In this document: piece after piece, positions 1 through 64,000 of the stretch
How the letters are laid out: every line of letters starts with the position of its first letter
Position numbering within the stretch: position 1 is the stretch's first letter
Assembly (NCBI GenBank): GCA_015232315.1
Contig: JADFZZ010000022.1
Span: 1 to 64,000 of the forward strand
Direction of reading: 5' to 3'
DNA from: SAR324 cluster bacterium
GTDB taxonomy: Bacteria > SAR324 > NAC60-12
Length of the DNA: 64,000 bases
Notes under the pieces: model-generated
Told to the model about the DNA's origin: nothing
Seen by the model: the letters and a program-made list of their open reading frames with translations, nothing else
The model's database searches: none
Program-made: the position numbers and the translations under genes

Positions 1-104
1 AGGCAGGGAGTGTGGCCTTGGCTTCGGTGACGGCCTTAAAAAAGAATCAGGAATATCCAACCTGGTTTAAGCATCATGTCCTTGAGTTTAAACTGGTTGC
101 GTAA
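1..104 (+). CDS. C-terminal end of an unidentified protein (5' partial)
   Basis: The third reading frame is open from the window edge to a TAA at 102-104. The last 33 residues include TALKKNQEYPTWFKHH and look protein-like, but no family is recognised. The next gene continues in exactly the same frame after the TAA, and only 15 bases separate this stop from its possible GTG start. No ribosome binding site lies in that gap. The two pieces may therefore be one gene interrupted by a nonsense mutation, or simply two adjacent genes. Confidence 0.45.
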   Translation, partial: AGSVALASVTALKKNQEYPTWFKHHVLEFKLVA

Positions 105-119
105 AATACACCTGCACAG

Positions 120-1085
120 GTGGAAATATTTGGAGATATTGACGCAACAGCCTGTCCCGTTTCCTGGTCTTTTGGAAAAGATGGAAAGCCGTTTTTTATG
201 GCAGGTCCCTATGATACAGTTCCCCGATGCAAACAAATCATTAGTGCGTTGGAACGTTATGCGGGTCCCGGAAACTACCATTATATGATGCCCATGCCTG
301 AAAAAGTGTTGTTTTCTGAGCAAGAATCTCTCACCAGAATTAAAGATTCTGCAAATCGTGCCATGGAATTGATCGAAAACGGAGATCTGGACCAGGCACA
401 AAATATTCTCAATATGCTGATGAAAAAATACCCGGAACACCCTGATGTTTTGTTCGCCATGGGCAATCTCTATTACGGGAAGGACATGTTTGATGACGCC
501 CTGCATTATTTTGACGCCGCAATTGAAGTCTCACCCGGATTTCTGGAAGCGATGAATAACAAGGCGGCCACCCATCAAAAGCGGGCGGAAATTCTCCACA
601 TGCTGAAAACATTTCAACTCATCATTGAAACAGGCCCTCCTGATGATCCTGCGGTACAAAATGCCAGGAAAGAACTTGAGAGGAGTGAAGCCTTCATTGA
701 AGAAACAGAGGGTGTTGACCTGAAAACCTACATGGAAGCCTATGAACTATTCGATTCGGGCTATGCTCACATGGAAAAGGGTGAATTTGAACAGGCAATA
801 GAACTGTTTCAGCAATCAATCTCCCTGAATGACAATTCCCCCAAACCATACGGAAATATGGGACTTTGTTATGCAATGCTCGGGAACAAACAGATGGCCC
901 TGGAGGCGCTGGAAAAAGCTCTGTTAATTGATCCATCCTATGAGATTGCCCTGGGAAATCTTAAATTGATAAAATTGATGCAAGAGGGCCAACCCCTACA
1001 AGCCGATACAAACTTTGAATTTAATCCCCGCACAGGCCCGATTTTGAAAAAGAAATCGTTCATGGAAAGGCTGTTTCGAAAATGA
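120..1085 (+). CDS. Tetratricopeptide repeat (TPR) protein
   Basis: A protein of about 321 residues if it starts at GTG 120. Residues 1-60 form an unidentified region containing FGKDGKPFFMAGPYDT. From about residue 75 helical TPR units follow, such as HPDVLFAMGNLYYGKDMFDDALHYFDAAIEVSP, split here as residues 106-138, and a second group near residues 220-280 (YGNMGLCYAMLGNKQMALEA). TPR proteins scaffold protein-protein contacts; the partner is unknown. No signal peptide or membrane segment is seen. The start is doubtful: no Shine-Dalgarno precedes GTG 120, and the upstream open frame ends only 15 bases away in the same frame, so the N terminus may lie outside the window. Confidence 0.75.
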   Translation: MEIFGDIDATACPVSWSFGKDGKPFFMAGPYDTVPRCKQIISALERYAGPGNYHYMMPMPEKVLFSEQESLTRIKDSANRAMELIENGDLDQAQNILNMLMKKYPEHPDVLFAMGNLYYGKDMFDDALHYFDAAIEVSPGFLEAMNNKAATHQKRAEILHMLKTFQLIIETGPPDDPAVQNARKELERSEAFIEETEGVDLKTYMEAYELFDSGYAHMEKGEFEQAIELFQQSISLNDNSPKPYGNMGLCYAMLGNKQMALEALEKALLIDPSYEIALGNLKLIKLMQEGQPLQADTNFEFNPRTGPILKKKSFMERLFRK

Positions 1086-1105
1086 CAGGCATCTGTCCAA
1101 CCAAT

Positions 1106-1546
1106 TCAATGGAATAAAGAACGGCCTGCGTTGGTGACCGATATTTCCAGGGTGAAGACCCGCTGATAAGCAGCTTGAGCCATTACTGTTCGGATCAAGT
1201 TATAAGCAAGCAAATGCACCCAAACTTCTTTTCGTACCATCTCTGGAGTTTTACAGCGGAGTATTCCCATCTGCGTTGTGTTGTTAATGGCTTTCAGATT
1301 CACTTCGACTAACCACGGTTTCTTATAGAGTTCCGCTAACTCCTTTCGATAAACCTCTTTGGGATTCAGCATGGAAGTGACCAGTATTTTTCCTTCTGAC
1401 TTAACCTCTCGCATTGTCAAAAATTCAGGAAATATCAACCGGGTTTCCTGATCCATCCATTCAGGTTTTTGTTTTTTCCAAATTACCAAATGATCTTTCA
1501 CTCCCGGTTTGTTGCCTGAATGAAAGTCACTGTTACGTGAAGCATG
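1106..1546 (-). pseudogene. IS4-family transposase, C-terminal remnant
   Basis: The reading frame runs from about 1546 down to 1106. It shows the C-terminal part of an IS4-group DDE transposase: SDFHSGNKPGVKDHLVIW, then an LTMREV segment, then KELAELYKKPWLVEVNLKAI and LRCKTPEMVRKEVWVHLLAYNLIR. The last stretch corresponds to the conserved region carrying the catalytic glutamate. The usual YRQRW segment is altered to YKKPW. The N-terminal two thirds, with the first catalytic aspartates, are missing: a stop (revcomp TGA at 1547-1549) lies just upstream. No terminal inverted repeats were found. This is a decayed insertion between the TPR gene and the acyl-CoA dehydrogenase. Confidence 0.85.
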
Positions 1547-1658
1547 TCAGGGATACGTCCCAATTATAAGTGAACATGAATCAACCAAGCAATCGCTTGG
1601 TAAAAAAGCTTGCATTGTAATGAATACGCATTATTTTTTGAACCTGATTCATTTTATG

Positions 1659-1685
1659 AATAATAAGACGTTGTTTCTTATTATT
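1659..1685. promoter_or_regulatory. Perfect 10-bp dyad in the leader of the acyl-CoA dehydrogenase gene
   Basis: AATAATAAGA (1659-1668) and its exact reverse complement TCTTATTATT (1676-1685) are separated by seven bases. The dyad lies 48 bases upstream of the ATG at 1734. A TetR-family regulator is encoded just downstream of this gene, so the dyad is a candidate operator. It could equally be a transcript hairpin; its arms are AT-rich. The regulatory role is inference. Confidence 0.35.
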
Positions 1686-1733
1686 GAAAAATCTACTCAT
1701 TGTTTCCCATCCATATCCGCCGGAGTCGACCTT

Positions 1734-3749
1734 ATGAAATCTCAATATTTTACTCAGGAACATGAAATTTTCCGTAACAGTGTCAGGCAGTTTATCCAGA
1801 AGGAAGTGATTCCACACACGGATGCCTGGGAAAAAGCCCGGGAGATTCCACGCAGTGTCTGGAAACGCATGGGAGAACTAGGTTTTCTGGGAATTTCATA
1901 TCCGGAACGTTTTGGCGGCAGTGATGCTGATTTTTTCTTTTCGGTGGTTTTTTTGGAAGAACTCGCGCTTTCTGGAATGGGAGGATTTTCGACGGCGGTT
2001 TCAGTGCATCAATATATGGCAACAGCGCACATCGCGTCTGCCGGCAGTGACGAACTCAAACAAAAATACCTGGTACCGGCCATCAAAGGAGAAAAAATTG
2101 GCGCGCTTGCGGTCACAGAACCCGGAGCCGGATCGGATGTATCAGCCATTCGAACCAAAGCCGTTCGGGATGGCGATGAGTATGTGATCAATGGCTCAAA
2201 AATTTTTATTTCAAATGGCGTTTATGGTGATTTTGTAACCCTTGCCTGTAAAACAAATTCTGAAGCCGGAGCAGGAGGCATCAGTCTGATTGTTGTCGAT
2301 ACAAACGCTCCCGGATTTAAAGCCAGCAAACTTGAAAAAATGGGACTGCACAGTTCCGATACTGCTGAATTATCCTTCGATAATGTTCGTGTACCGGCAT
2401 CTAATCTGATTGGGCAGGAAAACTCAGGATTTTATTACATCATGGAAAGTTTCCAGCTTGAACGTCTGGTCGCGGCAATTATTTCATGCAGTGGCATGGT
2501 TGGCTGTCTCGATATGACCATGAGATATCTGAATGAACGCGAGGCCTTCAACCGGCCACTGGCAAAATTCCAGGTGATCCGGCATACAATGGCTGACCTG
2601 GCGTCACAGGTGGAAGCCGCGCGCCAACTGACCTATCACACCTGCTGGCTCCATGCGGAAGGCTCTGTCGCGACCCGAGAATGTTCCATGGCCAAACTGT
2701 ATGCCACAGAACTCGCCAAAAAAGTCGCGGATGAATGTCTCCAGTTTTTTGGCGGCTATGGCTACATGGACGAATATCCGATTTCACGCATGTACCGTGA
2801 TACTCGTGTTGGTACCATCGCAGGCGGCGCGTCAGCAATCATGCGGGAAATCATCGCGAAAATGATGTTTGACCAGATTCAATATCAGTCTGCGTATCAA
2901 TCGGATCAAGCAACTCCCGCTAAAGAATCAGCACCCCGGAAAGCCGAAGCTTCACAAAAGACTGAAGCTCCCGTCACACCTGCCAAACCAGCATCTTCTG
3001 CCGTTCCGGATACGACCACAGCGCTGTTTGATATTTTACCAAAACGGTTTCAACCTGAAAAAGCAAAGACCGCAACCATGACTGTTCATTTCAAAATCAG
3101 TGGTGAAAAAGGCGGTGAGCACACCGTCATTGTGGCTCAGGGCAAGTGTTCTGTCCAGCATGGATTACAGGGAGAATCCAAATGTCTGGTAGAAACGGAT
3201 GCGCAAACCTATCTCGATGTGGAACTTGGGAAAATGGAAGCGGCAATGGCATTCATGACCGGAAAAATCAAAGTAAATAATCTTCAGGCCATGATGCAGT
3301 TTGTCACCTGGTTTTCACCAGTCACACCTGATATGTTCAGCACACAAAGCACCACTCCGGTTCAGGCGACCAGCACCGCATCAGTTTCTGCAACCGCAAC
3401 TCCTGCGCCTGTGGCGACAGGAACCGGAGCCTTGGACGAACTGTTTCAGGGACTTCCCTCCCGTTTGAAAACTGAAAAATCATCGGGAGTGAACATGATT
3501 GTTCATTTCAATCTGAGCGGCGCATTGTCCGGGAAATACACGGTCGCGGTTAAGAATGGGGAATGTCATACACAGCAGGGACATGACGGCGAGCCAACGT
3601 GTGTGGTTGATGTCGAAGGGCAGACGTATCTGGATATCGAGAACGGCAAACTGGAACCTCAAATGGCCTTCATGAGTGGAAAGCTCAAGGTCAGTAACAT
3701 TGGTGCCATGATGCAGTTTGCGTCACTATTCCGCAAAATCCAGGGATAA
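1734..3749 (+). CDS. Acyl-CoA dehydrogenase fused to two SCP2 sterol-carrier domains
   Basis: A 671-residue fusion. Residues 1-385 are an FAD-dependent acyl-CoA dehydrogenase, introducing the 2,3-double bond in beta-oxidation and passing electrons to an electron-transfer flavoprotein. Flavin-contact motifs LAVTEPGAGSD (125-135) and FFGGYGYMDEYPISRMYRDTR (starting at 338) are present. The position that is the catalytic Glu in medium-chain enzymes is Gly364 (TIAGGASAIM). Glu243 in QLERL fits the alternative catalytic position used by long-chain and isovaleryl-CoA dehydrogenases. A Pro/Ala-rich linker (about 390-425) leads to SCP2 domains at about 428-528 and 565-668, each ending in a (M)xGK(L/I)KV motif. 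Start ATG 1734 is preceded by GGAG at 1722-1725; an upstream in-frame ATG at 1620 lacks one and adds unrelated sequence. Confidence 0.92.
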   Translation: MKSQYFTQEHEIFRNSVRQFIQKEVIPHTDAWEKAREIPRSVWKRMGELGFLGISYPERFGGSDADFFFSVVFLEELALSGMGGFSTAVSVHQYMATAHIASAGSDELKQKYLVPAIKGEKIGALAVTEPGAGSDVSAIRTKAVRDGDEYVINGSKIFISNGVYGDFVTLACKTNSEAGAGGISLIVVDTNAPGFKASKLEKMGLHSSDTAELSFDNVRVPASNLIGQENSGFYYIMESFQLERLVAAIISCSGMVGCLDMTMRYLNEREAFNRPLAKFQVIRHTMADLASQVEAARQLTYHTCWLHAEGSVATRECSMAKLYATELAKKVADECLQFFGGYGYMDEYPISRMYRDTRVGTIAGGASAIMREIIAKMMFDQIQYQSAYQSDQATPAKESAPRKAEASQKTEAPVTPAKPASSAVPDTTTALFDILPKRFQPEKAKTATMTVHFKISGEKGGEHTVIVAQGKCSVQHGLQGESKCLVETDAQTYLDVELGKMEAAMAFMTGKIKVNNLQAMMQFVTWFSPVTPDMFSTQSTTPVQATSTASVSATATPAPVATGTGALDELFQGLPSRLKTEKSSGVNMIVHFNLSGALSGKYTVAVKNGECHTQQGHDGEPTCVVDVEGQTYLDIENGKLEPQMAFMSGKLKVSNIGAMMQFASLFRKIQG

Positions 3750-3759
3750 TTTTTCCTGT

Positions 3760-3784
3760 AGCCAGCAAAAAAGATCTGCCGGCT
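3760..3784 (+). terminator. Imperfect hairpin after the acyl-CoA dehydrogenase gene
   Basis: AGCCAGCA (3760-3767) pairs with TGCCGGCT (3777-3784) with one mismatch and a nine-base loop. It lies ten bases after the stop codon. No run of T follows, so termination activity is uncertain. Confidence 0.3.
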
Positions 3785-3817
3785 GATACTCATCCAACAT
3801 AATTATTCCGGATTTGC

Positions 3818-4489
3818 ATGGGAACGTCTGAACGCAAGGCAAGAGACTTTGAACGCAGAGAAATAAAAATTTTAAAAACAGCTTCTGATTTGTTTCAGAA
3901 AAAAGGGGTGGATTCCGTGAAAATGGAAGAAATCGCTGAAAAAATGGAAGTCTCTGTGGGCACCCTGTATCAGCACTTTAAAAGTAAAAATGAAATCTAT
4001 GCCCGGTTGTTCATAGAAAAAGATCTGGAAAGGCTCAATCATATCAGTCAGATTTCACCAGACCTACCTGTGCTTGAGCAATTGAGGCAACTTTATGAAC
4101 GTTACATCCAATTCTATTTTGAAAATCCTGTGGCCTATAAAATTTTGCGGTCTTGCGAAAAACGAGGGGGACTCGATCAGTTGAAACCGGAGACTCTTGA
4201 AAAATTCAAGGCACAGAGAGACGCATCACTAGGCATTCTGGAAAATCTTTTGCAACGGGGGATTGAAGAGGGGGTTTTAATCAATGTTCCAGTCTCATAT
4301 CTAAGTTGTGCGGGACTGGCTTTAGCTCATGGAGCCATTGAAATGATGACAGCCCAATATTTTGAGGGAAAAATCAGTGACTGGACGAATTTTTTTTCGT
4401 TTCTGGGAGATGTGCTCATCCGGAGCCATACGCATCCAGAGATCCATCCAACACCACCGAATGATTCCAGCAAAATGATTATCTCTTAA
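3818..4489 (+). CDS. TetR/AcrR-family transcriptional regulator
   Basis: A 223-residue TetR-type repressor. Residues 14-60 form the helix-turn-helix DNA-binding domain, with the family signature MEEIAEKMEVSVGTLYQHFKSK and the preceding FQKKGVDSVKM. The C-terminal helices form the ligand-binding and dimer domain, which is variable in this family and does not reveal the ligand. The gene sits between the SCP2-fused acyl-CoA dehydrogenase and the epimerase/racemase pair on the same strand, so it probably controls this lipid cluster, perhaps with an acyl-CoA as inducer (inference). The perfect dyad at 1659-1685 is a possible binding site. Confidence 0.9.
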   Translation: MGTSERKARDFERREIKILKTASDLFQKKGVDSVKMEEIAEKMEVSVGTLYQHFKSKNEIYARLFIEKDLERLNHISQISPDLPVLEQLRQLYERYIQFYFENPVAYKILRSCEKRGGLDQLKPETLEKFKAQRDASLGILENLLQRGIEEGVLINVPVSYLSCAGLALAHGAIEMMTAQYFEGKISDWTNFFSFLGDVLIRSHTHPEIHPTPPNDSSKMIIS

Positions 4490-4525
4490 ACCACTGTTAA
4501 TTTTATAATGAAAAAAGGAGTTTCT

Positions 4526-5518
4526 ATGAAGAAAGCATTAGTGACTGGAGCCGGAGGGTTTATTGGATCACATGTTGCCAAAGTTCTGCTGGATCAGGGT
4601 GTCGAGGTTCGGGCCGTGTTGCGTCCGGGAGAATCCCCCCGTAATCTCGAAGGCTTGCCGCTGGAAATCATGATGGGTGATATTCTGGATAAAACATTTT
4701 TAAGACGCTGTATTAAAGATATTGATACCGTATTCCATCTGGCCGGAATTTACTCGATCTGGATGCCTGATTGGAAACCGCTGTATGAAGTCAACCTTCA
4801 GGGAACCCGGAACATCATGTGGGCCAGCCTGGAAAACAACGTCAAGAAAGTGGTGTTCACCAGTTCCATTTCCGCTCTTGGAATCGAACCCGGAACCAAT
4901 GTGGCTAATGAAGAGACGGAGTTCAATCAATATGATGCCAATCCGTATGTGCTTTCCAAATATTTAAGCCAGCAGGAAGTGATTGGATTTTCTGAGCATG
5001 GACTGAATGTCGTGGTGGTGAATCCCGCTTTTCCCTTTGGTCCGGGTGACAGAAGTCCAACGCCAACCGGACAGTTGATTCTCAATCTGTTGAAAGGAGT
5101 TCATCTGAATATCAAAGGCGGGTTCAATGCGGTTGATGTTCGGGATGTGGCCATTGGGCATATTCTGGCCGCTGAACATGGAAAACGCGGTGAAAAATAC
5201 ATTTTGGGTAATCGCGATCTTACCATTTCTGAATTTGCCGAAATTGTCGCGGAAGTTTCTCCAAAAAAATTGCGTACCATCACAGTGCCTCTTCCCAAAC
5301 TCGCTATGGAGGGCGCAGCCCACATCCTGAAAATGGTGGCGGATCATTATACCCATAAAACCCCTCTCTCTACTCCGGCTGAAGTGCGCTATATTTCACA
5401 GTATATTTATGTTGATAACAACAAAGCCCAGCGTGAACTGGGCTTTGCACCCAGAGATGTTGGAATTTCGATCAGAGATTCCATCGAATGGTTTTATTCC
5501 AATGGATATGTGGATTGA
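4526..5518 (+). CDS. NAD-dependent epimerase/dehydratase (HpnA / dihydroflavonol-reductase-like)
   Basis: A 330-residue extended short-chain dehydrogenase. The N-terminal dinucleotide motif is VTGAGGFIGSHV. The active-site region is VVFTSSISALG, followed by the YxxxK equivalent in NPYVLSKYLSQQ. The segment FHLAGIYSIWMPDWKPLYEVN resembles HpnA, the hopanoid-associated epimerase, and 3-beta-hydroxysteroid/dihydroflavonol reductases. The substrate could be a sterol, hopanoid or branched lipid, in keeping with the neighbouring SCP2-fused enzymes; this is inference. ATG 4526 is chosen because AGGAG (4516-4520) sits five bases before it. An ATG 18 bases upstream lacks such a site. Confidence 0.85.
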   Translation: MKKALVTGAGGFIGSHVAKVLLDQGVEVRAVLRPGESPRNLEGLPLEIMMGDILDKTFLRRCIKDIDTVFHLAGIYSIWMPDWKPLYEVNLQGTRNIMWASLENNVKKVVFTSSISALGIEPGTNVANEETEFNQYDANPYVLSKYLSQQEVIGFSEHGLNVVVVNPAFPFGPGDRSPTPTGQLILNLLKGVHLNIKGGFNAVDVRDVAIGHILAAEHGKRGEKYILGNRDLTISEFAEIVAEVSPKKLRTITVPLPKLAMEGAAHILKMVADHYTHKTPLSTPAEVRYISQYIYVDNNKAQRELGFAPRDVGISIRDSIEWFYSNGYVD

Positions 5519-5565
5519 GCAATCCCTGTATCTGTCATGCTTGATTTCTTTTTCAGGAGTTCATT

Positions 5566-7983
5566 ATGTCTCATGCACCTCTTCACGGCGTTAAAGTTCT
5601 GGATTTTTCAACGTTGTTGCCTGGTCCCTACGCAACCATGATTCTGGGCGATCTTGGCGCAGACGTCTTACGGGTTGATGCCCCCAATCGTCCGGATTTG
5701 ATACGCCTGAGCAATCCTGTGGTTTACGACACCTTGAATCGAAATAAAAAATCTGTTTGTCTCGATTTAAAAACCGCTGAGGCTGTCGCCATTATCAAAA
5801 AACTGGTGCATGAGTATGACGTAGTGCTTGAACAGTTTCGTCCGGGTGTCATGAAATCTCTGGGGCTGGATTATGAAACCCTGCGTCAGGAAAATCCCGG
5901 ATTGATTTATTGCTCCTTGACTGGTTATGGGCAAACAGGGCCGATGGCGCAACGTGCCGGACATGATATCAATTATCTGGCGTTGAGCGGTCTGAATTCC
6001 TTTTCAGGGACCCATGAACAAGGCCCCTCCATGTTGGGAACCCAGATTGCGGATTTATGTGGCGGCGCTCTTTTTTCAGTGACAGGTATTCTGACGGCGG
6101 TGATTCATCGGCAAAAAACAGGGGAAGGTCAGCACATCGATGTTTCCATGCTCGATGGCTCGATGGCATTAGGAATTCTGGGAATGTCAGAATGGCTGGG
6201 ACAACAGAAAAACTCAGCGTATGAATCAGGGCTGCTCAACGGCGGCACGTTCTACAACCATTACAAAACCAAAGATGGACGTTATTTGTCTGTTGGCTCG
6301 CTGGAACCCAAATTTTTTGAACAACTGGCCAAGGGGCTGGAATTGCCGGAACTTCTTAAAACCACAGACCCCAATCAAATGATTGAACTCATAGAACAGA
6401 AAATTGCCTCCAGAACCCTGAAAGAATGGGAAGGGGTGTTTAAAAATCTGGATGCCTGTGTGGAACCTGTCCTGACCTTGGCTGAAGTTGAACAAACAGA
6501 GCAGTTTAAAGCACGGGAAATGGCGATTGAACTGTCTTCAGACGCAGGAAAAAAAGTTCGGCAACTTGCCCATCCCCTCAAATTTTCTCAAACCGCTCCA
6601 GTGTATCATCACATTGGTCCCAAACCCGGGGCCAACAATCAGGAAATTCTGGAACAACTCGGAATTTCACCGGAAGAATCTCAGCAACTGAAAGAAAAAG
6701 GTGTTTTGGGACAGGAAACAGAAACAGCATCACTGCCCCATTTTAAAACCAAAAACATTCAACCGAAAACCACCAAGCCAACGGTGGTCGCCGCCGAAAG
6801 CCCTGCCACAAAACCCGTTTCGCCTGAAAGCATTGAGAACTTGTTTGCGATTTTGCCTAAACGTGCGGTTGCCGCAAAGCTACAGGGTGTTTCCATGGTG
6901 GTGCACTTTGATATTTCCGGTGACACCGGCGGCAAATATACGGTAAAAGTTCAGGATGGACGTTGTGAAGTCGAAGCAGGACATCAGGGAACAGCTACGT
7001 GTGTTGTCGAAGTTCAAGATAAAGTTTATCTGGATGTAGAACTCGGACGGATGAATCCACAAATGGCGTTCATGAGTGGCAAACTGAAAGTGAGCAACAT
7101 CGGCGCAATGATGCAGTTTGTCAGTTTTTTCAGCAAAGTTACACCGGAACTTCTGAAGTCCGCACCTGTCGTAACTGTCGCACCTTCACCTGTCGTGTCG
7201 GAAGCTCCCGTTGAAAGCGTTTCCAATCTGTTCAAAATTTTACCAACACGGTTTCTGGCTGATCGCGCAAAAAATGGCACGATGCTGGTTCACTTCAAAA
7301 TTTCAGGAAAAGAGAGTGGGGAATATTCAGTTCGCCTGGAAAATGGGAAATGTGAGGTAGAAAAGGGTTTGGTTGGAAAACCAACCTGTGTGGTTGATGT
7401 GAATGATCAGGCCTATCTGGATGTTGAACTGGGGCGCATGGAACCACAGGTGGCGTTCATGTCAGGAAAACTCAAGGTGGATAATATTGGTGCGATGATG
7501 CAATTTGTCACCTTTTTTGAACGGATCACTCCGGATGTTTTGAAACAACGACTTGGCGGAATCAATGAGCTGAAGTCCCCCGCAGTGGTAACAAAAGCGG
7601 AACCGACTCCGGAAAAAACAGTTCAGCCAGTTCCGGTAAAAGAAACGTTGAAAGTCGAAGAAAACGTTCAGGATATATTCAAAACATTGCCTAAACGTTT
7701 TCGTTCGGAAAAGGCCGATGGCGTTCAACTGACTCTCGGATATAAAATATCAGGAGAGAATGGCGGTGATTATTCGGTATTGATCAACAGTCAATCCTGT
7801 ACCGTGGAAAATAGCCTCAAAGACAAATATGATTGTCTGATTGAAACGTCGGATGAGGTGTTTGTTGATCTTGAATTTGGCAGGATACAAGCTGATGCGG
7901 CGTTCACCAAAGGATTGTTGAACATCAGCAACATTGCGGTCAATATGCGGTATAATAAATTATTCAGTAAAATTGAGGCATGA
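5566..7983 (+). CDS. Alpha-methylacyl-CoA racemase (class III CoA-transferase fold) fused to three SCP2 domains
   Basis: An 805-residue fusion. Residues 1-375 are a CaiB/BaiF-fold enzyme. His133 in AGHDINYLALSG, Asp197 in SMLDGS and Glu247 in GSLEPKF match the catalytic His, Asp and Glu of bacterial alpha-methylacyl-CoA racemase (MCR), which interconverts 2R- and 2S-methylacyl-CoA so that branched and sterol side chains can be beta-oxidised. A linker (380-420) is followed by SCP2 lipid-carrier domains at about 421-525, 545-660 and 690-805. The first two keep the MSGKLKVxNIGAMMQFV end; the third is diverged (TKGLLNISNIAVNM). AGGAG lies about eight bases before the ATG. Last gene of the lipid cluster. 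Confidence 0.92.
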   Translation: MSHAPLHGVKVLDFSTLLPGPYATMILGDLGADVLRVDAPNRPDLIRLSNPVVYDTLNRNKKSVCLDLKTAEAVAIIKKLVHEYDVVLEQFRPGVMKSLGLDYETLRQENPGLIYCSLTGYGQTGPMAQRAGHDINYLALSGLNSFSGTHEQGPSMLGTQIADLCGGALFSVTGILTAVIHRQKTGEGQHIDVSMLDGSMALGILGMSEWLGQQKNSAYESGLLNGGTFYNHYKTKDGRYLSVGSLEPKFFEQLAKGLELPELLKTTDPNQMIELIEQKIASRTLKEWEGVFKNLDACVEPVLTLAEVEQTEQFKAREMAIELSSDAGKKVRQLAHPLKFSQTAPVYHHIGPKPGANNQEILEQLGISPEESQQLKEKGVLGQETETASLPHFKTKNIQPKTTKPTVVAAESPATKPVSPESIENLFAILPKRAVAAKLQGVSMVVHFDISGDTGGKYTVKVQDGRCEVEAGHQGTATCVVEVQDKVYLDVELGRMNPQMAFMSGKLKVSNIGAMMQFVSFFSKVTPELLKSAPVVTVAPSPVVSEAPVESVSNLFKILPTRFLADRAKNGTMLVHFKISGKESGEYSVRLENGKCEVEKGLVGKPTCVVDVNDQAYLDVELGRMEPQVAFMSGKLKVDNIGAMMQFVTFFERITPDVLKQRLGGINELKSPAVVTKAEPTPEKTVQPVPVKETLKVEENVQDIFKTLPKRFRSEKADGVQLTLGYKISGENGGDYSVLINSQSCTVENSLKDKYDCLIETSDEVFVDLEFGRIQADAAFTKGLLNISNIAVNMRYNKLFSKIEA

Positions 7984-7987
7984 TTGC

Positions 7988-8017
7988 CATGAGAGAGCAG
8001 GTATCTGCTCTCTCATG
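7988..8017. terminator. Strong hairpin between convergent genes
   Basis: A perfect 13-bp stem (7988-8000 with 8005-8017, core GAGAGAGCAG/CTGCTCTCTC) closes a GTAT loop. It sits four bases after the racemase stop and 16 bases from the end of the opposing gene. Only three T residues follow on the + strand. It probably ends the lipid transcript and perhaps also the opposing one. Confidence 0.65.
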
Positions 8018-8033
8018 TTTCAAGGGGAATTTG

Positions 8034-8432
8034 CTAGACCAGGGGCATTTGAAGCATGTCCAGGTACTGTTCATCGTCCAGGCGAAATACTCCTTCAACA
8101 TCGCCCGGAATATTGACTCGAACCTTTTCAGGATCAAGACCGATGACCAGATAATTTTCTTCATCACATTGCAGAAAATAAAAAATAATCAGATTTTCCT
8201 GCATTTCCTCATAATAAAAACCTACTTTTAAAACCCCCGCATCAATCAGTTCTGACAACGTTTCCCGATATTCGTCATCTTTGTGACCGGGGATTTGACT
8301 GAAAGTTTCCCGATAAGGGAAGGTGTCTATGGCATATTCAAGAATCGCATCCTCCAAGCCATTCTCAACAGACACAGACTCAAAATTTTCCACCATGACA
8401 TTGTCATTAATCAAATCCGTATCAAACTTCAT
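8034..8432 (-). CDS. Hypothetical acidic protein
   Basis: A 132-residue acidic, cytosolic-looking protein with no recognised domain, signal peptide or membrane segment. Mixed alpha/beta composition, with a hydrophobic core near ENLIIFYFLQCDEENYLVIG. The ATG at 8432 is preferred because GGAG precedes it by six bases; an in-frame ATG at 8444 would add four residues. It ends convergently with the racemase, and the shared hairpin lies between them. Function unknown. Confidence 0.65.
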   Translation of the reverse strand: MKFDTDLINDNVMVENFESVSVENGLEDAILEYAIDTFPYRETFSQIPGHKDDEYRETLSELIDAGVLKVGFYYEEMQENLIIFYFLQCDEENYLVIGLDPEKVRVNIPGDVEGVFRLDDEQYLDMLQMPLV

Positions 8433-8577
8433 GTAGTTCTCCATGAATAGTTAGTATGATGTTCCCCATCCACAAGATTAAAGGCAGTCCGGAAAATTGC
8501 AACCCTTTTCTTTGAACTCAAGCATAAGACTTTTACTCTAACGGGAGTTATTCTGTTTTCATACAGAAGGATGGGAG

Positions 8578-9174
8578 TTAAACGGTTTGTTCAGCAAAAA
8601 ATAGACCGTTTGAAGGAAGGGCAGAGGGATGCTTTAGTTCCTGTGAGAATAACAGGGCCGAAGAAAGAATGGGGATTTCATCGACATGAGAGGCAGCCCA
8701 TTGTTTCCATAACTGCCCAAGGGATTGTCCTGTCACAGGGTCAATCCAGTCGGGTGAAATTTCATTCAATGGCGCCATAACAAATCCACGGTTTTGGAAA
8801 TCAGGGTGCGGGATATTCAGATTATCCGAGTTCCAGATCTGGTTTCCATACAGCAGAATATCAATATCCACGATGCGCGGTGCCCATTTATAAGTTCGAA
8901 CTCGCCCCATCTGGCTTTCCACTTTGAGACATTGCTGGAGTAACAACTCCGGTGAGAATGTCGTGGAAGCGCGAACAACCAGATTGTAATAATCCGGTTG
9001 TTTCATCCCCATGTAAGGTTTGCTCTCATAGATTGAGGAAACCTGCTCGATTTGAATTGCCGACCGGGACAACAGGGTGATCGCCTGCTCCAGATGAGTC
9101 CGACGATCGCCCAGGTTGCTACCTAATCCAATAAATACGTTGATTGAAGGAAAATCAGGCATATCAATAATCAT
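8578..9174 (-). CDS. folK: 2-amino-4-hydroxy-6-hydroxymethyldihydropteridine pyrophosphokinase
   Basis: A 198-residue protein matching FolK, which transfers pyrophosphate from ATP to 6-hydroxymethyl-dihydropterin in folate synthesis. The start motif FIGLGSNLGDR, YESKPYMG near residue 50, and WAPRIVDIDILLYGN with the Mg-binding DxD near residues 100-112 are all present, followed by IPHPDFQNRGFVMAPLNEI. About 30 extra residues at the C terminus are unremarkable. It starts three bases after the stop of the upstream fadH-like gene, so the two are probably cotranscribed although their pathways differ. An alternative start is the Met at residue 5. Confidence 0.95.
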   Translation of the reverse strand: MIIDMPDFPSINVFIGLGSNLGDRRTHLEQAITLLSRSAIQIEQVSSIYESKPYMGMKQPDYYNLVVRASTTFSPELLLQQCLKVESQMGRVRTYKWAPRIVDIDILLYGNQIWNSDNLNIPHPDFQNRGFVMAPLNEISPDWIDPVTGQSLGQLWKQWAASHVDEIPILSSALLFSQELKHPSALPSNGLFFAEQTV

Positions 9175-9177
9175 AAA

Positions 9178-11232
<2,055 letters not shown>

Positions 11233-11410
11233 TTAATGAAAACATAACTCATCAATCGGCGGGCAATATAAAGGATACTTCGGGCGGTGTCAGGTTTAAA
11301 AACAGAATAAGTATGAAAAATTTGACACAACTTGAATGTTAACAAGAAGCTGTTAAGGAATTGATCCTTTCTTTTCCGATATGAACAAAAATTGTTTTTC
11401 AGGAGAAATA

Positions 11411-11842
11411 ATGAAAGCAGAACACAACCGTGTATCCAAAAAAGCAATCCAGCTTTTTCTGGGAGGATTTTCCGGAATTCTGATCATCAGTGCATTGCTG
11501 ATGATTTTCCTGGGGGATGCTGACGAAAATCATGACCTCACACTCATTGGTAAAGGACAAAATGTGGTTGTGCAGATTCATGATCCGCATTGACCCAAAT
11601 GCCTTGAGCTCAAGCGGGTGGTCAACCTGCTAAAACCAGAGTATGAAGGAAAAATTCTGTTTCTGATGGCGGATATCACTTCTCAGGAAGGAAAATGGTT
11701 TGCTCAGTACCACGAGGTTCCAATCATCACACTCATGTTTTTTGGACCAGATGGTAAGCGCATCACCACGTTGCAGGGCGTGCAGACTGAAGACTTTCTG
11801 AGACGGGCCTTCAATAGGGTATTCAAAATTTCCGGATCCTGA
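11411..11842 (+). CDS. Candidate selenoprotein: membrane-anchored thioredoxin-like protein with UxxC active site
   Basis: Reading through TGA 11591-11593 gives one 143-residue protein. Residues 13-34 form an N-terminal membrane anchor. Then VVVQIHDPH leads into Sec61-Pro-Lys-Cys64, exactly where thioredoxin-fold proteins carry CxxC. Downstream come the expected fold elements KILFLMADIT, the cis-proline loop VPIITLMFFGPDGK, and a C-terminal helix. Both halves share one frame and neither makes sense alone. AGGAG (11400-11404) precedes ATG 11411. A hairpin at 11613-11631 with a GGUCA loop fits a bacterial SECIS. The likely role is thiol-disulfide or peroxide redox chemistry at the outer face of the inner membrane. 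If UGA is not decoded as Sec, this would be a nonsense pseudogene. Confidence 0.85.
11613..11631 (+). promoter_or_regulatory. Candidate bacterial SECIS element
   Basis: The RNA folds as AGCGGGU-GGUCA-ACCUGCU: seven pairs including one G-U, and a five-base loop. The loop begins 26 nt after the UGA at 11591-11593, inside the usual 16-37 nt window, and its first bases are GG. The GGUC sequence is the same as in the apical loop of the E. coli fdhF SECIS that SelB recognises. The bulged U of the E. coli element is absent. Confidence 0.75.
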
Positions 11843-11854
11843 TTTCGAAAAAAC

Positions 11855-14800
11855 TCATGTGTGAAAATAATGGAATGAGGTACTGTTTCCAGTTTTAGGC
11901 TTGTTTGGATCTATGTTAAAAATTGAAATGATTTCTGTTTTGACATTGGATTTGACATTCATGACCAGCAAATCAGAAGTTTCCATGATTTCAAACAAGC
12001 CACGTCCTGCCCCGCCTTTATGCTCATTGAGACTGCCTTCCTGCCCCTGGTAACAAGTTCTTAAATAATCCAGAATCGTTTGTCTGCCCAGGGCGCCAAA
12101 TGGATCTTCAACAGAAACCGCCAGCAAGAGACCATCACACGCATAACGGAATCTTCCCTGTTCGTGTGTTTCCAACTGAACCGGAACAATTCTGGAAAGG
12201 TGGTTGTATTTCTCTCGTCCATGCAGATCTCGGGGAGCGTCATAAATTGCGTTCATGAGCAATTCTTCAGCCACCATGTTCGCTTGCGTGATGATCCGGC
12301 TTCGCAATCCGAGTTCCTTGAGATATTGTTCCATTTCCGCAATCAGTACAGGTCGATCGTTGCTGTTGATTACGGCATGTTCTTTGACTTCCACGCCCCA
12401 GCTTAGATATTTTTCCAAGCCGAACAGATCCGTATTCACCAGTTTGCTGACGGTGGTTAAAATATTTTTGATGGTGAACGTTCGATCGTCATCGCTGCGA
12501 GAAACTATGTTGCTCAAGAATGGATGCTCAAGCAGAATATTCCAGTAGTGCGAGGCGTTTTCGGAAGTCATGAACACTGTTTTAGCCTGAGAATTTCGTT
12601 CACAGGCCAGCTTTGCCAGAGAAATGAGATTGTTGTCGGCCAGCACAATATCATAGTTTTTTTGCTCAATCAGGGCCTGGCCTTCTTCATGCGTTGTCAC
12701 AATGTCCAGATCAACACCTGTTCCTCTCAAGGCCATTTTCGCGATAATCTGTTGCTTCTTGTTGGTTTCACACAAGAGCACCCGTTTGCTTTGAATGGAT
12801 TTTTCCGTATCATACAAGGATTTAATGGGTTCCATGAGTTCATCAATGTGGTGCACCTCTCGTAGCAATCCTCTTATAAAGGTACCCGGTTCATTGATGG
12901 TTTCAGTTCGAAGGATTTCTATCTGATTTTTGAGCGATACCCAATAATTTTCATAGATGTCCCTAAGCTTGTCCAGAAGCTGTCCCTTGACATCATTCAA
13001 CTCTTCCAGTTTTTTATTACTGGCTGTCAGATGGGTATTTTGCTGTTCCAATTGATGCATGGATTCCTGAAGCTGCTGTGTGCGTTCCCGGACCTTGATT
13101 TCCAGATCAAGGGTAAAACTTAGATCATCCAGCACTGTTGCCAGGAAACCGGACAGGGTTTCGAGATATTCCTGATCTTCAGGCAGCAGATTCTCAGTGA
13201 CAAGTCCCTGTATTTCAAAAATGGCACTTAGCTGGGATTTATAAACTATATCGAGGTGTAACAAATTCCCTTTGCTTTGATAACTGGAATTTTCAGAAAT
13301 ATTTACTTCCTGTAAAAATCCTTCCGGCATTTGGGCGTGAACGGAGGTCAACTCATCTTGATTTAAGGATAATAATTTCTGGATTTCCGAGGAACAAAGC
13401 TCCATCTCATAATGAACATACTCTGATTCACCTGAAGAGAGCCTGTGTTTATAGGCCCAGCGCAAGTGGCAATGTTCTGCCAGTTTGAGTTTTCGAATTG
13501 TGAAATAAAGCGCACGGGAAACAGCCTGAAAATGATTATCTGTCACCACCAGTTCTTTGGAACACAGCAATAGCAATTCCAGCCGGTATTTGGCTCCCGC
13601 CAGAAGTTCGCTGATATCAGAAAGTGTCAGGTGTGTTCTGATTCGGGCAATCAGTTCATCTCTGGAAAATGGTTTTACGATATAATCGTTGGCGCCCAAT
13701 TCGAGTCCCTTGACCAGATCTTCCACCTGATTTTTTGCGGAAACCACAATCACGGGCAATAGGGTGGGATCATAGATTTCACGAATCCGCTGACACACTT
13801 CATAACCGCTCATTCCCGGCATCATCAAATCAAGCAGTACCAGATCTGGTTTGTGACTTTTGAGGATCTCCATGGCTTCGTAACCATTATCAACCGCCAG
13901 TACTTTGTAATGATAGAGCCGAAGCTGGTTTTTGAGCACCTCCAGATTGACCGGTTCATCATCCACCACCAGAATTGTTTTAGTATTGGTGTCGTCTGAA
14001 ATCTCCGGAATCTGTTCTGAATCATCGATTTGCAAAGGGTGATATGCCACATGCGAAACAGAATTTTTTCCTGACAAGGTCTGTTCTGTCGCGACAGGAA
14101 GAGAAAACCAGAAAGTGGAACCTTCACCCGGTTTGCTTTTCAGGTGGATGGTGCTTTGATGCAGTTCAATCAGCTTTCTGGTCACTGCCAATCCGAGTCC
14201 TGTTCCGCCATAATGCCTGGCCGTGGAGCCATCGCCCTGCTTGAAGGTTTCAAAAATCTGCTCAAAGTTTTCTTCCAGGATACCAATCCCTGTGTCCGCA
14301 ACATAAATTCCCACCCGACTGTCTTCGATGACAGCAGAAACCCGCACCTCACCCGCATGCGTGAATTTAAGGCCATTCCCCACCAGATTGGTCAGTATCT
14401 GCTGCAATCTGTTTTCATCGGCATCCAGCAAGGGCAAATTTTCAGGAATCTCACAATGAAGCTCAATGGGTTTATTTTTTATGAGTGGTCGAGACAGGGT
14501 AAACACCACATCCATGATTTCACGCAAATCGACAGATGTTCGCTGAAGTTCAATTTCCTGATTTTTCATTTTTGAGAAATCCAGGATATCATTGATCAGA
14601 TTGGCTAAACGTCTGCCGCTCAGAACAATCATGTTCAGATTATGTTTCTGGCTTGGAGTCAACGGTCCGCAGGAACCCTCAATCAAGGCATCACTCAACC
14701 CGACAATCCCATTGATGGGGGTTCTGAGTTCATGCGACGTATTGGCCAGAAATTCATCTTTAAGTTTGTCGGCTTTTTTGAGGTTTTCCAAAGCTTCACG

Positions 14801-16042
14801 CTGACTTTCAACCAATGCGGACTGGGCTTCCATCTGTTCTTTGCGCGCCAAATTTTTTTCGTGTTTCAGCGTGTTGATTTTGTCTGCAAGAGCGAGTGAC
14901 AGCAATACCACCTGCAACGCGGACCCGATCTGCATGCTGTATTCTGTCAGAAAGTTGGAGGGAATGGCCCCTGATGTTTTGAAGGTATACATCAAGGCGC
15001 CAACAAGAATAACCACAAAAGCCAGCAGATAATATCTTGCGGGAAGGTAGCCCTTTTTCAGACTGAGAAATCCGCTGATCAACAGCAGAGTCACAAAAAT
15101 CCCGCCGGATGCTGACGCCAGCCTGACACTCACGGTATAGGGAATGAACAGGGTCGCGATCATCAGGAGTGCTCCTGCAAGGGCAACAATGGTCAATATC
15201 CGGTTGAGCCGTGGCAAGTTGTCTTTTAACTGGAGAAAATCCATGGAGAAAATGCCACCAAACAAGAGGCATCCTCCTACAAAAACAGGAAGACTCCGAT
15301 TACCCCACCAGGGATAATCAGGCCATAAATACTCAAATCCGACTCCGTTCAAGGTCAGTTGAAATCCGGCAAACGCAGTGATGAAAGCCACATAGTACAG
15401 ATAACTTTTATCGCCCACGCCAATAAACAGGAACAGATTGTAAAAGATCATGACGAACATGATTCCATAATACAATCCTAGGCCAAATTTTTCATTATTG
15501 ATCTGTTCAAGCAGAGCGTGTGCTGTCCAAAGTCGCATTGGTAATTGTAAAGACCCCAGAGTTTCCACACGGAAATATAAAACGGTTTCAGACTTTGGCG
15601 GGAAATTGAGGGAGAATAGAAAATTTCTGAAATGAATCTCCCGTTGATGGAACGGAAAAATATCACCGGCCTGGCGCATGTGATACTCGCCGGTCTGATC
15701 AGGTGCATAGAACTGAATCTGATCCAGCAATGGATAAACAAATTCCAGGAACATCTCTTTCCATTCCCGCGATGGATTTGTTACAGTAAACCGGAACCAG
15801 TAGGCTGACTGTGTAAAACCAAAGTTGAGCGATTTGGCAGAATCATTGCGGACAAAATTTTTGGAAAAAACAGAATCGCTGATTTCAGCAAAGGTCCATT
15901 GATGCTGTGTATCTTCCACCCAGTCCACCAACGTATCGACCTCATAGGAAGGCTCCGGGCCAAGGTCAAGAACAGATGCCCGGACCTGACCGTGCATTGC
16001 CAGGAAGGCTCCCAAAATAAATATTTGTATGATTCTTGTCAC
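11855..16042 (-). CDS. 7TMR-DISM hybrid sensor histidine kinase with receiver and second ATPase domain
   Basis: A 1,395-residue membrane sensor. Signal peptide at 1-22; extracellular 7TMR-DISM carbohydrate-type sensing domain (about 35-170); seven membrane segments (about 185-385); coiled coil (390-425). HisKA with His437 in FLANTSHELRTP; HATPase with N box NLVGNGLKF (552-560), VADTGIGI and GGTGLGLAV (612-620). Receiver at 688-805 with acceptor Asp738 and Lys790. Then a GAF-like region, a coiled coil near 1000, and a second receiver-like segment lacking the first acidic pair (LLCETNKK). The C terminus is an RsbW-like ATPase (AEELLMNAIYD, VEDPFGALG, GGAGRGLFEI). It starts four bases after the upstream methyltransferase stop. 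Confidence 0.93.
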   Translation of the reverse strand: MTRIIQIFILGAFLAMHGQVRASVLDLGPEPSYEVDTLVDWVEDTQHQWTFAEISDSVFSKNFVRNDSAKSLNFGFTQSAYWFRFTVTNPSREWKEMFLEFVYPLLDQIQFYAPDQTGEYHMRQAGDIFPFHQREIHFRNFLFSLNFPPKSETVLYFRVETLGSLQLPMRLWTAHALLEQINNEKFGLGLYYGIMFVMIFYNLFLFIGVGDKSYLYYVAFITAFAGFQLTLNGVGFEYLWPDYPWWGNRSLPVFVGGCLLFGGIFSMDFLQLKDNLPRLNRILTIVALAGALLMIATLFIPYTVSVRLASASGGIFVTLLLISGFLSLKKGYLPARYYLLAFVVILVGALMYTFKTSGAIPSNFLTEYSMQIGSALQVVLLSLALADKINTLKHEKNLARKEQMEAQSALVESQREALENLKKADKLKDEFLANTSHELRTPINGIVGLSDALIEGSCGPLTPSQKHNLNMIVLSGRRLANLINDILDFSKMKNQEIELQRTSVDLREIMDVVFTLSRPLIKNKPIELHCEIPENLPLLDADENRLQQILTNLVGNGLKFTHAGEVRVSAVIEDSRVGIYVADTGIGILEENFEQIFETFKQGDGSTARHYGGTGLGLAVTRKLIELHQSTIHLKSKPGEGSTFWFSLPVATEQTLSGKNSVSHVAYHPLQIDDSEQIPEISDDTNTKTILVVDDEPVNLEVLKNQLRLYHYKVLAVDNGYEAMEILKSHKPDLVLLDLMMPGMSGYEVCQRIREIYDPTLLPVIVVSAKNQVEDLVKGLELGANDYIVKPFSRDELIARIRTHLTLSDISELLAGAKYRLELLLLCSKELVVTDNHFQAVSRALYFTIRKLKLAEHCHLRWAYKHRLSSGESEYVHYEMELCSSEIQKLLSLNQDELTSVHAQMPEGFLQEVNISENSSYQSKGNLLHLDIVYKSQLSAIFEIQGLVTENLLPEDQEYLETLSGFLATVLDDLSFTLDLEIKVRERTQQLQESMHQLEQQNTHLTASNKKLEELNDVKGQLLDKLRDIYENYWVSLKNQIEILRTETINEPGTFIRGLLREVHHIDELMEPIKSLYDTEKSIQSKRVLLCETNKKQQIIAKMALRGTGVDLDIVTTHEEGQALIEQKNYDIVLADNNLISLAKLACERNSQAKTVFMTSENASHYWNILLEHPFLSNIVSRSDDDRTFTIKNILTTVSKLVNTDLFGLEKYLSWGVEVKEHAVINSNDRPVLIAEMEQYLKELGLRSRIITQANMVAEELLMNAIYDAPRDLHGREKYNHLSRIVPVQLETHEQGRFRYACDGLLLAVSVEDPFGALGRQTILDYLRTCYQGQEGSLNEHKGGAGRGLFEIMETSDLLVMNVKSNVKTEIISIFNIDPNKPKTGNSTSFHYFHT

Positions 16043-16046
16043 GTCG

Positions 16047-16667
16047 TCACTCCTGCTTGACTGCTATGCCCTGATACATATACCCCGCCCATTTGGGCAC
16101 ACCTTCGAGATAAAACCGTTTCAGGGAATCAATCGTATTGAATTGCCGCGAAATGATCTGAACAATATCCCTGTTCAAATGACAACCATCCCCGACTTTT
16201 TTTTGAAGAGGGGTCAGTCGATGTTGCCATTTTTGGACAGAGGGTTCCTCACTCAATCCATGTTCCATGAAAAAAAAGCGCCCTCCAGGTTTCAATAACC
16301 GAAACACTTCCCGGAGTGCACGATCCACTTCCTGAATGCTGCATAACGTCCAGGTGCTCACAATACAATCAAAGGAGTAATCGGCAAGAGGGATATTGTT
16401 CCCGTCAAGTGTTTCCACTTTTACTGTTTTGCCACTTTGTTCGATGCGTTTTGAGGCGAGATGATGCATTCCCGAGTTATTATCAATGGTCGTCAGGACT
16501 TTGACATGTTCAGGATAGTGGCGCAGATTCAGTCCTGTGCCAAAACCAATCTCCAAAACATTTCCGCTGACATCCTTCAATAATTCCTGCCTTAATTGTC
16601 CTAATGTCCCGGATGACATGGTATAATCCATTAAAACCGGAAAAACATAGCGTGAGTAAATTCCCAT
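16047..16667 (-). CDS. Class I SAM-dependent methyltransferase
   Basis: A 206-residue Methyltransf_11-type protein. The SAM-binding glycine motif is VLEIGFGTGLNL (about residues 37-48), followed by an acidic strand end (TIDNNSG), VETLDGNNIPLADYSFD and the post-motif STWTLCSIQEVDRALREVFRLLKPGG. The segment MEHGLSEEPSVQKWQHRLTP near residue 134 resembles phospholipid and quinone methyltransferases of the UbiE/PmtA type, but the substrate cannot be read from sequence. It precedes the large sensor kinase by four bases and is probably transcribed with it. Confidence 0.85.
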   Translation of the reverse strand: MGIYSRYVFPVLMDYTMSSGTLGQLRQELLKDVSGNVLEIGFGTGLNLRHYPEHVKVLTTIDNNSGMHHLASKRIEQSGKTVKVETLDGNNIPLADYSFDCIVSTWTLCSIQEVDRALREVFRLLKPGGRFFFMEHGLSEEPSVQKWQHRLTPLQKKVGDGCHLNRDIVQIISRQFNTIDSLKRFYLEGVPKWAGYMYQGIAVKQE

Positions 16668-16867
16668 TGAGTCCCCATCAAAATAATTGTTCAGGTAATA
16701 TTTATTCGGTTATCGACTCAAGTCTGTTTTGTCAATTGAAACTTGTCATCAATACAATAACAGAACACAGGACAACCACAGAATAATCGCTTGAGCCTTC
16801 TGCGTTCATTGCTATAAGAGTCGTTTCCATTTTTTTATTTCTATACTTTTCCTGATTTGTAAGCGCT

Positions 16868-18823
16868 ATGATCACTGTTGCCAACCTCAGTATCAATTTT
16901 GGACACAAAGTCCTGTTTGAAAATGTAAGTCTCAAGTTTGACAAGGGTAAACGTTACGGGCTTGTGGGCTCTAACGGTTCCGGAAAAACCACTTTTCTCA
17001 AAATTCTTGCGGGCGATGTTGCCGCTGGTGATGGGCAGGTCGTGATTCCTCAAGGTCTCAAGGTGGGCGTGTTGCGTCAGAATCATTTTGAATATGAAGA
17101 TTCCATGATTCTGGATGTGGTTCTGCAGGGAAATCCTGTGTTGTGGAGTGCACTCCAGGAAAAAGAAGTATTGCTCCAACATCCTGAACTGGATCATGAG
17201 GGGGGACATCGGCTGGGGCATCTGGAGGAAATCATCTTTGAACAAAATGGTTATGTCGCCGAATCATTCGGTGCCGAACTGTTGAGTGGCCTGGGTATCC
17301 GTGAAGAATATCACCGCAGACCGATGCGTGCCTTATCCGGTGGCTTCAAACTCAGGGTGCTTCTTGCTCAGACCCTGTTTCAGGAACCTGAACTGTTACT
17401 GCTCGATGAGCCCACCAACCATCTGGATATTCTTTCAATTCAATGGCTGGAACAATTCCTGATCAATCAATACAAGGGAATGCTGATCTTTATTTCCCAT
17501 GACCAGAGTTTTCTTAACAGCGTTTCTACTCATATTGTGGATATCGATTATGAAACCATGATTCTCTATCATGGAAACTACGATTATTTTATGGAGGCCA
17601 AAGCGCTGGCCATGGAACAACGGTTGAAAGAGATCGCCAGTCAGGAACGGAAAATCGCGGATATGCAATCGTTTGTGGATCGTTTCAAAGCCAAAGCCAC
17701 CAAAGCCCGTCAGGCACAGTCACGTATCAAGCAAATTGAAAAAATTGAAATTCCACCAATCAAACGCTCCTCACGGGTCATGCCTGTTCTTAAATTCGAA
17801 CAAAAACGTCCCTCAGGAAAAACTGTTCTTGAAATCAAGCATATCAATAAAAAATTTGGTGATGTCTCTGTGCTCAAAGATATTTCCTTTACCGTAATGA
17901 AAGGCGAAAAAATCGCGATCATCGGCCCCAATGGAATTGGAAAATCGACCTTGCTTAAAATCATTCTGGACGAAATCAAACCCGATCACGGACAGTTTCA
18001 ATGGGGGTATGAAACGTGGTGTTCTTATTTTGCCCAGGATCATCATGAACAATTGAACACCCAGATGAACGTCTATGAATGGCTCTATCAAACCGCACCA
18101 CAGGAAACCATCGGCACCATTCGGGGAACCTTGGGCAAAGTCTTATTTTCAGGGGATGACGCGATAAAATCAATTCAGGCGTTGAGCGGAGGCGAAGCCG
18201 CACGGTTGTTGTTTGCCAAGATGATGCTGGAAAAATCCAATGTACTGATTCTTGATGAACCCACCAACCACATGGATCTGGAAGGTGTTGAAGCCCTGGA
18301 GGACGCGCTTGTGGAATATCCGGGAACGTTGCTGTTTGTAAGTCATGACCGCCATTTTGTCACCGCGCTGGCAACCCGGATCATAGAACTCACTCCAACC
18401 GGCGCGATTGATTTCAATGGTTCTTATACCGAATATCTGGCTCGACAGGGAAAAGATTATTTGAACCGCCAAAATCCAATCAGTACCACTCAAAGTTCCA
18501 AACCCAAAACATCCGCGGGATCGGCACTTTCTCACGAAGAACGGAAGGAACTCAAAAAGGAGTCTGTCAGAATCAATAAGCAACTGGATAAATTTTCTGG
18601 AATCATTGAAACTTTGGAGAAAGAAATCAAACAATTGGAAGATATTTTTTCAGATGTGAATTTTTATCAGAACAGTTCCCTGGAGGATGTGGAAAAAATT
18701 AATAAAACAAAAACACGGCTCGAAAACAAACTGGAAGAACAAATGCTGGAATGGGAATCCCTGATGAAAGCCCGTGAGGCTCTGGATGAAAAACTCGGGA
18801 TAGAAGGTGACGTGGCATCATGA
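16868..18823 (+). CDS. ABC-F family ATPase
   Basis: A 651-residue soluble twin-ATPase without membrane segments. First cassette: Walker A GSNGSGKTT (34-42), signature ALSGGFKLR, Walker B LLLLDEPTNHLD. The linker (about 240-310) is charged and helical. Second cassette: GPNGIGKST, signature ALSGGEAAR, LILDEPTNHMD. The tail from about residue 540 is a coiled coil (SHEERKELKKESVRINKQL). The arrangement fits the ABC-F group (Uup/YdiF/EttA-like), which acts on the ribosome. The coiled-coil tail argues for a Uup- or YheS-like member rather than EttA. A translation-quality or stress role is inference. It overlaps the next gene by four bases (ATGA). Confidence 0.93.
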   Translation: MITVANLSINFGHKVLFENVSLKFDKGKRYGLVGSNGSGKTTFLKILAGDVAAGDGQVVIPQGLKVGVLRQNHFEYEDSMILDVVLQGNPVLWSALQEKEVLLQHPELDHEGGHRLGHLEEIIFEQNGYVAESFGAELLSGLGIREEYHRRPMRALSGGFKLRVLLAQTLFQEPELLLLDEPTNHLDILSIQWLEQFLINQYKGMLIFISHDQSFLNSVSTHIVDIDYETMILYHGNYDYFMEAKALAMEQRLKEIASQERKIADMQSFVDRFKAKATKARQAQSRIKQIEKIEIPPIKRSSRVMPVLKFEQKRPSGKTVLEIKHINKKFGDVSVLKDISFTVMKGEKIAIIGPNGIGKSTLLKIILDEIKPDHGQFQWGYETWCSYFAQDHHEQLNTQMNVYEWLYQTAPQETIGTIRGTLGKVLFSGDDAIKSIQALSGGEAARLLFAKMMLEKSNVLILDEPTNHMDLEGVEALEDALVEYPGTLLFVSHDRHFVTALATRIIELTPTGAIDFNGSYTEYLARQGKDYLNRQNPISTTQSSKPKTSAGSALSHEERKELKKESVRINKQLDKFSGIIETLEKEIKQLEDIFSDVNFYQNSSLEDVEKINKTKTRLENKLEEQMLEWESLMKAREALDEKLGIEGDVAS

Positions 18824-19260
18824 GCGAACAATTACAAAAACCTTTCTGGGAAACCAAATCCATGCGGGACATGACCCCCACAGAATGGGAACAGCTTTGT
18901 GACGGTTGCGCCATTTGCTGTCTGCACAAGCTTGAAGATGAGGATACCGGAGAAATTTGCTATACCCGCGTGGCTTGCCGTTTATTGGATCTGAATACCT
19001 GCCAATGCCAGGACTACCCCAACCGTTCCAAAAAAGTTCCAGGCTGTGTGATGTTGTCGCCAGATTGCCTGCCTGCCTGGATTCCTGACACATGCGCCTA
19101 TCGTGTGTTGGGCTCAGAACAGCCTCTGCCCTGGTGGCATCCTCTGGTTTCCGGCGACCGTCAAACGGTGCGCCAGGCGGGAATATCCATTGGGGAAAAG
19201 GCCATCTCTGAACAATACATCAATCGAAACGAGCTTCAGCATTATCTCTGGGAAGAATAA
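18820..19260 (+). CDS. YcgN-family cysteine cluster protein (UPF0260)
   Basis: A 146-residue protein with a cysteine array: CDGCAICC near residue 27, then EICYTRVACRLLDLNTCQCQDY, PGCVML, PDCLPAW and DTCAYR. This is the pattern of the YcgN/UPF0260 family, thought to bind a metal or Fe-S cluster; the function is not established. The closing motif LPWWHPLVSGD is typical of the family. Translation is coupled to the ABC-F gene by a four-base overlap. Its last 19 bases overlap the 3' end of the opposing comEC gene. Confidence 0.9.
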   Translation: MSEQLQKPFWETKSMRDMTPTEWEQLCDGCAICCLHKLEDEDTGEICYTRVACRLLDLNTCQCQDYPNRSKKVPGCVMLSPDCLPAWIPDTCAYRVLGSEQPLPWWHPLVSGDRQTVRQAGISIGEKAISEQYINRNELQHYLWEE

Positions 19261-20720
19261 GAAGATGAACTTATCAGTTTTTGGCGTGACAGATACCGTG
19301 GAACAATCCACTGGATGAAGAAACCGGCAAACACGGTGAGACCGTAATACCATAAAAATTCAGGGATTTCCCACTCCAGCTTGATTTTCCCACCAGCCCA
19401 GCTTCCATAAAAATGTAGCCACTTCATGACAGAAAACCATAGATTCAGTGTGAATTCTGTGATTTGGAACAGGGTTTGTTCCAGCCAATGATTTGGAATT
19501 GTCTCAAGATGCAATGTGCTTACTCCCAATGTTATGAGGCAAACAGGCAACACAAACACTCCCAGAACAGGAATCATGACAAGATTCATCCAGAATGATT
19601 CCAGTGAAACATATTGAAAATACCATGCCGTCACAGGCCATAAACCAAGACTGACCACACCTGTCACCCAGAAACTGCTCCAGCAATATCGCAGGATTTT
19701 ATTGAGAGGATGGGCAGAAAATGACACCATTTTCGACAGAGGCGAAAACAGAAGGATGTACAACACCGCGGTGAAGGATAATTGAAATGAAATGTCATAC
19801 ATGGCAGTTGGGGACGCAACCAGAAAAATCACGGCGGTGACGCTCAGAATATCCAGTGAGCGATGATGATACCCCGCAAACCAGCGAACACAAACCCAGA
19901 AAGTGATCATGACTGCCGCCCGCAGAGCTGGTACCGGAAATCCCAGAAATCCGACATATCCCCAAATCAGACCCAGGCTGACAAAATGGCATCCCTGCAG
20001 GAAATGAATGGTCGATAACAGCGGCTGAATCCGTTTGCCGATTTGAATCACCATGAACAGACATAACCCGTAAATCAGTCCGATATGCAATCCGCTGATG
20101 GCTAGGATATGCGCCATGCCGGTTTCGTTGAAAACCTGACGGGTTTCTGGAAAATAACTTCGATGAGCCAGGGTGAGGGGAAGATAGATTGATGCGGCTT
20201 CCGGTGAGAGATAAAATTGAGCACGGTTGATCAGGCGTGCGCGCAAACTTGATAGCTTTTGAGACAAAATACCGGTGGGTTGTGTGACCTCATGGAACTG
20301 TGCGGATTTCAGCACAACATCGAGACGGTGCCTGTTCACAAGAACCGAGGTCGGCACACCGCTGAACTGAAAATGCTTTTTATAATAAAACCGTTTTTTT
20401 TGTCCCCGGTAAGGAAAACGCAGGAGCATCTCCTGAAATGACGCGGACTGGTCATGAGCCACTACCTGGACATTTTTCAAGTGCAACCGTAGCTCATTTT
20501 TTTCCTTGTCCGCAGTCAGGATTGTTCCACGAAATATTACAGGAATTTGTTGTTGCGTTTGCTCAATCAAATGTTGATGCCACTCAGGGATTTGAAAAAA
20601 GAATTGATACATCAAAAAAATAATGCCAGAGGCAATGAGCATGGCAATCAGATATACCCGAAAGCGAAAACTCCATAGAAGTGCCAACAATCCGCATGGA
20701 ACAAGCCAGATCAACTGCAT
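19242..20720 (-). CDS. comEC: ComEC/Rec2-type DNA uptake channel protein, short form
   Basis: A 492-residue multi-spanning membrane protein. An N-terminal membrane pair is followed by an OB-like periplasmic domain (about 40-150) and the ComEC competence core, with the hallmark FNETGMAHILAISGLHIGL near residue 195 and at least eight further membrane helices. ComEC carries single-stranded DNA across the inner membrane in natural transformation. The C-terminal metallo-beta-lactamase-like nuclease domain of full-length ComEC (about 750-800 residues) is absent. The protein stops after a last helix and a short polar tail (SSSSYSSQR). The convergent YcgN gene overlaps its 3' end. Confidence 0.88.
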   Translation of the reverse strand: MQLIWLVPCGLLALLWSFRFRVYLIAMLIASGIIFLMYQFFFQIPEWHQHLIEQTQQQIPVIFRGTILTADKEKNELRLHLKNVQVVAHDQSASFQEMLLRFPYRGQKKRFYYKKHFQFSGVPTSVLVNRHRLDVVLKSAQFHEVTQPTGILSQKLSSLRARLINRAQFYLSPEAASIYLPLTLAHRSYFPETRQVFNETGMAHILAISGLHIGLIYGLCLFMVIQIGKRIQPLLSTIHFLQGCHFVSLGLIWGYVGFLGFPVPALRAAVMITFWVCVRWFAGYHHRSLDILSVTAVIFLVASPTAMYDISFQLSFTAVLYILLFSPLSKMVSFSAHPLNKILRYCWSSFWVTGVVSLGLWPVTAWYFQYVSLESFWMNLVMIPVLGVFVLPVCLITLGVSTLHLETIPNHWLEQTLFQITEFTLNLWFSVMKWLHFYGSWAGGKIKLEWEIPEFLWYYGLTVFAGFFIQWIVPRYLSRQKLISSSSYSSQR

Positions 20721-20894
20721 GATAAAACTATAAAGAAATTACTGATAAGTGTTTGTCTGTAACCAGACATTATTGATGCTTACGAGGACAATGAACGAAT
20801 AAACCCATAATTTGACTCTTATGTTGAATGCAAGCATAAAAAATAAAAGCATCTTCAAATAGTCATAGCACATGAGATAATTTTCATCCAAAGC

Positions 20895-21449
20895 ATGTCA
20901 ACCCAAGAACTTACCGTGGTGGGCTATTCCATGATCGTACCTCAACTCCATGAAAAAATGCTTTATCATTTTTGTATTGTTTTACTTTTGGGAATCATGA
21001 TGATTCCGGTTGGAACTTCAATAGCTCAGGAAGTTCCAGAAAAAGAAAATTGTGATAAATTGAACAATCCCCAGACTTATGAAGAAGTGATTGCCTTGCG
21101 TTACTGCATCAAACATCTCAAAGATCCAAGATCTCCAAGAAATCGTGCGAAACTGGCAAAAAAGCAATATGAGGGTTCTCTGCGGGTGAATGAAGCTCTT
21201 AAAAATCAGAGGGAATGTGTGCCAACTCCACAAGTTCCATGCGGACCGAAAAAAAAGATCAAACCCAAGCGTCCTCACGATTTTAGCTATGAAGCCTCTG
21301 TAAAAATGGTGGAAGACGTGAAAAAAACGTTACCCTGTATGCCGACTCCCGAGGTACCCTGTCCTGAAGTGCCACCGCAACCACCAGTACAAACAATTTC
21401 CGGGGGGAATATGAAAACTGATAACAAACAGGAAAAAAAGGCGGAGTGA
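20895..21449 (+). CDS. Secreted Pro/Cys-rich hypothetical protein
   Basis: About 184 residues from ATG 20895. Hydrophobic residues 22-45 (MLYHFCIVLLLGIMMIPVG then SIAQ) look like a signal peptide, so export is likely and a start at the Met near 20958 is possible. The mature part is basic and contains two similar cysteine segments, CVPTPQVPC and CMPTPEVPCPEVPP, plus a lysine-rich stretch (PKKKIKPKRP). No domain is recognised. It lies four bases before the DUF218 gene and is probably cotranscribed with it. The divergent gap to comEC contains a small dyad, TGTCTG-TAAC-CAGACA (20754-20769). Confidence 0.65.
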   Translation: MSTQELTVVGYSMIVPQLHEKMLYHFCIVLLLGIMMIPVGTSIAQEVPEKENCDKLNNPQTYEEVIALRYCIKHLKDPRSPRNRAKLAKKQYEGSLRVNEALKNQRECVPTPQVPCGPKKKIKPKRPHDFSYEASVKMVEDVKKTLPCMPTPEVPCPEVPPQPPVQTISGGNMKTDNKQEKKAE

Positions 21450-21453
21450 TCTT

Positions 21454-22209
21454 ATGCAAAACTCCATGAAATTAATCATTGAAGATATCATCTTTGGCCC
21501 CTTGATCTGGTGTATTTTATTGGGCCTGGTGGTGATATGGCCGTTCAGTTCCAAAGAAACCCGAATACAATCGAAATATAAAGTAGTTTTAATGTTATGG
21601 GTTTCTCTCATGATTTGTTCCAGCAATGGATTCTATTTTTTATTTTCATATCCTTTACGACAGATGATACCTCCCAACGCTAAAAAACATGCTGACGCGA
21701 TTATTGTCGCATCAGCAGGCGTCTATGATTCCGGTGCGCCCTCACCTGGTTCTACCTTGCGGGCTCATGCCGCAGCACAGTTATACCTTGAAAAACGGGC
21801 ACCACTGGTCATTGTGGCTGGAGGTGTCACGGAACCTTACAAACCACCTGTGGATACCAAGGGAATACATATCATTCTTAAGGGAATGGGGGTGCCTGAA
21901 GATCATATTTTGATCGAAAACCAATCGGTCGATACACACATGAACGGGATTGAAACCGCAAAAATTCTGAACAAACTAAATCTCAAAACGATTATCCTGG
22001 TTTCTCATGATTATCATTTGCCCAGACTGGTGGCCGTGTTTGAAAAGCTCGGTTTTGAGGTTTATACCTTTGCGGCAAATCAGGCAGTATTGAGGGAATA
22101 TGACCCCTGGTGGGTTTATTATTTTGACTGGCGTAATTTCAATAATCTCAAAACCATAGCCCATGAATATATGGGATTGCTCAGCTATAAATTCATGGGC
22201 CGGATTTGA
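21454..22209 (+). CDS. YdcF/SanA-type DUF218 membrane protein
   Basis: A 251-residue protein. Two N-terminal membrane helices (about 12-32 and 45-68) precede a DUF218 domain: ADAIIVASAGVYDSG, RAHAAAQLYLEKRAPLVIVAGG, SVDTHMNGIETAKIL and ILVSHDYHLPRLVAVFEKLGF. ElyC, SanA and YdcF share this fold and act in envelope or vancomycin-related physiology in E. coli; the biochemical activity is uncertain. GGAG lies about ten bases before the ATG. It ends four bases from the opposing giant pseudopilin gene, with no terminator between them. Confidence 0.88.
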   Translation: MQNSMKLIIEDIIFGPLIWCILLGLVVIWPFSSKETRIQSKYKVVLMLWVSLMICSSNGFYFLFSYPLRQMIPPNAKKHADAIIVASAGVYDSGAPSPGSTLRAHAAAQLYLEKRAPLVIVAGGVTEPYKPPVDTKGIHIILKGMGVPEDHILIENQSVDTHMNGIETAKILNKLNLKTIILVSHDYHLPRLVAVFEKLGFEVYTFAANQAVLREYDPWWVYYFDWRNFNNLKTIAHEYMGLLSYKFMGRI

Positions 22210-22213
22210 AATA

Positions 22214-25200
22214 TCACTGGGGTGTCAGGGTTACGGTGATGGGATCAGCCTTGAAACCAAAATCCTGATTTTTGAAACATGGGCGCCACCCACACCAACT
22301 GATCACTGGAATTTGAACAGTCCAGTTCAATGCCCCTCCCTGGTACGTCATCGTACTCAAGCTGGCAGTTTCTTTTTTTTCTTTGTTCCATTGTGAGGTT
22401 CCTGTGTCAGGAAGCAGGTTATTAGCAGCAATCTGTACACCACCAACGAGTGGGATCCACCAAGGAACTTCCAGCACCTGGCTATCAATATCCATGAAAA
22501 CGGAATCCTGAGCCGTCAATGGTGCCGCTAGTGACAGCGTATCATTCATGCTGGGACTCCGTTCACTGGGATAGTTTTTCTGGGTGACAGCACCACTACT
22601 ATGATACACTCCAATTTTTTTGACCTCAATTCGACGTTCCCAACAAATCATACTCCATGCGGTACAAACACTGGGAATTGACATGCTCACACCCAGTTGT
22701 TTTTTAACCATCACGGTATCTGCGGCTTGAACCCACTCACTGTTTTCCGCACTTCCATCTGTCATAGACGCTCTCACCCATAACCGATAGTTTGTATTTG
22801 AAAATACAGCGGAATAGTCCAATACTTTGACCCACGAATTACTGCTGATTTGCTCTGTTGTTCCATTGCATCCCTGTGGATTGGGATTCCCCTCTGTACA
22901 GGCCTTCAGTTCATAGCGAATCAATGCTGTGCTCACCAGCGTGTTGGTGGTTGTCCGGCTAATCGGACTCACATAAGCATGGATTCCATTAACATCCACT
23001 TTACTTTGACTCAAGGTCGGGTTTTGCAAAGTGAGTTTATTGGTCGTGACATTACTACAGAGCGGGGCTCCATGATTAACGTTCCCGTCTGTCGTTTCCA
23101 GTTGCACACAATAATAATACTGTGTGTTGGGATTGAGGGATGTTGCGGAATGATTGACGGTTCCTGAAAAAATGGCTGTTTTTGTCACTGGAGTTGTGGT
23201 GCAGGTGCCATTGCTGAATTGATTTGGCAAACAAACCAACACCTTGGACCGCAATTTCTTTTGATCAGGTGATGTCGGATCAATCTTCCAGGAAAAATTA
23301 ATGCTGTTGTGCGTTACCGTTGGGGTCCCAACCCATGTGGGTGGCGTTATATTCAAGCTTTTAGTCACCACAAGTTCACAGTCCCATGCTGTTGGAGGAG
23401 GTGTGTTCAGCAAATTTACACCTGTTCCCGGAACACCAGCTCTCATACAAAAATAATATTGTTTACCATAGCCTTGCAATGTGGGGGTTGTGAACGTTTT
23501 AAGCGTGGGTTGACTGGTTGTTGTACCACGATTGATCTGGTTATCTTCAATAATCGTCTGATTGAGTGCTGTTCCACAACGGAAGTGACTGTAATCATAC
23601 TGGTCTTCACTACAAACTTCGATCTGGTGCCGAATTTCAGGAACCAGATTGACGGAAGTCCAACTTGGACGCCATTGAATACTAAAATTTGTGTAATTGA
23701 TGGTTAAAGTTGATGTCACAATGGTTGGATCCCGAATTTCCTGACTCATAGATGTTAAGGGTTGGCAGATCCAGTCACTGTGAATTGTTGCTGTTAATTC
23801 CGCACGCATGCAGAAATTATACGTTGTTCCCCATACCAGGTTGAAGCCGGGAACATCTGTAGCGGGTGCGATGTTGGTGCCTGTAGGCACATTGGTGTAC
23901 TCCTTTTTTGCATTGGTCAGACAAAATTTATGCACCGCATCATAATTATTGTTTGTGCAGACTTTGAGAACATGCACCACATCAGGGCGAACATTTGCGG
24001 CAGGACTACGTTTCCACTCAATTTCAAATTTGGTATCTGTGGACGTTGCATTGGTGATTGTGGGTGGGGTTAGACCTGATATGGGCAGGTGGTATTCAAT
24101 ACATTTCTGATTTTTAGGTTGTGATTCCCACTTGGCGGATAACCAGGGATCATTATTTTTTAATGGATCACAAGCCCCCAGATTCATTAGGGATAGTTCC
24201 TGTTGACCATCCAAAAATCTGGCTCTGGATTCAATTCTAACCGTATAATCCTGATTGGCATCCAGGTTATGATAGTCAAAACTGGTTGCGGTCGGAGGGA
24301 GTGTGGTTGCTAGCGTTTTGATTTCAGCAAGATTCAGTGCTCTGTTATAGATCATCACTTCATCCATATGACCATAAAAGGGCGCTGTATGATTGGCCTT
24401 TGCGCCAATATATAACTCTGAGGCAAAGCTCTGGGTTCCTGCTCTGGTGATATCATTGCCTTGTTTATCGCCATTCACATACACACGAAATTTTGTGCCG
24501 TCCCAGGTAAACGCAAGGTGATACCAGGTGTTGGCGAACCAGAAATTGGTTGCGGTTGATACTGCGGCTATATTCACACCATTGACATTGGGAAAAAGAC
24601 GAATGGTTCCTGACTTTTTATGAAACAGAATGTGAGGTCGTCCTCCTTGTCCCCAATGCAGAAAAAATTGCTGAGGAGAGTCAACCGTCATATTGTCTTC
24701 CGGTTTCATCCAGAACGCAAAGGTGTATGCTGCCGTTGGAACTTCAAGGGTTGTGGCCTGTAGATATCTGTTTTTTCTGGACTTCGGATCTTTTCCAAAG
24801 GCAACTGCCGTATTGGTATGCCCATATCTGTCATTGACGCCCAGTGTGTTTACCAGCGTTCCATGTTTGTTATTTCCACTCAAATCAGTAGCATCGTTAT
24901 TCAGTGGGAAATATGCCACCAGTCCATCCAATAGATAATTTTCCGGGCAGGATGTTCCTTCACACAGAAAAATAAACTGTTTGGCATTTTGAGTTCGATT
25001 CCAGGTCACACTCAATGATTCCTCGGTACGAATCTGGGAACCATTCCATTCAGGACGAAATTTTTCAATGGGTTGATTAAAATGATAAACCAATGTGGTG
25101 TTCCCATCAATATCCTGCATGTTGTTGTAGGCAATTTCTGACTGATGAAGATTACGCTGATACACACGTTCTTTCAAAATGGGTTCTTTATTTTCCCATA

Positions 25201-26686
25201 AGTTGTAACGGTTGGCCAAAGTATTGGAGGAGACTTGTGGTGTTGAGTTGATTAAAAGTGTGTTTGTTCGTGACCGCTCCATTGGAATGTCAATTTTTTC
25301 ACGGTTGGTTTGATATTGTTCGGCAGTGTGCTGCTCAATCTGTGCCCCGCTACGCACTTGACTCAAGTCCTTATGGTTGGAGTTTTGATACAAAGTTCCC
25401 TGAACTTCGTTAAAACTGAATTCATCCCAGATTGCGACCCTGTAATTGATGTTGTTCCGGTCTGAAGAATACGTGTTGGCACCAATCCGGACTTCGTAAG
25501 TTCCTGCGGGTAATCGCATGTTTTCATGCAGATCCCAGTGGATATCTTCCACCCACCAGTTACCAAGATTAAAGGCTTCCTTGGGACATGCCTGTCCAGA
25601 AAGCAAGGCTCCGCTGTCTAACGGAGCAGATTCCTCACTGGAGCATTCTGGAAATGTTGACACTCCCAAATGCCCACCAAGAGCATTACTGGAATAATTT
25701 CCCGGGAATGTACGGTTTCCCCAGAAGATATAGGGAGAATCGCCTTTATCCGGAGTCCCCATGAGATTTTTCAGACTTGTATCAAACAAATCATAGGATT
25801 CATTTTCATTGACAGGAAGCTTCAGATAAAGATCCAGATTAGGTTCATTATTGCTGACATATTTCCTCTGGCTCGATGCGGGATGTCTCATTTCCCAAAA
25901 TAAACGAACCCTCAATTGTTCAATCCCCACACTGGTCACATCGTCGCCACCACCATTCTCATCAATACGATTAGGACCGGGCGCATAAAAAAATCGATCA
26001 CTCTCATTCCAGATGATTTGCTGTCCCAAAGCGTCTTTCTTTTCAAAAGTACTGAGCAATTTACCGGTGTCATTGTTGGACAACCAGGCCAGTAAGCCAC
26101 TTTTTCTGTTATTCAATAATACTTTGGTGTCCAATTCCAGAGCTGAGATCCGATAATGTCCAACAGCTTTGACCAATCCATCCAGACGTAATTTAGTGTT
26201 GTCAATATAGCGTCCAACATCAGGAATCACTTTGGTAACCAGATCTGAATCAGTTGGATTCACTTGATTGGAACATTGCTGTTCCTGATTTGTCCAGACA
26301 GTCGCATAGGGGATGGGCGCAGGAGTGTTCTGAAAATGCTGGTCATTGTATTTATAGGGATTCGGAATCCAGTTTGCTGGTGCTGCTTTTTGATAACAGA
26401 ACGTATGACCCCATTTATCAATCAACTGGGTTCGTGATAAATAAGCCCCTTGCAGTGCCTGGAGCGAATCAGGAAACTGGCCATATCGCCAATAATAACT
26501 GAGAAGTGTTTGCTTGATCTGCTCCAGACGGTCCTCAGTGATGTTTTGCACAGTCCGGTCTTTTTGAATTTTGCTGATAATTGGAACGGCAATGTTGACG
26601 CCTACAGAAAGTCCAATCAATGCGGCCAATATCAGAAAAAAGCCAAAACCTGATGGCTTACGCCTTCTGCCATTTGTTGTTTCCAT
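22214..26686 (-). CDS. Giant surface protein: pseudopilin-like N terminus, LamG domain and FN3-like repeats
   Basis: A 1,490-residue protein starting at METTNG. GGGGAG lies eight bases before ATG 26686, which follows the upstream gene by one base. Residues 12-36 are a hydrophobic helix, followed by a GspG-like head (DRLEQIKQTLLSYYWRYGQFP). A second head-like segment ends in FFYAPGPNRIDENGGGDDV, matching the end of the neighbouring pseudopilin. A concanavalin/LamG domain (about 620-830) carries DEVMIYNRALNLAEI. Several FN3-like beta repeats follow (FCMRAELTAT, FCMRAGVPGT, YYCVQLETTD). No canonical GFxxxE prepilin site is visible. It is probably anchored in the envelope or built onto a secretion pilus, perhaps to bind glycans (inference). 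Confidence 0.85.
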   Translation of the reverse strand: METTNGRRRKPSGFGFFLILAALIGLSVGVNIAVPIISKIQKDRTVQNITEDRLEQIKQTLLSYYWRYGQFPDSLQALQGAYLSRTQLIDKWGHTFCYQKAAPANWIPNPYKYNDQHFQNTPAPIPYATVWTNQEQQCSNQVNPTDSDLVTKVIPDVGRYIDNTKLRLDGLVKAVGHYRISALELDTKVLLNNRKSGLLAWLSNNDTGKLLSTFEKKDALGQQIIWNESDRFFYAPGPNRIDENGGGDDVTSVGIEQLRVRLFWEMRHPASSQRKYVSNNEPNLDLYLKLPVNENESYDLFDTSLKNLMGTPDKGDSPYIFWGNRTFPGNYSSNALGGHLGVSTFPECSSEESAPLDSGALLSGQACPKEAFNLGNWWVEDIHWDLHENMRLPAGTYEVRIGANTYSSDRNNINYRVAIWDEFSFNEVQGTLYQNSNHKDLSQVRSGAQIEQHTAEQYQTNREKIDIPMERSRTNTLLINSTPQVSSNTLANRYNLWENKEPILKERVYQRNLHQSEIAYNNMQDIDGNTTLVYHFNQPIEKFRPEWNGSQIRTEESLSVTWNRTQNAKQFIFLCEGTSCPENYLLDGLVAYFPLNNDATDLSGNNKHGTLVNTLGVNDRYGHTNTAVAFGKDPKSRKNRYLQATTLEVPTAAYTFAFWMKPEDNMTVDSPQQFFLHWGQGGRPHILFHKKSGTIRLFPNVNGVNIAAVSTATNFWFANTWYHLAFTWDGTKFRVYVNGDKQGNDITRAGTQSFASELYIGAKANHTAPFYGHMDEVMIYNRALNLAEIKTLATTLPPTATSFDYHNLDANQDYTVRIESRARFLDGQQELSLMNLGACDPLKNNDPWLSAKWESQPKNQKCIEYHLPISGLTPPTITNATSTDTKFEIEWKRSPAANVRPDVVHVLKVCTNNNYDAVHKFCLTNAKKEYTNVPTGTNIAPATDVPGFNLVWGTTYNFCMRAELTATIHSDWICQPLTSMSQEIRDPTIVTSTLTINYTNFSIQWRPSWTSVNLVPEIRHQIEVCSEDQYDYSHFRCGTALNQTIIEDNQINRGTTTSQPTLKTFTTPTLQGYGKQYYFCMRAGVPGTGVNLLNTPPPTAWDCELVVTKSLNITPPTWVGTPTVTHNSINFSWKIDPTSPDQKKLRSKVLVCLPNQFSNGTCTTTPVTKTAIFSGTVNHSATSLNPNTQYYYCVQLETTDGNVNHGAPLCSNVTTNKLTLQNPTLSQSKVDVNGIHAYVSPISRTTTNTLVSTALIRYELKACTEGNPNPQGCNGTTEQISSNSWVKVLDYSAVFSNTNYRLWVRASMTDGSAENSEWVQAADTVMVKKQLGVSMSIPSVCTAWSMICWERRIEVKKIGVYHSSGAVTQKNYPSERSPSMNDTLSLAAPLTAQDSVFMDIDSQVLEVPWWIPLVGGVQIAANNLLPDTGTSQWNKEKKETASLSTMTYQGGALNWTVQIPVISWCGWRPCFKNQDFGFKADPITVTLTPQ

Positions 26687-26687
26687 A

Positions 26688-27575
26688 TCAAAAACTCCCC
26701 GCAATGTCAGAAACGCTGATGCCGCCATCGTCTCCACATGTATTATCAGTACGGTCTGGACCAACGCTATAAAACTGTCTGGCACCTTCGCTCCATTGAA
26801 ACCAGTTTCCCCATTGATCCTGACCATGAAAAAAACCTAAAGCGCCCCCGCTTTGAACATTAACTTCATTGATTGCCAGATTACTGATCGTGCAATTTCC
26901 TCCTGCCCGTTTTGCGTCAAGTTCTGTAAATAAATTTGGATTGGTCATGCGCACCTGTTGAACCACTTCCATGATTGAGCCAAGACGCTCAAGAGTATCT
27001 GTTTGAATACCGCGGGCTGTGTTGACTGAAGAAATATTCAAAAACAAATCATCCCCACACGGTGCTGTCGTCGCGCACGCAACCAGACTGGTTTCATCGG
27101 CTGTATTTCGACCCGGCGAAAACAGTTTTGCTGTCTGAGTCACACGTAAATCATACAAGCCTGCCGAGACCATTGATAAGGCGGTACAACTGTTTGGCGC
27201 AATTTTACAACCTGCCGGCGAACAATCCTGAGGACAGCCCTGAAATGTCGCATACTGATAAGGCGCACTCCAGGAATCTGTGGTGATACTGGTTAAAGCG
27301 CCTGAAAGATAAGGACCATTCCATTCAGCAGGATTAGGATTAGGAATTTGTTGGAGCGCTGTTAGCCCTTGTGCTTCTACTGGAAAAGTTCCTGTATCTC
27401 TAAAATATGTCACCAAAGCGGTTTCAATATTTTTCATTTCACTAATGCTGGATTGAGTTTCCAGGGTTCTGTTGACATTGTTTGCCAGGGGGGCCGCTGT
27501 TCCCACCAAAATAGACATAACACCCAGACTGATGACAATTTCCATTAATGAAAAACCTGTTCTGAAACGCTTCAT
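26688..27575 (-). CDS. GspG-like type II pseudopilin
   Basis: A 295-residue prepilin. The leader MKRFRTG and FSLMEIVISLGVMSILVG form a class III signal, cut after Gly7 by prepilin peptidase, with the conserved Glu at mature position 5. The head has the GspG pattern: IETALVTYFRDTGTFPVEAQGL, then NGPYLSG, and a C-terminal FYSVGPDRTDNTCGDDGGI, like the calcium loop of GspG. At 295 residues it is about twice the usual GspG length, with a middle insertion that includes CPQDCSPAGC. GGGAGAAGG precedes the ATG. It is cotranscribed with the giant protein just downstream; no other secretion genes are nearby. Confidence 0.88.
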   Translation of the reverse strand: MKRFRTGFSLMEIVISLGVMSILVGTAAPLANNVNRTLETQSSISEMKNIETALVTYFRDTGTFPVEAQGLTALQQIPNPNPAEWNGPYLSGALTSITTDSWSAPYQYATFQGCPQDCSPAGCKIAPNSCTALSMVSAGLYDLRVTQTAKLFSPGRNTADETSLVACATTAPCGDDLFLNISSVNTARGIQTDTLERLGSIMEVVQQVRMTNPNLFTELDAKRAGGNCTISNLAINEVNVQSGGALGFFHGQDQWGNWFQWSEGARQFYSVGPDRTDNTCGDDGGISVSDIAGSF

Positions 27576-28003
27576 ACCTTCTCCCTGATTAAATTTTTCT
27601 GATTAGATTTCTTACAGCATTGCGCTATTGATGCCAATCTATGATTGATATAACATGTTCAATCAAATGGCGTAAGTCCTCTAATAAAGAAAAATTTCAA
27701 TTTAATATTATTTTTATTACAAGTTCAGGCAAATAAATTGTTGCCAACCGGACTGTTCTAATCTGCAATGGTAAGAGCTATTACGATTGGCTTTTGTTTA
27801 ATATATTGAATTTGTTGATGACTATGGGTTGGCGGCGTGAAACATTATGCATTGCAAATAGCAATTCTGATAATTTTATTGGCAAACTACGTGAATGCTA
27901 CAGTTCAAAAATCTGGATTATGCAAATGAGGGGTTCAGACGGAAAAAGCAGAAATGCTATTTCCATCTGAAGTTGTCGTGTCAGAGAGTAGGATAATTCT
28001 CGT
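27576..28003. other. 428-bp intergenic region
   Basis: An AT-rich gap between the 3' end of the transketolase gene and the pseudopilin gene, both on the - strand. It should carry the pseudopilin promoter. The only structure found is the hairpin at 27935-27970. No convincing reading frame or RNA gene is seen. Confidence 0.6.
27935..27970 (-). terminator. Long hairpin after the transketolase gene
   Basis: A 36-base near-perfect hairpin: two 16-base arms with 14 pairs around a GAAA loop on the + strand (inner stem AGCA-GAAA-TGCT, outer ends TCAGA/TCTGA). It lies 33 bases after the transketolase stop. No T run follows on the - strand. Confidence 0.5.
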
Positions 28004-30031
28004 TCAGCAGGCTTTCAGGAAGGATAAAATATTCTGTGCAATGGTTTCGGCGGTGAAGCCATATTTTTCCGCAAGAAGCTCACCGGGGGCTGAGTCTCCG
28101 AAATCGTCACGTCCAATCACATGATCGGCATAGCGATACCAGGGAGTTGTGGAGCCAGCTTCTACCACAATGATTTTTGCAGAGGCTGGTAAGACTGTTT
28201 TCCGGTATTCTTCCGGTTGTTCAAGAAACTGCTCGAGACAAGGCATGGATACATGCCGAATTCCAGTGCCCTTTTTATTGATTATTTTGCACGCCTGTTG
28301 TGCCGGGCCGCTTTCAGCACCCGTTGACACAAGCACAGCCTGAAGCGATGTCGCTGGTTCTGAAACAATGTATCCACCTTTGGCAATCATGGCAGGATCA
28401 AACGTTTCAGATTGCTCAATGGTCTCTGTATTTTGTCGGCTCAACAACATTGCATAAGCACTTGAATTCGAGGCACCAAGACATTGAGTCCATGCGACAA
28501 TTGTTTCCACGGTATCTGCGGGACGCCATACCTTTAAATGAGGTATCAACCGGAGTACCCATGTGTGTTCCGTTGGCTGATGGGTTGGACCATCTTCACC
28601 GACCCAAAAAGAATCGTGGCTTAGAATGAACACTGTGGGAATTCTTGAAATCGCGGCAAGACGAATGCTTCCGCGCATATAATCTGAAAAAACAGAAAAT
28701 GTACTGCAGTATGGTTGCCATCCACCAAACAGGTATATTCCGTTACAGATGTTGCCCATTGCATGTTCCCGTATTCCAAAATGAATATTACGTCCGGCAA
28801 ACGATGGATCCGGCAGACTGGCGGACGCTACTGAGGCAGGAAGAATACTTGTTTCCTTGTCAATCAGGGTTTTTGTACTTGGTTCCAGATCCGCGGAGCC
28901 ACCTACAAACCATGGAAGTCGTTCAGAAAGTTTCTGCATGACTTTGCCTGATAGATTGCGGGTAGCGTCTTTTTTTTCCGGAATGTCTTTCAGCAGTGAT
29001 TCCAATAAATCATCCGGAACTTTCAGATTCCATTGAGTATCCCATTGTTCAGCTTTGTCAGGAGAACTATTGCGCCAATTCTTGAAAGTCTGATTCCATT
29101 CAGTATAGATTTCCAGATTTTCCTGTTTTCGTTGGTCAAAGACCTTCCTGACAGCATCTGGAACAAGAAATGTTTCATTGGGCAATCCAGCCTGTTCCTT
29201 GGCCGCCTGGATTTCAGGATGTCCGAGAGGCGAACCGTGTGCTGCTGATTTTCCTGCTTTGGTAGGAGCACCTTTGGCAATTGTTGTTTTTGCGATGATC
29301 AGGGAGGGCTTCAGAAATTCATTTTGCGCGTTTCTGATACAATCCGCAATTTGCTCCTGATTGTGCCCATCACAATGCTGAACATGCCATCCCAGTGACT
29401 CAAACCGTTTGCCGGTGTCTTCATTCATGGAAAGTTTGGTACTACCAGCAATGGTGATATTGTTACTGTCATAAATCGCGATTAAATTTCCAAGTCCCCA
29501 AAGTCCGGCTAACGCGGCGGCTTCAGACACAACACCTTCCTGCATGTCGCCATCTCCGCACAACACATAAACACGGGAATCTATCAAGGTTGTATCCTTT
29601 GTGTTAAACCGTGCGCCAGTCATTTTGGCGGCGAGGGCCATCCCAACACCATTGGAAAATCCTGCGCCCAACGGACCTGTTGTGCATTCAACACCTGGCG
29701 TTAAACGATATTCAGGATGTCCGGGTGTGATGCTTTCCCATTGACGGAATTGCTTCAGGTCCTCGAGACTGATTTTATAGCCTGCCAGATGGAGCATGCT
29801 GTATAATAATGTTGATGCATGCCCTATGGACAATACAAAACGATCCCGATTGACCCACTGTGGGTCTTCAGGATTATATCTCATAAATTGGGTCCACAGG
29901 ACAAAGGCGATATCCGCTGTGCCCATTGGGGCTCCGGGATGTCCTGAATTAGCTTTTTGAACAGCGTCCGCCGCAAGAAAACGAATGGTGTTTACGCATT
30001 GTTCACGAAGTTCGGAAGAAACAACAGTCAT
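28004..30031 (-). CDS. tkt: Transketolase
   Basis: A 675-residue transketolase, which moves two-carbon units between ketose and aldose phosphates in the pentose phosphate pathway using thiamine diphosphate. N-terminal FLAADAVQKANSGHPGAPMG and ECTTGPLGAGFSNGVGMA; the ThDP/Mg motif CGDGDMQEGV through YDSNNITI; the Pyr-domain IHFGIREHAMGNICNG and the substrate loop SHDSFWVGEDGPTHQPTEH. Length is normal. The ATG at 30031 (MTVVSSELREQC) best fits family starts. An in-frame ATG at 30040 adds three residues, and a further upstream start at 30109 adds non-conserved residues. It follows rpoC on the same strand, with a strong hairpin between them. Confidence 0.96.
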   Translation of the reverse strand: MTVVSSELREQCVNTIRFLAADAVQKANSGHPGAPMGTADIAFVLWTQFMRYNPEDPQWVNRDRFVLSIGHASTLLYSMLHLAGYKISLEDLKQFRQWESITPGHPEYRLTPGVECTTGPLGAGFSNGVGMALAAKMTGARFNTKDTTLIDSRVYVLCGDGDMQEGVVSEAAALAGLWGLGNLIAIYDSNNITIAGSTKLSMNEDTGKRFESLGWHVQHCDGHNQEQIADCIRNAQNEFLKPSLIIAKTTIAKGAPTKAGKSAAHGSPLGHPEIQAAKEQAGLPNETFLVPDAVRKVFDQRKQENLEIYTEWNQTFKNWRNSSPDKAEQWDTQWNLKVPDDLLESLLKDIPEKKDATRNLSGKVMQKLSERLPWFVGGSADLEPSTKTLIDKETSILPASVASASLPDPSFAGRNIHFGIREHAMGNICNGIYLFGGWQPYCSTFSVFSDYMRGSIRLAAISRIPTVFILSHDSFWVGEDGPTHQPTEHTWVLRLIPHLKVWRPADTVETIVAWTQCLGASNSSAYAMLLSRQNTETIEQSETFDPAMIAKGGYIVSEPATSLQAVLVSTGAESGPAQQACKIINKKGTGIRHVSMPCLEQFLEQPEEYRKTVLPASAKIIVVEAGSTTPWYRYADHVIGRDDFGDSAPGELLAEKYGFTAETIAQNILSFLKAC

Positions 30032-30092
30032 AGATTCCATCTGAAAAAGGTGAATAAGGAATGTAAAATAAAGGAGGGAGGGGATTTTTTGT

Positions 30093-30123
30093 TCACATGA
30101 CAGTACCACAAACTGTCATGTGA
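30093..30123 (-). terminator. 12-bp perfect hairpin between rpoC and tkt
   Basis: TCACATGACAGT (30093-30104) and ACTGTCATGTGA (30112-30123) enclose a seven-base loop. The hairpin starts 14 bases after the rpoC stop codon. In the direction of rpoC transcription it is followed by A rather than U residues, so it may stall or stabilise the transcript rather than act as a classical intrinsic terminator. Confidence 0.5.
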
Positions 30124-30137
30124 GTCTGAAATTAAGG

Positions 30138-33100
30138 TTAAACCAGTTCTTCTTCTTCGTAAGTATCTGATTCTTCCAATTGATCTGCGGCAAATTCATA
30201 ACCGATATTTTGTGTGGTAAAATATCCTGTTCCCGCAGGAATGAGGCGTCCGAGAATGACATTTTCCTTCAAACCACGGAACGTGTCATATTTCCCGGCA
30301 AGTGCGGCATCCGTTAATACTTTAGTGGTTTCCTGGAACGATGCAGCCGAAATAAACGAATCGGTGCTCAGGGCCGCCTTGGTGATTCCCAGAAGAACCG
30401 GTCTTGAGGTCGCAGGTCGCATGCCTAGTCCCATCAACTTCTGATTTTCCTGATGAAATTTCATTTTGGAAATGACTTCACCAATCAGAAAGGTTGAATC
30501 ACCAGGATCAGCGATATAAACCTGTCGTAGCATTTGACGAACAATAACCTCGATGTGTTTGTCATTGATGCTCACACCTTGAAGGCGGTAAACCTGCTGA
30601 ACTTCGTCCACCAGATACTTCTGCAATTCCTTGGTACCCTTCACCGCCAGAATATCATGAGGATTCGGCGAACCATCAATCAAAGGATCTCCAGCCCGGA
30701 CGTATTCTCCAGAGTGAACCGTGATATGACGACCTCGTGGAACCAGATATTCCTTGGCTTCCCCTTTTTCATCTTCAGGTCGAACGATAATGCGTTGTTT
30801 ACGCTTCATATCCGTACCAAATTCCACGATCCCGTCAATTTCAGAGATAATTGACTGATCTTTGGGAGATCGTGCTTCAAACAATTCAGCAACACGAGGC
30901 AAGCCTCCTGTGATATCCTTGTTTTTCGCAAGTTCTCGTGGAATTTTTGCTAAAATATCTCCAGCAAAAATTTCCTGGCCATCTTCAACGACCAGTTCAG
31001 CCTTGAGTGGTAACGTAAATTCAGCTTCAGTCGCGTTTTGACGAACAACCGGGCGCTTCCGTTCATCCTGAATAATGATGGATGGACGAATCTCAGGATT
31101 TGGTGATTCCTGAATCACTTTTCTGGATACCCCGGAAACTTCATCGACTTGTTCCTTGAAGGTTTCACCTTCAGTGATGTGATTGAATTTCACAAAACCG
31201 GTTACGTCACTTAGAATTGGCACAGAGAACGGATCCCATTCTGCAATCTGTTGTCCCTGTTTGACAGGTGTCCCCGGAGGATATTTGATAATTGCTCCAA
31301 TTGGTAACGGATGGCGTTCTTTTTCCCGTCCATTTTCATCAACGATTACAGCCTCACCTCTTCGTCCCAGAACAACCCAGTTTCCATCACGGTTTTGAAC
31401 TTCTTTCAATTCGTAAAATTTCAAAATCCCGCTGAATTTACATTCCCAGGTGTTTTGTTCCGCTCGTCGGCTTGCGGTTCCACCAATGTGAAAGGTTCTC
31501 ATGGTTAACTGTGTTCCAGGTTCACCGATACTTTGAGCGGCAATCACACCCACGGCCTCACCCATGCTGATGATATGACCTCGTGCCAGATCCCGTCCAT
31601 AGCAGGATTGACAAACGCCTCGAGGTGTCAGACAGGTCAACACGGAACGTATTTTGATTCGTTCAATACCGGTTCTTTCAATTTTTTCCACAACCGCTTC
31701 CGTGACATCCTCGCCAGCATGGATAATCACTTCATCAGGATTTTCCGGATTATAGACATCTTCCAGGACGACTCGCCCCAGGACACGATCGCCCAGAGAT
31801 TCAATAATTTCGCCAGACTCTATCAGGGCATTAATCTCGATACCGTCCACTGTACCACAATCGTGTTCCAGAATAACAGCATCCTGGGCAACATCCACCA
31901 GACGACGTGTGAGATAACCGGAGTTTGCTGTTTTCAGCGCTGTATCCGCCAGACCTTTACGGGCACCATGTGTTGAAATAAAATATTCCAAAACATTCAG
32001 ACCTTCACGGAAGTTTGCTGTGATCGGACGCTCAATGATCTCACCGGAAGGTTTTGCCATCAAGCCTCGCATTCCAGCCAACTGCTTCATTTGTTGACTG
32101 CTTCCACGAGCACCGGAATCAGCCATCATGAAAATTGAATTCACCCGGCGGTTTCCTTCTTCATCAATCGTCTCATCAGACAGAGTGCTGAGCATTTTTT
32201 CAGCGATTTTTTCTGTTGCGCGAGCCCATACGTCGATCACCTGATTATATCGCTCGCCATCAGTGATCAAACCATCCTGATGTTGAGTGTTGATTTCGTT
32301 AATTTTTAACTGGGCAGTGTTGAGCATTCCCACTTTTTCCTGTGGAATAACCATGTCTCCCATGCTGATGGAAAAACCTGCACGGGTCGCATAGGTGTAT
32401 CCCAGTTTTTTAATATCATCGAGCATCTTGACCGCTTTTTTATTGCCCGCGCGCCGATAGGCGATATCCACTAGTTCGCTCAACTGTTTTTTCTTCAAGT
32501 GCCTGTTGATGAATTCAAAAGGAACTTCTTCAGGAATCACCATGGACAGAATAACTCGACCGACGGTACTTTTGATCATTTCATTATTGATTCTCACCGT
32601 AATTTCGGCATGCAAATCTACTTTCTCATGATCAAAGGCTTTCAAAACTTCTTCACGGTTTGAAAATATTTTTCCTTCACCTTTGACTTCGGTTCCCTTG
32701 CGCGTAATCCAGTACAATCCAAGAACCATATCCTGCGTAGGCACCATGATGGGCTTACCATTAGCTGGAGAAAGAATGTTATTTGTGGACATCATCAGAA
32801 TTTTGGCTTCCAACTGCGCTTCAACAGAAAGAGGAAGGTGGACTGCCATTTGATCTCCGTCGAAATCAGCATTGAACGCTGTACAAACAAGCGGATGCAG
32901 ACGAATCGCCTTGCCTTCAATCAAAACAGGTTCAAAGGCCTGAATCCCCAAACGATGCAAGGTTGGCGCACGGTTGAGCATGATTGGATGCTCCTTCACG
33001 ACTTCTTCCAGAATAGCCCACACTTCAGGCAGGTTCTGTTCAAGTTTCTTTTTTGCCATTTTAATGGTGTGAACTTCTTTATGGTCAATCAACTTATGAT

Positions 33101-34238
33101 AAATGAAGGGCTTAAAGAGTTCGAGAGCCATTTTTTTAGGAAGTCCGCATTGGTTCAGTTTCAATTCCGGTCCAACCACAATCACGGTTCGTCCTGAGTA
33201 ATCCACACGTTTTCCCAGAAGGTTCTGACGGAATCGTCCTTGCTTTCCCTTAAGCATATCACTCAAGGACTTCAACGGACGTTTGTTGGAGCCCACCATA
33301 GGTCGGCCTCTCCGGCCATTGTCAAACAGGGCATCCACAGATTCCTGAAGCATGCGCTTTTCGTTTTTTACAATAATATTGGGAGCGCGCAATTCAATCA
33401 GGCGTCGCAAACGGTTATTTCGATGAATCACCCGTCGATAGAGGTCATTCAAATCGCTGGTTGCGAAACGACCGCCTTCCAGTGGAACCAATGGACGAAG
33501 TTCAGGCGGCAGAACCGGCAGCGTTTCAATAATAAAGGCATCCGCACCATTGCCTGAACTGAGCAGGGCACTCACCACATGCAGTCGTTTGGCGATTTTT
33601 TTACGTCGGGTTTCTGATTTAACGGATCGCAGTTCTTCACGCAATTGGGCGTCTAGGCTTTCCAGGTCAATCTCTCTCATCAATTCCCGAATCACTTCGG
33701 CTCCCATGCCTAAATGTAAATCAGGGAATTGATCCATCATTTCATAATAGGCATCTTCTTCCACGATGCTCTGTTTTTCCAGATCAGAGCTTCCCGGATT
33801 GACGACGATATAGGAATCAAAATACAGCACTCGTTCCAGATCCCGCAAGGGCATGTCCAGCAAGGTTCCAATTCTGCTGGGAACTCCTTTGAGAAACCAG
33901 ACATGGGAAACCGGGGATGCCAGTTTGATATGCCCCATACGTTCACGGCGTACTTTGGATTCAATCACTTCCACACCACATTTTTCGCAAGTGATGCCCC
34001 GATGCTTCATCCGTTTGTATTTACCGCAGATACATTCATAATCATGAACCGGACCAAAAATTTTTCCGCAGAACAAACCATCCCTTTCTGGTTTGAAAGT
34101 ACGATAATTGATGGTTTCAGATGTTTTAACCTCCCCAAACGACCAGGACAATACATCATCCGGAGTTGCGATTTTGATCCGAATGGCTGTGTAATTTTTG
34201 GGATCTTCCGCGATTTCAAACAATTGCTGTAAAGACAT
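30138..34238 (-). CDS. rpoC: RNA polymerase beta' subunit
   Basis: A 1,366-residue beta' subunit. The N-terminal zinc ribbon is [20 protein letters not shown] (residues about 70-89). The active-site magnesium motif NADFDGDQM, the bridge-helix/trigger-loop region [25 protein letters not shown] and the second zinc site [19 protein letters not shown] are intact. There is no large insertion or split. The gene lies 66 bases after rpoB on the same strand. Confidence 0.98.
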
Positions 34239-34304
34239 GCCGATACCCTTATTTAAGTTAAAAAAAGTCCAACCAGGAAAATGAATAACCGATGATCAGT
34301 CCCA

Positions 34305-37300
34305 TCAGGACTGTGATTCCTCCAAACTTTCCAGTTCTTCGTCTTCTACTTCCTGAAGTAGTTCAATATTCAGGCACAAACTTTTCAATTCACTGATCAG
34401 TACCTTGAATGATTCAGGGAGACCTGTTTCCAGTTTATGACGACCTTTAACAATAGATTCATAAACTTTGTTTCGTCCATAGACGTCATCTGATTTAACA
34501 GTCAGTAGTTCCTGAAGGGTGTAGGCCGCACCATAAGCTTCCAGAGCCCATACTTCCATCTCGCCAAAACGTTGTCCACCAAACTGGGCTTTTCCACCCA
34601 ACGGTTGCTGAGTGACCAGAGAGTAAGGTCCGATGGAACGCGCATGGATTTTTTCGGCAACCAGGTGATGCAACTTCAGCACATAAGCATACCCCACAGT
34701 AACTTTCTGACTGAATTTTTCACCAGTCAGACCATCCCATAACCAGATTTGTCCTGTTTTAGACAAACCTGCCAGTTCTGACATTCTGTGGATATCCTGT
34801 TCTGTCGCACCGTCAAATACAGGTGTCGCCATATGAACACCTTTGATATATTTCCTGGCTAACACCAGAAAATCATCATCATTCAGAGAATCAATATGCT
34901 CATTGACAATTGGTGCTTCATAAACGTTTTTCAAAAATTCCCGCAACTTTGGAATTTCCGATTTTTTCAACATTTCTTCCACTTTATAGCCCAAGCCACG
35001 AGCCGTCCATCCCAGATGCGCTTCCAGAATTTGACCGATATTCATCCGTGAGGGAACCCCGAGCGGATTGAGTACAATGTCTACCGTCGTGCCATCTTCC
35101 ATATAGGGCATGTTTTGAAGAGGTTGAATGGTTGACACAACCCCTTTGTTTCCATGGCGTCCGGCCATTTTGTCACCAACCGCCAGTTTCCGTTTTGTGG
35201 CAACAAACACCTTGACCATCCGGATCACTCCCGGAGGCAGATCATCGCCACGGGAAACTTTTTCACATTTGTCCTGATAAATATTTTCCAGCAGAAACAT
35301 CTGTTGCAAGGCATTGTTGATGAATCGGGACAGGGAGGTGTTGATCTGTTCATCATCCACTTTCACATGATCCCAGCTTTTTACAGGAATTTTTTTCAAC
35401 ACTTCGTCAGAAATGATGGTTCCTGCAGGAAACAGCATGGTTTGCTGGAGGGTATGAATACTGTTGGACAACTTTTGCCCTTCAGCCAGTGAAAGCACAC
35501 GTTGCACCAGATTGTTATGCACAATGCGCATTTCATCTTTATGATCTTTTTCATATTTTTGCAGGAGATCCCGTTCAATTTGGCGAGTTCGTTCATCACG
35601 GTCAACGCCTTCCCTGTTGAATACGACCACATCGGTGACAATGCCTTCCATTCCCTGGGGAACTCGCAATGAGGTATCACGCACATCACCGGCTTTCTCA
35701 CCAAAAATCGCACGAAGAAGTTTCTCTTCAGGATTGAGTTGAGATTCTCCTTTGGGTGTGACTTTTCCTACCAGAATATCTCCCGGTCTGACAAATGTTC
35801 CAACGCGGATCACACCTGTATCATCCAGATCTGTCAGCGAATCTTCACTCACATTGGGAATATCCCGTGTGATTTCTTCTTTGCCAAGCTTGGTATCTCG
35901 AGCGACGGTATCGAGTACATCAATATGAATGGAGGTATAACGATCTTCATACAGCAACCTTTCTGAAACCATGATGGAATCCTCAAAGTTGTATCCATTC
36001 CACGGCATGAACGCGACCAGAACATTCTGTCCCAGTGCCAGTTCTCCATTTTCTGTGCTACTGCCATCGGCAATGATATCTCCGGCATTCACCCGATCGC
36101 CCTTGCGCACCAGCGGTCGTTGATTGATGAACGTATTTTGATTGGATCTCCGGTATTTGGATAAATGGTAGATATCAATGTTTCCGGAAATCACAGCTTC
36201 CTCACCGGTCAGGTCCATATCCGCCTGCATCACAATTCGACCTGCGTCGGCACTTACAACCAGCCCTGAGCGAGTGGCGACAATACAGGTTCCGGAGTCA
36301 CGGGCAACTTGAAATTCCATGCCTGTTCCAACCAGTGGAGCCTGTGGTCTAACCACTGGAACTCCCTGCCGTTGCATGTTGGATCCCATCAAGGCCCGGT
36401 TCGCATCATCATGTTCCAAAAATGGAATGAGCGATGCCGCGACAGACACTAATTGACAGGGAGCCACATCAATATATTCAATCTGGTCACGAGGGACTGT
36501 GGTAAAATCGCCATGAGTCCGTGCTGACACAAATTCTGAGGTGAGACAGGCATTAGTGTCGAGTTCCGCATTGGCTTGAGCGATACTGAAATTGTCTTCT
36601 TCAATCGCTGAAAGATAGGTGATTTCATTCGTGACGCGACCATCCACCACTTTGCGGTAGGGGGTTTCAATAAAACCAAATTCATTCACATGGCCATAAG
36701 ATGCCAATGACGCAATCAGACCGATATTCGGACCTTCGGGCGTTTCAATCGGGCAAATCCGTCCATAGTGAGAGGCGTGTACGTCACGAACATCAAATCC
36801 TGCGCGTTCACGGGTCAAACCACCGGGCCCCAAGGCACTCAAACGACGCTTGTGGGTGATTTCAGACAAAGGATTGGTCTGATCCATGAACTGGGATAAT
36901 TGACTGCTTCCAAAAAATTCATGAATTGCCGCGGCTACCGGTTTCGCGTTCACAATATCATGGAGCATCATGGTCTCAGTATCCTGAAGGCTCATGCGCT
37001 CCTTGATGGTTCGTTCCATTCGCACAAGTCCGATTCTGAATTGTGTTTCCAGCAACTCGCCAACGCTTCGAATGCGGCGATTCCCCAAGTGGTCAATATC
37101 ATCCACAAACACATTGGGGGCACCTTCCTTCAATAACAACAGATATTTGACAGATCGCAGAATATCATCATTTGTCAATACCACATGGTCCAGAGGCAAG
37201 TCTGTGCCAAATTTCCGGTTGATTTTCAAACGTCCGACCCTAGACAAACTGTAACGGTCTTCCGCAAAGAAAAAATTGTGCAACATGGTGTTTGCGGCAT

Positions 37301-38477
37301 CCAGGGTTGGAGGATCACCGGGTTTCATTTTTTTATACAGATCAATCAACGCCTGATCTACGGAGCGAATACGGTCAATTTCCAGAGTATCTCTCAGGCT
37401 TGAACCCACACTGTGGCTACCAATATGCAGAATTTCAAGGGATGTGATTCCATTTTCAACAAGTTGGTCAAGCAATTCCGCCGTGACAGGGGTGTTGCAT
37501 TCTGCCTGTGTATCCTTATCGATAATGATATTTCTTGCGAGATAGGCTCCCTTAAGGGTCTGCAACGAAACAGGGATGCGGTCAATGCCGGCTTTCTGCA
37601 ATTTGCTCAAAAGCCGTTTATTGATCCGTTGTCCGGCTTTGACAATCACTTCACCCGTTTGAGGATCATTGATATTGGCCGATGTGATCTGATTGATGGT
37701 TGTTTCACTGTCAATTTTCTTGTTATAAATCCGTTGATCCGGATCATCATCCAGTTTGACCTGACTCAAATCCACGATTTCTTTGGAATAAAAATAATCC
37801 AGTAACGCTTCTTCGCTGAAGCCCAGTGATTTTAGAAAAACTGTCGCCGGAAACTTTCGTTTTCTGTCAATACGACAATACAGGATATCTTTGGAATCAA
37901 ATTCAAAATCGAGCCAGGAACCCCGTTGAGGAATCATTCGGGCTGTGTACATTAATTTTCCTGTGCTTCCCTTCCCTTTGTCATGCGTAAAAAAGATCCC
38001 GGGGCTTTTATGCATCTGGCTGACGATGACCCGTTCTGTTCCATTGATGATGAAGGAGCCTGTCGGTGTCATCAAGGGCATCTCGCCCAGATAAATATCC
38101 TGTTCCCTGATATCACGGATATGCTTAGCTCCTGATTCAGCGTCTTTTTCCCAGATAATCAATCGGAGCGCGACCCGCAAGGGACAAGCGTATGTCACTC
38201 CCCGAATCCGGCATTCATCCACTGAATATTTGGGTTCTCCCAAGCGGTAATGCACATATTCCAGCGTGGAGGTCGCACTAAAATCCGAAATAGGGAAAAT
38301 AGAACGAAATACGGCTTCCAACCCCTCATTTTTTCTTTGATCAGGTGGAATATCTCGTTGAAGCAACCGCTCATAGGAATCGAGTTGAACCTTAAGCAGG
38401 TGTGGAACATCAATGGGAGACTGTAATTTTCCAAACGATCGTCGAATTCGATGTCTGTTATGAAACGTTGTGGACAT
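34305..38477 (-). CDS. rpoB: RNA polymerase beta subunit
   Basis: A 1,390-residue beta subunit. The rifampicin-region sequence [30 protein letters not shown] is wild-type in form (Gln, Asp, His, Arg and Ser present at the usual sites), so nothing predicts rifampicin resistance. Downstream [12 protein letters not shown], the [13 protein letters not shown] clamp motif and the C-terminal [25 protein letters not shown] are conserved. rpoC follows directly. The usual rplJ-rplL genes are not immediately upstream. Confidence 0.98.
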
Positions 38478-38902
38478 GCTGTGCCTTTACACTGGTGGTT
38501 GATTTCTGATCCGATAACCGGAATCTCAAAAACAGACCGCTCTGAGGTTAACAAGAAAACATGAATTGAGGTATCATGCAGTTCCAAACACATGTTCCCG
38601 AAGGAAATAAATTGAAAATCTGTTTTGTCGCAATGGAGAATTGAACAGATACAGATTGGGCCCTGTCCATTAATGCTAATAGAACTGGCAGAGAGGATCG
38701 AGACTCAAATGTCATGAGATAAACAGGAAGGAAAGTCTGAATGTTCAGGATTAACACTTAAAATTATAGTGAATCTGTTAAATCGGAGCTTATAACATAG
38801 GATTTTTCGCCAAGCAACACCTTTTTTGAGCTATTTTAAATAATCTCAAACAAATTTAGCAGGAAAAAGCATATTTATAAAAAATAAATTTGCTTATTGT
38901 TG
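38478..38902. other. Leader and intergenic region upstream of rpoB
   Basis: 425 bases between the rpoB start and the small membrane-protein gene at 38903. It contains no plausible gene; short open frames here are unlike known proteins. It must hold the rpoBC promoter and a long untranslated leader of about 300 bases, where attenuation would be possible. No ribosomal-protein gene or tRNA is seen. Confidence 0.6.
38789..38817 (-). promoter_or_regulatory. Candidate sigma-70-type promoter for rpoBC
   Basis: On the - strand TTGCTT (-35, 38812-38817) and TATAAG (-10, 38789-38794) are 17 bases apart. A second -10-like TATAAT lies at about 38764-38769 without a good -35. Predicted by eye only. Confidence 0.35.
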
Positions 38903-39112
38903 TTAAAAATATCGCTCGCTATCATAGCGTGGACGTGGTTCCGGTTGTTCGATTCTATCTTCAAACCGTGTTGGTGCGCCATCCTGCGGTAAAGGTCGTG
39001 GAGGTTCACGCCATGACTGATCGTGAGTGAGCAGATACACAGTCCCCAGAAATAGTACCACAAAAAACACAATGATGGCTTTTTTTTCCTTTGGGTCAAA
39101 AGAGTTAAACAT
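38903..39112 (-). CDS. Small single-pass membrane protein
   Basis: 69 residues. A charged N terminus (FDPKEKK) precedes one membrane helix (about 12-30, IIVFFVVLFLGTVYLLT). The rest is a proline- and arginine-rich hydrophilic tail (REPPRPLPQDG, EQPEPRPRYDS). No family is recognised. The ATG overlaps the end of the RapZ-like gene by eight bases, which points to translational coupling at the end of the pheS operon. Confidence 0.7.
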   Translation of the reverse strand: MFNSFDPKEKKAIIVFFVVLFLGTVYLLTHDQSWREPPRPLPQDGAPTRFEDRIEQPEPRPRYDSERYF

Positions 39113-39515
39113 TTTGATTTCCCGGCCAATGGTTCATTTCTGTGTGAACAAGATCCACATGAATCTCATGCTGAAGCAGTCGGGAATAGGTCCATTCCGA
39201 TAGAAATACTGACCGGTGCTGACCACCAGTACAACCAAATGAAACCATCAGGTGTTCAAAGCCCCGTTTCTGATAAAATTCAATACTCTGTTCAATCAAT
39301 GCCAGACATTGCCCGGCAAACAGATGAAACCTGTCTTGCTGCTTCAACCATTCCTGCACTTCGGTTTGCTTCCCTGTTAAATCCCGAAAAGCATCCAGTT
39401 GTCCCGGATTCGGCAAACAACGGCAGTCAAACACAAATCCGCCACCATTGCCATTGGGATCTTGAGGAATTCCGGAACGACGATAACCAAAACTGAATAA
39501 ATGAACTGAAAGCAT
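39105..39515 (-). CDS. Stand-alone RapZ C-terminal-domain protein
   Basis: 136 residues matching only the C-terminal half of RapZ (YvcJ/UPF0042): LFSFGYRRSGIP, FVFDCRCLPNP, LTGKQTEVQEWL, and the signature SFGCTGGQHRSVFLSE. In RapZ this half binds the GlmZ small RNA or metabolites; the N-terminal P-loop ATPase half is missing here. Such single-domain proteins exist, but their role is not settled. It starts two bases after the pheS stop and overlaps the next small gene by eight bases. Confidence 0.88.
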   Translation of the reverse strand: MLSVHLFSFGYRRSGIPQDPNGNGGGFVFDCRCLPNPGQLDAFRDLTGKQTEVQEWLKQQDRFHLFAGQCLALIEQSIEFYQKRGFEHLMVSFGCTGGQHRSVFLSEWTYSRLLQHEIHVDLVHTEMNHWPGNQNV

Positions 39516-39517
39516 AG

Positions 39518-40540
39518 TTAAAACTGGCGAAGGAAATTAAGATCATTGTTATAAAAATACCGGATATCATGGATCCCATGTTTCAGCAACGCAGGCCGCT
39601 CGACACCCAGTCCAAACGCAAAACCGCTCCATTTGTCAGGAGAATACCCTCCATTTGTCAGCACAACGGGATGCACCATTCCAGCGCCGGCGACTTCAAG
39701 CCAGCCTGTATGTTTGCATACCCGACAACCCTCGCCTTTGCAAAGGATGCAGTCCATATCAATTTCAATGCTTGGTTCAGTGAAGGGGAAATAACTGCCT
39801 CTGATTCTGGTTTTACGTTCTTCGCCAAACATTTTTTTAGCAAATTCATTGACCACGCCAATCAGGTCTGTCATCCGGATATTTTCACCAATCACCAACC
39901 CTTCAACCTGATAAAACTGATGTTCGGAACGAGGAGTGATTTGTTCATAGCGATAGCATTTTCCCGGTAGAATTACACGGATTGGCGCAGGATAGCATTC
40001 TTGCATAATTCTGATCTGTCCGGGAGATGTGTGTGTTCGTAACACCACCTTGTCATTGACCCAGAACGTATCCCACATATCTCTGGCGGGATGGTATTCA
40101 GGAATATTGAGCATCTGAAAATTATATTCATCTGATTCAACTTCAGGAGCCTCATAAATCTGAAAACCCATTTCCTGAAAAATCCGGAAGATTTTTCTGA
40201 GTGTCTGGGTTGTGAGATGCAAATGTCCTGTGGCGCAGGGGCGTCCAGGCAAGGTAATGTCAACATTATCTGTTTCAATGGATTGTTGAATCTGTTCCTG
40301 CTGAACTTTAGTCTGTTGTTTTTCAAACGCATTTGACAGGTATTCCTTCAACTCATTGACAGCCTGCCCCATCACAGGCCGTTCCTGAGCAGGCAATTGC
40401 CCGATTTGCTTCAGAATTTGAGTCAATGCGCCTTTTTTCCCTAAATACTGGCGAAACCACTCAGACAGTTGTTCCTGACTGGTGGTACCCTGCAGGGCCT
40501 CAGAAGCAGTGTTTTTAAGTTCATTCAGTTCAGCTTGCAT
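39518..40540 (-). CDS. pheS: Phenylalanine-tRNA ligase alpha subunit
   Basis: A 340-residue class II synthetase catalytic subunit. The N-terminal coiled coil (1-85) is followed by motif 1 at DITLPGR and HLHLTTQTLRKIFRIFQEMGF, motif 2 LPGKCYRYEQITPRSEHQFYQVEG, and motif 3 FAFGLGVERPALLKHGI. Between motifs 2 and 3, DMDCILCKGEGCRVCKHTGW has four cysteines in CxxC pairs, a possible zinc knuckle seen in only some bacteria. The partner gene pheT is not adjacent. Part of an operon with the upstream three-repeat protein and the RapZ-like gene. Confidence 0.96.
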   Translation of the reverse strand: MQAELNELKNTASEALQGTTSQEQLSEWFRQYLGKKGALTQILKQIGQLPAQERPVMGQAVNELKEYLSNAFEKQQTKVQQEQIQQSIETDNVDITLPGRPCATGHLHLTTQTLRKIFRIFQEMGFQIYEAPEVESDEYNFQMLNIPEYHPARDMWDTFWVNDKVVLRTHTSPGQIRIMQECYPAPIRVILPGKCYRYEQITPRSEHQFYQVEGLVIGENIRMTDLIGVVNEFAKKMFGEERKTRIRGSYFPFTEPSIEIDMDCILCKGEGCRVCKHTGWLEVAGAGMVHPVVLTNGGYSPDKWSGFAFGLGVERPALLKHGIHDIRYFYNNDLNFLRQF

Positions 40541-40555
40541 GCGTATCCTTTAGTA

Positions 40556-41680
40556 TTACGGCGTGGTTAATCCCAGTGCGGTTCTAAATCCAGGCACATC
40601 GTCCAGATAGCGTTCCACACGGCGGCAGAATTGTTGAAATGAGATTCGGTGGCTGTTGACATCATCGAAATCTCTGGACGTAAATTTTTTAAGATCAATG
40701 CCTGCCTGTCTCAGCCATTGAACCCATGCCTGAAAATCATTGTAGGTGTCCACGGATGGCGGAACAAAACCCGCAGAAGCCTGGCTCGGTGCAGAAATCA
40801 CTGTCTCTGCGGGTTGAGTTGTTTCGGTGTCATAGTTTATTTGCGGAACCTCAATACCATCCGGGTGCCTGTCAATGAAATTATTTAAAAATATTTGTAA
40901 TTTTTCCGGATCTGTAATTTTTCTGGCGACCCTGTGACCAAATTGTTCAAAGGAAATACGATGACTGCTGGCGACCTGCAAAGGTTCATTGCTCAATTGC
41001 TGAAGATCGGTTCCATCCTGTGCCAACAGATTCAACCATTCATTGTATGGAAGATAGGCCTTTTCTACCACTTCCACGGAGTTTTTCGGGGCTTCCATCT
41101 GTGCAACACTTGACTTGGTAGGCTTGGTCAATTGACGAATCGTCAGTTCCTTCTGCATGAGTTGCGCTTGCTTCAAAAACGACGAATCGGCTGTTCTTAA
41201 AGGCAGCGATGGTGTTTCCCGTCTCAACGGTTCCGGTCGGTCGAATTCATCGAATGGTGTTTGAAGCACACTCCGTTGTTCAATCTGAACCACTCTTTGT
41301 TGAAGTCTTTCAAATTTATTGGTCAGATCCTGAATTGTACTTCGCAAAATCTGGACAGCGTCTTCTTGATTGTTTCCAGGTTTGGGACTTTCCGCTATAG
41401 CGTTTCCAAAGGCCATGACAAGAATGTTATGCGCATGCAACCATTTGGGTGAAGTCAATTGTTTCAGCCAGATGGGATGATTCCGCAAGATCGGACTCAC
41501 AGCCTCAAGAAAGACCACAAATTTTATTTTTTCATCAGGCCTGACTGTCTCCGGTCTGTTGAATTTAAGATCACAACCCAGGTTGTATAGTAATTTGATC
41601 CAATCATTCCAGACATTTCTCGTTTCGATACTTTGCCAGTACTCCTGAACCGCTCGTTGAAACTCCTGAATCACTGACAT
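40556..41680 (-). CDS. Hypothetical protein with a threefold internal repeat
   Basis: 374 residues, no recognised family, no signal peptide. A module of about 55 residues occurs near 212-270 (EWLNLLAQDGTDLQQL then SHRISFEQFGHRVARKI) and again near 317-371 (AWVQWLRQAGIDLKKF then SHRISFQQFCRRVERYL). A more diverged copy lies near 23-75 (DWIKLLYNLGCDLKF then IKFVVFLEAVSPIL). The middle has a coiled coil (about 105-135) and low-complexity linkers. The shared pattern is W-x(3)-L-x(3)-G-x-D-L followed by I-x-F-x(2)-F. It is the first gene of the pheS operon, 15 bases upstream. Confidence 0.75.
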   Translation of the reverse strand: MSVIQEFQRAVQEYWQSIETRNVWNDWIKLLYNLGCDLKFNRPETVRPDEKIKFVVFLEAVSPILRNHPIWLKQLTSPKWLHAHNILVMAFGNAIAESPKPGNNQEDAVQILRSTIQDLTNKFERLQQRVVQIEQRSVLQTPFDEFDRPEPLRRETPSLPLRTADSSFLKQAQLMQKELTIRQLTKPTKSSVAQMEAPKNSVEVVEKAYLPYNEWLNLLAQDGTDLQQLSNEPLQVASSHRISFEQFGHRVARKITDPEKLQIFLNNFIDRHPDGIEVPQINYDTETTQPAETVISAPSQASAGFVPPSVDTYNDFQAWVQWLRQAGIDLKKFTSRDFDDVNSHRISFQQFCRRVERYLDDVPGFRTALGLTTP

Positions 41681-41850
41681 GAATCCATTCTGAAAACAGA
41701 TATTGATAATCTTATGATTTTGAACATGTAAATGTTCTCAAATGAAGTCGTATTTTGTGAAAAATCATGGGAAAGTCAAGAAAACACTGATTCTGCCGAT
41801 AATAAATACAAAAGAAATTTTTTAATGTGAATTTTGTGCAACGGGGTCTC

Positions 41851-42537
41851 ATGATGTGGTTAAGAAGCTTGGTACTGGGCATGTTTTTTCTGTGGGTGTG
41901 CCATTCAGCCGTATTTGCGGCAGTGGTTCACCTAAATAGTGGCGAATCGTTGAGCGGACGGATTCAGAAACTTGATGAACAAATTCTGTCGTTGGAATCT
42001 GATCGTGGCTTTGGTGTACTGCATATTGAGCGTGCGGATATCAGGCTCATTGAATTTGATAAGTACCATCCTGATCTCAGCAGGAAGTTTGGCGTGGGCT
42101 TTTATCAAAAACATTTGTCACTCACGAGTCAGAGCACCTCTGGCGAATATGGAACAGGAGCGATTTCAATCAAAAACTGGCTCAGTGCTACGGATTCCAT
42201 CAATTTACTATGGGGCTACGCAGAGACCAGGGATGGCGGCACAACCCTGCTGTCTGTCCTGTCTCTGGAAATGCGTTTTTCGAGAGTATTTTTGCAGGAA
42301 GGAAATCATCACCTTTATTGGGGACTTGGCGCCGGACACCTGAATGTCATTGACAGTCAGGCATCGACCAATAGTTCAGGCGGGTCGTTTCAGGCTGTGC
42401 TTGGAGTAGAGCTGTTTCCCATCACTTTTCCAAATCTGGGGATAGCCGCTGAAATCGGTGTTTCCAACCAGTCCATTGCTGACAGGGTCAGTTTTTCCAT
42501 GATGGGCCCAGCGGTCGCGATGCATTATTATTTTTAG
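41851..42537 (+). CDS. Outer-membrane beta-barrel protein with an N-terminal SH3/Sm-like segment
   Basis: About 228 residues from ATG 41851, with GGGG six bases upstream; a GTG 24 bases earlier is an alternative. Residues 2-24 form a signal peptide ending VFA-A. The mature N terminus (HLNSGESLSGRIQKLDEQILSLES through ADIRLIEF) resembles the small SH3/Sm-like beta domain seen in many secreted proteins. The remainder alternates as amphipathic strands and ends in HYYF, the aromatic C terminus used for outer-membrane insertion. The substrate is unknown. Confidence 0.75.
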   Translation: MMWLRSLVLGMFFLWVCHSAVFAAVVHLNSGESLSGRIQKLDEQILSLESDRGFGVLHIERADIRLIEFDKYHPDLSRKFGVGFYQKHLSLTSQSTSGEYGTGAISIKNWLSATDSINLLWGYAETRDGGTTLLSVLSLEMRFSRVFLQEGNHHLYWGLGAGHLNVIDSQASTNSSGGSFQAVLGVELFPITFPNLGIAAEIGVSNQSIADRVSFSMMGPAVAMHYYF

Positions 42538-42553
42538 GGATGCAAAGTATTTG

Positions 42554-42910
42554 TCATTCCCTGGCTCCATGCTCCAGCAACAGTTTCCGCATCTCAGGGA
42601 AATAGCCTTTGGCGGCGGGATCTTCCGGCAGATAGGCCAACAGCGGTTTGCCTTCTGCCGAAGCGTTGACATCAGCGCCATGAGCCAGCAGGATTCGTGC
42701 GATTTCCAGTCGACGATCTCTGGTGTGTGATGGCGCATGCCGGAAATAGGGACCATCGTCGATGATCGCCCAATACAAGGGCGGTGGCTGTCCACGGGAT
42801 TCATTGGTCTCCACGTCATGCCCGATCAGCAGTTGAACGATCTTCACTTCCCCATAGCGGGACGCCTGTATCAATGTTTTAACATAATCAATTTTAATGA
42901 GAACGATCAT
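42554..42910 (-). CDS. Ankyrin-repeat protein fragment
   Basis: About 118 residues with two to three ankyrin repeats: YVKTLIQASRYGEVKIVQLLIGH, then LEIARILLAHGADVNASAEGKPLL, and FPEMRKLLLEHGA. Ankyrin repeats mediate protein contacts. There is no signal peptide, and the first repeat begins almost at the start codon. The start overlaps the beginning of the divergent barrel gene by 14 bases, so the protein may be a truncated remnant. A longer reading on the same frame up to 43087 exists but lies entirely inside the opposite gene and is not repeat-like. Confidence 0.55.
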   Translation of the reverse strand: MIVLIKIDYVKTLIQASRYGEVKIVQLLIGHDVETNESRGQPPPLYWAIIDDGPYFRHAPSHTRDRRLEIARILLAHGADVNASAEGKPLLAYLPEDPAAKGYFPEMRKLLLEHGARE

Positions 42911-43472
42911 GATTAGAACTTCATTCATGCAACTCAGTCTGATCATCGTTTTAGTGCTTTCTGTTGTCTCCTCAGCCAATGCTTTGGAACTAAAACTAAG
43001 AGCACGGGAACACTTTGACACGGTCAATGTGCGTTTTACTGAACAAGATATTGACAAAACATGGTCGGGAATCGGTCCTACTATCAATCTGTGGCTGGAA
43101 GAAGCCTATCAATACTCCTTCGGCTTTGCATTCGGCATTATTTTTATTGACAATCCCGCATTGATTGAAATTCCCCAGATTGATGAGAAAATGGAACTCT
43201 GGAAGCAGGGAGTCGAAGTTAAATATTATGCGATTCCCAAGGCTGGAGGGATATTTTTTCGGTTGGGTGTGTCGAGCAATACGCTAAAAACTAAAGGCAG
43301 TTGGGGCGAGCTTCAGGGGATGGGCGCTTATGCCGGGATTGGTTGGGAATTCCAGTTTAGCAAAATCGGTCTTGCCTTTGAGCAGGCAAAACGTCAGGTA
43401 AATCTGGAGAACTCGATTGAAATCGTCACGACCAGTCCTTCGATTGGTGTGCATCTTTACAGTTATTTTTAA
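42897..43472 (+). CDS. Outer-membrane beta-barrel protein (OmpW/opacity-like)
   Basis: 191 residues. A signal peptide (about 5-29, LIIVLVLSVVSSANALE) is followed by alternating beta strands with glycine-rich turns (GGIFFRLGVSSNTLKTKG, GMGAYAGIGWEFQFSKIGLAFE) and a terminal HLYSYF. The size and pattern fit a small eight-stranded barrel. The start may be the Met at 42909 or further downstream, as no clear ribosome site precedes 42897. It lies next to another small barrel and 15 bases before the helical protein gene. Confidence 0.75.
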   Translation: MRTIMIRTSFMQLSLIIVLVLSVVSSANALELKLRAREHFDTVNVRFTEQDIDKTWSGIGPTINLWLEEAYQYSFGFAFGIIFIDNPALIEIPQIDEKMELWKQGVEVKYYAIPKAGGIFFRLGVSSNTLKTKGSWGELQGMGAYAGIGWEFQFSKIGLAFEQAKRQVNLENSIEIVTTSPSIGVHLYSYF

Positions 43473-43487
43473 TTTTCGGGGAAAGAC

Positions 43488-44498
43488 ATGTCAAAAGCTA
43501 ATGAACTTCTGGAAGCGCATCTTCAATTTGAACTTGAACAGTTTACTGGAAAAAATCTGGTTTCCGGACTCAAGGAAGAACTCTCAGCCGCATACCAGTG
43601 GTTGGGGAAAATCAAGATATCCGATATTTTTTCAGCAGAACAGGTCAAGGAATCGTTGCGGAAAAATGTCATGGATGTTCCTGTTCCTGATGAAGCCCGC
43701 GTCTTTATCAGAAAGTGCGAGGAGAACACTTATGAATATATGAAAGACCACGAAACTCGCTGGGAGGAAGTGCTACCCAAGCGCATGTATGACAAATTCA
43801 CCGAGCAGACTGAGATCCGACGTAAACTGAGAAAGGAATTTATCCATGAAATGCTGAATGTTCCCATTTACGCGAGAATGATTTCTGATGTGGTTTATAG
43901 CAATCTCAAAGAATTCGCCTTGATGGAAAATCCTGTCGCGAAAAAAATTCCGGGGGCCTCCAAACTGCTCAATATGGGGAAAAATTTTATTGGCGACAAC
44001 CTGTCAGGACTGGAAGCTTCTTTAGAAAAAAATATCAAACAATTCATTGAAAAACAGATCAATACATCCATTCGACAATCAGAGGATTTTTTAAACCGTG
44101 AACTGGATGGTGAACTCTATCGAAAACTTACCGATGACCTGTGGAAAAATTTTCATAGTTTGAAAATACATAAAGGCATGGAAAAAATTCGACCGGATTT
44201 GCTGGATGAACTGGAACCGGTGATCAAGGAATTCTGGGATAGTTTCAGGGTGACACCCCTATGTTTTGAAGTCGCATCAGGCTGGATTGATGTTTATTTC
44301 AAAGATTATGGAAACCGCACAATTCAATCATTGCTGACAGATGTTGGTTGGGATGAGGCTCGAGTGCTGGCTGAAGGAACGCATTGGGCTATTCCTGTGC
44401 TGGAAAAAGCTGTGGAGTCCGGTTATGTATCAGAACGTCTACGCCATCGCCTGGAAAAATTTTATAAGTCTAAGGCCGCAAAAGAATTATTGAAATAG
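43488..44498 (+). CDS. Hypothetical helical protein
   Basis: 336 residues, almost entirely helical and charged, without signal peptide, membrane helix or recognised domain. Several amphipathic stretches are visible (KNIKQFIEKQINTSIRQSEDFLNREL; FYKSKAAKELLK at the end). The ribosome site GGGGAAAG lies a few bases before the ATG. It ends before a strong hairpin shared with the opposing PilZ gene. Function unknown. Confidence 0.75.
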   Translation: MSKANELLEAHLQFELEQFTGKNLVSGLKEELSAAYQWLGKIKISDIFSAEQVKESLRKNVMDVPVPDEARVFIRKCEENTYEYMKDHETRWEEVLPKRMYDKFTEQTEIRRKLRKEFIHEMLNVPIYARMISDVVYSNLKEFALMENPVAKKIPGASKLLNMGKNFIGDNLSGLEASLEKNIKQFIEKQINTSIRQSEDFLNRELDGELYRKLTDDLWKNFHSLKIHKGMEKIRPDLLDELEPVIKEFWDSFRVTPLCFEVASGWIDVYFKDYGNRTIQSLLTDVGWDEARVLAEGTHWAIPVLEKAVESGYVSERLRHRLEKFYKSKAAKELLK

Positions 44499-44522
44499 GT
44501 GGGCTCAATTTTCAGGGAAAAG

Positions 44523-44542
44523 GGGGACACCGTAGTGTCCCC
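44523..44542. terminator. Hairpin between convergent genes
   Basis: GGGGACAC (44523-44530) and GTGTCCCC (44535-44542) enclose CGTA. This 8-bp GC-rich stem lies between the ends of the helical protein gene and the PilZ gene, and can act on both strands. No clear T run follows. Confidence 0.6.
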
Positions 44543-44556
44543 GAACATAGGAAAAA

Positions 44557-45570
44557 TCAATAATCATCTGTCAGGAGATCTTCTGACAATTCAATGTCAT
44601 CGCCAAAATCCTCCGGTAACTCAAGATCCGCATCCACAGAATCAGCGTCAATGTTTGCGATAGCCTGTCCGAGAGCCAGGTTCCGGAGAACGCTTTGGGC
44701 AATTGCCGACATGTGCACAGGCCGAGTGATAAAGTCCGCGGCACCCGCGTTTAAGGCATCCAGACGATCTTCCAGACTCACCGGTTCTGACAGAAAGATA
44801 ACGGGAATACCGGGAAACTTCTGCTGGACTTCCGCCAGAAGTTCAAGCGATGTATTGCCGTCAAGATTCCAGTTGATCAGCAAAATATCCGCTCTGCCAG
44901 CTTTCAGCATGGGCCAGAGGCTGTTTTTGTTTTTCGCGTGTGAAATTTCGAAGCCTGTTCTTTCTCGCAGATAGCGTTCCAAAACATCTTTATGTTGTTC
45001 AGGCAGGTTCATCACACCAATGGCTTTTCCATTAAAACTATGGGGTGTGAGTATCGGCCTGTTCTCATCCCCTTGAGAATAAGATTCCATGATGACAGCA
45101 TCACTTTCTTCATCTTCTTCCAGAGCATCCGCATCAAACATGGAATCATCCACCTCTTCCAGGTCCGGGAGATCAATGCCATCATCCATTTCGAGATCAT
45201 CTTCAACAGATTCCTCTTCCTCAGCTTCTTCTTCAGAATAATCAGGGTAAGGCTCACCTGTCACGCCGGAAATATAGTCTCGTAGATCAGCCTGTTCGCT
45301 TGATTCAAGTTCAAGAAATTCAACAGCAGCCTGATAATACCATTCAATGGGCCAGCACCAGCGTACAACTCCACGAAGTCGTAAATCCGGTTTGAAACCA
45401 ATAACGACTTCATCACCTTCCGAAAGAGAGTTTTCACAATGGAATCTCGTTCCATTTAGTGAAATATCCAGTCCAGTAGCCATGGGATCAGTCCACTCTT
45501 CAGCTTCCACTGTAATTGTTTCTTCAAATAAAACTCTTAAATACTTTCTTCGTTCTGCAGCCATGTCCAC
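44557..45570 (-). CDS. PilZ domain protein with degenerate receiver domain
   Basis: 337 residues. Residues 5-105 are a PilZ domain with the cyclic-di-GMP motifs RRKYLR (Arg8 and Arg12 of RxxxR) and DISLNG (Asp35, Ser37, Gly40). A very acidic linker (110-170) follows. Residues about 185-300 fold like a response-regulator receiver, but the phospho-acceptor Asp is replaced by Asn (DILLINWNLDG) and the conserved Lys by Arg (ITRPVH). It should therefore bind c-di-GMP and signal without phosphorylation. The C terminus is again acidic. The gene is downstream of the TerB-like gene and the repeat element. Confidence 0.88.
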   Translation of the reverse strand: MDMAAERRKYLRVLFEETITVEAEEWTDPMATGLDISLNGTRFHCENSLSEGDEVVIGFKPDLRLRGVVRWCWPIEWYYQAAVEFLELESSEQADLRDYISGVTGEPYPDYSEEEAEEEESVEDDLEMDDGIDLPDLEEVDDSMFDADALEEDEESDAVIMESYSQGDENRPILTPHSFNGKAIGVMNLPEQHKDVLERYLRERTGFEISHAKNKNSLWPMLKAGRADILLINWNLDGNTSLELLAEVQQKFPGIPVIFLSEPVSLEDRLDALNAGAADFITRPVHMSAIAQSVLRNLALGQAIANIDADSVDADLELPEDFGDDIELSEDLLTDDY

Positions 45571-45682
45571 CAGCTCTTCAAAATGTTCAAAAATGAAGGA
45601 TAAAGGTAATTCTAGGGTAGCTGTAGCACTATCTAATCAATGAGTAAAGACGTTGATGGATAATTTTTTTAATTCATTATCA

Positions 45683-45816
45683 GGCATCTTTCAAAAAGAC
45701 TGAATTTAGTTTCCAGTTTGCCCTTAACGGTCATACCGGTGCAGGCAGGTATCCAGTCCGTTGCCCAGGAGATGGACTCAACGACAGTAACGTGTCAACT
45801 ATTTTTGAAAGGTGCC
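45683..45816. repeat. 134-bp inverted-repeat element (MITE/REP-like)
   Basis: GGCATCTTTCAAAAA (45683-45697) and TTTTTGAAAGGTGCC (45802-45816) are 15-base terminal inverted repeats with one mismatch. The interior holds GTCATACCGGTGCAGGCAGG and then TATCCAGTCC. This resembles the widespread proteobacterial palindromic repeat of the type GTCATTCCCGC...GCGGGAATCCAG (dRS3-like). There is no coding capacity. Only one copy is seen in this window. Confidence 0.6.
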
Positions 45817-45836
45817 CATTATTAAGGCGAAGGAAG

Positions 45837-47354
45837 TCATTTTTGGGGGGAAAGGCTGTTTTTCCAGGCGGCATAATTGAAATTGTCGCGTTGATCGTAG
45901 GCGGCTTTTATGCGTTCTTTGGCCAGCTTGAAGGCTTTGGTTTCGCCAAGGGTTGGAACCGATTTTCGTGTGCTTTCATAAGTGGCAAAGAAATTCATCA
46001 TTCTGCCAAAATCCTGTTTCTGGCCAAAATACAGCTTGATCAGTGAAAGCAGCAGCACGGAGCGGATCATGGATTCCCCCTGAAGATCCGTATAAACAGG
46101 TTCCAGGCGTGTGACGACTTCATGCAGATTCGCTTCTGCCAATTCCTGCTGATCCTGACGTGCGTATAACTCTGCCTGGTTCATCAAAAAACTGACGGCT
46201 TTCCTCACAAAAAAAGAATCCTCCTTGATTTTCGCAATCGCATCGCAAGTTTTTAAGGCAAGACTGTAAGTCTGGATGGCCTCAGGAATGGATCTTTTTT
46301 CTGTATAAAAATCTTTGGACAAGGCCAGACTTTTCCGAAGCGTTTCAGTTTGTGTCAGCCATTTCTGCTGAATATCAGAGATACTGATCGGGGAGCGGCT
46401 GTTTCCTGCTTTAAAGTAACTGATGTCGTCTGAGGCATAGTAACATTTGGGACAAACGGTAATCTGAAGCAGTGAATAATCACAAAAATCATGCTCATCT
46501 GTGGCTTGAGTATAGACAGGAATGTTGAACAGACTGGACTGAGTGATCATGGCATGAGAGCGCAAGTGCCAGAATACGATGTCATTCTGTCCACAAATAT
46601 AACACGAAACAGCCTTGCCCATCAGTGAATTGTTGCTACAGGTGATGACCTGTTCTTCGTTTGATTGGGCATATTTTTCAGGATAGATCAGTTGCAGAAT
46701 GCCATGTTGCTCATGCACAATTCCCTGAAAAACAGCCCGCACCATATACACCTGTGTGCTGTAAAGATCACTTGGCGCGGCACGTTGTACGGCGATACTG
46801 ATGGATGATTTCACTGGATTGCCCTCCGCATCCAGAACTCGCAATGAAAGTCGGGAATGGGGATTGATGCTTCGATGGTATTTGAAGGTGCATCCTTTAA
46901 TGTTAACATCCCATAACAGCACATTTTCTGTGTGATCGCTGAAAATAAGTTCTGCATGAGGTTTGGTGTGTTCCAGATGAAACACGGCAGTGTAAAGAAT
47001 TTTGTTGGTCACCGAAACCGGAAATCCCAGCAACCCACCGGTAGTACGAAAGCAGGTGATTTCAGAGGGAGTGATCCGTCCGTCTGAAATTGAAATCCGG
47101 ACAAGTTGTTTGAGCATGAAAAACGCTTTCTGGGGTTCTATTGGCATGGGGTCGAGAACAATCGGTTTCATCAGTTTGACCTGCTCCATCAATTCAGCAA
47201 TTTCCTGCCGATCGTCCAGAAATCCAATGGCTTCGCTGAGATATTCCATTTCAGATGAGTCCACATGTCCATCTGCACAGATCATGGTGGCGATGGCCTT
47301 GGCCAGCCAGCGTTTTTCGGTTTTAGGCAGAGTTTCCAGATCCAGTTGGCTCAT
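45837..47354 (-). CDS. TerB-like / DUF2225-like protein
   Basis: 505 residues, cytosolic. Residues 10-130 resemble a TerB-type helical domain (EKRWLAKAIATMICADGHVDSSEMEYL, then RISISDGRITPSEI). A middle beta region (about 140-260, FKYHRSINPHSRLSLRV) is unassigned. The C-terminal half has CxxC pairs (SCYICGQND; VCPKCYYASDDISYF) and helical repeats (LAEANLHEVVTRLEPVYTDL), which resemble DUF2225 proteins. A metal site is likely. The function is unknown. It sits between the peptidase gene and the repeat/PilZ gene on the same strand. Confidence 0.7.
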   Translation of the reverse strand: MSQLDLETLPKTEKRWLAKAIATMICADGHVDSSEMEYLSEAIGFLDDRQEIAELMEQVKLMKPIVLDPMPIEPQKAFFMLKQLVRISISDGRITPSEITCFRTTGGLLGFPVSVTNKILYTAVFHLEHTKPHAELIFSDHTENVLLWDVNIKGCTFKYHRSINPHSRLSLRVLDAEGNPVKSSISIAVQRAAPSDLYSTQVYMVRAVFQGIVHEQHGILQLIYPEKYAQSNEEQVITCSNNSLMGKAVSCYICGQNDIVFWHLRSHAMITQSSLFNIPVYTQATDEHDFCDYSLLQITVCPKCYYASDDISYFKAGNSRSPISISDIQQKWLTQTETLRKSLALSKDFYTEKRSIPEAIQTYSLALKTCDAIAKIKEDSFFVRKAVSFLMNQAELYARQDQQELAEANLHEVVTRLEPVYTDLQGESMIRSVLLLSLIKLYFGQKQDFGRMMNFFATYESTRKSVPTLGETKAFKLAKERIKAAYDQRDNFNYAAWKNSLSPQK

Positions 47355-47493
47355 GGGCTAGTATCTTTCCTGAAAGATATTTATAAACGTTTTTCAGAGC
47401 AATTATGTAAGAATTGAATTTGAAAATCTTTATATTTGCCTGACACATTGAAAAAGGTTTTGAAAGTCAAAAAAAACACTGGATTGGAGGCCC

Positions 47494-50427
47494 CTAGAAT
47501 GAAGTGTTGGTCGAAATATAGCCTTCATATATTCCGCCTTCATCCAACCCTTGTGCAACTCCTGTCCGAATCACTAACGCGTTGGAATATCCCACCAGGA
47601 GTTCAAATGAAATTTCCATGCCTGCGGAGCGATGCGGTTTTTGCGCGTCTTCCGACTGGTTGCCCGCATCGCCATTTTCAGCAAACAATGCGCCATACAG
47701 TTGATGAATACCAACGGGTGGGGTCATCAGATGTCGTTCCACCCGGGCAATTGGAAATCTCCATTCTGTTGAAAACAGGGTCAGGAAACGCCCTCTCAGA
47801 TCTGGCAGACCTTCAGGATAGCCTCTCAACGCATAATCTCTGACTTCAAAAAATGAATTATCGGCACTTCCGCTTCCCTGGCCAATCGCGGTGGATTGCT
47901 GATTTCCTCCAAGTTGAAACGGCCTGGGGTTGTCTGTTCCCCAGCCAAGTGTTGTTCGGAAAGCCCAGACATTGAGTCCGGTAATAGTGATAAATTGTCG
48001 CCAGTCCAGAGTGTAAACCTGACCAGTGTAATCATTGTTCAGTAAATCGCTGTCTTCCGCGATAAGGCTTACATAAGCGCCGTCCGTTTCAGAAACAGAA
48101 AGCTCCCAGATTTGAGTGGAGTGATATTGCAACGCCAATCCCAGAATGGAATCAGCAGGAATATCCGGCAGAGGCAATGTCCCTGAAATGTTGTCAGGTC
48201 GAAGATCGACCAATTCTTCACGCCAGTCGAGCACGCCAGCCCGTAACAACCATTGACGCTGCATTTTCAGCCAGGGAAAGATCATTTCTGCGCCAAAAGT
48301 GGTGATTTTACGGAAAATACTGGTTTCTTCAGCGGTTTCCGGTGGTTCTGAAAAATCATCAAAATATCCCCGGTATTCGCGGCTCAAACGAAAAATCAGG
48401 GTGGGATCCCAACGGTCATAGGAATACATGATTGTGCCCCGCGGCCAGTTGTTGGTCACATCATACGCTGCCAGCAGGTTATAGGTGTGCCGGTTCAGTG
48501 GATCTGAAACACTGGTCATTATCCCGGCTTCACCCCGGATAGAATCAAAATTCAGATATGGTGTCCAGAATGTTGGTTTCAGGCCAGGCCATGGAGAATA
48601 AGGCTCTGTCACGCCCTGACTCAAGCCCTTGTCAGCGTCTGCCATTGTGGTTTCATCGTGTAGCTGAAACATCGGCGAAGTTTCTGTTGAAACAGGCAAG
48701 GGAAGACTTTGCAGTGCGATACGGTAAATATTCAGGCCAGTGACAGACATGCCGGCATAATACAATTGATCTCCGGCAGGAAAGGGATAAAACCCGCCAC
48801 CGGCAAGATAGGTCAGAGGGGTGATTTGTTGATCCGACAGGTTCAGTTGATAAATGTTGTAACGGCCCCCATAATTTGCGGAAAAAATGACGTTGGTTCC
48901 CTCACTCGAAAAACGTGGATGCGCTTCAATTTCCAGAGTTTCCAGTAAAGGCGTCCAGGTGTGATTTTGAAGAGAAAACAATTCCAGATTCCAGCGTTTT
49001 CCAGGTTTCCACACCATTGCCACCAGATTTTGGCCATCAGGAGAAAGATCCGGCCATGAAATGATTTCCTGATTTTCTGAGTCCCATAAAGTTTCCAGCA
49101 CCTCACCCTTGAGGTTGAGACGCCGTAAGGCTGTGCCTGCACTGGTCGTATGCACAGCCAGAATGTCATTTTTTTCCGGACCCCAAATGGCAAACAAATA
49201 GCGCCCGCCTTCGGTGATCTGTCGGAGTTCTCCTGTTTCAGGATTGAAATGATAAAGATCACTCCATGTGTTAAGATTCCGCACGAGATCCAACTGGGTC
49301 AACAGAACACCTTGATGAGCGTCAGCGTCAAACCGGGTTTGGTGTGTGACTTCCAGCACCGCTTCAGCTTCCCTGCCCGGTATCTGTCGCATGAGACTGC
49401 CCGCGCTTTTATAATCATTACGGAGATACCACAGACTGCCGTCTTCAGTGACTTGCGGCATGCTGGTCATGTATCCGTCTGAGGTGAGTCGCTCACCTTC
49501 CTCAATGGTGTGTTGACGAAGTTCCTCCATTTCAGGTTGAAAACGGGCATGAAGCCAGACAGAGAATTCCTCCCACAACTCAGTCATGTCCTTATCCTGA
49601 AAGACTTGTTCAGCAGTCCAGTTGATTCCGAAGGGGATCCAGTTGTCGCTGTATTCCTCAATCCAGCCACGAATAGAGGGTGTTCCATATCGTTCCTCAA
49701 GAAACTGATAAAAAAATACGCCGTAAAGATATTGCGTATTTGGAGGCCAGGCCACCAGGCTGTCATTGACCTGGCGGATTGATTTGAAGCCCCCCATCAA
49801 TTCCATTCGCATCAGCATGCGAAAATAGGCACTCTGTCCCCGTCCAACTTTCCGGGACAGGCTGGTTTCCTGGAAGGTGGCCAGGCCCTCCTGCATCCAG
49901 ACAGGCTGAAAAACCGCAGGAAATGCGGCAAAAACAAAGGGATCAGCGATGGTTCTTCCAAAAATTTTTCTGATATCCTTTGGAAAACCTGAGGCCTTGT
50001 CGAGATGGAAAATATGCGTCATTTCATGCTGTATCAGCAGATCGAGCCAGTCATCAAATTCTTCCAGGGTGTTCAGATCATCCGGCGGATGCATGAACAG
50101 ATACATGGTATTTCGGGGAATGGGGGTTGCCGCACCATTGCTGTAATCCACGCGGTCATTGAGAATCATGTCAATAAAGTCCGGTTGCCAGTTGAACCAG
50201 GTAGCGAGACTGGCATAAATCCGCTCTCCAATCATGGCAGTTTTTTGAGCCAGGTGTTTTTCCCCCTGATGAAAATGAATCCGCAGATGTGTGGTTGTCA
50301 GCGTTTGCCACTCCAGTTCAGGATCATAGGTCAAGGCGCCATGTCCGGTGTGCGGATGAAAACAGATGAGCAATAGCAGTACACAAAGGACTTTGACAGG
50401 AGTCATGGGAAAAAATCGATCAAACAT
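47494..50427 (-). CDS. Exported gluzincin metallopeptidase with TolB-like propeller and Omp85-like barrel
   Basis: 977 residues. Signal peptide at about 9-30. A peptidase MA-type domain follows, with zinc motif His134-Glu135-Met-Thr-His138 and probable third ligand Glu180 (QEGLATFQE). A beta-propeller with TolB/PD40-like blades spans about 320-620 (ISWPDLSPDGQNLVAMVW; HPRFSSEGTNVIFSANYGGRYNIYQL). Residues from about 650 to the end alternate as barrel strands, with DYALRGYPEGLPDLRGRFLTLFSTEWRFP typical of BamA/Omp85 C-terminal barrels and a terminal Phe. The protein probably sits in the outer membrane with its protease and propeller in the periplasm. It starts 33 bases after the LOG gene stop. 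Confidence 0.85.
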   Translation of the reverse strand: MFDRFFPMTPVKVLCVLLLLICFHPHTGHGALTYDPELEWQTLTTTHLRIHFHQGEKHLAQKTAMIGERIYASLATWFNWQPDFIDMILNDRVDYSNGAATPIPRNTMYLFMHPPDDLNTLEEFDDWLDLLIQHEMTHIFHLDKASGFPKDIRKIFGRTIADPFVFAAFPAVFQPVWMQEGLATFQETSLSRKVGRGQSAYFRMLMRMELMGGFKSIRQVNDSLVAWPPNTQYLYGVFFYQFLEERYGTPSIRGWIEEYSDNWIPFGINWTAEQVFQDKDMTELWEEFSVWLHARFQPEMEELRQHTIEEGERLTSDGYMTSMPQVTEDGSLWYLRNDYKSAGSLMRQIPGREAEAVLEVTHQTRFDADAHQGVLLTQLDLVRNLNTWSDLYHFNPETGELRQITEGGRYLFAIWGPEKNDILAVHTTSAGTALRRLNLKGEVLETLWDSENQEIISWPDLSPDGQNLVAMVWKPGKRWNLELFSLQNHTWTPLLETLEIEAHPRFSSEGTNVIFSANYGGRYNIYQLNLSDQQITPLTYLAGGGFYPFPAGDQLYYAGMSVTGLNIYRIALQSLPLPVSTETSPMFQLHDETTMADADKGLSQGVTEPYSPWPGLKPTFWTPYLNFDSIRGEAGIMTSVSDPLNRHTYNLLAAYDVTNNWPRGTIMYSYDRWDPTLIFRLSREYRGYFDDFSEPPETAEETSIFRKITTFGAEMIFPWLKMQRQWLLRAGVLDWREELVDLRPDNISGTLPLPDIPADSILGLALQYHSTQIWELSVSETDGAYVSLIAEDSDLLNNDYTGQVYTLDWRQFITITGLNVWAFRTTLGWGTDNPRPFQLGGNQQSTAIGQGSGSADNSFFEVRDYALRGYPEGLPDLRGRFLTLFSTEWRFPIARVERHLMTPPVGIHQLYGALFAENGDAGNQSEDAQKPHRSAGMEISFELLVGYSNALVIRTGVAQGLDEGGIYEGYISTNTSF

Positions 50428-50460
50428 GGTTATCCTGACAGTTGGAAGATGGAATGATTT

Positions 50461-51933
50461 TTAGTGGATTCGATAGGGTTTCATGTATTCGCCTTCAATT
50501 TTCATACGTCCGGCCGCAGTCAGTTTATCAATGAGATGGTCTGTCGTTTTAAGAACATTGGAACTGCCATGCAGTCGTGGCCGGTCTGTCCCCCATGATT
50601 CAAGAATTTCGGGACGTTTGATGTTCAGTGTGACCAGCGCGGAAAAAAACTTCCGGAGATTTTCACACAGTTTGTAGGGGCCGACATCATCATACAATTC
50701 CAAAGCTTCCACAGATTCGAAAGTGACCTGAAATGGCGTCTGGAGTTCCCTGGGGAAATACAGATGGTCATTCCACAGGAACCGCCGGTCAAGTTTCAGG
50801 TTACTTTCTTTGATATGCAGGGCATAGGTTCGTGGAGAGATGTTGTTAAAAATCTGGTAATGTTCCAGAAAGGAATCCTTGAAGCAGGTCTTCAGATATT
50901 GGTCGATCATGTCAAAATATTGTCCACCCGGGCGTTCAACCCAGTCAAAGGGATAAATCAATCCATGATTGCGCGGATGCAGTTTCATGCTCAGAAACAT
51001 CATGATTTCTTCCAGCGTTCCAATCCCACCGGGATGCACTCTTCCACGGTGAGCGGCCCGAATGAAGGCTTCCATGCGTTTTTCAATGTCAGGAAACACC
51101 ACCAGTCGATCGACCAGTTTATTCGATTTTTCCGCAGACATGATGCCCTGTTCGGTAAAACCGATAAAAAAACGGTTGATTTTCTGTTGCAGTTCATGGA
51201 AGGCCTGCAGGGAACCCTTGAACGGAGCTTTCATGATTCCGGGGCCGCTACCGGTGATGTCTTCAGCGGGTTGTGCCAGGTTTTTATCTTTATGATGCCG
51301 GGTGTTGATCAACGTATAAAAATATCCGATTTTTTCAGCGAAACGGTATTCGTTGAATTCACCGATATAATCAGTCGGCAGGGAGTGACCACCCCATACA
51401 AACGATACGACAGAACGCTTGCCACGGTCCAGCAGTCCTGTGCGATGAACAAAATCCTTGATCCATTTTGAAACAGTTTCCGGTGAATCATCCGCATTCA
51501 GCCTTCGAGGTTCTTCATTGTCAGGAAGATAAAGCGGCAGAGCCAGATCACGGATGATGGAAGAAAACTGCTGAAACTGGGCCGGCGTCAGGTGTTCACG
51601 GTCAAATAACGCGGTATCCGGAACATTGTGGCAAATGAGAGATAGTTTGATCTTGTTCTTCTTAATGCTTTGTTCAACGTAAAATTGCATCCCCTCAAAA
51701 TCATCCCGAAGTTTTTGCTTGTCGTCTCCGTAATTATGATTCTCAATCACGGAGGCCAGACATTCTTTCAGGATCAGGTTGTCACTGGTGACATTTTTAA
51801 CGATTACCTCAGCAATACCTTGAGTTATCGGCGTACCGAGAATTTTTTCCCTGATAGGGATTTCCAGATGTTTTATGTGGTTCATAGCGACATCAAATAA
51901 TGGTTCCCGGTTGTGGTTATTTTTTGAGCTCAT
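50461..51933 (-). CDS. ppnN: LOG-family nucleotide 5'-monophosphate nucleosidase (PpnN-like)
   Basis: About 490 residues from ATG 51933. The central LOG/Rossmann domain carries [23 protein letters not shown] and the signature [21 protein letters not shown], typical of lysine-decarboxylase-like nucleosidases. E. coli PpnN (about 454 residues) has the same flanking N- and C-terminal domains and cleaves purine and pyrimidine monophosphates, stimulated by (p)ppGpp. The start overlaps the 3' end of the upstream pfkA gene by 17 bases, suggesting coupling. A downstream Met ([10 protein letters not shown]) is another possible start. Confidence 0.85.
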
Positions 51934-53059
51934 CGCCCAGACAGGTTCCCAACTTGCGGGCTGTTTCCAGCCATGAATGATCAAGCGGAACAATTTTGCG
52001 TTTGCCGACCACTTCTTCCAGAGGAATCGGTTTGGCCTTGTCGCTTACAGAGGCGACCATGACTCCGTAAACTTCCTTTTCGATCAGTTCAGCGCAGGCT
52101 GTGCCGAGTCTTGACGCAAGCAAACGATCTGCCGCTGACGGGATTCCCCCTCGTTGCACATGACCCAGGATTGAAACACGGGCCTCCAGATGCGTCAGTT
52201 CTTCAAGTTTCTGTGCCAGAAAAATAATGTTGTTTTTATGTTCTGCCTCAATTTTTGCCAATTCTGCGGCCGCATCGCTTTTCTCCGGGTCTTTATCTTT
52301 TTCCTTGGCCGCTTTTTTTCGGGCCTTGGCCGCATTCAGTTTTTCAGCGTAGTCAATCGACATCGCGCCTTCAGCCACGGCAACAATACTGAAGTTTTTT
52401 CCGGCACGACTTCTACGTCGGATCGCGTCAGCAATGAGATCTACGTTATAGGGAATTTCCGGAATGAGAATGACATCCGCGCCTCCGGCGATTCCTGCAC
52501 CAAGGGCTAACCAGCCGGCGTTGTGCCCCATCACCTCACAAATGATGATCCGATGATGACTGTGAGCGGTGCTGTGGAGACGGTCGATGGCCTCCGTGGC
52601 GATACCGAGAGCGGTATCAAAACCAAAAGTGACATCGGTCATGTCCACATCATTATCAATGGTTTTGGGAAGGGTGATCACATTCAAGCCATGTTTCTGG
52701 AGATGATAAGCGTTTTTCTGGGTACCGCCGCCGCCAAGGCAGACCACCACATCCAGATGAAGCCTTTGATAATTTTCCACAATGGTTTCTGTCATATCCA
52801 TGACTTTATTCCCTACCGGCATTTTGTTGGGTTTATCCCGGCTGGTTCCCAGAATGGTTCCGCCAACAGTCAGGATGCCCGAAAGCTCCTGTTCATCGAG
52901 TCTGATTTTTCGGTTTTCCACCAATCCGCGAAATCCATCCCGAAATCCGATGATGTGCATGTCATAGAATCCAATTGCAGATTTGCCGATGGCACGAATG
53001 GCCGCATTCAATCCCGGAGTGTCTCCGCCTGATGTTAAAACACCAACATATTTAGTCAT
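51917..53059 (-). CDS. pfkA: 6-phosphofructokinase
   Basis: 380 residues. Substrate and nucleotide motifs [28 protein letters not shown] (109-113), LPKTIDNDV (130-138) with the catalytic Asp, [14 protein letters not shown] and ILGHVQRGG are intact. Gly at the position equivalent to E. coli 104 points to ATP as donor, while Lys at the position of 124 is shared with PPi-dependent and group III enzymes. The usual GGDG is GGGG here. A charged insertion rich in Lys, Ala and Glu lies near residues 240-275. It commits fructose-6-phosphate to glycolysis. Confidence 0.92.
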
Positions 53060-53584
53060 GATTCACCTCATGATAGGTTAACAAAGAGTGTAACTGTGAG
53101 TCTATTGTGTTCGTTAATATGTCTGAACAGAAAAATCAAACAGGGAAAGTCATTTCATTGAGATTATCGGAGAGACATCGGTGATCTGCTTCTTTCAAAG
53201 ATTGAACAGTGGGGTTAAAGGACTGATAGCGTTGCAAACAAGATGAATTGAAGTTAGAAAAACGGGATGAACATAATTTAGGTCAAGACGACAGGGGGAT
53301 ACAGAAACTGTGATCAATTCACACACACAGCACTGGATAATGATTATTTTTTAGCTTTCAAATTGTAAGCATTGAAATAGGTTCGTCTCAATCCGCACAT
53401 CAACTTAAGTATTGATGTTTTCAACATGACAAGGTGTTGTTGAAAATCAAACAGTAGCTTCACCATGTCGAAAATTATTGATAGACAAATCCTGATGTTT
53501 TACGGATTTTTTTGGTTTTGTGCTGAGCAGTTCGTGTAAACCAGAGTTTCATTTTTTCAGACCAACCCTCATAGGAGAAAAACC
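53060..53584. other. Gene-poor region upstream of pfkA and the small Cys-rich gene
   Basis: 525 bases between divergent genes. No supported gene is seen. It should hold the pfkA promoter (- strand) and that of the small Cys-rich gene (+ strand). A 9-bp inverted repeat, TTTTCAACA / TGTTGAAAA (53418-53426 and 53438-53446), with an 11-base spacer is the only clear structure; it may be an operator or hairpin. Confidence 0.5.
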
Positions 53585-53683
53585 ATGATTTTATGTCCGA
53601 TTGCTAAAGCCAAAGGATGTGAAAAATGTCCAATATTTAAACCATGTCCACTCAAAAGTGTTGTAGGCGATCAAAAAAAATAA
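53585..53683 (+). CDS. 32-residue Cys-rich peptide
   Basis: ATG 53585 to TAA 53683, preceded by TAGGAGAAAAACC, a good ribosome site. The peptide opens MILCPIAKAKGCEKCPIFKPC and has four cysteines arranged C-x7-C-x2-C-x5-C, each followed by or close to proline (CPI, CPIF, CPL), and a basic C terminus. It could bind a metal or an Fe-S cluster. Two hairpins follow the gene. No family is recognised; its isolated position with its own expression signals argues that it is real. Confidence 0.65.
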   Translation: MILCPIAKAKGCEKCPIFKPCPLKSVVGDQKK

Positions 53684-53699
53684 TTCTGATCCCTTCTCC

Positions 53700-53726
53700 A
53701 AAGCCTGGTTCAAAATTTCAGGCTTT
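53700..53726 (+). terminator. Hairpin just after the small Cys-rich gene
   Basis: AAAGCCTG (53700-53707) and CAGGCTTT (53719-53726) form an 8-bp stem with an 11-base loop, 16 bases after the stop codon. The last three T residues of the arm are not followed by more T. Confidence 0.45.
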
Positions 53727-53734
53727 CAGAAAAT

Positions 53735-53760
53735 AGAGTACACCGGATCTGGTGTACTCT
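53735..53760 (+). terminator. Second hairpin after the small Cys-rich gene
   Basis: AGAGTACACC (53735-53744) and GGTGTACTCT (53751-53760) form a perfect 10-bp stem around GGATCT, followed by TGTCCCTT. It is the stronger of the two hairpins here. Confidence 0.55.
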
Positions 53761-53883
53761 TGTCCCTTGATCATCTGCATATCACTGATAAGGCGCTGAT
53801 TCTATACGTGATTGATAGTCTCCTTAGGGATACAAACCCGTGTAACTTATAATACTTCTGCTACCTCTTAATAATAGAAAACC

Positions 53884-54084
53884 ATGGAATCTCTAACAAT
53901 GCACTTAATTGAAAAGATTCAATCGCTTCCACGTTCAAGACTTCAGGAGGTGGAAGATTTTATTGATTTCATCAGTCAACGGGAAGCGGACCGCCAATTG
54001 ATGAACGACGCCATGCGGACGTCTGAAGCGTCCTTCGCCAAGGTCTGGGACAACTCCGAGGATGCCGAGTATGACCACTTATAA
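53884..54084 (+). CDS. Antitoxin of a MazF/PemK-type module (DUF2281-like)
   Basis: 66 residues. The N-terminal half, LIEKIQSLPRSRLQEVEDFIDFISQR, has the pattern of small antitoxins that precede PemK or VapC toxins. The acidic C terminus (DNSEDAEYDHL) would wrap the toxin. No classical DNA-binding domain is visible. It overlaps the toxin gene start by 14 bases, as is normal for type II modules. The start may be the Met at residue 6. Confidence 0.75.
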   Translation: MESLTMHLIEKIQSLPRSRLQEVEDFIDFISQREADRQLMNDAMRTSEASFAKVWDNSEDAEYDHL

Positions 54085-54409
54085 TTTTGGGGATGTGCTA
54101 CTGATTCCCTTTCCTTTCACCGATCAAACCGCGACGAAAAAGAGACCTGCCGTGGTGATTAGTTCCTCACTTTATCAGCAAAGTAAACCGGATGTGATTG
54201 TCATGGCTGTCACGAGTCAGGTCCGTTCTGCTCAATTGGTGGGAGAGTTTCTGATTGAGGATTGGAAAGAGGCTGGATTGATCAAACCTTCCGTCGGTAA
54301 ACCCGTGATTACTACCCTGGAACAATCCATGGTACTTCAACAACTGGGAACTCTCCAAAGCCAGGATTTACAGTCACTGCGAAAGTGTCTGAAGACGATT
54401 CTGGGCTAA
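54071..54409 (+). CDS. MazF/PemK-family endoribonuclease toxin
   Basis: About 112 residues from ATG 54071; an in-frame ATG at 54062 adds three. YNFGDVLLIPFPFTDQTATKKRPAVVIS is the classical PemK/MazF opening, with the basic KKRPAVV strand. VMAVTSQVR holds the conserved TSQ, and KPSVGKPVITTLEQSMV completes the SH3-like barrel. These toxins cut mRNA. The antitoxin gene lies just upstream and overlaps it. Both are intact. Confidence 0.88.
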   Translation: MTTYNFGDVLLIPFPFTDQTATKKRPAVVISSSLYQQSKPDVIVMAVTSQVRSAQLVGEFLIEDWKEAGLIKPSVGKPVITTLEQSMVLQQLGTLQSQDLQSLRKCLKTILG

Positions 54410-54455
54410 TCATGTCAAGATCAAGAATCCCTGAGCATGAACTCAGAGATTTGTG

Positions 54456-55172
54456 TCACGAATATTGATTCAGCAGGACCATTTCGGGAGCATGATCGGG
54501 CACGGCTTTGATCACCGCAAGAGAAATCCTGTTTTCTGAATTGAGAGCGTTCCAATAGGTTTGGGCAATTTCTGACAAATTACCACGCAAGGGAACCAGC
54601 AACGGTGTGCCTGAAAAAGAGGGAAGGGGGGAACCATCGCCCTGATAGGTTGTTACCAGATAGCCATAACCGGGTTCAATGTGCGGATAACGATAAAACG
54701 CGTGGTTGGCTGTGTCAGCCTTGAAGGGGTTGGCGGTGAGGATGGACAAACTTGCGCGGGGCTCTGTTCCCAAATCAAGCAAACCTGAAATCCTGGGCGT
54801 GAAATTGGGAGCGTCCGGTTCATGTTTTTCTCCTTGCAGACTGTCCTCAAAGGTTTTTCCCTGTTTGAGTCCGTCATGAATCACATCGGTATGACTGCCA
54901 TTGGTCACAATATACTGACTGCCGAGAACCCTGAACGCATTGTAGATGATCAATGAGGGATCACTCACTTTGGCGGGATCTGCCGGAGTTGTTTTGAGGA
55001 TGTTGTTTTCATACACAAACTGCCGGTTGCGACTGTTGGCACTGCGTCCCATGATCCAGTACACCATCATCCATTCCCGGAGATCGTTCCTGCCAATAAT
55101 GATTCCTCTCCCCGGATAGGGATTGGCACGGAGGTGGGTTTCAAGATTATGGACGGCCTGTTTTTCCAGCAT
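54456..55172 (-). CDS. IMP cyclohydrolase-family protein (PurO-like)
   Basis: 238 residues from ATG 55172, which follows GGAGAAA at a good distance; a TTG 18 bases upstream is possible. LRANPYPGRGIIIGRN and YWIMGRSANSRNRQFV match the IMP_cyclohyd family (archaeal PurO and bacterial relatives), which closes the purine ring to IMP. IVTNGSHTDVI and NFTPRISGLLDL are also typical. It follows rng by about 20 bases. Whether it is the main cyclohydrolase or a side enzyme depends on whether purH exists elsewhere. Confidence 0.85.
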   Translation of the reverse strand: MLEKQAVHNLETHLRANPYPGRGIIIGRNDLREWMMVYWIMGRSANSRNRQFVYENNILKTTPADPAKVSDPSLIIYNAFRVLGSQYIVTNGSHTDVIHDGLKQGKTFEDSLQGEKHEPDAPNFTPRISGLLDLGTEPRASLSILTANPFKADTANHAFYRYPHIEPGYGYLVTTYQGDGSPLPSFSGTPLLVPLRGNLSEIAQTYWNALNSENRISLAVIKAVPDHAPEMVLLNQYS

Positions 55173-55192
55173 AAGACATTTCTCCGACAAGA

Positions 55193-56668
55193 TTAATATT
55201 CATAGAGTTCAAACTGTTCCTGATGCAGTTCTTCCAGTGGTTTGAAACTGACGGTCTGGCCAATATCACCTTCAATCTGTTTGATATCGTTCAGTGCTTC
55301 ACTCTGGAGATATTCATACACATCCGGATTCACAAAAATGACCACGGAACCACGACTTCTCCGTTTGCAACTACGGTAGATTTCTCTGAAAATATCATAA
55401 CTGACGGTCGAGAGTGATTTGATCTGGCCTTTTCCTTCACAATAAGGACAGGGATCACACAGATACCGGCTCAGATTTTCACGGTCCCGTTTCCGGGTCA
55501 TTTCAACCAGACCCATTTCGCTGATTTGAAGAATCTTGCTGCGGGCCTTGTCATGACGAAGCTGATCTTTCAGTGCCTGATAGACCATTTGTCTGTGCTG
55601 GGCCACTTCCATGTCAATAAAGTCAATGATGATGATTCCGCCGATGTTTCTCAATTGGAGCTGATAAACCAGTTCTTCGGCGGCTTCCAGATTGGTTTTC
55701 AGGATAGTTTTTTCATGGCTTTCCTTACCAACAAAACGTCCTGTGTTGACATCAACCGCTGTCAAGGCTTCTGTCTGGTCAATGATCAGGTATCCGCCGG
55801 ATTTCAGCCACACTTTTTGCCCCAGTGCCCGGTCAATTTCTGATTCAATGCCATAGTGATCAAAGATCGGCACATTTTTGGTGAAATATTCCAGCAGGGA
55901 ATAGTAACGTGGCAGATAGGTTTTGATGAATGTCTGGACATCCTTGAACTGGTTTTTGTTGTCCACCACAAATTTGCGGACTTCTCTGGAAAGCATATCC
56001 CGAATTGTCCGGAAAATAATATCCAGATCGGTGTGAAGCAATGCCGGAGCCGGGAGTTCATTGAACTTTTTAAGAATTGTCGCCCACAACGACACCAGAT
56101 AATTGATGTCAGAACGTAAATCATCCTCGTCCCGGTTTTCTGCAACAGTGCGGATGATGAATCCTGCTTTGTCAGGCCTAAGTCGGTTGACGATTTCCTT
56201 GAGCCGTCCGCGTTCCTTGTCATCAGTGATTTGACGGGAGACACCAAGGGTGTCGGTGGTGGGCATATGCACCAGATTTCTTCCCGGCAATGAAACATGG
56301 CTGGTGATGCGTGCGCCTTTGGTGCTGATGGGTCCTTTGGACACCTGAACCAGAACATCCTGGCCTTCCTGAAGCAAGTCCTCGATTACTTTTTTTTCTT
56401 TTTTTGACGATGGTGCCACCTCAGGATCAGTGGAAAATGCCCCTTCCGGAAGCACATCATCCACATATAAAAACGCGGCTTTTTCTTCGCCGATATCCAC
56501 AAATGCCGCTTCCATCCCCGGAAGCACCTTGAGGACTTTCCCCTTATAAATGTTGCCTACGATTCCACGTTCTTTTTGTCGTTCGTAATGAATTTCAGAA
56601 AGAAGTCCATCTTCAATGATGGCTACTCGTGTTTCATGAGGCGTGTAATTGATAATTATGTCTTTCAT
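55193..56668 (-). CDS. rng: Ribonuclease G
   Basis: 491 residues, the length of RNase G rather than RNase E. The S1 RNA-binding domain (about 35-130) includes GNIYKGKVLKVLPGMEAAFVDIGEEKAAFLYVDD. The catalytic DNase-like region has GGYLIIDQTEALTAVDVNTGRF and NIGGIIIIDFIDM with the metal-binding aspartates. The zinc-link CPYCEGKGQIKS follows. It matures 16S rRNA and cuts mRNA 5' ends. No RNase E-type C-terminal scaffold is present. Next to pdxJ and the cyclohydrolase gene. Confidence 0.94.
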   Translation of the reverse strand: MKDIIINYTPHETRVAIIEDGLLSEIHYERQKERGIVGNIYKGKVLKVLPGMEAAFVDIGEEKAAFLYVDDVLPEGAFSTDPEVAPSSKKEKKVIEDLLQEGQDVLVQVSKGPISTKGARITSHVSLPGRNLVHMPTTDTLGVSRQITDDKERGRLKEIVNRLRPDKAGFIIRTVAENRDEDDLRSDINYLVSLWATILKKFNELPAPALLHTDLDIIFRTIRDMLSREVRKFVVDNKNQFKDVQTFIKTYLPRYYSLLEYFTKNVPIFDHYGIESEIDRALGQKVWLKSGGYLIIDQTEALTAVDVNTGRFVGKESHEKTILKTNLEAAEELVYQLQLRNIGGIIIIDFIDMEVAQHRQMVYQALKDQLRHDKARSKILQISEMGLVEMTRKRDRENLSRYLCDPCPYCEGKGQIKSLSTVSYDIFREIYRSCKRRSRGSVVIFVNPDVYEYLQSEALNDIKQIEGDIGQTVSFKPLEELHQEQFELYEY

Positions 56669-56722
56669 GGAAGGAATATTTGAAAAAGTGTTTATAAAAT
56701 ATATTGATGGCTGTGTTGGAAA

Positions 56723-57442
56723 TCAGGCATCACGCATCAGTGACAGCATTTCTTTGATCGCGATCTGAATTCCTGTGAATGTGGCCCGGCTGATGATGCT
56801 GTGGCCAATATTCAATTCTGCGACATAGGGAAGACGACAAACGGCCTGGACATTGCTGTAATTAAGGCCATGTCCCGCATTGACCTGCAATCCTTGCTGG
56901 TGCGCTCTTTCGGCAGCGTGTCCCAGACGGCGGAGTTCATGGGTGATATCCTGCTCCAGACGGGCATTGGCATAGGCCCCTGTATGCAGTTCCACATCTT
57001 GGGCCCCCAATTGCGCACTTGCCTCAATCTGTGGTAATTCCGGATCAATAAACAGGCTGACGCGGATTCCCGTTTCCACAAGACGCTGAATTCCCCGGCG
57101 CATCACTTCAGAAGCGCCGCAGGCATCCAAGCCTCCCTCCGTGGTGATTTCCTGCCTTTTTTCAGGAACCAGTGTAACAATATCAGGCTTAAGTTCAAGA
57201 GCCACGGCAAACATTTCTTCAGTGGCCGCCATTTCCAGATTGAGTCTGGTCTGAACCACTTGTCTCAGAATTTGAACATCCCGATCCTGAATGTGTCTGC
57301 GGTCTTCTCTCAAATGGACTGTAATGCCATGCGCTCCTGCTAGTTCCGCCATGAGTGCGGCAGTCACTGGATCTGGTTCAATTCCCCGCCTTGCCTGACG
57401 GATTGTTGCGATGTGATCTACATTGACATGCAGAAGTGCCAT
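56723..57442 (-). CDS. pdxJ: Pyridoxine 5'-phosphate synthase
   Basis: 239 residues. [17 protein letters not shown] at the N terminus, [39 protein letters not shown] and [15 protein letters not shown] are the signature segments of PdxJ, the TIM-barrel enzyme joining deoxyxylulose-5-phosphate and 3-amino-2-oxopropyl phosphate to make pyridoxine phosphate. Conserved Glu and His residues are present. It starts eight bases after the ybbR stop; this gene order is common in deltaproteobacteria. Confidence 0.96.
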
Positions 57443-57450
57443 TTTTTTCC

Positions 57451-58401
57451 TTATTTTTTATCATCAGAAATTTGTTGTCGTTTCACCCATAATGATATTG
57501 GGGGCCACTGTTTGAAAATTGTAATCTCTTTGGGAACAACCGGTGTTGGGATCACTTTGGCTGTTCCCGGTTTATAATCGGTCAAATCCACGACTCCATA
57601 GATCTGGGTGGGATCCAGATGTTCAACAATATCAGCAGGACCTTCCACCTGGAGATTGAAAGTCGGTGGATTGATCACGCTCACATAGGTCGCATTGGTC
57701 AGATAGATGGGAACATTGTTAAACAGACGTCGGATTGGCAGACTGATGACACTGATACGTGCGGTATAGAAGTCAATGTTGGTGTCAATAATCTGCAATG
57801 TCTTATCTGGCAGATCAAGATGCACAATCAGATCAATGGAGCTGTTCAAATCCTGCAAATTGATTTCCTTGGTGAAGATATTTGACAGATTCTGCATTCT
57901 GGATTTGGGACCTTTGAGTGTGACCGAATCCGGAATGACTTCGATTTTCTCAAGCACATAGTTTTGTTTGAGTTGTCCCTGATACCTTGGTTTGAGGGGA
58001 ATAACCCGTTCAATGATTTCTTCAGTCTGAATGGTGATCTGGGCTGGCGAAATGCTGAGTATCCGGATGTTCGATGGTGCTGTGACCTGATCGGTTGTCA
58101 GATCATAGGGAAATGTTCCGGAGTTGAGATTGGAAAGATCCAGAATCAATTGAACATCATTGGGATTAAATGTTTTTCCACGCCGGGTTACAATCAAGGC
58201 CGAAACATTCACCATTGGGGGAGGATCGGACGTGATGATCAAATTGGCAGGTAACTGCTTGAAAACGATTGGCGCAAAAAAACTCATCTCTGTGGTCTCT
58301 GCCCCGCGTTTGGCTTGAAACCAGATGCCAAGAGCCAGGAATACCGCAAGAATTTTGAAGGCGTTATTTTCTGATATTTTGATGTTGCGAAAAACAAGCA
58401 T
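57451..58401 (-). CDS. ybbR: YbbR-domain protein (CdaR-like)
   Basis: 316 residues. One N-terminal membrane helix (about 14-30, [19 protein letters not shown]) leads to three or four YbbR beta modules outside the membrane. Typical elements are [26 protein letters not shown] and [22 protein letters not shown]. In Firmicutes the homologue CdaR binds and modulates the diadenylate cyclase CdaA. Here it starts three bases after the cdaA stop, so the same partnership is likely. Clear partner assignment by neighbourhood; direct function inferred. Confidence 0.9.
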
Positions 58402-58404
58402 AAG

Positions 58405-59274
58405 TCACACTGTGTCAACCGGAATGACCGGAGTTTTTTCGGATTCCTTAACAGGTGGTGGTTGATCCACGAGGACAGGCTCCTGTTCTGTTTTCTGTTC
58501 CACATTATCGGGCAATTTGCCGACCAGAAGTTCAAGCAGGATCTGTTTAACATTCTCTTCCACGGCACGCATGAGTTGTCCTTTATAACTCAGGCTGATT
58601 TCACTCCGTTCCTCTGAAACAATAAGAACCACCGCGTCATTTTCTTCTGACAAACCGATAGCGGCCCGATGCCTGGTTCCTAATGCCGGATTGATTTTCT
58701 GGTTCATGGATACAGGCAGAATACAACGTGCCGCGGCTAACCGTCCTTTTTTATCGATCACAACAGCGCCATCATGGAGGGGGGATGTCGGATGAAAAAT
58801 ACTCAGGAGCAAGGCTTCACTGGGAACGGCGTCCAGTATTGTGCTTTTCTCGATAAAGTTGCGCAATCCCGCTTCACGTTCAAACACAATCAGTGCGCCG
58901 ATACGTCGTCTGGCCATCACCATACATGCCTGGATGCATTGGTCTACCAGATCTTTTTTATTCTGACCGGTTGAGTCCCGGAACAAGGCCATCAGACCAA
59001 ACTGTGCCAGGGCGTTTCTTAAATCTGCCTGAAACAAAACGACGAACACCAGAACCAGGGATGTGACCACGTTATCCAGTAGCAGACCAATCGCATCCAG
59101 TTGGAAGACTTGTGAGAAGAGATATAAGGCAAACAACAGGAAAAAACCCATCAACATTGGAATGGTGCGGGTTCCCTTGATCAGCATGAGGGCACGATAA
59201 AGGATAAAATACAGGAGTCCGATATCCAGGGCATCCTGCCATCCAAGTTCGAGATTTTTAAAAAAACTGATCAT
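58405..59274 (-). CDS. cdaA: Diadenylate cyclase
   Basis: 289 residues. Three membrane helices (about 15-32, 37-55, 65-85) precede a DisA_N catalytic domain (about 100-245). HDGAVVI (Asp168-Gly169-Ala170) and GTRHRAAIGLSE (with Arg201, His202, Arg203) are the two active-site motifs that make cyclic di-AMP from ATP. A proline/glutamate-rich tail ends the protein. It is followed by ybbR and lies downstream of ftsH, as in other c-di-AMP operons; glmM is not nearby. Confidence 0.95.
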   Translation of the reverse strand: MISFFKNLELGWQDALDIGLLYFILYRALMLIKGTRTIPMLMGFFLLFALYLFSQVFQLDAIGLLLDNVVTSLVLVFVVLFQADLRNALAQFGLMALFRDSTGQNKKDLVDQCIQACMVMARRRIGALIVFEREAGLRNFIEKSTILDAVPSEALLLSIFHPTSPLHDGAVVIDKKGRLAAARCILPVSMNQKINPALGTRHRAAIGLSEENDAVVLIVSEERSEISLSYKGQLMRAVEENVKQILLELLVGKLPDNVEQKTEQEPVLVDQPPPVKESEKTPVIPVDTV

Positions 59275-59339
59275 GGGAGAAAGTAACTTGTTACATGGTT
59301 TAAGGAACCTGAGCGACCATTGTCAAGGTGCCGGAGTAT

Positions 59340-61154
59340 TCAATTGCCTGATCCGACAGGATTGGGAGCAAAACGTTTGAGTGTTTCCTTGACCTCCTCG
59401 CCATCAATGGTTTCTTTTTCAATCAACGCTTTGGCAATATGTTCCAGCGCCTGTCGATGCATGGTCAAAATATTTTTTGCCCGATCATAGCATCGTGTCA
59501 GAATATTTCGAATCTCGGCATCAATCATCTGGGCCGTTTCATTGCTATAGGTTTTATGCTGAACCATGTCGCGTCCCAGAAAAACATGCCCTGCGTTTTC
59601 AGAGTAGGCCAGAGGCCCCAGGGTCTCATTCATCCCCCACTGACAAGTCATTTTTCGTGCGAGGTCTGTCGCTTTTTTTAGATCATCACTGGCTCCGGTT
59701 GTGAATCGGTTGAAAATGAGATGTTCCGCGGCACGTCCCCCCATGGTCATGGTGATGTGGCCAATGAGTTTCTTTTTGCTATAGCTGTGATGGTCCTCAA
59801 TGGGCAGAAGCTGTGTGATTCCCAGCGCACGACCACGGGGAATGATGGTGACTTTGTGAACGGGGTCCACATCTGGAATGGTGGCGGCCACCAGTGCATG
59901 TCCAGCTTCATGATAGGCGGTGGTTCGTTTTTCTTCATCGCTGATCAGCATGCTCCGGCGTTCGGTTCCCATCAGGACTTTATCCTTGGCATATTCAAAA
60001 TCCTCGAGGGTGACTGCAACCTTGTTATTTCTGGCGGCCCACAAGGCGGCTTCATTCACCAGATTCGCAAGATCCGCGCCTGTAAATCCCGGAGTTCCAC
60101 GGGCAATAACCTGCAAATCAACTCCGGCTTCCAACTGGATGTTTTCAGTGTGTACTTTCAGAATCTGGAATCTGCCACCCAGGTCTGGATTTGGCACTAC
60201 AATATGCCGGTCAAAACGTCCCGGACGCAACAGCGCGGAATCGAGAACATCGGGTCGATTGGTGGCGGCAATCACAATGACACCTTCATTGGTGTCAAAA
60301 CCATCCATTTCCACCAGCAATTGATTGAGTGTCTGTTCGCGTTCGTCATTTCCACCGCCCAGGCCTGCACCCCGACTTCGTCCCACCGCGTCAATTTCAT
60401 CAATAAAGATAATACACGGCGCGTATTTTTTACCCTGCTCAAACAGGTCACGGACCCGGCTGGCACCCACACCGACAAACATTTCCACAAAATCAGAACC
60501 ACTGATGCTGAAAAACGGAACTTCGGCTTCACCGGCAATGGCTTTGGCCAACAGGGTTTTACCTGTACCGGGATTTCCAATCAGCAAGACACCTTTGGGA
60601 ATCTCGCCACCAAGTTTTTCAAATTTGCGTGGATCTGCCAGAAATTCGACAATTTCGCTCAATTCCTCACGGGATTCATCAATTCCCGCGACATTCTTGA
60701 AGGTGATGGGGTTGTCCTTTTTTTCAATCATGCGAACACGGACTCTCCCAAAATTCATGGCTTTGTTGCTTCCGCCCTGCACTTGTCGCATGAAAAAAAT
60801 CCAGATCCCGATGATCAGAAGCATTGGTAGCCAACTGTTCAGAATTGCCAGCAACAGGTTGCCACGACTGGTTGATTCCACACGCACTCTGACACCTTTT
60901 TGTTGAAGGATCTCAAAGAATTGTGGGTAGTTGGGGATGTAGGTCTGGATTCGTTTCTGGCCATCGGCCATCCCGATGGCTTCATTGCCACGGACCAACA
61001 CTTCAATAATTTTCCCATGCTCAACCTGGTTGAGAAAATCAGAAAAAGGAATCCTCATTTCTGTGGAACGTTCTCCACCAAGCACATTGAATAAAATGAG
61101 CATGATCATTCCAATTAAAAACCAGATTCCTAAACTTTTCATTAATGAGCTCAC
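59340..61154 (-). CDS. ftsH: ATP-dependent zinc metalloprotease FtsH
   Basis: 604 residues. Two N-terminal membrane helices (about 8-25 and 103-121) flank a short periplasmic domain. The AAA domain carries [35 protein letters not shown], and the second region of homology [21 protein letters not shown]. The zinc protease motif HEAGHAL and the downstream Asp ligand region complete it. It degrades misfolded and regulatory membrane proteins such as LpxC. The GTG start at 61154 is supported by AGGAGA just upstream. First gene of the cdaA operon, 65 bases before it. Confidence 0.97.
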
Positions 61155-61323
61155 GGTTTCTCCTGTAAATTAAGTCATCCTCAGAGATCTTCTCTGTTGA
61201 ATATTAAACTTTTAGCGTGTTTTTTCAGAGAAGCAAGTAATTGTTTCAGCATTGAGGAAAAAATCCTTTTTCTGCCTGACAATCAGGTTAAGCTGATTAT
61301 TGTGTGCGGAATAAACGGAGAAA
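61155..61323. other. Intergenic gap between ftsH and the large unknown gene
   Basis: 169 bases. CCTGA-CAA-TCAGG (61275-61287) is a small 5-bp hairpin on the 3' side of the unknown gene, with a T-rich stretch (GGATTTTTTCC on the - strand) about ten bases further. It may be a weak terminator. The ftsH promoter should also lie here. Confidence 0.35.
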
Positions 61324-64000
61324 TCAGGATTCCCTGGCGCGTTTCGACATGTATTCGCGGGTGCGTCTCGCGTTTTTTTGATTGGCTTTGTCCCGTAATT
61401 CCTGTTTTTTGGCTTCCAGGGCCTGAAATTGCTGGATGGCTTGTTTCCCTAAACTGTCGAGTGTGCTATCCAGTTTGAGCGGAGTTAGAAAGGCAGGCTC
61501 CCGGAGTGATTCCAGAGGCCATAAGGTGCTTGCGATACCGTTGAGATAGACCCGGTAAAATTTGGGAGCGATCGGGATCTCAAAACTTCCCGTGTTGCAC
61601 CAGACCTTGCATTTGGGGGGATGGTTGGCGTTCAAGGGGATTTCAAGCTGATTCAGCGTATCCAGAAATTGTTGTCGGCATTCTTTTGTGTTGAACCGCT
61701 GAAAAAATGACGGGAATTGTTTGTCATTGCTGACCATGTGCTTTTGATCAAATTTGATGGAAATGGCATCAATGTTTTGATCCAGCACAAACGCTTCGTT
61801 CAAGTTATCCCTGACAATCATGGACAAGGTATTGAAGCGGTTGACATTACAGATGATCATGATTTCGCGGATATAGTGAATGTGATCCAGCAACTCGTAG
61901 GGTTTGATGGAAATCGGCCTGAAAAAATCATGAATGTCATGTGCCAGAAGCTCTAACTCCTGTGAATTGACAGGATTGGTGCCGACCAGGCTGTTGCCTT
62001 TTGCCGGCAGTTTGAGAAACGAGGTGCTGTTGGTTGCGCCATAGCCCAGGTAGCCGCTAAACACACAGCGTGCGAGCCCCTGAACCAGTGCTTCCGAGAA
62101 CATGACCATTTCACTTTCTTCACGGTTCATGGCAGATCCGCCCATCTGTTTGACTTCTTTTTTACTCAGGATGGATTTGAATTGCCATTGTTCGGTTGTC
62201 GCATCGAATTCAAGCATGATCCTGTTGCGCGGAATGCTGAGACTTTTGGAAATAGGCAGTGGTACCTGAAACAGTTTGCGCTCAAAGTTTTTTTCAAAAT
62301 GATATTTGAAAATAACGTTTTCCAGCGGTTCGCCGGCAATCTTGACGCGTGTGCCATGGATATGTTTTGCCAGAACCGGGGCGACCACCGGAATTTTATG
62401 CTCACCACAGAAGAACATGATCATTTCCACCGCTTTTTTAAGGCGTGAGCGGTCCTGCTGAATTTCCTGAATCTGGAGCTTTTCCATGGACGTCAGATTG
62501 TCAGAATCCTGCTGTCGTTTTTGTATCAGTTTTTCATCAGCCACAACCAAATGCGGAGTGGTCTGGGGCAACAGGCTGTTGAGTAGCTTGGAAAGCTCCT
62601 CAGAAAGTGCTTCGCCCAACCCTTGACGGGTCAGGTACTGATGAAGGGCTTTGGCGGCCCGGTGATGACCGAGTTTGAGCAGTTTATTTTCAACGCGCCG
62701 CATGGATTCCACAAACATCCGCTTGAGGATCATTTCGACTTCATTGCCAACATCATCACGGCCTTGAGAAAACTTGGCCAGATTGATCCGATCCTGTGGC
62801 GCCGAAAAAAAGATGTCATAGAACTGGAGCATTGCCAGAGTCCGCCATGACGCTTTCTGTTTGTCGATCCAGACAGGTTTGGCTTCATTATTAAAATCAA
62901 TAATATCTGAAATCCGGATGTGCTGGGCAAAGCAAAAAATAATTTGCTGTCGGATTTCCTTGTTTTGAAAGCGCATCAGCATTTCCGTAAATTTCAACCA
63001 CCAGGGATCGCGGACCAACTGCGGGAAGGTCTGTTCCATTCCGGAAATGGCCTGAACCCACGGATGATCTAGCGGAATTTTTATGAAGATCCGACGTTCA
63101 GGATTCAACAACAGACGGGTGAGACTGGTGGGGACTTCCGCGTCTTCTTCCAGACAGCACAGCATTTCCAACCACCAGCAGTTGAGCAGGGCTTTGGGCA
63201 GATTACGGTGGCTCACTTTTTCGCTTTCGCGTAAAAACACAGGAATGGCATGTTCCCAGATCACGTTGCGGGGTAATTCCAGTTGACCCCAGTCAGAAAG
63301 TGAGGCCAACGTCAGTGACTCGCGGGAAGCATCCGCCTTTTGAAGGTCGAAGGTCCATGAACCCGTATCAAAAACTCCAATTTTACAGAATAACTTGAAA
63401 TCATGTGGCAGATCAAACGGCATGGGCGGGGGGCCGCATAGAAATACCGCAGGATTCAGCAGAAAATCATTCAGCAACAAGGCATAGGCCAGGCTTCCTT
63501 CCGGGGAAACCAGAAAGGGTGTGTGCAGTCCCGCACGTTGACGTCTCAGGATATTGAGAAAAAAATGGACTTCTGCCGCAGGATATTTCCGGGTAAGATA
63601 CGCTTCAAGAACCTTTATTTTCATGTGAGTCGGATAATGTGTTTCTGCCTCTTTTTCAGTGGCATGCCAAAACATCCGTGCCTCGGCAAGTTGTGTGGAT
63701 TGCAGCTTGAATTTAATTTTGGCGACACTTTCCAATTCTGAACCCAATTGTTTTTTTAATATTTTTTGACTGTTTTTGAGAATCTGACGGGAACATTCCA
63801 CAATCTGATCAATTCGGGAAAACGCGTCAATTGGAATGCGGCTCATCAAATAGTTCAAAAAATGAATGATCACATGATCCGCATGAGGGGACCTCAGTAG
63901 ATGCTCAAGTAGTCCGTTATGTTTTTTTTCAGCGGTCAGGGCTGTGACCTGCACCTGGTTTTGTTGTGCGATATTTTTTAGAATTTGGGCACACTGAGGT
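61324..64000 (-). CDS. Large hypothetical protein (5' end beyond the window)
   Basis: At least 890 residues; the frame stays open to the window edge (codons upstream of the GTG at 63954 read PQCAQILKNIAQQNQ), so the start is probably outside. It is mostly helical and charged, without a recognised domain, signal peptide or membrane segment. Segments include VFLCGPPPMPFDLPHDFKLF, a long internal helix (LTSMEKLQIQEIQQDRSRLKKAVEMIMFF) near three quarters of the length, and a Lys/Arg-rich end (KQELRDKANQKNARRTREYMSKR). Function unknown. Confidence 0.75.
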   Translation of the reverse strand, partial: PQCAQILKNIAQQNQVQVTALTAEKKHNGLLEHLLRSPHADHVIIHFLNYLMSRIPIDAFSRIDQIVECSRQILKNSQKILKKQLGSELESVAKIKFKLQSTQLAEARMFWHATEKEAETHYPTHMKIKVLEAYLTRKYPAAEVHFFLNILRRQRAGLHTPFLVSPEGSLAYALLLNDFLLNPAVFLCGPPPMPFDLPHDFKLFCKIGVFDTGSWTFDLQKADASRESLTLASLSDWGQLELPRNVIWEHAIPVFLRESEKVSHRNLPKALLNCWWLEMLCCLEEDAEVPTSLTRLLLNPERRIFIKIPLDHPWVQAISGMEQTFPQLVRDPWWLKFTEMLMRFQNKEIRQQIIFCFAQHIRISDIIDFNNEAKPVWIDKQKASWRTLAMLQFYDIFFSAPQDRINLAKFSQGRDDVGNEVEMILKRMFVESMRRVENKLLKLGHHRAAKALHQYLTRQGLGEALSEELSKLLNSLLPQTTPHLVVADEKLIQKRQQDSDNLTSMEKLQIQEIQQDRSRLKKAVEMIMFFCGEHKIPVVAPVLAKHIHGTRVKIAGEPLENVIFKYHFEKNFERKLFQVPLPISKSLSIPRNRIMLEFDATTEQWQFKSILSKKEVKQMGGSAMNREESEMVMFSEALVQGLARCVFSGYLGYGATNSTSFLKLPAKGNSLVGTNPVNSQELELLAHDIHDFFRPISIKPYELLDHIHYIREIMIICNVNRFNTLSMIVRDNLNEAFVLDQNIDAISIKFDQKHMVSNDKQFPSFFQRFNTKECRQQFLDTLNQLEIPLNANHPPKCKVWCNTGSFEIPIAPKFYRVYLNGIASTLWPLESLREPAFLTPLKLDSTLDSLGKQAIQQFQALEAKKQELRDKANQKNARRTREYMSKRARES

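Follow-up and report, generated by a model that had tools for sequence, protein, structure and literature searches.

A membrane-anchored thioredoxin-fold UxxC protein of SAR324 bacteria appears to represent a new or at least unnamed selenoprotein family

Several selenocysteine (Sec)-containing proteins with a thioredoxin (Trx)-like fold have been described. In UxxC and CxxC oxidoreductases, it is established that the first residue of the motif acts as the attacking nucleophile and the last one as the resolving residue. The best solved relatives of the SAR324 protein described here are the thioredoxins (PF00085 / TIGR01068), among them Sec-containing thioredoxins with a UxxC motif. The SAR324 protein shares with them the fold, the location of the redox pair where the first helix begins, and the UxxC spacing. 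However, it carries a membrane anchor and the motif HDPxUxxC instead of WCGPC, and it reaches only 24.5 bits with the TIGR01068 model, for which the equivalog cut-off is 96.8. Moreover, thioredoxins have a cis-proline (Pro75/76) before strand beta3 and an Asp at position 26, whereas the SAR324 family is devoid of the cis-proline and has an invariant Gln in place of Asp26. Among the NCBIfam selenoprotein models, TsoX (NF045809) is nearest to the SAR324 family. Both have the UxxC motif and a proline two residues before the Sec, and a weak profile similarity to TsoX was detected in 9 of 15 members (best E-value 2e-5). By contrast, the motifs differ (HDPxU in the SAR324 family, HSGNPxU in TsoX), and the one member that was tested scored 17.1 bits against a cut-off of 52. 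GOS_C (NF045500), the HUIPC thioredoxin-like protein (NF047660) and SaoT (NF040730) also combine a Trx-like fold with UxxC; the former two models gave no match to SAR324 members and the SaoT model was marginally matched by one member (E-value 0.008). None of the NCBIfam models fits the SAR324 family above its cut-off. Our literature search retrieved no paper naming a Trx-like selenoprotein family of SAR324, and a single study was found on selenoproteins of SAR324 or Lambdaproteobacteria, in which SAR324 single-cell genomes were classed as 'orphan SelD' in 2016 (PMC5029168).

The gene is located in the 5.25 Mb genome (88 contigs) of a SAR324 cluster bacterium, within a window of 64,000 nucleotides, which is the whole stretch of DNA that was analysed. 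Computational analysis established the gene, its recoding signals, the Sec machinery, the exchange of Sec for Cys and the fold. The frame on the forward strand (11411-11842; M...IHDPH-U-PKC...GS) comprises 143 codons if the internal TGA is read as Sec, and its product matches the Pfam Thioredoxin family PF00085 with 28.8 bits (gathering score 23.5). The ATG at 11411 is preceded at a distance of 5 nt by a Shine-Dalgarno-like AGGAG (11401-11405), as read from the sequence, and the frame terminates at a TGA (11840-11842). The only internal stop codon is the TGA at 11591-11593, which encodes residue 61, the first active-site position of the Trx fold and the first residue of the UPKC motif. The translation therefore agrees with the earlier note, in which an in-frame TGA at the first catalytic position of a frame otherwise open over 143 codons had been reported. 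Gene callers take this TGA as a stop and cut the protein at residue 60, and downstream of it there is an ORF of 74 codons that could begin at the GTG at 11618. Both would fit a TGA that is an ordinary stop codon or that stems from a sequencing error or from mutation in a pseudogene, with the downstream frame being a relic.

However, the distribution of the TGA among homologues argues strongly against a relic. A tblastn search with the TGA read through identified matches with E-values of at most 0.001 in 30 of 58 genomes, the source genome included; two of the 30 had only marginal matches to generic thioredoxins, and the lowest E-value was 1e-45 when the window itself was excluded. In a profile search of 52 genomes of the phylum, the gene was found in 28, of which 27 belong to one family (f1) of the SAR324 class and one (G045) to another. 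Twenty-two distinct genes from 22 genomes of the class contain one in-frame TGA, always in the same codon. In seven further genes from six genomes, all of a single genus (g2), a TGT codon for Cys occupies this column, and the motif is DPTCVVC or a near variant of it. On either side of the TGA, the protein sequences of the homologues are about 50% identical. The protein encoded in the window is 54% identical to a member from genus g7 over the full length. The invariant residues include Q55, H57, D58, P59, U/C61, C64, L67, R69, V71, T107, L108, F110 and F111, and the signature of the family can be written as HDPxUxxC...LKRVV. Hence, residue 61 is Sec or Cys in the relatives, as the earlier note's interpretation demands, and a misread TGT or TGC is excluded because the identical TGA recurs in 22 distinct genes, each from a genome of its own. 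The SECIS hairpin downstream of the codon and the Sec machinery of the genome, both described below, likewise speak against a stop codon or a relic. We regard this explanation as ruled out by the conservation of the TGA across genomes and assign it a vanishingly small probability. Beyond the phylum, no match was detected in 385 genomes (17 + 291 + 77) of three other phyla, a coverage so limited that it sets only a weak bound on the distribution of the family.

The frame that is open through the TGA would also be compatible with a stop codon reassigned to another amino acid such as Trp, or with unspecific readthrough. However, the homologues have Cys and never Trp at this position, and the same gene uses TGA for termination. 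Moreover, the genome encodes everything that the earlier note had listed as Sec machinery. The selC gene for tRNA-Sec (C1:207406-207500) has the anticodon UCA according to ARAGORN and scores 62.4 bits, above the Rfam cut-off, and the genes selB (C41:18139), selA (C6:90323) and selD (C28:50700) were found in the same genome. The Cys homologues together with this machinery rule out the reassignment of the stop codon, and readthrough of this kind is regarded as extremely improbable. The selD gene has an in-frame TGA of its own and encodes a Sec-containing SelD (TCGUAAK; region G000:C28:50500-51900). The Sec pathway is broadly present in the genomes of the SAR324 class (G000-G030, G045 and G049), including those of the Cys-form genus g2, in one genome of which selA is just a partial match. 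In G025, an assembly of five contigs, the selD match (G025:C1:69500-71300) contains two TAG and one TAA codons besides the TGA; this selD gene may be broken or affected by assembly errors.

A SECIS hairpin is located 26 nt after the TGA (11613-11631). It consists of a 7-bp stem (AGCGGGU/ACCUGCU) and the apical loop GGUCA (11620-11624), and its folding energy is -10.8 kcal/mol. The published bSECIS model allows loops of 3-9 nt, stems of 4-16 bp, a spacing of 16-37 nt and a minimum free energy of at most -7.5 kcal/mol, and it also requires a G in the first two loop positions (PMC13188914); the hairpin agrees with the model in all these respects. An Rfam scan of the window returned no family at the gathering score, and the SECIS element was not recognised by it. 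When we applied our own coding of the published criteria to the 3312 TGA trinucleotides that the two strands of the window contain, 26 of them (0.8%) proved to have a fitting hairpin downstream, and two of these 26 lie in a frame that is open on both sides. The second of these, at 54954 (+), is antisense to an ORF of 244 amino acids (54456-55190, minus strand) and was judged to be a chance occurrence.

The codons that form the hairpin are fixed in the Sec-form genes: AAG for Lys, GTG for Val and GTC for Val are each used in 22 of 22 genes, AAC for Asn in 17 of 17 and TCG for Ser in 19 of 19. Outside the hairpin, conserved Val, Gly, Leu and Arg residues are encoded by many codons, and the invariant Gly49 uses all four. 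Synonymous differences are accordingly rare at the hairpin, where they reach 0.12-0.24 of the expected number, the lowest of 143 windows in this comparison, with a median of 0.84. This frozen codon choice provides the strongest evidence for the putative recoding signal. The Cys-form genes lack the hairpin. Covariation is uninformative because the stem hardly varies: five of the seven pairs are invariant, 4 of 21 distinct sequences have one mismatched pair, and the one double-sided change, by which the window has G-C in place of A-U, does not exceed what is seen in shuffles. The support for the predicted hairpin is thus conservation and not covariation. In this genome, the TGA of selD is likewise followed by a hairpin (AGUCC-GGUC-GGACU), and its apical loop is the GGUC also found in the hairpin of the Trx-like gene. 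A common apical loop of two SECIS elements in one organism would be favoured by a single SelB, and it suggests a SECIS loop specific to the lineage, by which further selenoproteins could be found. Taken together, it is practically certain that 11411-11842 encodes a genuine selenoprotein. SelB and tRNA-Sec(UCA) would decode UGA-61 as Sec, guided by the hairpin just downstream.

The Cys forms constitute a single clade on a long branch. The Sec form in G045, from another family of the class, would favour Sec as the ancestral state, in a tree of which the deep forks are weak. The Cys form of g2 did not arise from a loss of the Sec trait, since the g2 genomes keep the Sec machinery. The N-terminus of the G045 homologue (G045:C285) resembles a signal sequence and ends in ASAC, and this protein is possibly a lipoprotein rather than a helix-anchored protein.

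Hydropathy and charge count place a membrane helix at about residues 16-35 (11456-11515), with a net charge of +3 before and -4 after it; AlphaFold2 models a helix at residues 20-33 with low confidence. Residues 51-143 (11561-11839) form a Trx-fold domain. The AlphaFold2 model, for which an alignment of 15 rows served as input, has a pLDDT above 90 for 99 residues, which includes most of the domain, and the order of its elements is beta-alpha-beta-alpha-beta-beta-alpha. A Foldseek search of the PDB with this model returned thioredoxins with an E-value of 1e-7 and TM-scores, normalised by target, of mostly 0.7-0.84. The anchoring in the membrane and the Trx fold that the earlier note had proposed are therefore borne out by hydropathy, Pfam, AlphaFold2 and Foldseek. 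According to the positive-inside rule, the charges around the helix indicate that the N-terminus lies inside and that the Trx-fold domain is probably on the periplasmic side. By contrast, the assignment of VPIITLMFF as the cis-proline loop had to be abandoned. Pro104, which lies three residues before Thr107, occurs in no relative, and in a profile alignment to thioredoxins the cis-Pro position corresponds to Ile106, in a column that all 29 members fill with Val, Ile or Thr. In the same alignment, the buried Asp26 of Trx is replaced by the invariant Gln55. Since the equivalents of cis-Pro and Asp26 are lost, the protein has a Trx fold but is a non-canonical thioredoxin, and as judged from the alignment their absence argues against the standard thioredoxin mechanism.

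Our main reading is that the gene encodes a Sec-decoded, periplasmic, membrane-held Trx-fold UxxC redox protein, to which we assign a probability of roughly 85%. The single N-terminal helix would hold the protein in the inner membrane with the Trx domain in the periplasm. Sec61 would attack as the nucleophile and Cys64 would act as resolving residue in a selenol/thiol redox centre, which would most probably reduce oxidised periplasmic targets such as disulfides, sulfenic acids or peroxides and in turn be re-reduced via a DsbD-type membrane transporter. The redox chemistry, the direction of electron flow and the partner are what we infer for this protein, and a role as periplasmic reductase seems somewhat more probable than not. 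A DsbD-family transporter is encoded in the genome and is a plausible electron source. The neighbouring genes are unrelated, and no shared partner gene was found in the neighbourhoods examined across genera: the neighbours differ by genus, mostly point away and encode, for instance, an FMN oxidoreductase, a hybrid kinase, ScpB, GidB, isopropylmalate dehydrogenase and a Na/H exchanger.

As an alternative to thiol-disulfide exchange, the UxxC motif of the selenoprotein might serve to bind or pass on a metal, be it copper or mercury, or an iron-sulfur cluster. The aliphatic or Thr residue at the cis-Pro position of all members and the invariant His-Asp-Pro that precedes the Sec would fit such a site. 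According to PMC2757866, which refers to Su et al. (2007) for this point, the cis-Pro has been proposed to keep metals from binding to CxxC; on this basis, a metal-related role is conceivable for the SAR324 family. However, none of the neighbours examined handles metal, UxxC together with the geometry of the Trx helix is typical of redox sites, and the exchange of Sec and Cys is usual among redox catalysts, and we therefore consider a metal site unlikely. The more specific idea that the family is restricted to SAR324, anchored and periplasmic, and that the loss of cis-Pro and the buried Asp turned the Trx site into a Sec-based site for metal binding or transfer, is likewise regarded as improbable.

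It has also to be asked whether this redox selenoprotein has already been catalogued. SAR324 bacteria are common in the ocean, and the domain cd02950, which we take to be TxlA, is presumably a membrane-anchored Trx-like protein. The marine-metagenome (GOS) family 'Trx-like 3' (Zhang and Gladyshev 2008; PMC2398784) is presented as a UxxC class that is enriched in marine samples, has weak similarity to cd02950 and comprises 212 sequences with Sec and 183 with Cys. It resembles the SAR324 family in being marine, distantly Trx-like and possibly anchored, in its UxxC motif and in having both Sec and Cys forms. However, it is defined only by the weak domain similarity, and the comparison was made at the level of domain, motif and counts. 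Furthermore, a 2026 inventory, which covers 119 families of prokaryotic selenoproteins, mentions neither cd02950 nor SAR324, and, as outlined above, the NCBIfam models do not recognise the SAR324 proteins above their cut-offs. An identity with 'Trx-like 3' is thus a tentative proposal that we consider rather doubtful, albeit a serious one. Of the 'probable new selenoprotein' of the earlier note, the selenoprotein has stood; its novelty holds in the sense that no named family exists in NCBIfam or the 2026 inventory, while the family may already be contained in 'Trx-like 3'. The SAR324 protein therefore appears to represent a new or at least unnamed family of Trx-fold UxxC selenoproteins.

The present analysis adds a well-supported membrane-anchored selenoprotein family to SAR324, a widespread uncultured marine group. 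The presence of the whole Sec pathway in these genomes contrasts with the listing of SAR324 single cells as 'orphan SelD' (PMC5029168). Moreover, the genus that bears the Cys form and yet keeps the Sec machinery offers a natural Sec-to-Cys comparison, and the family as a whole provides a natural test of the role of the cis-proline in the thioredoxin fold.
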